The notes under the pieces are model-generated. The model was not told the origin of the DNA. It saw nothing but the letters and a program-made list of their open reading frames with translations, and searched no databases. Source: a virus. From it: a stretch of 29,005 nucleotides of DNA. Positions 1 to 29,005 of the stretch are shown piece by piece. Within the stretch, counting starts at the first letter, position 1, and each line of letters starts with the position of its first letter. The stretch is taken from the IMG/VR virus record IMGVR_UViG_3300042988_000011, positions 1 to 29,005 of that record; one strand, given 5' to 3'. The position numbers and the translations under genes were made by a program.

Positions 1-45
1 CGAGTGTGGTCTGATAACGTCTTTATTCCTGTGGAATTGGTATGA
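1..45 (+). CDS. C-terminal end of an upstream gene (partial)
   Basis: Frame 1 is open from the window edge and reads RVWSDNVFIPVELV before a TGA at 43-45. The stop overlaps the ATG at 42 in the ATGA arrangement used throughout this genome, which is why I take it as a true gene end. Fourteen residues are too few to assign a function. Confidence 0.55.
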   Translation, partial: RVWSDNVFIPVELV

Positions 46-290
46 AGCGCGGAAACGAAACATTTTCTGGTTACAACAAACCAAAGCGGACTCCAAACCA
101 CCCAACCAAGAGCCATGCGGTTCTTGCAAAGAGTGGTGACGAGGTGAAATTGATTCGTTTCGGTCAACAGGGTGTCAAAGGCAGTCCAGATGGGACAAAG
201 CGCAATGAAGCGTTTAAGGCTCGTCATGCTGACAACATCGCCAAAGGGAAAATGAGCGCGGCATACTGGGCGAACAAAGTTAAGTGGTGA
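42..290 (+). CDS. Small conserved basic phage protein, 82 aa
   Basis: A Lys/Arg-rich 82-aa protein with the motif FSGYNKPKRTPNHPTKSH near the N-terminus, a central LIRFGQQGVKGSP segment and a C-terminal KARHADNIAKGKMSAAYWA. I recognise this pattern as a small conserved protein common next to terminase genes in podovirus-like phages, but its function is unknown to me. The start has GGAA about 6 nt upstream and overlaps the previous stop. It sits just ahead of the packaging genes. The charge suggests nucleic-acid contact, which is inference only. Confidence 0.85.
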   Translation: MKRGNETFSGYNKPKRTPNHPTKSHAVLAKSGDEVKLIRFGQQGVKGSPDGTKRNEAFKARHADNIAKGKMSAAYWANKVKW

Positions 291-294
291 AACT

Positions 295-903
295 ATGGAC
301 AATTGGAGAGTAACAGACCCATTGGTTGCCGCAGCTATTAGAGCTGGCGGATTGCTTTCTAATGTCATGCCACAAGGAATGATGACGCCTGTTCGTGTGC
401 TTGATGAAACTTTGAGTGGTTCAAATGCTCCACTAACGAACAAAGACATTACGCCTGAACAGCAAGATTTCCTTAAAAGCCTGATTAGTCACAAAGAAGC
501 TAAGAACGCAGAATATGCCAAGAAGTTTGGAGAAGGCTCAAGATTCAGCAATCCAAATTCCGTGGCTTATTCTGACTACTACAACTGGTGGAAAGACCAA
601 CCAGAAGACAGTCGACCAGAGATCAAAAACCAAGGTATGAAAAGTCTTTTGTCTCCTTACGGTCAGATGCAGACAACTTTAGGTCAGTTCAACTACAAAA
701 AAGACCCAAAGACAGGTGAAATCAAAATTACAGATACTTACAACTTCAACCCGCTTGAAACAAGCAAAGACGAAAACGATTTAGGTGTTTATGGCTCAAT
801 TCGTGAGTACGCTGGAAGACAACTGCCAGAAGGTAGCGGTAGACCAGTAAACATCACATTGATTGGCGATCAACCTAAAAAGAAGCGAAGTCTGCTAGAC
901 TAA
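295..903 (+). CDS. Hypothetical protein, 202 aa, upstream of terminase
   Basis: Soluble 202-aa protein with no signal peptide or membrane segment. It has a small hydrophobic N-terminal part (VAAAIRAGGLLSNVMP) and a polar, Tyr/Asn-rich remainder ending in a basic KKKRS tail. No catalytic motif is visible and I do not recognise a family with a known function. The context, between a small conserved gene and terS, suggests a virion or packaging accessory. It starts 4 nt after the previous stop, and a 47-nt gap follows it in which I see no promoter or hairpin. Confidence 0.75.
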   Translation: MDNWRVTDPLVAAAIRAGGLLSNVMPQGMMTPVRVLDETLSGSNAPLTNKDITPEQQDFLKSLISHKEAKNAEYAKKFGEGSRFSNPNSVAYSDYYNWWKDQPEDSRPEIKNQGMKSLLSPYGQMQTTLGQFNYKKDPKTGEIKITDTYNFNPLETSKDENDLGVYGSIREYAGRQLPEGSGRPVNITLIGDQPKKKRSLLD

Positions 904-950
904 CCACATATCAACAACACCAACGAGCCGTAAGGAATTGGTAAACAGAA

Positions 951-1262
951 ATGACTAAACAAGTCGAAAATAATGGGATGGGTCGCCCCAAAGGTAGCCC
1001 TAATAAGGCCACAGCAGCCGTTAGAGAGGCGATCGCGGTGTTTGCAGAGGGTAATGCTCATAAACTGCAAGAGTGGCTTGATGACATTGCTATGGGTGTC
1101 GGTGGAAACAAGCCTGACCCTGCAAAAGCTGCTGACCTATACCTAAGAGCCATCGAATATCACATTCCTAAGTTGGCTCGCACTGAGATGACTGGCCCTG
1201 ATGGTGGCCCTGTCCAAGTTTCAGGCATCACGATCAATCTCAAGAAGCCTAATGAATCTTGA
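951..1262 (+). CDS. terS: Terminase small subunit (putative)
   Basis: 103-aa protein lying directly upstream of TerL and overlapping its start by 11 nt. The N-terminus carries GRPKGSPNKATAAVREAI, the DNA-binding-like opening typical of DUF5681-type phage small terminases. A helical core follows, with a C-terminal VSGITINLKKP strand. In this role it recognises the packaging site and loads DNA onto the large subunit. The length is short but normal for this type. The function rests on the N-terminal motif and on position. Confidence 0.75.
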   Translation: MTKQVENNGMGRPKGSPNKATAAVREAIAVFAEGNAHKLQEWLDDIAMGVGGNKPDPAKAADLYLRAIEYHIPKLARTEMTGPDGGPVQVSGITINLKKPNES

Positions 1263-2502
1263 ACTAGATTTCCCTGAAAAACTGGGATTCTTGTTTGAGC
1301 CAGCACGATACAAAATCCTCTACGGTGGTAGGGGGTCAGGCAAATCGTGGGGGGTTGCTCGCGCTTTGATTGCCATCGCAGTCCAAAAGCCAACTAGGGT
1401 ACTTTGCGCACGTGAGTTGCAAAACTCGATCTCAGACTCAGTTATTGCCCTGCTCCATGACCAAATCAAGGCTATGGGGCTTGAGTCGTTCTTTGACGTA
1501 CAGCGTACAGCTATATACGGAGTCAACGGCTCTGAGTTCTCGTTTGCTGGTTTGAAGCACAACGTCACATCCATCAAGTCGTTTGAGGGTGTGGATATCT
1601 GCTGGATTGAAGAAGGTCAGGCGGTGTCTAAGGTGTCTTGGGAAACCCTGATTCCTACCATCCGCAAGCCAAACTCAGAGATTTGGGTCACTTTTAACCC
1701 TGACCTAGATACTGACGAAACTTACAAGCGATTCGTCTTAAACGCTCCATCAAGCGCACAAGTCCACAAAGTCAACTGGTCTGATAATCCTTGGTTTCCT
1801 GAAGTTCTCAAAGAGGAGCTTGAAAACCTCAAAGAGAAGGACATGGACAGCTATCTCAACGTCTGGGAAGGTCACACCCGTCAGATGTTGGATGGCGCTG
1901 TTTATGCCAACGAGCTGAGAAAAGCCCAAGAGGACAACAGAATCCGTGACTTGCTGATTGACAAGACTATCCCTGTTCAGACGTTCTGGGACTTGGGTTG
2001 GGCAGATATGACATCAATTTGGTTCGTTCAGGCAATCCCTGGCGGTGAGGTGCGAGTCATTGACTTCTACCAAAACTGCCAAAAGCCAATTGACCACTAT
2101 GCTCAAATCCTGCAAGACAAGGGTTACGTTTATCGTGATTGGTGGCTACCACACGATGCCGAACACAAGAATATGACGGGTCGATCGGTCAAAGACATTC
2201 TGACTGAGATGGGAAAACCAGTACGAATTACGCCAAAACTGTCAATTTCTGACGGTATTAACGCTGCTCGTATGCTGCTAAACAGGTGTTACTTTGACGA
2301 AACCCGCTGTGCTGACGGACTACAAAACCTGCGCCATTACCGCTATGACGTAGACCCAAACACGAAGATGTTTAGTAATAAACCGCTTCACGATCAGCAC
2401 TCACACGCTGCTGACGCTTTCCGTTATCTTGCCGTTGGCCTTGATGAATCTGGTTCATCTTGGTCTAAATCTATCAACCAACCAAAGAAATGGGTCGTAT
2501 GA
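1252..2502 (+). CDS. terL: Terminase large subunit
   Basis: The packaging motor: an ATPase plus nuclease that pumps DNA into the procapsid and cuts it. From the ATG at 1252 the protein is 416 aa. Walker A GGRGSGKS lies at residues 25-32 and Walker B VDICWIEE at 114-121. The C-terminal RNase H-like nuclease is marked by FWDLGWAD (Asp about 247) and by ADAFRYLA (Asp about 388). This is the PBSX/Terminase_3 layout. A longer in-frame start at 1201 lies inside terS and would add 17 low-complexity residues before MNLELDFP, so I chose 1252, which has AAGAAG upstream. The stop overlaps the next ATG at 2499. Confidence 0.95.
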   Translation: MNLELDFPEKLGFLFEPARYKILYGGRGSGKSWGVARALIAIAVQKPTRVLCARELQNSISDSVIALLHDQIKAMGLESFFDVQRTAIYGVNGSEFSFAGLKHNVTSIKSFEGVDICWIEEGQAVSKVSWETLIPTIRKPNSEIWVTFNPDLDTDETYKRFVLNAPSSAQVHKVNWSDNPWFPEVLKEELENLKEKDMDSYLNVWEGHTRQMLDGAVYANELRKAQEDNRIRDLLIDKTIPVQTFWDLGWADMTSIWFVQAIPGGEVRVIDFYQNCQKPIDHYAQILQDKGYVYRDWWLPHDAEHKNMTGRSVKDILTEMGKPVRITPKLSISDGINAARMLLNRCYFDETRCADGLQNLRHYRYDVDPNTKMFSNKPLHDQHSHAADAFRYLAVGLDESGSSWSKSINQPKKWVV

Positions 2503-2681
2503 GTTACTTAATCCGCAAAGGCGATATTCCTGACAACCGTAGAATCGAGGCACTTGAGCGCCGAATTGATTTGCTTGAAAATATGGTAAACGCATTACAA
2601 TCGGAGCAACGCCCAAAGATGGGCAGGCCACCAAAGGTAAAAGATGAGCCAAGACAAACTGAAAGCGATCATCTCAGCTGA
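2499..2681 (+). CDS. Small coiled-coil protein between terL and portal, 60 aa
   Basis: Starts with an ATGA overlap on terL and runs 38 nt into the portal gene. The sequence MSYLIRKGDIPDNRRIEALE leads into an amphipathic helix (about residues 14-38) with heptad-like Leu/Ile spacing, then a basic MGRPPKVKDEP tail. It resembles short helical accessory proteins found beside terminases. No function can be assigned. The tight coupling to terL and portal supports a real gene. Confidence 0.65.
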   Translation: MSYLIRKGDIPDNRRIEALERRIDLLENMVNALQSEQRPKMGRPPKVKDEPRQTESDHLS

Positions 2682-4725
2682 GATTGATAACTCGATTGGT
2701 TTCTTAGAAACAGAAACCACGCAACAACGCACAGACGCAATCCAAGCCTATTTGCGTCAACCTTACGGCAACGAGGTCGAAGGCAAGTCATCCATCGTTA
2801 CTGGCGAAGTCGCTGAAGCTGTTGATGGCGCTTTGCCACCTTTGGTTCGCATCTTCTCATCAAGTGACGAAGTTGTGCGATTTGACGCTCGTGGGCCACA
2901 AGATGAGGCTGGCGCTAAACAAGCCACCGAATACTGTAATTGGGTGTTCATGCGTGACAATGACGGTCTTATCGTCATGCACGATTGGTTTAAAGACGCG
3001 CTCCTGCAAAAGGTTGGTGTCGTTAAAGCCTATTGGGAAGATAAGGAAGACGTTACAAAAGAAAAGTACCGTGATCTGTCTGACGATGAGCTAGCAATGC
3101 TTCTTTCTGACGAAACGATGGAAGTCGTTGAGAAAGAGGTTGTAGAGAACGAGATGAAAGACCCAATGGGTAATGCAGTGTTAGACCCAATGGGTCAGCC
3201 TGTGATGTATTCGTCTAACAGCGTAACTGTTCAGAAGAAAAAGAAATCTGGTCATGTGGTTGTGGAAAACATCCCACCAGAGGAGTTCTTGATCTCCAAG
3301 CGTGCCAAGCGTAGCCCTGAAGACGCACCTTTTGTTGCACATCGCCGCCTCATTACTCGTAGCGACTTGATCGCAATGGGCTTTGATGCTGAGATTGTGA
3401 ACGGATTGAAAGCCTCAGATTCTCTGACTTTCTCGCCTGAATACTTGGCTCGCGTCAGCAACGGTGAAAATCCTGATGACGGTCAAAGCCTTGACGAAGC
3501 CATGCAAACCATTGAGGTGTTTGAGTGCTACGTTCGTGCTGACATTGACGGTGACGGTATCGCTGAACTGCGCCAAGTCTTCTTTGCCTCAAATGAGATT
3601 TTGAGCGATGAGGAGACTGACTACGTTCCGTTCCACTCACTCTGCCCAATCCCAACGCCACATAAGTTCTTTGGCGAATCGTTGGCAGATCGCACAATGG
3701 ACATTCAGCTTATCAAGACAACTCTGACTCGTCAGATTCTTGATAACCTGTATCTGACAAACAACGCCCGTGTGACAGCCGTTGACGGTCAAGTAAACCT
3801 TGACGATTTGTTGACTTCAAGCGCAGGTGGTGTGATTCGCGTTAAAACGCCTGGCGCTGTAAGCCAATTGAATGTGCAATCAATTGCAGGTCAGACATTC
3901 CCATTCTTGCAATACCTTGATTCTGTCCAACAGAAACGCACTGGCGTAACCGAAGCAAGCCAAGGCTTAGACCCATCTATCCTGCAAAACGTGACTGCCG
4001 CTGCTGTTGCTTCTATGCAACAAAGTTCGGCTGGCAAGATTGAGATGATTGCTCGAATCTTTGCTGAAACAGGCGTTAAGTCGTTGTTCAAAGGCATCTT
4101 GCATCTTCTCTGCAAGTACCAAGACAAGCCTCGCATCATCCGTATGCGCGGTCAGTACGTTCAATTTGACCCACGTGAGTGGTCGAATCAGTACGATGTT
4201 GACATTAACGTAGGCTTGGGCGCTGGCAACCGTCAGGAACAAATGGCAATGCTCAACATGGTTCTTGCTAAACAAGAGCAAATCTTGGGTCAAATGGGGT
4301 CAGCTAATCCATTGGTGACAATGGGTCAGTACCGCAATACTTTGGGTCGTATGGTTGAAGCTGCTGGATTCAAGGATTCTGCGGAGTTCTACAAATCAAT
4401 CAGCCCAGAGCAAGATCAGATGATGAGCCAGCCACAGCCTCAACAGCAACAAATGCCGCCTGAAATCCAAGCGTACATGGCTAAGACACAGGCTGACATT
4501 CAGGCTCAACAGATGAAAGCTCAAGCTGACATTGAGTTGTCGCAACAAAAAGCCGCCGCTGAGTTGCAGTTGATGCGTGAAAAGAACGCTGCTCAACTCC
4601 AGTTAGAGCGTGAGAAAGCCGCTGCAAGTCTTCAACTGAAAGAAGAAGAATTCATGGCTGAGGCTCGATTGAAGGCGATGAAGGTCGGCGCTGGAATTAC
4701 GTCAAACGTGGAGATTCCTGGGTGA
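2644..4725 (+). CDS. Portal protein (P22/SU10-like)
   Basis: 693-aa portal, expected to form the dodecameric ring at the packaging vertex through which DNA enters and leaves. Visible marks are the N-terminal YLRQPYGNEVEGKSSIVTGE, the central crown/wing part with FDARGP, IPPEEFLISKRAKR and IPTPHKFFGESLADR, and the region TGVTEASQGLDPSILQ before the stem. The last 130 or so residues are Gln/Ala/Glu-rich and strongly helical, like the long C-terminal barrel of P22-type portals. It overlaps the preceding small gene, and its stop overlaps a GTG start downstream. Confidence 0.93.
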   Translation: MSQDKLKAIISAEIDNSIGFLETETTQQRTDAIQAYLRQPYGNEVEGKSSIVTGEVAEAVDGALPPLVRIFSSSDEVVRFDARGPQDEAGAKQATEYCNWVFMRDNDGLIVMHDWFKDALLQKVGVVKAYWEDKEDVTKEKYRDLSDDELAMLLSDETMEVVEKEVVENEMKDPMGNAVLDPMGQPVMYSSNSVTVQKKKKSGHVVVENIPPEEFLISKRAKRSPEDAPFVAHRRLITRSDLIAMGFDAEIVNGLKASDSLTFSPEYLARVSNGENPDDGQSLDEAMQTIEVFECYVRADIDGDGIAELRQVFFASNEILSDEETDYVPFHSLCPIPTPHKFFGESLADRTMDIQLIKTTLTRQILDNLYLTNNARVTAVDGQVNLDDLLTSSAGGVIRVKTPGAVSQLNVQSIAGQTFPFLQYLDSVQQKRTGVTEASQGLDPSILQNVTAAAVASMQQSSAGKIEMIARIFAETGVKSLFKGILHLLCKYQDKPRIIRMRGQYVQFDPREWSNQYDVDINVGLGAGNRQEQMAMLNMVLAKQEQILGQMGSANPLVTMGQYRNTLGRMVEAAGFKDSAEFYKSISPEQDQMMSQPQPQQQQMPPEIQAYMAKTQADIQAQQMKAQADIELSQQKAAAELQLMREKNAAQLQLEREKAAASLQLKEEEFMAEARLKAMKVGAGITSNVEIPG

Positions 4726-5159
4726 TTGAGTACAGAACGTCTGACTTAAACATTGACGACATTAAAGGACTTCTTGAGAAGTTCATTGATGAAAGCGTGT
4801 TTGAGTCAGATGTTTCTGTTGAAGGCATAAATGGAATAGTCAGCAATGACAACTTCTTGAAGATAGTTGCGTATGACACTGTTCCAGTTGGTGTGTTCAT
4901 TGGAGTTAAGTACAAACATCCGATATTTAGAGCTTCTCTAATATCTGATGACCTGCTAATGTTTGTTGACAAATCTCATAGAGGTAGCATGATTGCTTGC
5001 AGATTTGTTAAGAAATACGAGAAGTGGGCAAAGGACTCTGGTGTTCGCTATGTAAGACTTGGTAATTCGACTGGTTCTGGTGACATAGAAAAGACGGGTA
5101 GATTCTATGAAAGCCTCGGATTTAAGAAAGTTGGATTCAACACAATGAAAGAGGTTTGA
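4722..5159 (+). CDS. GNAT-family N-acetyltransferase
   Basis: 145-aa protein with a GTG start that overlaps the portal stop (GTGA), preceded by GGAG. The C-terminal half has the acetyl-CoA-binding loop region DKSHRGSMIA (about residues 85-94), a helix and the strand RYVRLGNSTG, then FYESLGFKKVG, the classical last motif of GNAT enzymes. The pyrophosphate loop is weaker than the consensus R/QxxGxG/A, so activity is not certain. Similar acetyltransferases occur beside portal or capsid genes in other phages. The substrate is unknown and could be a virion or host protein. Confidence 0.8.
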   Translation: MIEYRTSDLNIDDIKGLLEKFIDESVFESDVSVEGINGIVSNDNFLKIVAYDTVPVGVFIGVKYKHPIFRASLISDDLLMFVDKSHRGSMIACRFVKKYEKWAKDSGVRYVRLGNSTGSGDIEKTGRFYESLGFKKVGFNTMKEV

Positions 5160-5160
5160 T

Positions 5161-6048
5161 ATGTGTGGTGGTGGAATACCAGTTGTTAGCGATGCTTGGG
5201 ATGCCGTTAGCGATCTTGGAAGCGGCCTTGAAGACGTTGTTCGAGATATTGGCAGTGGCGCTGAAGACGTTGTTCGTGACGTTGGAAGCAGCGTTGATGA
5301 TTTTGTAAACGACACAATTCCTGGTGGCTGGACGACTGTTGCACTTCTTACTGCTGGTGCTTACTATGCCCCTGAAATTGGAGCATGGATGAGCGCAGAC
5401 GGTGAAACTCTTGCAACAGCAGAAGAAGTGGCAGCAGCAGATGCCGCCACTGCATCCGCTGGCTCAACTGGTACTGGTTTGGCAGCAACAGGGGGAGAGG
5501 GTTTAGTTGGTGGTACGACTGCAAACTTAGGCTCTATGGGTGGCGCTCAAGGTTTAACAGGTGCAGCAACATCTGGTGCGACTATTGGAGAAGCTGGCGG
5601 AACTCTAGCAAGCGGTGGTGTTGGTTCAGGAATTGGTAGCACTATTGGCTCTGGTACTGGTACTGCTGCAACTGGAGTGACTCTGAAGAATGTTGCAGAT
5701 GCCGCAAGGATAGGAACACTTGTAAACGCAATTGCAGGTGACCCGCTTGGTCTTGGTGGTGAAACTGGCGGTGACGCTGGTGGAGTGTCTGGATTCGGAC
5801 AAGTTGGAATCCCTGTTGAGTGGAAATCTCCGACATACACATACAGTCCAGTTCAAAACATTACTTTTGAAGACTTGTTCCCTGGCGTATCATTGCAAGG
5901 CACACAATGGCAAGGTCTGCAAGGCGCACAGCCGAACATGACTTTTAACGATATGTTTGCTGCTGGACAACAACAAACGCCAATGGGTACGCCTGTTGAC
6001 ATTAACCAGATCGTAGGTTCAATCCTTGGACAAAACGCAAAAAGCTAA
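5161..6048 (+). CDS. Virion-associated Gly/Ala-rich protein (ejection-like), 295 aa
   Basis: Begins MCGGGIP. Residues 18-50 hold three consecutive 11-residue repeats of the form D-[LIV]-G-S-x-x-[ED]-D-x-V-x, predicted as one long amphipathic helix. A hydrophobic stretch (WTTVALLTAGAYYAPEIGAW) follows, then about 130 residues of Gly/Ser/Thr/Ala low complexity. The C-terminus is more ordered (MTFNDMFAAGQQQ). I know this composition from internal virion or ejection proteins of podoviruses. The exact role is not assignable. It lies between portal and scaffold. Confidence 0.7.
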   Translation: MCGGGIPVVSDAWDAVSDLGSGLEDVVRDIGSGAEDVVRDVGSSVDDFVNDTIPGGWTTVALLTAGAYYAPEIGAWMSADGETLATAEEVAAADAATASAGSTGTGLAATGGEGLVGGTTANLGSMGGAQGLTGAATSGATIGEAGGTLASGGVGSGIGSTIGSGTGTAATGVTLKNVADAARIGTLVNAIAGDPLGLGGETGGDAGGVSGFGQVGIPVEWKSPTYTYSPVQNITFEDLFPGVSLQGTQWQGLQGAQPNMTFNDMFAAGQQQTPMGTPVDINQIVGSILGQNAKS

Positions 6049-6256
6049 AAACCTGCTTCTTGATGACTTCTTTAAAGGTGAGATTGAAGCCTTGAAGTCA
6101 ATTGAGATGCAAAAGATCATCCATTCACAGCCGCATCAGGTTGATGAAAGAGAAGTTGCGTATATGAAAATAAACGCATTACAATCTGTTATAGGACATT
6201 TTGAATCTTTGGCTGCTACAAAGCAGATCAACGAGAAAAAGTGGAAAATCCTGTAA
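6026..6256 (+). CDS. Small helical protein upstream of scaffold, 76 aa
   Basis: Uses a TTG start at 6026 inside the end of the preceding gene, with AGG upstream. The protein is charged and helical, with LLLDDFFKGEIEALKS near the start, AYMKINAL in the middle and a KKWKIL C-terminus. I recall this as a conserved small protein in this position of podovirus head operons, function unknown. An alternative is that translation begins at a later Met, but the homologous-looking segment starts near residue 6. Confidence 0.7.
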   Translation: MDKTQKAKNLLLDDFFKGEIEALKSIEMQKIIHSQPHQVDEREVAYMKINALQSVIGHFESLAATKQINEKKWKIL

Positions 6257-6257
6257 C

Positions 6258-6277
6258 CCGTGGTCTACGGTTTAGAC
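6258..6277 (+). other. Leader hairpins before the scaffold gene
   Basis: In the 39-nt gap ahead of the scaffold start, CCGT (6258-6261) pairs with ACGG (6267-6270) across a 5-nt loop. An alternative stem GTCTA (6263-6267) with TAGAC (6273-6277) excludes the first. The stems are short, so this is weak support. No convincing promoter is seen. Confidence 0.3.
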
Positions 6278-6295
6278 TGACAATTTGGGAATCAA

Positions 6296-7243
6296 ATGAG
6301 CGAAAACACGACACCGCAAGGTAGTGGGCCGCTGACGGTGGACACAGCCGCAGCAGCATTTCTAGGCATGATGGATGCAGCAGAGGGCGCTGAAAACAGC
6401 CAACCTGAACCTGAAGAAGCAGCCGAGGAATATGTTGAGGAATCTGAGTCCGAGTTGGTAGATTCTGAAGAAGCTGAAGAACAGCCTACGCGCAAATTCA
6501 GGGTGAAAGCCGCTGGAGAAGACCGCGAAGTAACTGAGACTGAGCTTATTGAGGGCTACCAATTAGGCGCAGATTACACCAAGAAAACCCAGAAACTTGC
6601 TGAAGAACGCAAGGCGGTGGAAGCCGAACGAGCGAAAATTCAGGAAGCGAACAAATTAAGAGATCAGTACGCCCAACGTCTGCAAATGATGGAGCAATTT
6701 CTCCAGCAACAGAACAAAGGTGAAAATCTTGAAGCCCTAAAGGAAGTTGACCCAATCGGCTATGCCGTGAAGGTGGCTGAACAGGCACAACGAGAGAAAC
6801 AGTTAGCAGTCCTGCAACAAGAACAGCAACGCATTGCACAACAGCAACAAGCCGAGCAATCTGAGCGCCTGCAAAGTCATCTCGCTGAAGAAAGTCAAAA
6901 GTTGACTAGCCTAATCCCTGGTTATGGCGACCCCAAACAAGGCGACCAAATCCGCAAGGATATTCGTGAGTACGCCAAGTCTGTCGGTTGGTCAGACCAA
7001 GAGCTTGCAAGTTTGTACGATTCTCGCGCTGTTTTGAATCTGTATCATGGTATGAAGTACCAACAACTTCAGAGCAAAAAGCCTCAGATCGCTAAAAAGA
7101 TTGAGTCTGCTCCTAAGATGTTGAAAGCTGGCACTTCTAACCCACGAAATGCAGAAGCAGAACAAAACAAAAAACTGCACTCGCAGTTGCGTAAAACTGG
7201 CAATGTCCGTGACGCAGCTCGAGTTTTTGAAAAATTCTTGTAA
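6296..7243 (+). CDS. Scaffolding protein (putative)
   Basis: 315 aa, directly upstream of the major capsid gene, the standard place for the scaffold that guides procapsid assembly and then leaves. The N-terminal 65 or so residues are extremely acidic (EEAAEEYVEESESE). Next comes RKFRVKAAGEDREVTETELI, a segment common at the start of phage scaffold domains, then a long Gln/Glu/Lys-rich coiled coil (about residues 95-200). The C-terminus is basic (LRKTGNVRDAARVFEKFL), as expected for the coat-binding end of scaffolds. No protease motif is visible. Confidence 0.85.
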   Translation: MSENTTPQGSGPLTVDTAAAAFLGMMDAAEGAENSQPEPEEAAEEYVEESESELVDSEEAEEQPTRKFRVKAAGEDREVTETELIEGYQLGADYTKKTQKLAEERKAVEAERAKIQEANKLRDQYAQRLQMMEQFLQQQNKGENLEALKEVDPIGYAVKVAEQAQREKQLAVLQQEQQRIAQQQQAEQSERLQSHLAEESQKLTSLIPGYGDPKQGDQIRKDIREYAKSVGWSDQELASLYDSRAVLNLYHGMKYQQLQSKKPQIAKKIESAPKMLKAGTSNPRNAEAEQNKKLHSQLRKTGNVRDAARVFEKFL

Positions 7244-7256
7244 TCGGAGCTAAAAA

Positions 7257-8207
7257 ATGGCTACATATCAAACCTACCAATCTATCGGTAACCGCGAAGA
7301 CCTGTCTGACGTTATTTATGACATCAGCCCCACCGACACCCCATTGTTGAACACTTTGGCTCGTGCTAAAGCAACTGCTGTTTACCATGAGTGGCAAACT
7401 GACAGCTTGGCTGCTGCTACAACTGCCAACGCTGCTGTTGAAGGTGCTGACGCTTCTGACGCTACCATGTCGCCCACAACTCGTTTGGGTAACTACACTC
7501 AGATCGTTCAAAAGACCATCAAAATCTCTGGCACTTTGGAGTCTGTGGACAAAGCTGGTCGTAAGAGCGAAAAGGCTTACCAATTGAGCAAGGCTTCTGC
7601 CGAACTCAAGCGCGACATTGAAACCATCTTGACTGCCAACCAAGGTAAGTCTGCTGGTGATTCGTCTACTGCTCGCACTTTGGGCGCAATGTTGTCTTGG
7701 ATTAAGACCAACACAAACAAGTCTTCTGGCACTACTGCTGGTGTTGACCCAACTACTGCTGGTACTTCTACCCGTACTGATGGCACTCAACGCGCCTTTA
7801 CTGAAACCATCTTGAAGGATGTGATTCAGAAGGTTTACAGCTCTGGTGGCAACCCAAAGATTTTGATGGTTGGCCCATTCCAAAAGCAAGCTGTGTCTGC
7901 TTTCGCTGGTATCGCTGCTCAACGCTTCATGGCTCCTGCTGATGCTCCTACGACCATCATCGGCGCTGCTGACGTTTACATGAGCGACTTCGGTACGATC
8001 TCTGTTGTGCCTAACCGCTTCATGCGTACCCGCGATGCTCTGGTGCTTGACCCAGAATACGCAGCAGTTGCTTACCTGCGCCCATTCGCCACAAACGAAT
8101 TGGCTAAAGCTGGTGACAGCGAGAAGACTCAGATCATCGCTGAGTTGACATTGGAAATGCGTAACGAAGCAGCTCACGGTATCGCTGCTGACTTGTCCAC
8201 TTCTTAA
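7257..8207 (+). CDS. Major capsid protein (DUF5309/SU10 type)
   Basis: 316 aa. The N-terminus has QTYQSIGNREDLSDVIYDIS followed by DTPLLNTLARAKA and YHEWQTDSLA, which I recognise as the DUF5309 family of HK97-fold coat proteins used by SU10-like podoviruses. The C-terminal half has RFMRTRDALVLDPEYAAVAY and a final EAAHGIAADLSTS. The SD is GGAG in tcGGAGctaaaa. Codons look optimised (many GCT, GGT and AAG), consistent with very high expression. An intrinsic terminator follows 7 nt after the stop. Confidence 0.93.
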   Translation: MATYQTYQSIGNREDLSDVIYDISPTDTPLLNTLARAKATAVYHEWQTDSLAAATTANAAVEGADASDATMSPTTRLGNYTQIVQKTIKISGTLESVDKAGRKSEKAYQLSKASAELKRDIETILTANQGKSAGDSSTARTLGAMLSWIKTNTNKSSGTTAGVDPTTAGTSTRTDGTQRAFTETILKDVIQKVYSSGGNPKILMVGPFQKQAVSAFAGIAAQRFMAPADAPTTIIGAADVYMSDFGTISVVPNRFMRTRDALVLDPEYAAVAYLRPFATNELAKAGDSEKTQIIAELTLEMRNEAAHGIAADLSTS

Positions 8208-8214
8208 TCAAACT

Positions 8215-8240
8215 GGGGGGCTAATCACCCCCCTTTTCTT
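8215..8240 (+). terminator. Rho-independent terminator after the capsid gene
   Basis: GGGGGG (8215-8220), a 7-nt loop and CCCCCC (8228-8233) are followed by TTTTCTT (8234-8240). The perfect 6-bp GC stem plus T-tract is a textbook intrinsic terminator on the + strand. The T-tract ends exactly at the next start codon. It probably lowers transcription of downstream genes relative to capsid. Confidence 0.85.
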
Positions 8241-8549
8241 ATGCGCGAAATAGCAAATCAAAACGGCAAACTGACTAATTTCCATGATCTCGATGGAAAG
8301 TATTTCATTGAGACACAGCAAGACATTAGTGGAATCATTGAGAGCAACAAAGCTCAATTCAATGCCATTGATGAAAATGCCAAGTGGGGTGAGTTCACAA
8401 AGGTAGCTAGTCTGCCAAACGCTCTGATTGATGACTTGAACAAACAAGGCATCATGCGAGGTTTTGCTGTGATGGATGAAAAAAGATTTCGAGCCTTCTT
8501 GAATCACCCTGATAATCGGTTCTTTAGAACTCGACCAGGACAGCTATGA
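8241..8549 (+). CDS. Conserved hypothetical protein, 102 aa
   Basis: The ATG follows the terminator T-tract directly, with no Shine-Dalgarno sequence upstream and no alternative start before it. The C-terminal part (GFAVMDEKRFRAFLNHPDNR, then FFRTRPGQL) resembles a small conserved protein seen near adaptor and capsid genes of related phages. No domain of known function. It ends in an ATGA overlap with the glycosyltransferase gene. A later Met within the frame could be the true start if the N-terminal part is not conserved. Confidence 0.7.
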   Translation: MREIANQNGKLTNFHDLDGKYFIETQQDISGIIESNKAQFNAIDENAKWGEFTKVASLPNALIDDLNKQGIMRGFAVMDEKRFRAFLNHPDNRFFRTRPGQL

Positions 8550-9166
8550 AGGTTGCTATTTGCGTTCCATGCCGTGACACCGTAATGACAGGTTTTGCCT
8601 TTGACTTGGCAAAACTTTGTGCTTATGAAGGTGTTACTCGGTGCGCTAAAGGCGGCTCGTTGATGATTTATCAAGTGCCTGGCACATTGATTTTTAATCA
8701 GCGTGAACGACTTGCAGAACAAGCAATCAAGGATGGCGCTGACGCTATTCTATGGATTGACTCTGATATGCGTTTCCCAAAGGATGCGCTTCAGATTCTC
8801 TTGTCTCGTAAGTTGCCTATTGTTGGAGTTAACGCTACAACTCGCAGATTCCCATGTTTGCCTACTGCTTTGGACATTGACCACGAGAAAAATGATCTCG
8901 TTAAGGTGACAAGCAAAGACAAGACAGGACTTGAGCAAGTTATGGGCGTTGGTTTTGGAATGGTTCTTGTACGAAAAGAAGTATTCCAAAAGACAGAAAA
9001 ACCTTGGTTTTGGTTTGAACAGACCGACAAAGGTGGGACAATTGGGGAAGATATTTACTTCTGTGCAAAGGCGTTTGACGCTGGTTTCAAGACTGTTGTA
9101 GACCACGATCTTTCAAAGCACATTAGGCATATCGGAACTTATGAATATGGTTGGGATGATGTATGA
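8546..9166 (+). CDS. GT-A-fold glycosyltransferase
   Basis: 206-aa enzyme of the GT-A type. The N-terminus MKVAICVPCRDTV is the nucleotide-sugar-binding strand, DSD at residues 72-74 (ILWIDSDMRF) is the metal-binding DxD motif, and GEDIYFCAKAFDAGF (about 167-181) matches the ED acceptor/catalytic segment of family-2-like enzymes. HIG near residue 195 could complete the metal site. It presumably transfers a sugar from a nucleotide sugar. Sitting between capsid and adaptor genes, it may decorate a virion protein or host surface glycan; that is inference. It has ATGA overlaps on both sides. Confidence 0.85.
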   Translation: MKVAICVPCRDTVMTGFAFDLAKLCAYEGVTRCAKGGSLMIYQVPGTLIFNQRERLAEQAIKDGADAILWIDSDMRFPKDALQILLSRKLPIVGVNATTRRFPCLPTALDIDHEKNDLVKVTSKDKTGLEQVMGVGFGMVLVRKEVFQKTEKPWFWFEQTDKGGTIGEDIYFCAKAFDAGFKTVVDHDLSKHIRHIGTYEYGWDDV

Positions 9167-9783
9167 GCATTGCCAGTTACTCAGAATTGCAGACAGCGGT
9201 AGCTAGTTATCTGGCGCGTACAGACTTAACTAGCCAAATCACCGATTTCATTCGGTTTGCTGAACTGCGCTTGCGCCGTGAGTTGCGCATCCGTCAAATG
9301 TTGAAGTCTGTGACGACTACAACAACAAGCGGCGACTCTACTGTTGAGTTGCCTAGTGATTTCTTGGAGATCAGGGACTTTATTGTTTCTACAAATCCAG
9401 TTCAGCCTTTGACTTACTCAAGCCCATCAGCGTTTAGCCGTAATGCTCGCACGACTGAAAGCGGCAAGCCACTTGATTACACGATCTTGGCTAACGAGTT
9501 CCAACTGGCTCCTATCCCTGATTCAGCCTATACGGTAAAACTGCTGTACTACGCTGCTCCTACGTTCTTGAGCGATTCAAACACAAGCAACGCGTTTGTG
9601 GCTAATGCGCCTGACGCCTTGCTTTATGCTTCTTTGATTGAAGCCGAGCCATTCTTGATGAATGACGCTCGAATCAATACATGGGGAACTATGTATGACC
9701 GCGCAATCTCTACCCTGACAAAATCTGACGAATCATCGCAGTATTCAGGCGTTCCACTTTCAATGACACTTGCAACGAGGTAA
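9163..9783 (+). CDS. Head-tail adaptor protein
   Basis: 206 aa, with SYSELQTAVASYLARTDL at the N-terminus, then FIRFAELRLRRELRIRQM, and later VELPSDFLEIRDF and VKLLYYAAP. This is the pattern of the podovirus adaptor (gatekeeper-like) proteins that bind below the portal and connect it to the tail. Length and position after the coat gene fit. It starts with an ATGA overlap on the glycosyltransferase gene. Confidence 0.85.
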   Translation: MSIASYSELQTAVASYLARTDLTSQITDFIRFAELRLRRELRIRQMLKSVTTTTTSGDSTVELPSDFLEIRDFIVSTNPVQPLTYSSPSAFSRNARTTESGKPLDYTILANEFQLAPIPDSAYTVKLLYYAAPTFLSDSNTSNAFVANAPDALLYASLIEAEPFLMNDARINTWGTMYDRAISTLTKSDESSQYSGVPLSMTLATR

Positions 9784-9785
9784 TC

Positions 9786-10172
9786 ATGTCTGAAATGTCA
9801 AACTACTTGGAAAACGCATTGGTTAATGCAGTTCTCCGCAACACAAGCTACACAAGCCCTGCCACAGTCTATTTGGCGCTCTACACAAGCGACCCAACTG
9901 ACGCAGACGCAGGTACAGAGGTGTCTGGCACTTCTTACGCTCGTCAATCAATCACTTTTGGTTCGCCTTCTAATGGTGTGACTACAAACAGCGCAGCAAT
10001 TGAGTTTCCTCAAGCTGGTGGCTCATGGGGAACGATTACACATGTTGGTATCCGTGATGCTGAGACAACTGGAAACTTGTTGTTTCACACCGCTTTGGAT
10101 GCTTCTAAGACGATCTCCACAGGTGACGTTTTCCGCATCGCATCAGGTTCATTGAGCGTGACATTGGCGTGA
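9786..10172 (+). CDS. Gp80-like tail fibre/tail protein, 128 aa
   Basis: Contains MSNYLENALVNAVLRNT, then VYLALYTSDPT, SGTSYARQSITF and a final FRIASGSLSVTLA. I recognise this as the small beta-rich family often labelled tail fibre protein Gp80-like, found near adaptor genes in many phages. Its precise structural role is not established by sequence. It is separated from the adaptor gene by 2 nt. Confidence 0.75.
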   Translation: MSEMSNYLENALVNAVLRNTSYTSPATVYLALYTSDPTDADAGTEVSGTSYARQSITFGSPSNGVTTNSAAIEFPQAGGSWGTITHVGIRDAETTGNLLFHTALDASKTISTGDVFRIASGSLSVTLA

Positions 10173-10173
10173 T

Positions 10174-11001
10174 ATGGCTGACTTGCTCCCGCCGTGGACA
10201 ATTGACAGCCTAGATAACCTCAAGGCTAGTCTTGATGACTTAACGCTGTCTCTTGACAGTGAGTTATACGAAACTTCTGTCACTCTGTGGGATGCTTACG
10301 GTTCTATATCGACAAGCGCATCAGTTTCAGCACTTGCTGGAATTGCCGCAAATGCTTCTGCATCAGTTTCATGCGCAGCATCAGTTTCATGTGATTCTCA
10401 GGTCGTTATCTATGCAAGCGCATCAATAACAAGCTCTGCAAGCGCATCTTGTGATGCTGTAAGGGTTGCTATTGGCAACGCATCAATAACTGCTTCTGCA
10501 TCTGTTTCTGCTGCTGCTAAACGCATTGCTATTGCATCCGCTGAAATTTCTTGTCAGGCGACTGTTTCAGCTTTTGGCGGAATACTGTTTGATGCTAGTG
10601 CTGATATTGATTCAAGCGCATCTGTTTCTGCTGACGCAATAAGAGTTTGCATTGCTGACGCTTCAATTGACGCATCTGCAACTGTCACAGCATTGGGCGG
10701 TATTACGGCTGATGGCATTGCATCTGTAACCTGTGACGCTACATTTGGAGCAAATGCTTATGCGGTACTCGACTTTATTGGGTCTGTGGACTGCAACAGC
10801 ATTGTTGTTTGCAATGGGGTGCGTGTGGGTGATAATTGGTCTAACGTGCCAGTTAGCACAGATGCTTGGGCTGATGTGTCGCAAAATGGCAACACTTGGT
10901 CGGAAATGAGTGAAAGCTCAAATTCTTGGTCAGATGTTGCGAGTAATTCAAACACTTGGGCGCAGACTGCCTCAAGTTCAAACACTTGGCTGAGACAATG
11001 A
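10174..11001 (+). CDS. Repeat-rich structural protein, 275 aa
   Basis: Three parts are visible. Residues 1-40 hold acidic Leu/Ser/Asp heptad-like text (SLDNLKASLDDLTLSLDS). Residues about 45-210 carry roughly eight degenerate 20-residue units rich in Ala/Ser/Val, of the form ASIxxSASVSAxxxxIxIA, suggestive of a beta-solenoid. Residues 220-272 hold an exact 10-residue Trp repeat with Trp at 222, 232, 242, 252, 262 and 272. No homologous function is known to me. The location between fibre-like and gp10-like genes indicates a virion component, possibly a tail spike shaft or an adhesive appendage. The stop overlaps the next start. Confidence 0.75.
   Translation: MADLLPPWTIDSLDNLKASLDDLTLSLDSELYETSVTLWDAYGSISTSASVSALAGIAANASASVSCAASVSCDSQVVIYASASITSSASASCDAVRVAIGNASITASASVSAAAKRIAIASAEISCQATVSAFGGILFDASADIDSSASVSADAIRVCIADASIDASATVTALGGITADGIASVTCDATFGANAYAVLDFIGSVDCNSIVVCNGVRVGDNWSNVPVSTDAWADVSQNGNTWSEMSESSNSWSDVASNSNTWAQTASSSNTWLRQ
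10291..10790 (+). repeat. About 20-residue Ser/Ala/Val protein repeats
   Basis: The encoded units alternate hydrophobic and small polar residues, for example ASASITSSASASCDAVRVAI, NASITASASVSAAAKRIAIA and DASIDASATVTALGGITADG. At DNA level they are diverged but share recurrent gcatcagtttc and gcatctgtttc blocks, pointing to past tandem duplication. Confidence 0.7.
10831..10989 (+). repeat. 30-bp (10-residue) Trp repeat, about 5 units
   Basis: The C-terminal units end in W every 10 residues: SNVPVSTDAW, ADVSQNGNTW, SEMSESSNSW, SDVASNSNTW, AQTASSSNTW. The period is exact and without gaps, and the nucleotide text tcaaacacttgg recurs. Confidence 0.85.
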
Positions 11002-12650
11002 CAATACAACGAGTTCCATTAGGTGAGTGGTTACCAGATCAGCCAGGTCTGATTGGTGCTATTACCAAAGCCCAAAACTGCTACCCAACACAGACAGGCT
11101 ATGCGCCTTTCCCGTCTGAGGCTGACTTGTCTGCTGCGGCTGACGAGAATCTGATGACATTGGCCTACTCAAAAGACCAATCAGGCACGATCAAGCTGTT
11201 TGCGGCAGGTCAAGACAAGATTTACACCGTTGACTCTGTTGGCGCTTTGACACCTGTTTGGTACACGGCAGGCACATACGATCAGGCTGGTTCTACCACT
11301 TTGACCGTTACTGCTACTGCTCACGGCTGGAAGACAGGTGACTCTGTTTATCTGAACTTCACAAGCGGAACAGCGGTAGATGGTGATTTTACAATTACCA
11401 AGATTGACGCAAACAGCTTTAGCGTTACAACAACATCGGCGACAACAAGCGGAAACGTAAGAATCTCGTCAACATCTTCAGGGCTTAACACTCCTGCTGG
11501 TCAACGCATCAGATTCACTCGATTCGGAAATCGCACAATTGCTGCTAACTTTGGTGATCGACTTCAGTCGTTTGTGGCTGATGACAGCACATCTTTCCGT
11601 AATCTTGCTGACAATGCGCCAATTGCTAAGTTTGTTACTGTGGTTCGTGACTTTGTGGTTGCGGCAAACACTACTGACAACTCAGGCGACTACCCTTATC
11701 GCGTTCAATGGTCTGGGATTAACGATGAAACAACGTGGACTACTAGTCAGATCACTCAAGCTGATTATCAAGACATTCCTGATGGTGGTCATATTACTGG
11801 CATACGCGGTGGCGAGTTTGGTCTTATCCTGATGGAAAAGGCAATCCACCGTATGAGCTACGTTGGTACGCCTTTCGTGTTCCAGTTTGACAACATCAGC
11901 CGTGAAAAGGGTTGCATTGCATCTGGCTCTGTTGGTCAATATCAAGGCTTGACGTTCTTCTTGTCTGATGATGGTTTTTATCTGTGTGACGGTCAACAAG
12001 TCGTGCCAATCGGTGCTGAAAAGATTGATCGTTTTTTCTTTAGTGATGCTGACCCTGACTTTTCAACAATGTCATGCGCTGTTGACCCATTCCGTAAGCT
12101 AGTCTTGTGGAACTACAAAAACAGATTTGCAGAGCGCAGGTTATTGGCTTACAGCTTCACAACAAAAAAGTGGTCTTCAATGATTACAACTGCTGACTAC
12201 ATTTCTGACGCTACAACAGCATCGGTAACGCTTGAGGAATTGGACAGCATCAGCGCATCAATTGATGCTTTGGAAGTTTCTTTGGACTCAAACCAATACG
12301 CTGGTGGCAAATACTTCTTGGGGGGCACTACTGGAACGAAAGTCATTACTTTCAACGGAGCTAACAAAACAGCGACCATTGAAACAGGAGACATTTCTAC
12401 TGGTGGCAGATCATTGGTTAACTTGGCTCGACCACAGATTGATGGCGGCTCTGCATCAGTTGCTTTGGCTTCTCGTACATTGCTTGGTGATGCTGTGACA
12501 TTTGGCACAAGCACACATGCTGACTCTGATAACAGGGTTTCCCTACGAGGTTCAGGAAACTATCATCGAATCCAAGTTACACCAACTGGTGACAACTGGA
12601 AAATGGCTGTGGCTGTTGATATTGACGTTATTCCACAAGGGGCGCGTTAA
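10998..12650 (+). CDS. P22 gp10-like tail/nozzle protein (putative)
   Basis: 550 aa from the ATG at 10998, which overlaps the previous stop (ATGA); an upstream in-frame start at 10956 would only translate the repeat region out of frame. The N-terminus VPLGEWLPDQPGLIGAITKA, the TQTGYAPFP segment and repeated beta-rich motifs such as MEKAIHRMSYVGTPFVFQF and LSDDGFYLCDGQQVVPIG resemble the beta-propeller tail hub/DNA-stabilisation proteins of short-tailed phages. Residues about 93-158 (TLTVTATAHGWKTGDSVYLN) look like an inserted beta-sandwich domain common in phage virion proteins. It likely closes the portal channel. Confidence 0.75.
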   Translation: MTIQRVPLGEWLPDQPGLIGAITKAQNCYPTQTGYAPFPSEADLSAAADENLMTLAYSKDQSGTIKLFAAGQDKIYTVDSVGALTPVWYTAGTYDQAGSTTLTVTATAHGWKTGDSVYLNFTSGTAVDGDFTITKIDANSFSVTTTSATTSGNVRISSTSSGLNTPAGQRIRFTRFGNRTIAANFGDRLQSFVADDSTSFRNLADNAPIAKFVTVVRDFVVAANTTDNSGDYPYRVQWSGINDETTWTTSQITQADYQDIPDGGHITGIRGGEFGLILMEKAIHRMSYVGTPFVFQFDNISREKGCIASGSVGQYQGLTFFLSDDGFYLCDGQQVVPIGAEKIDRFFFSDADPDFSTMSCAVDPFRKLVLWNYKNRFAERRLLAYSFTTKKWSSMITTADYISDATTASVTLEELDSISASIDALEVSLDSNQYAGGKYFLGGTTGTKVITFNGANKTATIETGDISTGGRSLVNLARPQIDGGSASVALASRTLLGDAVTFGTSTHADSDNRVSLRGSGNYHRIQVTPTGDNWKMAVAVDIDVIPQGAR

Positions 12651-13444
12651 TGTTTCGCACACTACCCGTATTTGGTGGAGATCAAAGGGCTGTTGCGGAA
12701 ATAGTCAATGGCATTATGAATGGCAAGACAAACAATCACGGTACTGTGACTCTTGCCACTGGTAATGCCACATCTACAACGATCTATGACGAGCGAATTA
12801 GTCCTGACAGCAAAATAGTTGTCATCCCTTTTTCTGCTGCTGCTTTTACTGACTCAACGCCTTATGGCGCGTTCCAAGATTCAACAGACCAAACTGCGGC
12901 ATCTACGACTACGGCATACGCTGTGACGTACAACACAACAGATTTTTCTAATGGGATTTCTGTTGTAAGCAACTCAAGAATTACTGCAAAAAGTTACGGA
13001 ATTTATAACTTTCAATTTAGTTTTCAGTTTGTTAATACTGACACGCAGATTCAAGACGTAGATGTTTGGTTTGCAAAGAACGGAACAAACATTGCAAACT
13101 CAAATAGTCGGTTTTCTATTCCAAACTCGCATGGTGGCGTAGATGGGCATTTGATTGCAGCAATGAATTTTTGGGTTGAAATGCAAGCTAATGATTACGT
13201 TGAGATCATGTGGCGCACAACTAGCACAGCAGTATCAATTCAGCAGATTCCATCTCAGACAAGCCCAACACGACCTGCAACGCCTTCAGCCATTGTGACA
13301 GTCAACTTTGCCTCGTCAAATGGAACAAACGCTGCTGGCGATTATGGTGTTTACGCTAGTTCGCAGACAAAGGGTGAGGCTGTGTTGACTCATTTTGCAA
13401 ACTCCACATCAAACAAAACTTACGCTTACATAATCGTAGGGTAG
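12650..13444 (+). CDS. C1q/TNF-like virion protein, 264 aa
   Basis: Starts with a TAATG overlap on the gp10-like gene. The N-terminal part (GDQRAVAEIVNGIMNGKTNN, then GTVTLATGNATSTTIYDERI) is a conserved opening of phage structural proteins. The middle, SRITAKSYGIYNFQFSFQFV to AMNFWVEMQANDYVEIMWRT, resembles the jelly-roll of C1q/TNF-type beta-sandwich domains. The last part (GEAVLTHFANSTSNKTYAYI) is a short beta motif. Probably a trimeric tail or neck decoration; the exact role is not known. Confidence 0.7.
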   Translation: MFRTLPVFGGDQRAVAEIVNGIMNGKTNNHGTVTLATGNATSTTIYDERISPDSKIVVIPFSAAAFTDSTPYGAFQDSTDQTAASTTTAYAVTYNTTDFSNGISVVSNSRITAKSYGIYNFQFSFQFVNTDTQIQDVDVWFAKNGTNIANSNSRFSIPNSHGGVDGHLIAAMNFWVEMQANDYVEIMWRTTSTAVSIQQIPSQTSPTRPATPSAIVTVNFASSNGTNAAGDYGVYASSQTKGEAVLTHFANSTSNKTYAYIIVG

Positions 13445-13454
13445 TGTATATAAT
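13425..13454 (+). promoter_or_regulatory. Sigma70-like promoter for the ejection/fibre operon
   Basis: A perfect -10 TATAAT (13449-13454) lies 18 nt after CTTACA (13425-13430, 4 of 6 matches to TTGACA). It sits at the end of the previous gene and in the largest gap of the late block, so transcription would begin near 13461. Candidate by motif and position only. Confidence 0.55.
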
Positions 13455-13457
13455 GGC

Positions 13458-13497
13458 TCCGTGGATGACCCGCTACGGAGTCCTTTGAAAAGAAAGG
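13458..13497 (+). other. Structured leader of the ejection operon
   Basis: CTCCGT (13458-13463) pairs with ACGGAG (13475-13480). Next, CCTTT (13482-13486) pairs with AAAGG (13493-13497) around GAAAAG. The right arm of the second hairpin contains the likely Shine-Dalgarno AGAAAGG, 7 nt from the ATG at 13505, so folding could limit ribosome access. Confidence 0.45.
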
Positions 13498-13504
13498 TGC
13501 TTTT

Positions 13505-14437
13505 ATGGCAGTCGGAACCACAACATCCACACAAACAACGCAGATTGACCCAACAATCCAACCATATCTGAAGTATGGTCTGGAAGAAGCTCAACGCTTG
13601 TACCAAGCTGGTGGCCCAAAGTTCTTTACTGGTCAGGCTTATGTTGGCCCATCTCAAGCCACACAAACAGGCTTAGAGGCTTTGCAAGCTCGCGCTGGTG
13701 CTGGTAGTCCTTTGACTGGTGCTGCTCAGAATCAACTGTATGGCACTATCCAAGGCGATTACTTGGGTGGCAATCCATTCTTTCAAGGTGCTTTCCAACC
13801 TGCCGCACAAGCTGCAACTGATGCCTTTAACACGGCTATCGGTAACGTAACTTCTGCCGCATCAAAGGCGGGTCGTTATGGCTCTGGCGCTATGCAAAAC
13901 TTGCAAACTGCTGCCGCTGGTCAACTTGCACAGAAACTCACAGGTACGGCTGGACAGTTGGCCTATGAGAACTACGCAAATGAACGCGCTCGTCAACAAC
14001 AGGCAACATTTGGTGCGCCATCGTTGGCTGAGGCTGATTACGCTGACATTAACAAGATGCTTGCTGCTGGTCAGTTGGGTGAAGGCTACCAACAAAAGGC
14101 GTTGGATGCTGCGATGCAAAAGTATGCTTACGAGCAAAACTTGCCACAACAGCAATTGACGAACTATCTGAACCAAACCTACGGTTTCCCTGCTGGCAAG
14201 ACTTCAACAACACAACAGCCTTACTTTACTAACCCAACTGCTACTGCTTTGGGTACTGGTTTGCTTGGCGTTCAGTTGTTGAGTGGCGTTGATAAATTGG
14301 GCGGTGGTGACACTCTGAACAAAGGCTGGAACTGGCTTTCAAGCGGTTGGGGTGGAAGCGCAGGCGGTGGAGTAGGTGGCTCTGGATATGACTGGAGTGG
14401 TTTAGGTTCAGTCGATACATCTGCATGGATGGGCTAA
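13505..14437 (+). CDS. Probable internal virion/ejection protein 1, 310 aa
   Basis: The N-terminus has QIDPTIQPYLKYGLEEAQRL, then a long Ala/Gln-rich helical region with SAASKAGRYGSGAMQNLQTA and NYANERARQQQATFGAPSLA. A predicted hydrophobic stretch (TALGTGLLGVQLLSGV) precedes a Gly/Trp-rich tail. This composition and the position before two other Ala-rich proteins match the ejection-protein clusters of podoviruses (counterparts of P22 gp7/gp20/gp16), which cross the envelope ahead of the DNA. The assignment is by style and position, not by a defined domain. Confidence 0.75.
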   Translation: MAVGTTTSTQTTQIDPTIQPYLKYGLEEAQRLYQAGGPKFFTGQAYVGPSQATQTGLEALQARAGAGSPLTGAAQNQLYGTIQGDYLGGNPFFQGAFQPAAQAATDAFNTAIGNVTSAASKAGRYGSGAMQNLQTAAAGQLAQKLTGTAGQLAYENYANERARQQQATFGAPSLAEADYADINKMLAAGQLGEGYQQKALDAAMQKYAYEQNLPQQQLTNYLNQTYGFPAGKTSTTQQPYFTNPTATALGTGLLGVQLLSGVDKLGGGDTLNKGWNWLSSGWGGSAGGGVGGSGYDWSGLGSVDTSAWMG

Positions 14438-14441
14438 AAAC

Positions 14442-15704
14442 ATGGCACTCTTAGATTCTTTTTATGGCGAAACGCCCTCATATCTTGGTGGCTTGCTTGG
14501 AGCTGATGAACTTGCTCGATTGAAAGAACAAGCTCAAAGCCAATCCAATTTGGGTATGGCTGCTGCTTTGCTTCAAGCTGGCGCTCCAAGCCGTACACCT
14601 ACTGGTGGCGCTTTGGCTATTGCTCAAGGTCTGCAACAAGGTCAACAACTCTACAAACAGGCTTTGAACCAAGGGCTGCAAGAGAAGATGGCTGGTATGC
14701 AAGTGCAAGAGTTGATGCGCAAACAACAAGAAGCTGAGGCTATGCGTCAGTTCTTGCCTAAACTTATTCAGCCTGGCGCTGTTGAACAAAACTGGTCTGG
14801 CGCTCCTGAGCAAATTGGTCAGTATTTCAAAACTGGTCAAGTTCCAACAACTCAAGCTCCTAGCACGATCAACCGTGAGGCTTTACAGCGTTTGGCTTTG
14901 GTTTCTCCTGAGACTTATGCTAAATATAAACCTGAATACAAAGAAGTAAATGGTCAATTGGTTGAGATTTCTCCATTAGGCGGAATTACAACTGTTGCAG
15001 GTCAAGCAAAAGAGGATTTGGCTGGCCCTGTAAAGCAGGCAATGCAAGTGCTTGGAATTAACAAACCATTTGCTGAAGTAACTCCACAAGAGCGTTCAAT
15101 GATTGGAAACTACATTGACCGTCAAGAATCTTTGAAAGCTCCAAAGGTTGCTGTTGACTTGAAAGACCCGACAGCAGTTGCAAAAGCTCAGGCTGATTTG
15201 CTTAAAGATTGGCGTGGTGTTGTGAAAGACAGCGGCGCAACTGAAATTGCAAACCGCTTTGTTTCTCTTGGCGCTGCCATGAATGAGGCAAACAAAGGCA
15301 ATAAAGCTGCTGACGGTGCAATCATTTACAACATCGGCAAGATTTATGACCCATCTGGCGCTGTGCAAGAAGGTGATAAAAACACAATTCTTGGCAATCG
15401 CTCAATTCCTAATGAGGTTAAGGCATACGCTCAGAAAGTGTTTGAAGGCGGTTCGTTGTTGCCTGAAGAACGCCAAGGTCTATATGCTGTTGCTGGCTCT
15501 ATGGTCAAGCAACGTCAGAAACAATTGCAAGCAGACCAAGCAAACTACAAGTCATTGGCTACACAATTGGGTGGAACAGGCGATTACATCAAAGACCCAT
15601 TTGCAGATGTTTTTAGTCCAAAAGTTGAGCAGAATCCTGTTTTTGACTTGGGTTCTGCCAAAGCTCAAGCCGCTGAAATTCTCAAGAAACGCAGAGGTCT
15701 TTAA
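14442..15704 (+). CDS. Probable internal virion/ejection protein 2, 420 aa
   Basis: 420 aa, starting 4 nt after the previous gene. The opening MALLDSFYGETPSYLGGLLG is followed by Ala/Gln-rich helices (SNLGMAAALLQAGAPSRTP, GGALAIAQGLQQGQQLYKQA) and a coiled coil with KMAGMQVQELMRKQQEAEAM. The C-terminal half is helical and polar. There are no transmembrane segments and no catalytic motif. Same family style as its neighbours, so a member of the ejected set is the most likely role. It ends with an ATG overlap on the next gene. Confidence 0.75.
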   Translation: MALLDSFYGETPSYLGGLLGADELARLKEQAQSQSNLGMAAALLQAGAPSRTPTGGALAIAQGLQQGQQLYKQALNQGLQEKMAGMQVQELMRKQQEAEAMRQFLPKLIQPGAVEQNWSGAPEQIGQYFKTGQVPTTQAPSTINREALQRLALVSPETYAKYKPEYKEVNGQLVEISPLGGITTVAGQAKEDLAGPVKQAMQVLGINKPFAEVTPQERSMIGNYIDRQESLKAPKVAVDLKDPTAVAKAQADLLKDWRGVVKDSGATEIANRFVSLGAAMNEANKGNKAADGAIIYNIGKIYDPSGAVQEGDKNTILGNRSIPNEVKAYAQKVFEGGSLLPEERQGLYAVAGSMVKQRQKQLQADQANYKSLATQLGGTGDYIKDPFADVFSPKVEQNPVFDLGSAKAQAAEILKKRRGL

Positions 15705-17614
15705 TGAATCCTGATCTCACATTGCTATCTGATAAAGACTTAGAGGCTCTTTCTTCAGGAAAGATTGAGCTAATGTCTGATGCTGGATTGGCAATTCTTG
15801 CTGGTGAACAGCCAAAGGTTGCTCCTAAGAAAATGACAGCGAAAGAGGAATTGCAGTCTGCTTTTGGTTTTGATAAGCCAAAGCCTCAAACTCAATCTGC
15901 TGGTGATCTTCTGCGTAACCTTGGTTTAACTGCTCGCGGCGCTTTAACTGGTGCTGCATCGTTGCCAGCCATGATTGCTGACGTTCCTGCAAGCCTTGTA
16001 AACCTTGCTGCTGGTCGTCAAATCTACAAGCCACAAGCAGAGGCTTTTGGTGATTTGCTATCTGCCCTAGGCGCTCCAAAAGCTGAAACTCCAGCAGAAC
16101 GCCTGATGACCGAATCCGCTGCTGCTATTGGTGGTGTTGCTGCTCCTGCTGGATTGGCAAATCGAGTGAGTCAGGCTGTTGCTCCACAATTGGCAACTCG
16201 CACACAAGAATTGGCAAGATTCTTTGGTGAAAATGTACCTGCTCAAGTTGCTGCTGCTACTGGTGGTGCATTGGCTGGTGGCGCTGCGCGTGAAAGCGAT
16301 GCAAGCCCATTGATGCAATTGATTGCTAGTATTGGTGGAGCTGCAACTCCAGCAGGTGCAATGGCTCTTGGCCCTGCTGTTGGTCGTGCGGCAAAAGAAG
16401 TTGTGCGCCCAGGTACTCAGGCTGGTCGTGAAGCTATTGCAGGTGGTGTGTTGCGTCAATTGTCTCGTGAGCCTGAGGCTGCAATTAAAGCAATGGAAGG
16501 CTATCAAGCACCTGTTTCTGGTTACACACCAACAGCAGCGCAAGCAAGCCGTGACGTTGGTTTGATTGCAGCAGAAACTCCAATCAGAGCATTTGACGTA
16601 ACTGGTAAGTTTGGCGCTCAAGCAAGCCAAGCAAATCAAGCTCGTATGGCTATCCTTGATAGATTGGCTAAAGACAAGGCTGCTGTTGAATCTGCTGTTA
16701 CAAAACGTGATGAAGTAACTTCTCCATTGCGTGAAGAAGCATTTGCAAAATCAACAGTAAGCCCTGAGACTTTCCAATCTGCTGTTGCGTTGAACGTAAA
16801 CAAGACGATTGATGACATTCTTACCTCAAATGCTGGCGCTCGTGGAACAGTCAAAAAGACTATGACATGGGCTAAAGAGCAATTGGCTGAAGGTACTACT
16901 CCAGAGCGTCTTTATGAAGTCCGTAAAGACTTGCGTAGTGCTGCACAAGGACTTTTGGATAAAGAAGGTTCTCAGTACAGCTTGGCAAAAGGACAGCTTG
17001 AGCAAGTTATCAAGGCTGTTGACGATACGATTGAAGCTGCTGCGCCTGGCTACCAAGCATATTTGAAGAAATACGCTCAATCTAGCAAAGGTATTGAAAA
17101 GTTAGAAGCTGCTCAAGAGTTCCGTGGCAAAGTACTATCAACCACACCAGACCCATCTGGCGTGTCTGATTACATGATTTCACAGCCTTCGTTTACACGC
17201 GCAATTCGCAATGCTGAGAAAGAGACTAATCTTTCAAACACCCAATTGGCTGTTTTGAAGAAAGTTGCTCAAGACTTAGATTCTGGTGTGTTGAATCGTG
17301 CGGTTAAGACACCTGGCTCTGATACATTCAAGAATCTAAGCACAGCAAATATCATTGGCGCTTTCATTGGCAAACAAATGTTTGGTGAAGTTCCAGCAGC
17401 AGTAAACAAAGTTGCTGCGCCTTTGAATTGGCTCTATAACGGCACAGACGATCAGATTCGTGAGTTGCTGGTAGATGCCATGCTTGACCCAAAACTTGCG
17501 TCTAAACTGATGACTAAGGCATCTGTCGTAAGTGTTGAGCCACTTAGCAAAGAACTTCAACGCAAAGCCATTGCCGCTGGTTATGGCGCTTCATTTGGAT
17601 TAACGGAGAGATAA
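15704..17614 (+). CDS. Probable internal virion/ejection protein 3, 636 aa
   Basis: 636 aa. After an acidic N-terminus (LLSDKDLEALSSGKIELMSD) comes a long Ala/Gly-rich region with possible membrane-active helices (residues about 75-230, such as GAASLPAMIADVPASLVNLA and AAIGGVAAPAGLANRVSQAV), then a Lys/Glu-rich helical half. The length and amphipathic content resemble the largest ejection protein of P22-type phages, thought to form part of the envelope-spanning conduit. No lytic transglycosylase motif is visible. Overlaps the previous gene by 1 nt. Confidence 0.75.
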   Translation: MNPDLTLLSDKDLEALSSGKIELMSDAGLAILAGEQPKVAPKKMTAKEELQSAFGFDKPKPQTQSAGDLLRNLGLTARGALTGAASLPAMIADVPASLVNLAAGRQIYKPQAEAFGDLLSALGAPKAETPAERLMTESAAAIGGVAAPAGLANRVSQAVAPQLATRTQELARFFGENVPAQVAAATGGALAGGAARESDASPLMQLIASIGGAATPAGAMALGPAVGRAAKEVVRPGTQAGREAIAGGVLRQLSREPEAAIKAMEGYQAPVSGYTPTAAQASRDVGLIAAETPIRAFDVTGKFGAQASQANQARMAILDRLAKDKAAVESAVTKRDEVTSPLREEAFAKSTVSPETFQSAVALNVNKTIDDILTSNAGARGTVKKTMTWAKEQLAEGTTPERLYEVRKDLRSAAQGLLDKEGSQYSLAKGQLEQVIKAVDDTIEAAAPGYQAYLKKYAQSSKGIEKLEAAQEFRGKVLSTTPDPSGVSDYMISQPSFTRAIRNAEKETNLSNTQLAVLKKVAQDLDSGVLNRAVKTPGSDTFKNLSTANIIGAFIGKQMFGEVPAAVNKVAAPLNWLYNGTDDQIRELLVDAMLDPKLASKLMTKASVVSVEPLSKELQRKAIAAGYGASFGLTER

Positions 17615-17616
17615 GA

Positions 17617-19056
17617 ATGTCAAAAGACAAAATCAGCGATTACAGCGCAACGGCAAACTCAAACACCGACATTGCTGGCATCAACATTGACGAGGGCTGT
17701 GCTCCAAGTGGCATTAACAATGCCATTCGCACATTGATGAAGCAAATCAAAGACCTATATGCTGGCACAAGTGGTGATAAATGGCCTGTTACTGCTGGCG
17801 GTACTGGTGGAACAACTGCATCTGAAGCTCGTACAAACCTTGGTTTGGCTATCGGTACAGACGTTCAAGCATACGATGCACAGTTGACAGACATTGCTGG
17901 ATTGACACCAACTGATAACGGTGTTGTGATTGGCAATGGAACTAACTTTGTTGTTGAGTCTGGCGCAACATTAAAGACTTCTCTAGGTCTGACAATCGGA
18001 ACAGATGTTCAGGCTTATGACGCTGATCTTACATCCATTGCAAACTCAGGCAAGGGAGATCAGATTGCTTCGTATGGTACTTATGGAGTAGGCTTCAAGA
18101 ACCGCATCATCAATGGTGCGATGATGATTGACCAGCGTAATGCGGGGGCTAGTGTTACAGTCAACTCGACAACAGGTTACGTCTTAGACCGCTGGACTAC
18201 AGGCATAACTCAAAATGGAAAGCTTACGTCACAGCAAAATGCTGGCGCAGTAACTCCGCCTGTTGGATTTAAAAACTACCTCGGGTTTACTTCAACTTCT
18301 GCTTATTCAGTTTTATCTACGGATATTTTTGCTGCATTTCAAAAAATTGAAGGATTTAACACTGCTGATTTAGCTTGGGGAACAGCAAATGCTGCAACCG
18401 TAACCATTTCGTTTTGGGTTCGCAGCTCTTTGACTGGTACGTTTGGTGGCGCATTAAACAATGCTTTAGGTAACCGTTCATACCTATTTACTTACACAAT
18501 CTCCGCTGCAAATACTTGGGAACAAAAAACCATTACTGTTGCTGGAGATACATCAGGAACATGGGCTACCGACAATAGTTGTGGTATTCAACTCAACTTT
18601 GGTTTGGGAGGTGGATCAACTTATTCTGCATCAGCGGGCTCTTGGCAGGCTGGCGCATATTACACAGCAACAGGCGCAACCAGCGTTGTCGGTACATCTG
18701 GAGCCACCTTCTACATCACAGGCGTTCAACTAGAAAAAGGCAGCACAGCCACATCGTTTGACTACCGCCCGTATGGTACTGAGTTGGCTTTGTGTCAGCG
18801 GTATTATCAAGTCGTTCGCGCCACTTGGAGTGGTAACACAACAAACGCTGAAAATTACAGTGCAACAGTTGCCTTTCAAGCAGCTATGCGTTCATCCCCA
18901 ACAGGCACATCCACCGATGTGACTACTCTAGGGTTTAATGCAGGTGGCTCGTTTACAGATTTAGCTGCATCTGGCGCAAGATTTGTAGGTACTGCAAATA
19001 CAACCAATACGGGGAGAATTATGGTTCGTGATTGTTTACTTTCTGCGGAGTTATAA
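17617..19056 (+). CDS. Tail fibre / receptor-binding protein
   Basis: 479 aa. The N-terminus with DYSATANSNTDIAGINIDEG and GCAPSGINNAIRTLMKQIKD is a common virion-anchoring domain of tail fibres, followed by the Gly/Thr hinge VTAGGTGGTTASEARTNLGL. A 20-residue unit LGLxIGTDVQAYDAxLTxIA occurs twice (residues 75-94 and 123-142). The C-terminal part, from FKNRIINGAMMIDQRNAGAS to ITGVQLEKGSTATSFDYRPY, resembles carbohydrate-binding beta-sandwich domains of fibre tips. It should recognise the host surface. Separated by 2 nt from the ejection genes. Confidence 0.85.
   Translation: MSKDKISDYSATANSNTDIAGINIDEGCAPSGINNAIRTLMKQIKDLYAGTSGDKWPVTAGGTGGTTASEARTNLGLAIGTDVQAYDAQLTDIAGLTPTDNGVVIGNGTNFVVESGATLKTSLGLTIGTDVQAYDADLTSIANSGKGDQIASYGTYGVGFKNRIINGAMMIDQRNAGASVTVNSTTGYVLDRWTTGITQNGKLTSQQNAGAVTPPVGFKNYLGFTSTSAYSVLSTDIFAAFQKIEGFNTADLAWGTANAATVTISFWVRSSLTGTFGGALNNALGNRSYLFTYTISAANTWEQKTITVAGDTSGTWATDNSCGIQLNFGLGGGSTYSASAGSWQAGAYYTATGATSVVGTSGATFYITGVQLEKGSTATSFDYRPYGTELALCQRYYQVVRATWSGNTTNAENYSATVAFQAAMRSSPTGTSTDVTTLGFNAGGSFTDLAASGARFVGTANTTNTGRIMVRDCLLSAEL
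17839..18043 (+). repeat. Duplicated 20-residue fibre module
   Basis: The fibre residues 75-94 and 123-142 are nearly identical (16 to 17 of 20), offset by 48 residues. The nucleotide copies have diverged at third positions, so the duplication is not recent. Such units often form repeated trimeric shaft segments. Confidence 0.6.
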
Positions 19057-19221
19057 ATGTACAAACTTCTTCCAAAAACAGAACTTGGCGATGAGAAATG
19101 TCTAGTCCGTCTATCAGATAATGCCTTTATCCCGTTCGATTCTGCCAACACAGACTACCAAGCCTATTTGAAATGGCTGGAAGAAGGCAACACGCCTTTA
19201 CCTGCTGACGAGGCTCAGTAA
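19057..19221 (+). CDS. Small fibre-associated protein, 54 aa
   Basis: The ATG immediately follows the fibre stop, and the TAA shares its last base with the next ATG. The product begins MYKLLPKTELGDEKCLVRLS, continues DNAFIPFDSANTDYQAYLKW and ends LEEGNTPLPADEAQ. The segment YQAYLKWLEEGNTPLPAD is typical of short proteins or domains encoded just behind tail fibre genes, some of which act as fibre assembly factors. Exact function unknown. Confidence 0.75.
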   Translation: MYKLLPKTELGDEKCLVRLSDNAFIPFDSANTDYQAYLKWLEEGNTPLPADEAQ

Positions 19222-19424
19222 TGGCAACAATTGACGAAACTGAAGCTCGTCTAAACAGCCATGAAGCTGTTTGTGCAATGCGTTATGAGCGCATTAACGA
19301 ACAGTTTGAAAGCGGTAAGAAACGCATGGACAAGATGGAATATCTAATCTATGCGGTTCTTGCTTCTGTGCTGTTTGGCCCTGGCGTAGCTGCTGAGTTC
19401 TTTAAACGCTTAATCGGCTTGTGA
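19221..19424 (+). CDS. XhlA-like small membrane protein, 67 aa
   Basis: A charged amphipathic N-terminal helix (DETEARLNSHEAVCAMRYER) is followed by one hydrophobic segment (MEYLIYAVLASVLFGPGVAA) and a short C-terminus. This is the layout of XhlA/haemolysin-like lysis accessory proteins in phages. It opens the lysis cassette and overlaps the previous gene by 1 nt. A holin or membrane-associated lysis role is inferred. Confidence 0.7.
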   Translation: MATIDETEARLNSHEAVCAMRYERINEQFESGKKRMDKMEYLIYAVLASVLFGPGVAAEFFKRLIGL

Positions 19425-19431
19425 GGTTGCT

Positions 19432-20190
19432 ATTGACCCAATTTCCCTTCTCATGGCAGCACAGGCAGCAGTTGCGGCAGTCCGCAAAGGCTGTGAGATG
19501 CTGTCTGAAGGGAAGGCTGAGATTAGCAAGCTCAAGTCAACCGTAGAGAAGGGTATTGGGGATGCCAAAGCAATCTACAAAGAGGTCACGGGTTTATGGT
19601 CGTGGATTCTTGGTTTATTTGGCAAGCAAGAAAAGAAGTCAGTTGCTATTGCTGAACCCGTTAAGACTGAAGCGATTGTCCAAGCGCCAAAGCGTTTGCC
19701 CAAGCCTAATCGAGAGCTTAGTTATGAGGAATACCAGACACAAGCCATTCATCAGGTTTGTGAGCAACTGAAAACATTTTTTGAGATTCGCAGGAATCTA
19801 AAAGCACACTGTCTTGAGCTGGAAGAAATCTCAAAGACGACAACGACAATTGAAGACAGTGCGATTGACAGGGTGGAAATCGAGCTTCAGCTTGAAAACA
19901 TGACTGTTCAAATCAGGGAAGCGATGGTTTATGCGCCGAAAGAACTTCGTGCCATATACAGCAGATTCCTTGAGATGTACGACCTAATCTTGGAAGAACA
20001 AGAGTTTGCAAGGCAACTCAAACGGAAGAACGAAAGAGATGCTAAATGGCAACGCGAACTCCTACGCAATCACAGGGTAGATCGGGCGGTGGTATCGGCT
20101 CTAGTCTTTCTTCTAGTTCTGTGGATGTGGGGGTTCATGCTGTCGCTAGGATGGCTCGTGAAGACACACGGTGGTTCGTCGTCGGTGTAG
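19432..20190 (+). CDS. Coiled-coil membrane protein of the lysis region (possible ATT start)
   Basis: The safest ATG is at 19453 (245 aa), but it has no Shine-Dalgarno. In the same frame, ATT at 19432 lies 5 nt after GAGG (19423-19426) and would give (M)DPISLLMAAQAAVAAVRKG, which resembles how I remember related phage proteins beginning. The product has an Ala-rich N-terminal helix, an amphipathic Trp-containing segment (GLWSWILGLFGK), a long helical middle and a C-terminal membrane segment (ALVFLLVLWMWGFMLSLGWL). Similar proteins sit in lysis regions of podovirus-like phages, but no function is known to me. Its end overlaps the next gene by 145 nt. Confidence 0.7.
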   Translation: MDPISLLMAAQAAVAAVRKGCEMLSEGKAEISKLKSTVEKGIGDAKAIYKEVTGLWSWILGLFGKQEKKSVAIAEPVKTEAIVQAPKRLPKPNRELSYEEYQTQAIHQVCEQLKTFFEIRRNLKAHCLELEEISKTTTTIEDSAIDRVEIELQLENMTVQIREAMVYAPKELRAIYSRFLEMYDLILEEQEFARQLKRKNERDAKWQRELLRNHRVDRAVVSALVFLLVLWMWGFMLSLGWLVKTHGGSSSV

Positions 20191-20372
20191 TCACGCTATC
20201 CATTGTGTTGTTTTTGGCGTTGCCCGTGTCTATGTTGGTCGTGGTTGACTACATGAAACTTAGAGCTGAGATGCAGCATGAAATAAGGCAGATTCGGAAA
20301 CTTAAACAAGAGCTGAAAGGAAAGAATGAAAAAGCTGTTGCTGATAAGCCTGTTGCTGGTAGCGGGGTGTGA
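20046..20372 (+). CDS. Membrane protein with coiled coil (i-spanin-like), 108 aa
   Basis: Lies in another frame over the last 145 nt of the preceding gene and reaches into the following lipoprotein gene. One transmembrane segment (about residues 43-65, FVVGVVTLSIVLFLALPVSM) is followed by a charged helix (KLRAEMQHEIRQIRKLKQEL). The start at 20046 has AAAGAG upstream; an internal ATG at 20151, giving MAREDTRWF, is an alternative with no long overlap. Membrane helix plus coiled coil, overlapped in the +1 frame by a lipoprotein, is the layout of i-spanins. The many basic residues after the helix make topology uncertain. Confidence 0.65.
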   Translation: MATRTPTQSQGRSGGGIGSSLSSSSVDVGVHAVARMAREDTRWFVVGVVTLSIVLFLALPVSMLVVVDYMKLRAEMQHEIRQIRKLKQELKGKNEKAVADKPVAGSGV

Positions 20373-20535
20373 AGACCGTTGGAGATATTTTTGTCAAGAC
20401 CCAAAGAATTTTCAACAAAAAAGATGCCAACGCCCAGACTGTCTATTCACACAAGACTGCCCTGATTACCTTGTTGCTCCTGTCTTGGAAAAGCAAGCAC
20501 AACAACCTCAATCTACATCTTCGGAGACTAAATGA
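20326..20535 (+). CDS. Small Cys-rich lipoprotein (o-spanin-like), 69 aa
   Basis: Signal peptide MKKLLLISLLLVAGC with a lipobox VAGC, so the mature protein would begin at Cys15 and be anchored to a membrane. The mature part contains four more cysteines (23, 34, 39, 45) within EDRWRYFCQDPKNFQQKRC and PDCLFTQDCPDY, suggesting disulfides in the periplasm, then a Gln/Ser-rich tail. It starts 47 nt inside the preceding membrane-protein gene in the +1 frame. SD GAAAGGAAAG precedes the ATG. I recall similar EDRWRY lipoproteins in phage lysis regions, without a proven function. Confidence 0.8.
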   Translation: MKKLLLISLLLVAGCEDRWRYFCQDPKNFQQKRCQRPDCLFTQDCPDYLVAPVLEKQAQQPQSTSSETK

Positions 20536-21044
20536 AATCTTTTGAAATTCAATCCGTTGAAGAACTAGTAAAACTTATCCAAGTTATTGTTTGGGGCATT
20601 GTTGTCTTTGTCCTAATGATGGTTCTTGGCGGCATTGTTGCCACCATGTTGTACTCAGTCACATTTGTGCAACAGCCTTTAAAGGCAATGGCTCCTATTG
20701 ACATGGCATATACCAAGATGCTTAACGACATTGTTTTGATCTTGGCTAGTAGCGTAACAACCATTGTCAGTATGTTTGCTGTCAATAAAGGTATTCAATC
20801 TGCTGCTGAAAAAATTGCTCCTACTCTTGGAAATCCACCCCCACAGCCACAAGCCGTAGCACCTAGCACTGCCCCAGTGACTACGGCAAGCGGGGCAATG
20901 CCTGATTTCAACTGGATGGGTACATCTCAGGTGCAGTTTGATGAGGAGTGGAGAGCGCCACCACCGCCAACAACTCCACCAAATCACCTTGAGCCAGAGC
21001 ATGAGCGTGAGGAATTGGCACTAGCAAGGGCAGGTGAGCGATGA
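20532..21044 (+). CDS. Two-TM membrane protein, candidate holin, 170 aa
   Basis: ATGA overlap on the lipoprotein. There are two hydrophobic segments, about residues 15-45 (VIVWGIVVFVLMMVLGGIVA) and 65-87 (NDIVLILASSVTTIVSMFAV), then a Pro-rich linker and an acidic C-terminal tail (EEWRAPPPPTTPPNHLEPEH). Two membrane segments and its place right before Rz/Rz1 and endolysin make it the best holin candidate. The long soluble tail is unusual for holins, so another lysis-membrane role is possible. Confidence 0.65.
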   Translation: MKSFEIQSVEELVKLIQVIVWGIVVFVLMMVLGGIVATMLYSVTFVQQPLKAMAPIDMAYTKMLNDIVLILASSVTTIVSMFAVNKGIQSAAEKIAPTLGNPPPQPQAVAPSTAPVTTASGAMPDFNWMGTSQVQFDEEWRAPPPPTTPPNHLEPEHEREELALARAGER

Positions 21045-21505
21045 TGCCTAATCCTTGGCTAATCATTGGAGCCATTGCGTTTGTGATGGCTTCTTACTTC
21101 TATGGACACCATGCAGGCTTTGTTGATCGTGACAACGAGATGCAAGCTGAAATCGCTAGGCTAAATGCTGAGGCGCGTGAAAAAGAGCAACAACTTGCTC
21201 AAGACTTGAACAACACATCTTCACAATTGAAAGAGGCAAACGATGCTGTCACTAAAAAACAGTCTGATCTTGACCGCCTTATTAACTCTGGCAGGGTGCG
21301 GCTCAACGCCACAGGTTGCCCACAAGGGAGTGCAAATTCCACCACTACCAGTGGAAATAACGAGGCAGGAACCGAATCTGAGCGAGAGACTTTACGACTT
21401 ATTGCTGAAATCGCAGCAGAAGGCGACAGAGCCATCAACAAGCTCAACGCCTGCATCACAGCCTATGAACAAGTCAGGAGCCAAGTAAATGACAGTAACC
21501 GCTGA
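21041..21505 (+). CDS. i-spanin (Rz)
   Basis: 154 aa, overlapping the previous gene by 4 nt. One N-terminal transmembrane anchor (PWLIIGAIAFVMASYFYGHH), then a periplasmic coiled coil with NEMQAEIARLNAEAREKEQQ and LKEANDAVTKKQSDLDRLIN, and a C-terminal helical part with two cysteines. This is the classical Rz inner-membrane spanin, which fuses inner and outer membranes with its lipoprotein partner at the end of lysis. The partner gene lies wholly inside it. The 3' end overlaps the endolysin start by 17 nt. A second ATG at 21044 is equally usable. Confidence 0.9.
   Translation: MMPNPWLIIGAIAFVMASYFYGHHAGFVDRDNEMQAEIARLNAEAREKEQQLAQDLNNTSSQLKEANDAVTKKQSDLDRLINSGRVRLNATGCPQGSANSTTTSGNNEAGTESERETLRLIAEIAAEGDRAINKLNACITAYEQVRSQVNDSNR
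21243..21488 (+). CDS. o-spanin (Rz1), embedded in Rz
   Basis: 81-aa lipoprotein encoded in the +1 frame entirely inside Rz. Signal peptide MLSLKNSLILTALLTLAGC with lipobox LAGC (Cys19), then a Pro-containing mature chain (GVQIPPLPVEITRQ) and a Ser/Thr-rich end. Complete nesting of Rz1 in Rz is known from lambda-type phages. SD GAGGCAAACG lies upstream. The TAA is followed directly by the endolysin ATG at 21489. Confidence 0.9.
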   Translation: MLSLKNSLILTALLTLAGCGSTPQVAHKGVQIPPLPVEITRQEPNLSERLYDLLLKSQQKATEPSTSSTPASQPMNKSGAK

Positions 21506-22091
21506 ACAACTAGCAAAACTGCATATTGGCGCTCAATGGGTTGATGCGCTTAATGAGACTTTTGAGCGTTTTGGTATTGCGTCTAAGAATCAACAAGCTG
21601 CGTTCATTGGACAGTGTGGGCATGAGTGCGGAAACTTCAAAATCCTTGAGGAGAATTTGAACTACCGCGCTGCCACTTTAATGAAGCTGTGGCCTAAACG
21701 CTTTCCTACACAAGAAGTTGCAAATGCTTACGAGAAGAACCCTAAGAAGATCGCCAACATGGTTTACGCCTCACGCATGGGCAACCGAGATGAAGCGTCT
21801 GGCGATGGTTATCGTTTTAGGGGTCGTGGGTGCATCCAGCTTACTGGTCATGCTAACTATTTTCACGCTGGTAAGGCATTGGGCGTTGATTTTGTTATGC
21901 AGCCTGATCTTGTGGCAACTCCAAAGTATGCTGCTTTAACAGCTGGCTGGTTCTGGTCAACTCACGGCTGTAATGAGATTGCTGATCGTGGAGATTGGAC
22001 TCAGTTAACCAAGAAAATTAACGGTGGCACGATTGGTCTTGATGACCGTATCAAGCACACGAACGAGGCTTTAGCTGTCCTTCAATCTTGA
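21489..22091 (+). CDS. Endolysin, GH19 chitinase-like
   Basis: 200-aa peptidoglycan hydrolase. AAFIGQCGHECGNFK holds the proposed catalytic Glu46, corresponding to the GHE-S/G motif of GH19-type phage lysins. YRFRGRGCIQLTGHANYFHA is the hallmark substrate-cleft motif, and AGWFWSTHGCNEIADRGD and TKKINGGTIGLDDRIKH complete the fold. No signal peptide or binding domain, so release needs a holin. The start sits one codon after the Rz1 stop. The end overlaps a gene on the opposite strand by 10 nt. Confidence 0.93.
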   Translation: MTVTAEQLAKLHIGAQWVDALNETFERFGIASKNQQAAFIGQCGHECGNFKILEENLNYRAATLMKLWPKRFPTQEVANAYEKNPKKIANMVYASRMGNRDEASGDGYRFRGRGCIQLTGHANYFHAGKALGVDFVMQPDLVATPKYAALTAGWFWSTHGCNEIADRGDWTQLTKKINGGTIGLDDRIKHTNEALAVLQS

Positions 22092-22183
22092 ACAGCAAGC
22101 AAGGCGAACACTATTCCAAAAACAATCCCAAACGCAAGAACGCCAACGAATAGAAATCTGATGATTGCGATGATGTTATCCAT
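22082..22183 (-). CDS. 33-aa single-TM peptide
   Basis: ATG at 22183 (minus) with AAGGG 9 nt upstream encodes MDNIIAIIRFLFVGVLAFGI, then VFGIVFALLAVQD. It is almost entirely hydrophobic. It starts inside the stop region of the upstream zinc-finger-like gene, as expected for a coupled operon gene, and its last 10 nt overlap the endolysin end from the opposite side. Function unknown; small membrane peptides are common in phage early operons. Confidence 0.55.
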   Translation of the reverse strand: MDNIIAIIRFLFVGVLAFGIVFGIVFALLAVQD

Positions 22184-22376
22184 GCTTGTGTTCCCTTGCC
22201 TCACCTAGCGTTTGAAAATACTCATCACAGCGGTTGCAACGCCAGAGCCTTTGTTCTCTGACAGTTGCAAGTCGCTGTTCCCTATTTCTCCATCCCACGA
22301 TTACTCGTGAATCGCCCCGAAAACTTGTCACGGGTTCGATGTTGGCTGGCAGTTTTATAGTGGTTAGGTTCTTCAT
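22176..22376 (-). CDS. Small C2H2-like zinc-finger protein, 66 aa
   Basis: The C-terminal 20 or so residues read CNRCDEYFQTLGEAREHKHG, where two Cys and two His spaced C-x2-C and H-x-H could bind zinc. The N-terminal half (IKLPANIEPVTSFRGDSRVI, then VGWRNREQR) is basic. It probably binds nucleic acid or protein. The start lacks a clear Shine-Dalgarno, and the first 95 nt overlap another small open frame, so the exact start is open. Confidence 0.6.
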   Translation of the reverse strand: MKNLTTIKLPANIEPVTSFRGDSRVIVGWRNREQRLATVREQRLWRCNRCDEYFQTLGEAREHKHG

Positions 22377-22509
22377 TTTGCAAAAAGTAAGCTAGATCAT
22401 TTGCAGGTTTAGCTATTTTATTTGCTATCTTGGTTTTCTTGGGTTTCTCCACTGTCTCCCACTTGGGCCAAGGTGCGTTCGGTGCTAGAACTGTCTTGTA
22501 CTGGTTCAT
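22282..22509 (-). CDS. Possible overlapping small protein, 75 aa
   Basis: Lys/Pro/Asn-rich frame (NAPWPKWETVEKPKKTKIAN) starting inside the 59-aa gene and ending inside the zinc-finger-like gene. SD is weak (AGAAAG). The N-terminal text looks protein-like, but it overlaps on both sides, so it may be a shadow or the product of a local frameshift. No family recognised. Confidence 0.4.
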   Translation of the reverse strand: MNQYKTVLAPNAPWPKWETVEKPKKTKIANKIAKPANDLAYFLQNEEPNHYKTASQHRTRDKFSGRFTSNRGMEK

Positions 22510-22597
22510 TCTTTTTCTTTCTAAAGATCATGTCGTAGTTGTCAGAATACTTCTCGTAGTCTGGCATTGGTCTTGGTGCGCTGCCTTTGCCGCTCAT
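22418..22597 (-). CDS. Conserved small phage protein MSGKGSAPRP type, 59 aa
   Basis: ATG at 22597 (minus) has GAGG 6 nt upstream and overlaps the stop of the preceding gene (ATGA). The N-terminus MSGKGSAPRPMPDYEKYSDN followed by YDMIFRKKKN is a pattern I recognise from short, widespread phage early proteins of unknown function. The remaining 28 or so residues are Ser/Gln/Glu-rich and probably disordered. Confidence 0.75.
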   Translation of the reverse strand: MSGKGSAPRPMPDYEKYSDNYDMIFRKKKNEPVQDSSSTERTLAQVGDSGETQENQDSK

Positions 22598-22815
22598 TCT
22601 TGCCTCGCTTTCAGCATTGCGTCTGCTACTGCGTATGACAAATTTGCAACCAAATCAGAAGTTACATCGCCAACAGTTCCTGATGGAGTTCTTGGACTCG
22701 CAATCAATCCTTGCATTGCCTTGGCAGCAAAGTAATCGCGCAATGTCATGCCTTCTGAAGCATACATTCCATCACCATAATTGTGATTTGTTGTTGGAAA
22801 TGCTGGTTTGTTCAT
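22594..22815 (-). CDS. Conserved small phage protein, 73 aa
   Basis: Begins MNKPAFPTTNHNYGDGMYAS, then GMTLRDYFAAKAMQGLI and ends AYAVADAMLKA-like (YAVADAMLKARQE). The arrangement N-terminal KPAFP, central G-[ML]-T-x-R-[DE]-Y-F-A and C-terminal YAxADAML is a familiar small phage protein with unknown function. ATGA overlaps on both sides. SD AAGGGGG. Confidence 0.8.
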   Translation of the reverse strand: MNKPAFPTTNHNYGDGMYASEGMTLRDYFAAKAMQGLIASPRTPSGTVGDVTSDLVANLSYAVADAMLKARQE

Positions 22816-23063
22816 TTAACCCCCTTTGGCATCCCTGCCCGTGAATAAACAAGAAATTCAGTTGGCTTCAACGACACACGCGCCTTTGTCTTTGGAAACA
22901 CGCTAATAGTGTTCACAGTAACGCTTGCATTTTCTCGCACAGCCCTGCTTCTAGCGCCATATTTCTCGCCATTGAGCTTTGCAGTTGATTCTGCTCGCAA
23001 GTTGGAAAGAAACTCTGGCATATGTGTTTTCACATAGTCAGGATGGAAACAGTTAATAGTCAT
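22812..23063 (-). CDS. Hypothetical early protein, 83 aa
   Basis: From ATG 23063 (GGA 6 nt upstream): MTINCFHPDYVKTHMPEFLS with a basic central part (LNGEKYGARSRAVREN) and a strand-rich C-terminus. A TTG 27 nt earlier would add hydrophobic residues that belong rather to the overlapping micro-frame, so I prefer the ATG. No domain recognised. Confidence 0.65.
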   Translation of the reverse strand: MTINCFHPDYVKTHMPEFLSNLRAESTAKLNGEKYGARSRAVRENASVTVNTISVFPKTKARVSLKPTEFLVYSRAGMPKGVK

Positions 23064-23109
23064 CAAGAATCCAATCAATAAAAAGTGCAAAAATTAAGAA
23101 TGTAATCAC
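23053..23109 (-). CDS. Possible 18-aa hydrophobic micro-protein
   Basis: A GTG at 23109 (minus) overlaps the winged-helix gene stop (GTGA) and has AGGA 6 nt upstream. It encodes MITFLIFALFIDWILDDY. The coupling and SD are as good as for neighbouring real genes, but 18 codons could occur by chance. Confidence 0.3.
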   Translation of the reverse strand: MITFLIFALFIDWILDDY

Positions 23110-23408
23110 AGCAAATCCTGTTGAACAGGCTTGAATCGCCATTCTCGTTCTTGTCTGCCGCTGTTTGATTTGACCGTTTGACCTGTTAATTCAATCAATC
23201 CCATCTTTTCCAACTCACTCAAACGCCTTGCAACTTGGTTGCTTTGCAGTCCTGTCTGTGTTGCAATACCATCCTTGCCTAACGCGCCAAATCGTTGCAA
23301 ACAAGCAACAATGACCTCTTGGTGCATCTTGGCTACGTCTTTAATGGAATCAGCCGCTTGGAAGCTGGTGATTGCGTCTGTTGCTCTTGCTCTGAAAAAT
23401 TTAAACAT
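23106..23408 (-). CDS. Winged-helix DNA-binding protein, 100 aa
   Basis: Start chosen at ATG 23408, with AGGAAC upstream; a longer frame would begin inside the homing endonuclease gene. Residues 41-76 (GALGKDGIATQTGLQSNQVA, then RRLSELEKMGLIELTG) form a MarR/winged-helix-like unit: a helix-turn-helix followed by a wing strand. The basic C-terminus follows (NSGRQEREWRF). Probably a small regulator or replication accessory in the early operon. Target unknown. Confidence 0.75.
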   Translation of the reverse strand: MFKFFRARATDAITSFQAADSIKDVAKMHQEVIVACLQRFGALGKDGIATQTGLQSNQVARRLSELEKMGLIELTGQTVKSNSGRQEREWRFKPVQQDLL

Positions 23409-23416
23409 ATTGGTTC

Positions 23417-23905
23417 CTATGCAAGTGAATCTGGATTGTGTGTGTGGTACTTGGCTGCTGCATTGCAATAAGCCTTATACGCATCTTCTTTGTTGTCGTA
23501 TCTGCCAAGTCCAATGGTCTTGTACTTGTGCTGAATACAAGAAAACCATTTTTTCCTTTGTGTATCCCAACTAACGCCTTTGTAGCCTGACTTATTGTTT
23601 GCTTGTTTTTCTCTGTTTTCTTGATTTTGTTTTTTGCTAACAGCCCTCAAGTTGCAAATCTTGTTGTCAGTTGGATTTCTGTTGATATGGTCAATGTACT
23701 CAGGAAGTTCACCATAAACATAAAGCCAAGCAAGCCTGTGAGCAAGATAGAGCTTATTGTTAATGTTGATTCTGAAGTATCCATCTTTGTTAAGGTATCC
23801 AGCTTGTGTGCCAGCATGATATCTACCACGCCTTACCTTATTGATGAAAATTCCTGTGTCTTTGTTGTAGTCAAACAACTCTTTTAAACGCTGCTGCGTA
23901 ATCAT
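23417..23905 (-). CDS. HNH homing endonuclease with AP2-like DNA-binding domain
   Basis: 162 aa. The HNH core is AHRLAWLYVYGELPEYIDHI through NRNPTDNKICNLR, with His56, Asp72-His73 and Asn81 as likely metal/catalytic residues. Residues about 107-153 (SGYKGVSWDTQRKKWFSCIQ, then YDNKEDAYKAYCNAAAKYH) match an AP2-type DNA-binding domain. This pairing is typical of free-standing phage homing endonucleases that cut intron- or insert-less alleles. It interrupts an early operon between the SSB-like and winged-helix genes; no intron is apparent. Confidence 0.92.
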   Translation of the reverse strand: MITQQRLKELFDYNKDTGIFINKVRRGRYHAGTQAGYLNKDGYFRININNKLYLAHRLAWLYVYGELPEYIDHINRNPTDNKICNLRAVSKKQNQENREKQANNKSGYKGVSWDTQRKKWFSCIQHKYKTIGLGRYDNKEDAYKAYCNAAAKYHTHNPDSLA

Positions 23906-23906
23906 G

Positions 23907-23986
23907 ATGAATCTTTCATGTATGAATCTTTTAAAGGTTAGCAGGGGGGAGATTCAATCCCCCTTGTCCCCCGTCGGGTTAGCTAA
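23907..23986. repeat. Intergenic repeats and G/C-run hairpin upstream of the HNH gene
   Basis: The 94-nt gap (23906-23999) contains ATGAATCTTT twice (23907-23916, 23922-23931). GGGGGA (23945-23950) pairs with TCCCCC (23958-23963), and a second C-run (23968-23972) offers an alternative partner. GGTTAGC occurs twice (23936-23942, 23977-23983), and TTAGC/GCTAA can close an outer stem. It could be a terminator for the SSB-like gene on the minus strand, but no T-run follows the stem. Confidence 0.6.
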
Positions 23987-23999
23987 AAATCATTGTAGA

Positions 24000-24239
24000 T
24001 TAGAAATCCACATCATCAAATTCTGTTGATTTGGATTGTTGTTTTGGCGCATCGTCTTTAGGACTGAATAAATAACTCCACCCTTGCCAGCCATTCTCAA
24101 CGAGTGGAATTGAGTCCAATTTAAGCATGAGTCCTTTCTTAGTCTCAATCACAGAGCCGATACGCTGGTAACGCACCTTCTCTTGCCCGTCTTTTTGGTA
24201 TGTGCCAGCCTTGACTGTTACTTCATAAATGATTGCCAT
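24000..24239 (-). CDS. SSB-like protein with acidic tail, 79 aa
   Basis: MAIIYEVTVKAGTYQKDGQE is followed by a beta-rich core (IGSVIETKKGLMLKLDSIPL, then ENGWQGWSYLF) and a disordered Lys/Gln linker ending in STEFDDVDF. The acidic, Phe-terminated tail is the hallmark of proteins that dock partners like SSB does. The neighbours are an exonuclease and an annealase, so a single-strand DNA-binding role in phage recombination or replication is likely. The OB-fold itself cannot be proved by eye. Confidence 0.7.
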   Translation of the reverse strand: MAIIYEVTVKAGTYQKDGQEKVRYQRIGSVIETKKGLMLKLDSIPLVENGWQGWSYLFSPKDDAPKQQSKSTEFDDVDF

Positions 24240-24249
24240 TTTCTTTCCT

Positions 24250-24879
24250 TTAGTTAAATAAATGCTCGTTTGAAATCTGCTTCACGACATGATCGAAATA
24301 TTTTCGTGCTTCGTCAATCTTGAACTTGATTTTGTCTTCAAGTGCTTTGTCGCGTTGATACTTGATAAGCGTCACGCGCAATTCTGGCGCTATGTGGTCA
24401 ACATAGTGCAATGCCTTATCTTCAAAGCCAACAAGATGATCTGGTGTCGAGACTAGGCAATATGCGATCTCTGCCTGTTCTAAGTCCCAAAGCATCATGT
24501 AGGCTCGTAATTGCCACTCATAGGCTTTGTTCTCGCCATCTGCGGCAACCGCAGGGAATGTGGCAAGCGACCAGCTTGATTTAATGTCGATGATCTTGTC
24601 AGCAACAATGTCTGCTTCGCCTGTCAGCCATTCATTTGTCTTGCGTTCCGTGTTCTTCTTGTGGCTTGAGAATGTCACAGAGTTGAGCAATTCAATTGAA
24701 CGGTCTTCAACAAGGATGCCTTTCTCGGTGTACTTGCTGGAGAACTGCTCATCATAGCCGTAGACAAATTGCTTGGCTTGCTTTGCAATGGCTGTCTTTG
24801 CGCCGACTGACAAGGTTTCATCCTTGCCTTTTGGGTCTGTCATTAGTTCTGACAGTGAACTTGCACGAACTTTAAGCAT
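24250..24879 (-). CDS. PD-(D/E)XK exonuclease (YqaJ/lambda-exo-like)
   Basis: 209 aa. The nuclease core is GEADIVADKIIDIKSSWSL, with Asp90 and the D-x-K pair Asp98/Lys100, preceded by an Lys/Glu helix (EKGILVEDRSIELLNS) that supplies the usual glutamate. The downstream YEWQLRAYMMLWDLEQAEIA is the helix conserved in YqaJ-type phage exonucleases. It would resect double-strand DNA ends to feed the annealase encoded next to it. It starts 8 nt inside the end of the annealase gene. Confidence 0.85.
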   Translation of the reverse strand: MLKVRASSLSELMTDPKGKDETLSVGAKTAIAKQAKQFVYGYDEQFSSKYTEKGILVEDRSIELLNSVTFSSHKKNTERKTNEWLTGEADIVADKIIDIKSSWSLATFPAVAADGENKAYEWQLRAYMMLWDLEQAEIAYCLVSTPDHLVGFEDKALHYVDHIAPELRVTLIKYQRDKALEDKIKFKIDEARKYFDHVVKQISNEHLFN

Positions 24880-25402
24880 TTGCGATGGCCTTATCTACTG
24901 TTTCAATTTGCTCTGGTGTGAGGTCGAATGTGTCCAACAGTTTGCCTGTTGTGTATTGACCAGACAGAATTTTCTCAATTGCTTTTTGCAAACGTTCATC
25001 TGTGATCTTTGACTTTTGCACAGGCTGATCTTGTTCTTCGCCTTCTTCTGGCAAGTCTTCTCCTTCAAAGATGTAAAGTGCAATGCCATGCAAAGCAATC
25101 GCTTTTACCAAACAACGCTGCATTGCCTTGTTCACCTGATTTGCGTCAGGGTTTGCAATTGCCTGATTATTGTTATTCATCACAGGCAAAAAAGCTGTGC
25201 GTGATGCACCAAAAGCTGTGACAGTGCAAAAGACCATCATTGTTTCGCCAAACAATTTCGGCTCTTTAAATTCCCAATTTGCATCTTTGTCTTCTTGCAG
25301 CAAAACGTCAACAGCGTAAGCCCAAGACAGGTAATTGAACCTGCCTTTCTTTTTCATTTTGTCAATGACGCTGATCTTGCGAAGTTCTTGAAATGTTTTC
25401 AT
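24872..25402 (-). CDS. Single-strand annealing protein, Sak (DUF1071/Rad52-like)
   Basis: 176 aa from ATG 25402 (GGAG 7 nt upstream); a longer frame to 25471 lies in the gene above. FNYLSWAYAVDVLLQ, FGETMMVFCTVTAFG and NKAMQRCLVKAIALHGIALY followed by IFEGEDLPEE are the diagnostic run of the Sak/DUF1071 annealase family. The C-terminus after Glu-rich EEGEEQ is a separate helical domain. It anneals single strands during recombination or replication together with the exonuclease and SSB-like proteins. Confidence 0.88.
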   Translation of the reverse strand: MKTFQELRKISVIDKMKKKGRFNYLSWAYAVDVLLQEDKDANWEFKEPKLFGETMMVFCTVTAFGASRTAFLPVMNNNNQAIANPDANQVNKAMQRCLVKAIALHGIALYIFEGEDLPEEGEEQDQPVQKSKITDERLQKAIEKILSGQYTTGKLLDTFDLTPEQIETVDKAIANA

Positions 25403-25404
25403 GT

Positions 25405-25602
25405 TTATGCTCCAAAAACCAACATTGCGGTGATGAAACCAGCTGCAAAGGCATAAACAATGTTCAGCCATTTTTCGTGGTTTGGTGTGTGTTGTTCAAT
25501 CCACTCAGCTTGAGCGAGCTTTTGCTGGCGCTCTACGTTATCTTGTGGAAACGCCTCATCGAGTGTGCGGGGGAATGTGCGGGTGGTGTCGTTGACTTTC
25601 AT
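25405..25602 (-). CDS. Small single-TM protein, 65 aa
   Basis: First gene of the leftward operon. MKVNDTTRTFPRTLDEAFPQ is an N-terminus I have seen in small phage membrane proteins, followed by a charged helix and one C-terminal membrane segment (IVYAFAAGFITAMLVFGA). SD AGGAG 5 nt upstream. Two nucleotides separate it from the annealase gene. Function unknown. Confidence 0.75.
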   Translation of the reverse strand: MKVNDTTRTFPRTLDEAFPQDNVERQQKLAQAEWIEQHTPNHEKWLNIVYAFAAGFITAMLVFGA

Positions 25603-25646
25603 ATCGGCTCCTAGTTACCGCTTGCGTTGCGCTACGGGATGAATGA

Positions 25647-25675
25647 AGTATATCTAGTTTTCTAGACATTTTCAA
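25647..25675 (-). promoter_or_regulatory. Leftward early promoter
   Basis: On the minus strand TTGAAA (25670-25675) and TATACT (25647-25652) are separated by exactly 17 nt, a close sigma70 match. Transcription would begin near 25640 and read into the 65-aa gene and the recombination operon. Confidence 0.7.
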
Positions 25676-25688
25676 AGAATCTGAAAAT
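25668..25688. promoter_or_regulatory. Operator-like inverted repeat over the leftward -35
   Basis: ATTTTCA (25668-25674) and TGAAAAT (25682-25688) are perfect 7-nt inverted arms with a 7-nt centre. The left arm overlaps the -35 box of the leftward promoter, the right place for a repressor site. Confidence 0.5.
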
Positions 25689-25705
25689 ATTTTGCACTTT
25701 GTTGC

Positions 25706-25720
25706 TTTTTTGTCAAAAAA
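25706..25720. promoter_or_regulatory. 15-bp palindrome upstream of the Cro-like gene
   Basis: TTTTTTG-T-CAAAAAA is a perfect odd palindrome ending 16 nt before the ATG at 25737, with TGTC/GACA also inverted around it (25711-25714, 25725-25728). It may be an operator; the A/T content weakens the statistical support. Confidence 0.4.
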
Positions 25721-25736
25721 TGTAGACAATGCACTC

Positions 25737-25907
25737 ATGGACATAAACAAGATTATCAGCAAGGTAGGCTCACAGAGTGAGCTTGCCCGTCTGCTAGGCG
25801 TGAAGCGTACGACTGTTTGGCTTTGGAAAAAGACAGGCAAAGTACCGCAATCACGCATCTGGCAGATTCAACTCAACCACCCTGAACTTTTAAAGGAAAC
25901 GAAATGA
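25737..25907 (+). CDS. Cro/YdaS-like HTH regulator, 56 aa
   Basis: ATG 25737 chosen because residues from MDINKIISKVGSQSELARLL onwards form the helix-turn-helix (SELARLLGVKRTTVWLWKK); the upstream extension lies in the palindrome region. KVPQSRIWQIQL follows as the usual C-terminal helix. A transcriptional switch protein like Cro, divergent from the recombination operon. There is no Shine-Dalgarno before the ATG, so a leaderless mRNA is possible. The stop overlaps the next gene (ATGA). Confidence 0.85.
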   Translation: MDINKIISKVGSQSELARLLGVKRTTVWLWKKTGKVPQSRIWQIQLNHPELLKETK

Positions 25908-26056
25908 AAAAAGCAATCGCAATCATCTTGGCAACGCTTGCAATCAGCGCCAATGCACAGATGTATACCAACACTTACATGATGAACGGCAAGATGGTCA
26001 CTTGCACCACAACTTGCATCGGTAACGGTCAATCTTGCACTACGAGCTGCTTCTAA
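25904..26056 (+). CDS. Small secreted Cys-rich protein, 50 aa
   Basis: Signal peptide MKKAIAIILATLAISANA, with likely cleavage before Gln19. The mature 32 residues (QMYTNTYMMNGKMVTC and on) contain four cysteines in C-x3-C-x6-C-x3-C spacing (34, 38, 45, 49), fitting two disulfides in the periplasm. ATGA overlap with the regulator and AAAGGAAAC as SD. No function known to me; it is not in the lysis cassette. Confidence 0.7.
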   Translation: MKKAIAIILATLAISANAQMYTNTYMMNGKMVTCTTTCIGNGQSCTTSCF

Positions 26057-26361
26057 TGTCATACGCTGAATATGAAATGAAGGTTGTGCAATGGGGTGAG
26101 AAGCGCGGTATCGTGCAAAACTCAACACCTGCTGCCCAAGCTATCAAGACCCAAGAAGAACTAGACGAGCTGATTGACGCTATCCGCAACAACGACAGAG
26201 CTGCAATGGCTGATGCCTATGGCGACATTCTAGTTACGTTAATCATGGGCTGTGCCATTGCTGACCTTGACCTTGTGAGTTGCTTAGAAGGCGCTTACAA
26301 CGAGATAAAAGACAGGCGAGGTAAACTCAATGCTGATGGCCTCTGGATAAAAGAGGTATAA
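26056..26361 (+). CDS. MazG-like nucleotide pyrophosphohydrolase
   Basis: 101 aa from the ATG at 26056 that overlaps the previous TAA (TAATG). The all-alpha NTP pyrophosphatase signature is visible as QEELDELIDAI (Glu34, Glu35, Glu38) and ADAYGDILVTL (Asp53, Asp57), matching the EExxE and D-x3-D metal-binding motifs. The role is hydrolysis of a nucleoside triphosphate or alarmone. In phages such enzymes adjust nucleotide pools or ppGpp signalling; the substrate is not predictable here. Confidence 0.85.
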   Translation: MSYAEYEMKVVQWGEKRGIVQNSTPAAQAIKTQEELDELIDAIRNNDRAAMADAYGDILVTLIMGCAIADLDLVSCLEGAYNEIKDRRGKLNADGLWIKEV

Positions 26362-26362
26362 T
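26357..26362 (+). promoter_or_regulatory. Candidate -10 box before the replication gene
   Basis: TATAAT at 26357-26362 overlaps the MazG-like stop codon. No good -35 hexamer is found 16-18 nt upstream, so the call is tentative. The following 98 nt leader without genes supports transcription starting here. Confidence 0.35.
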
Positions 26363-26378
26363 TTTTGAAACAGGGCTA

Positions 26379-26449
26379 GGTCTGAAGTCATGAGCAGACC
26401 GAAAAGCGAACCTCCCGCCTGCCTGCGTTTCTTTTCTTGGAGGGTTTGC
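26379..26449 (+). other. Two-hairpin leader of the DUF1376 gene
   Basis: GGTCTG (26379-26384) pairs perfectly with CAGACC (26395-26400) around a 10-nt loop. GCGAACCTCC (26406-26415) then pairs with GGAGGGTTTGC (26439-26449) with one G-T pair and one bulge, leaving a 23-nt pyrimidine-rich loop. The second stem ends next to the Shine-Dalgarno GAGG (26450-26453), 7 nt before the ATG at 26461. Confidence 0.55.
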
Positions 26450-26460
26450 GAGGATGCCTT

Positions 26461-27258
26461 ATGGCTACAAAAGTCGATATATGGATGCCGCTATACATTG
26501 CGGATTACTTGTCTGCAACTTCACGGCTGACTACTGAGCAACACGGAGCATATTTGCTCTTGCTGATGGACTATTGGAAAAGCGGTGCGCCGCCTGACAA
26601 TGATGCAGTCCTTGCCCAGATTACAAAACTTTCACCAGATGCTTGGGCTAATGCTCGGACTATGCTTGAACCATTCTTTGAAATACAAGATGGAGCATGG
26701 TTTCAACCTCGTGTTGAGAACGAGATGAAGAAAGCTAATCACAACAAGCAAGCTAACAAAGAGCGTGGTTTGAAGGGTGCGCAGGCTCGTTGGGGTAATA
26801 AAAATGCTCCAAGCATAGTTGAAGCATACTCGGAGCAATGCTCGGCAGATAGCACATCACCATCACCATCACCTTCAAAGAATACAAAAAAAGAAAAAGC
26901 AACTGGCGTTGCTTGCCCTGATTTTGTTGACCAACAAGTTTGGGATGATTGGATGACAGTTCGCAAGGACAAGAAGGCAAAAACACTTACAGAGACAGGA
27001 TGGAAGAAGTTTGTTAATCAAGCCGAAAAAGCTGGTTGGCCTATTGAGCAAGCAATCAGTCATTGTTGTTTGAAGAACTGGATTAGTTTCGAGGCTGATT
27101 GGGTTGAAAAGAAACAATCAAACGCTGACAAACGCCAAAGCCACATGGCGCAGTTGACTAGGGGAATGTCAACGCCAAAGCCATTTTGGGCAAACACAAA
27201 TCAATCAAACCAAACTGTTGAGGTGATAGACCATGTGGAAACAAAGCGACTTCTGTGA
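26461..27258 (+). CDS. DUF1376 (YdaU-like) replication protein
   Basis: 265 aa. DIWMPLYIADYLSATSRLT and EQHGAYLLLLMDYWKSGAPP with AWFQPRVENEMKKA are the diagnostic N-terminal DUF1376 segments, a winged-helix-like domain found in phage replication initiators. A Lys/Ser linker follows (SPSPSPSKNTKKEKA), then a second domain with FVDQQVWDDWMTVRKDKKAK, also common in phage replication proteins. Start ATG 26461 has GAGG 7 nt upstream. The end overlaps the next gene by 26 nt, pairing it with a probable partner. Confidence 0.85.
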   Translation: MATKVDIWMPLYIADYLSATSRLTTEQHGAYLLLLMDYWKSGAPPDNDAVLAQITKLSPDAWANARTMLEPFFEIQDGAWFQPRVENEMKKANHNKQANKERGLKGAQARWGNKNAPSIVEAYSEQCSADSTSPSPSPSKNTKKEKATGVACPDFVDQQVWDDWMTVRKDKKAKTLTETGWKKFVNQAEKAGWPIEQAISHCCLKNWISFEADWVEKKQSNADKRQSHMAQLTRGMSTPKPFWANTNQSNQTVEVIDHVETKRLL

Positions 27259-27616
27259 TGCCGATTCAGGCTTTGATTACATTTTCAGCACGATGAACGC
27301 AATCTATGGCGCTAGGTTTGAATCAAACTGGCAAAACGTAGACCCGCAGATCATCCGACAAGTTTGGAAAGAACGCTTAGGTCGATTCTTGACATACAAG
27401 CCAAGCCTTGATTACGCATTGAGCCACCTTAAAGGCGAATTTCCACCAAGCGCAGTTACTTTCCGTGAGATGTGCAACGCAGGGCCAAACATTCCTGAAA
27501 AGCCAGTTGTTGCAATTACGCGACAAAAAACACAGGCAGAGATTGCAGAAGGTGAGCGCGTAAAAGCTGAAGCACTTGCAAAACTTGCTGAGTTACGGAA
27601 AAGCTACGAGCCATGA
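27233..27616 (+). CDS. Replication-associated protein (helicase-loader partner-like), 127 aa
   Basis: GFDYIFSTMNAIYGARFESN, then VDPQIIRQVWKERLGRFL, YALSHLKGEFPPSAVTFREM and a Glu/Lys helix at the end. The pattern (W-x-R/ERL, then PPS-x-x-FR) is one I associate with the small protein following DUF1376/lambda-P-like genes in Burkholderiales phages, where it may help load the host helicase. The evidence is family resemblance and location only. The start overlaps the preceding gene by 26 nt. Confidence 0.65.
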   Translation: MWKQSDFCDADSGFDYIFSTMNAIYGARFESNWQNVDPQIIRQVWKERLGRFLTYKPSLDYALSHLKGEFPPSAVTFREMCNAGPNIPEKPVVAITRQKTQAEIAEGERVKAEALAKLAELRKSYEP

Positions 27617-27810
27617 CTTTTTTTCAAGCAATGAAGATTCTTGACGGAATCAAAGATAATCTGTCTTATAATCTAGACACAATCAACAGAGCGTTGGAAC
27701 TGACAGGTGACTTGGACATTAGACAACTTGAGAGAGAAGCAAGTCGAACACCTGTTAGCGATGGCATCTCAAAAGGGTTGGGTAGCGTATGCCAGCAAAC
27801 GAGCCGATGA
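27613..27810 (+). CDS. Small hypothetical protein, 65 aa
   Basis: ATGA overlap with the previous gene. MTFFQAMKILDGIKDNLSYN and TINRALELTGDL are a typical opening for short phage early proteins. The C-terminal 30 residues run over the next gene in another frame, so the real protein may be conserved only in its first half. Function unknown. Confidence 0.65.
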   Translation: MTFFQAMKILDGIKDNLSYNLDTINRALELTGDLDIRQLEREASRTPVSDGISKGLGSVCQQTSR

Positions 27811-27898
27811 GCTTGAACAAGACCAATCAGGTTTGTTTGTTGGCATCAAAGATGAAGTTCGTAAGAGATTAAATGAAAGGAAACGAGATGGAACTTGA
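27707..27898 (+). CDS. Small hypothetical protein, 63 aa (GTG start)
   Basis: GTG 27707 has GGAA 8 nt upstream; TTG 27728 and ATG 27761 are alternatives. EKQVEHLLAMASQKGWVAYA and ELEQDQSGLFVGIKDEVRKR form two helices, similar to short phage proteins described only as hypothetical. It overlaps its neighbours by 104 and 11 nt. Confidence 0.6.
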   Translation: MTWTLDNLREKQVEHLLAMASQKGWVAYASKRADELEQDQSGLFVGIKDEVRKRLNERKRDGT

Positions 27899-28076
27899 TA
27901 CACGCATAGAAACGACACGCAAGCGCCGTTGGGTAAACGTAGACCAACACGGTGATGAGGTTTGGATTTCGGTTGTGGTGGAAGCTGCACGATGCCATGT
28001 CACGCTGACCAAAGACCAAGCCAAAGACATGATTGCTGCCCTGATTCGCATTGTTGATGCAGAGGTGACGAAATGA
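27888..28076 (+). CDS. Small hypothetical protein, 62 aa
   Basis: ATG 27888 with GGAAAC upstream. MELDTRIETTRKRRWVNVDQ leads into a beta-hairpin-like core (EVWISVVVEAARCHVTLT) and a C-terminal helix (DQAKDMIAALIRIVDA). The fold looks like a compact alpha/beta protein. No function recognised. Its stop overlaps the next ATG. Confidence 0.65.
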   Translation: MELDTRIETTRKRRWVNVDQHGDEVWISVVVEAARCHVTLTKDQAKDMIAALIRIVDAEVTK

Positions 28077-28225
28077 ACGACTACGAAGATGACGACTACG
28101 AAGACTGCTCTTGGTGCAGCGGTTCTGGCGAAGGTATGTGGGATGGTTCAACCTGCAAGCACTGTCACGGTTCTGGCGTTGAGCCTGTTGAAAAAGATGA
28201 GGATGACTGCTATGAAGTTGACTAA
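28073..28225 (+). CDS. DnaJ-type zinc-knuckle mini-protein, 50 aa
   Basis: Contains CSWCSGSGEG and CKHCHGSG (Cys12, 15, 28, 31), the CxxCxGxG repeat of the DnaJ central zinc domain reduced to a single zinc site, flanked by Asp/Glu-rich ends. It likely binds one Zn. Such mini-proteins occur in phage early regions with unknown targets. ATGA overlap with the previous gene. Confidence 0.75.
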   Translation: MNDYEDDDYEDCSWCSGSGEGMWDGSTCKHCHGSGVEPVEKDEDDCYEVD

Positions 28226-28331
28226 CCAAATGTGGCCTTTCCCACAACATCCACCAGTACCTTGGACTTCCAAGCAGATCAAGGAATACGCACAACAACA
28301 GCGTCAACAACTGCCAGAAAGCCCAATGTAA
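28212..28331 (+). CDS. 39-aa Pro/Gln-rich protein
   Basis: ATG 28212 overlaps the preceding gene's last 14 nt. The product MKLTNQMWPFPQHPPVPWTS, then KQIKEYAQQQRQQLPESPM, has an aromatic/Pro start followed by an amphipathic helix. Its TAA shares a base with the next ATG (28331). Reality is supported by coupling; function unknown. Confidence 0.5.
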   Translation: MKLTNQMWPFPQHPPVPWTSKQIKEYAQQQRQQLPESPM

Positions 28332-28795
28332 TGACAAATCTAATTTTTATTGATGAAGCAACTGTGAAGCTGGCGCTTGAAGTGTTAAAGATTATTAAAA
28401 GCAGCCACGATTGGACTGAGGAAAGCAATGCAGCCATCAAAGCCCTAGAAGAAGCACTAGCCAAGCAAGAGCAGGGTGAGCCTGTGGCGTTCCTTGCCAA
28501 TGGGGTGCGATTCAAACTTAACTTTGATTCCAAAGGTCGAGTTTCTAGCTTGTGGAATTACCTTTCCGAGCTTGATGGGCGATGGGTTGCGCTGGTAGCC
28601 GCAGAGGACGACTGCCATTTGAAACTCACCGCACCAAAGTCACAGCAAAATCTTTCTAACCAATTGGTTGGAGCATTGGCGCATACGCCAGAGGCTGATT
28701 TCTGGCGTTGGTGGGAGCCCTACGAATTGAAAGATTGCTGGCGGATTGAGCTTGTTGCGCGTGACGCATGGATGGCAGCAAAGGAAAACAAATGA
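28331..28795 (+). CDS. Hypothetical protein with ALEEALAKQEQGEPVA module, 154 aa
   Basis: ATG 28331 (TAATG overlap). A helical N-terminus (ATVKLALEVLKIIKSSHDWT) runs into IKALEEALAKQEQGEPVAFL, then a mixed alpha/beta region and a Trp-rich end (DFWRWWEPYELKDCW). The N-terminal helix-plus-EPVA layout is a common modular early phage protein of unknown function. It carries one copy of the 52-bp direct repeat. Confidence 0.7.
   Translation: MTNLIFIDEATVKLALEVLKIIKSSHDWTEESNAAIKALEEALAKQEQGEPVAFLANGVRFKLNFDSKGRVSSLWNYLSELDGRWVALVAAEDDCHLKLTAPKSQQNLSNQLVGALAHTPEADFWRWWEPYELKDCWRIELVARDAWMAAKENK
28439..28490 (+). repeat. 52-bp exact direct repeat, copy 1
   Basis: Runs from AAAGCCCTAGAA to CCTGTGGCGT, identical to 28879-28930. 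Read in frame it encodes KALEEALAKQEQGEPVA in both genes. Confidence 0.95.
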
Positions 28796-29005
28796 AAGAA
28801 GCAGTACAAAAAGCACTTGATGCGTTTAAAAAAATCAGAGCTTGCACAGTAAACGTGTGGGATGTTGATGAAGAAATTAAAGCCCTAGAAGAAGCACTAG
28901 CCAAGCAAGAGCAGGGTGAGCCTGTGGCGTGGATGGATGAAATTAAAAAAGAATCCCATAAACGTTTTAAATTACCAACAAGTCAATCGGCATTTCAAGC
29001 AGGCG
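28792..29005 (+). CDS. Paralogue with the same EPVA module, truncated by window end
   Basis: ATG 28792 overlaps the previous stop. MKEAVQKALDAFKKIRACTV precedes EEIKALEEALAKQEQGEPVA and then WMDEIKKESHKRFKLPTSQS, continuing beyond the window. The N-terminal helix differs from the preceding gene's, while the module is identical at DNA level. Function unknown. Confidence 0.7.
   Translation, partial: MKEAVQKALDAFKKIRACTVNVWDVDEEIKALEEALAKQEQGEPVAWMDEIKKESHKRFKLPTSQSAFQAG
28879..28930 (+). repeat. 52-bp exact direct repeat, copy 2
   Basis: Identical to 28439-28490, 440 bp downstream, in the same reading frame of the next gene. The flanking sequence differs on both sides. Confidence 0.95.

Follow-up and report, generated by a model that had tools for sequence, protein, structure and literature searches.

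A conserved lipoprotein and two-TM protein module beside the Rz/Rz1 spanin genes in the lysis cassette of an environmental phage

Two genes for proteins with one transmembrane segment (TM) are each accompanied by a lipoprotein gene in the +1 frame within a single lysis cassette of the IMG/VR virus record IMGVR_UViG_3300042988_000011. This is the frame relation of Rz/Rz1 spanins, and the initial annotation accordingly described two consecutive spanin-like pairs, the first of which could be a second, divergent or repurposed complex with a Cys-rich outer-membrane partner. Does the cassette encode two spanins, and, if not, with which protein does the first lipoprotein belong and what might it do? 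The window considered here is the whole stretch of 29,005 nucleotides, positions 1 to 29,005 of the record.

Gene layout of the cassette and the Rz/Rz1 pair

The cassette contains the following genes.

19221–19424, + strand: 67 aa, with a single TM at the C terminus; heads the cassette, candidate holin-like gene
19453–20190, + strand: P245, 245 aa, helical, with a C-terminal TM
20046–20372, + strand: P108, 108 aa, one TM and a charged C-terminal helix
20326–20535, + strand: LP69, lipoprotein of 69 aa, MKKLLLISLLLVAGC; very likely the first gene of a module with a two-TM protein
20532–21044, + strand: P170, 170 aa, two TMs, phrog_25359-like
21041–21505, + strand: Rz i-spanin, 154 aa (phrog_1327, 6.4e-11)
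21243–21488, + strand: Rz1 o-spanin lipoprotein, 81 aa, LTLAGC (phrog_3198, 3.4e-5)
21489–22091, + strand: GH19 endolysin (PF00182, 2.7e-12; phrog_181, 2.2e-81)

The four ORFs of the two proposed pairs, their lipoboxes and their +1-frame overlaps were all borne out. The P108 product had also been described as a coiled coil; one TM and a helix are confirmed, and the stretch after the TM is merely ~40 aa long. From P245 to the endolysin gene, same-strand neighbours overlap or abut throughout. The successive overlaps are 145 nt (P245/P108), 47 nt (P108/LP69, with LP69 in the +1 frame), 4 nt (LP69/P170, an ATGA overlap) and 4 nt, the endolysin gene overlaps the Rz gene by 17 nt, and Rz1 lies wholly inside Rz. 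The true start of P108 could be the ATG at 20151. Two lipoprotein-like ORFs were observed on the + strand of positions 17001–23000, where 200 codon shuffles gave 0.02 on average, so neither is a product of chance, and all the noted cassette ORFs have homologues in many IMG/VR contigs. The 67-aa protein could not be assigned to a family with confidence, having solely weak, sub-threshold matches in Pfam, PHROG and NCBIfam (NF048001 of NCBIfam, E 0.0023). An ORF on the − strand (23417–23905), close to where the lysis region ends, is similar to HNH/AP2-type homing endonucleases.

The second of the proposed pairs is, with virtual certainty, an ordinary Rz/Rz1 spanin. In addition to phrog_1327, Rz matches another PHROG Rz-like spanin family, phrog_2466 (4e-9), and the family matched by Rz1 is likewise annotated as Rz-like spanin. 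The arrangement is conserved: all 150 loci with an LP69 homologue and both spanin genes have Rz1 in the +1 frame, and it is embedded in Rz in 146/150. The stretch after the TM of Rz has a median length of 131 aa (214 homologues). Frame relation, embedding and a TM followed by a periplasmic helix are the same as in the lambda-type embedded Rz/Rz1, and Rz1 is likewise a lipoprotein with a PPLP segment; there is no notable difference between the two.

Genes that accompany LP69 and P108

Homologues of LP69, collectively LP, are found in hundreds of IMG/VR contigs. Besides the lipidated C15, LP69 has four cysteines (C23, C34, C39 and C45), and this four-Cys ectodomain is highly conserved, with the pattern RYxCQ[DN]P...C...P.C...C. 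Across the aligned homologues the mature core is nearly invariant; the signal peptide and the tail are variable. Some family members, encoded by large phages, are lipoproteins with CGYDG lipoboxes. No lipobox was scored in 70 of 306 distinct LP loci, a count that includes a few lipoboxes, such as LYAC, missed by the pattern; most of these proteins represent a TM-anchored form. LP followed by a two-TM gene is also present in the predicted actinobacteriophage DSL-LC01, for which the actinobacterial host was assigned from iPHoP, hostG, TerL and WhiB genes (PMC10611076). LP69 has no credible match in PHROG, Pfam, PDB, PADLOC or NCBIfam. Its AlphaFold2 model (pLDDT 71, pTM 0.32) contains no usable fold and yielded no significant match in the viral Foldseek library. 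Similar motifs in cultured marine pelagiphages or cyanophages were not confirmed by tblastn.

The most constant neighbour of LP lies downstream. Using a profile built on the TM segments of P170, we found a two-TM homologue within −60 to +200 nt downstream of 279 of the 289 distinct LP cores; six more have it further downstream, and the four without it are on contigs that end 18–281 nt past the LP stop codon. Since P170 itself had served to fetch some of the loci behind the 289 cores, a reciprocal search was run with the two-TM family alone. LP was directly upstream in 78 of the 80 loci obtained, with one contig edge and one apparently frameshifted ORF that holds both domains making up the rest. 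An apparent LP–two-TM fusion (L443) looks frameshifted and was left out of the evidence. LP and the two-TM protein very likely constitute a functional module.

P170 is predicted to have an N-in/C-in topology, with two TMs and an extracytoplasmic loop. Its best profile match is phrog_25359, a PHROG family annotated as of unknown function, and no credible match was obtained to a known holin family of PHROG or to Pfam, PADLOC, NCBIfam or PDB sequences. The AlphaFold2 model (pLDDT 70, pTM 0.35) displays the expected helices, with no usable fold and no significant match in the viral Foldseek search. Among the two-TM proteins from LP loci, each of the 219 distinct and complete ones keeps a Gln-Pro pair in the loop, and in A6 residues Q48, P49 and D57 do not vary. 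A sister two-TM family, first met in P245 loci, has FEKQDxELAPID-type loops without Gln-Pro. LP is absent from all 76 sister-family loci with enough sequence, four further loci being contig edges, and P108 is present in 63 loci of this family. The correlation between Gln-Pro and LP may reflect a single evolutionary event and is therefore supportive of, rather than proof for, a contact between the two proteins. LP and two-TM distances are uncorrelated within the clade of the window (Spearman 0.08), so co-adaptation at the level of residues is not seen there.

P108 follows a different gene. A P108-like ORF is found in 68/68 P245 loci with sufficient downstream DNA (HMM detection, E up to 0.1, exact position left unchecked), with or without the block of LP, two-TM and Rz genes. 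LP and the two-TM gene occur in just 22 of these 68 loci; P108 is present without LP in 46, and 39 are devoid of LP, two-TM and Rz alike. Thus, P108 belongs with P245, and the two genes, with their out-of-frame overlap of 145 nt, look like an obligate pair. Neither protein gave anything credible in Pfam, PHROG, PADLOC and NCBIfam searches. The stretch preceding the spanin genes of the window is made of two independent modules that merely abut, P245+P108 (19453–20372) and LP69+P170 (20326–21044), and the partner of LP69, to judge from the sequences, is P170 downstream and not P108 upstream. A 56.9-kb contig, IMGVR_UViG_3300049844_000006 (L488, L489), carries two different P245 loci (10072–16770 and 44358–51092), one with and one without the LP/two-TM/Rz block; the contig possibly combines two phages. 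In certain LP-less loci (L002, L489-type, L536), a phrog_1544-type membrane protein is encoded between P108 and the endolysin, apparently substituting for the LP/two-TM/Rz/Rz1 block.

P108 and LP69 compared with spanins

The layout of P108 and LP69 is that of the overlapped two-component spanins (class of SpaninDataBase, Kongari 2018), namely, a one-TM gene overlapped by a +1-frame lipoprotein gene inside a lysis cassette. A P108-like gene precedes LP in 100 of the 150 loci with LP, Rz and Rz1, and a Cys-rich o-spanin would have precedent, since known o-spanins contain up to four Cys and spanin genes can be embedded, overlapped or separated (PMC6139136). Nevertheless, Rz and Rz1 are already present in all 150 loci, and the pairing of P108 with LP is loose. 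Elsewhere LP is preceded by another protein, sometimes a soluble one. Clustering of the genes upstream of LP yielded P108-like one-TM proteins, 57-aa soluble proteins and amphipathic 61-aa proteins, along with HNH-like, thermonuclease-like, holin-like two-TM and other clusters, the HNH-like and thermonuclease-like labels coming from reading of the sequences by eye. In four loci (L108, L119, L128, L050), an HNH-type-endonuclease-like ORF lies between P108 and LP and has an ATGA overlap with LP. Unlike in overlapped spanins, the overlap itself is not conserved: it amounts to at least 20 nt in 47 of the 100 loci with a P108-like gene, 1–14 nt in 50 and none in three.

The proteins differ from spanins as well. 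The tail of P108-like proteins after the TM is 23–64 aa long (median 34; 113 homologues) and contains no Cys, versus 131 aa for Rz; judged by length, this tail and the LP ectodomain (~55 aa) would be too short to bridge the periplasm. The distance correlation between P108 and the LP core is 0.14, compared with 0.71 for Rz and Rz1, the latter figure being inflated because these two genes share nucleotides. In a positive-inside check, the K+R charge was greater on the C-side in 92 of the 113 P108 homologues, but Rz has the same flank bias, so these counts do not decide the topology. Furthermore, the LP domain is encoded by a predicted actinobacteriophage and is TM-anchored in some phages, which speaks against an o-spanin for the family, and its steady partner is downstream. 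The two genes are separable in both directions, with P108 found without LP and, in many loci, the homologous lipoprotein without a P108-type membrane gene, an occurrence that the initial annotation itself had named as speaking against its proposal. The first pair is very probably not a spanin, and the divergent, Cys-rich second spanin has very little probability left; conservation, tail length, cysteines and partner data are all against it, and we rejected it. A TM gene overlapped by a lipoprotein gene is insufficient for a spanin call.

Possible roles of LP69 and P170

The holin-like genes and endolysins next to LP69 and P170 make a role in lysis the most likely one for the pair. A GH19-type endolysin starts at most 1.2 kb away in 188 of 249 LP/two-TM loci with enough DNA, and the endolysins adjoining the module belong to at least five families, GH19, CHAP, VanY, GH25 and Transglycosylas of Pfam; these loci are mutually related and the counts do not represent independent events. 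One group of loci has a phrog_443 holin-family gene (1.5e-7) before LP. Two-TM relatives without LP likewise adjoin endolysins. By contrast with these cassettes, the module is not always beside lysis genes: a non-lysis gene is directly downstream of it in 44 loci of another group, and in DSL-LC01 a ribonucleotide reductase gene is located upstream.

In the explanation that we prefer, LP69 would expose a small domain of the disulfide type at the outer surface of a membrane, where a lipid holds it in most phages and a TM in some. The domain would most likely sit over the extracytoplasmic loop of P170, which retains Gln-Pro solely in the company of LP. P170 would be a holin-like membrane protein and LP69 its membrane-anchored extracytoplasmic regulator, acting in the manner of the T4 antiholin RI on holin T. 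The sequences show co-occurrence of the two genes, their membership of the module, its anchors and neighbourhood and its separability from P108; physical contact between LP69 and P170, their topology and any holin or antiholin activity are inferred. P170 has the general features of holin genes, being small, with two TMs (holins have 1–3), and located beside an endolysin in most, although not all, loci; where a separate holin-like gene is present, it need not be the holin. A regulator of a holin-like protein fits better than a spanin with a tethered, exported Cys domain consistently beside a two-TM protein whose loop is conserved, and also with the occurrence of the module mostly in lysis cassettes and in phages both of hosts that have an outer membrane and of hosts that lack one. 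We give a probability of roughly 0.4 to the explanation as a whole, that is, one spanin pair, P245/P108, and LP69/P170 as an antiholin-like regulator and holin-like module. The regulation of lysis as such, drawn by analogy, is a tentative proposal. More speculatively, LP69 and P170 might represent a new and widespread class of lysis control, in which a lipid- or TM-anchored disulfide domain outside the inner membrane gates a two-TM holin-like protein via its Gln-Pro loop in environmental phages of diderm and actinobacterial hosts.

RI is a periplasmic antiholin that is functional when membrane-anchored and binds holin T (PMC11413866). LP69 is, by working analogy, also a small Cys-containing extracytoplasmic protein that can be membrane-anchored. 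The two systems are otherwise different: LP69 has no match to RI by sequence or fold, LP is a lipoprotein or TM-anchored, and P170 has two TMs, whereas holin T combines a single TM with a periplasmic domain. Another comparison is provided by LysF1a and LysF1b of the F1 cluster of mycobacteriophages, two small membrane proteins that jointly time lysis, LysF1a having two TMs and an N-in/C-in topology (PMC13056207). The likeness, a lysis cassette with a pair of small membrane proteins that differ from each other, is by description, and no lipoprotein has been reported for that pair.

The upstream module bears on the same question, since P245+P108 might supply the holin function of the cassette, leaving LP69+P170 with an accessory and unrelated role. 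The constancy of P108-like ORFs in P245 loci regardless of LP, two-TM and Rz genes, mostly with a GH19 endolysin near, is in line with this reading. It is nonetheless quite unlikely, as neither protein matches a family and both are missing from other groups of phages in which LP and the two-TM gene lie beside endolysins. It is still more doubtful that LP69+P170 has the envelope itself as its target during lysis, as a pore or membrane-disrupting complex for monoderm and diderm hosts, instead of regulating holin timing. The same cassette position in Gram-negative-type phages with Rz/Rz1 and in actinophage-type phages, and the separate holin-family gene upstream in one group, would agree with such an action. 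However, it would be redundant with Rz/Rz1 in the clade of the window, and the LP-less two-TM relatives hold the same place in the cassette, suggesting that the two-TM protein can work alone. To our knowledge, a lipoprotein/two-TM complex that attacks the envelope directly has no precedent.

T5 Llp and phi80 Cor are phage lipoproteins of superinfection exclusion, and LP69 is likewise a small phage-encoded lipoprotein. We know of no exclusion lipoprotein of the Ltp, Llp or Cor type that is paired with a two-TM gene. LP69 matched the Cor family phrog_1119 at just E=0.14, over the signal peptide alone, and Ltp, Llp and Cor differ from it in not being embedded in a lysis cassette. The chief rival to a lysis regulator is nevertheless a superinfection-exclusion or envelope-immunity module that keeps the DNA of a second phage out of the cell, in the way of Ltp, the lipoprotein of Streptococcus thermophilus phages such as TP-J34 (PMC3952083). 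The presence of a phage-specific small lipoprotein in phages of unrelated hosts and the loci that are not beside lysis genes are compatible with exclusion. This role is unlikely, given that in the window the two genes share a run of closely overlapping genes on one strand with those for tail and lysis proteins, which points to late expression, and that the module is often linked to endolysins of five families. In addition, PADLOC gave no match, and the LP ectodomain is more conserved than expected for an arms-race protein.

IMG/VR contains at least ~600 matches to the module in each of three scans, whereas among 50,697 deposited phage records no more than 4 have it, all from uncultured phages. 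A scan of an 84,980-genome collection with LP patterns, confirmed by tblastn, returned three MAG contigs only, showing that LP is a phage gene. No description of the module was found under its motif or PHROG name in the literature searched. The claimed double spanin is thus replaced by a testable module, abundant in environmental phages and rare among deposited records. If the role in lysis is true, environmental phages of unrelated hosts share an extracytoplasmic control of lysis that was missed by isolate-based work. Many contigs of ~14–15 kb (loci L405–L484) have a holin-like gene, LP, the two-TM gene and a gp49-like gene in common and may be near-complete small phages.
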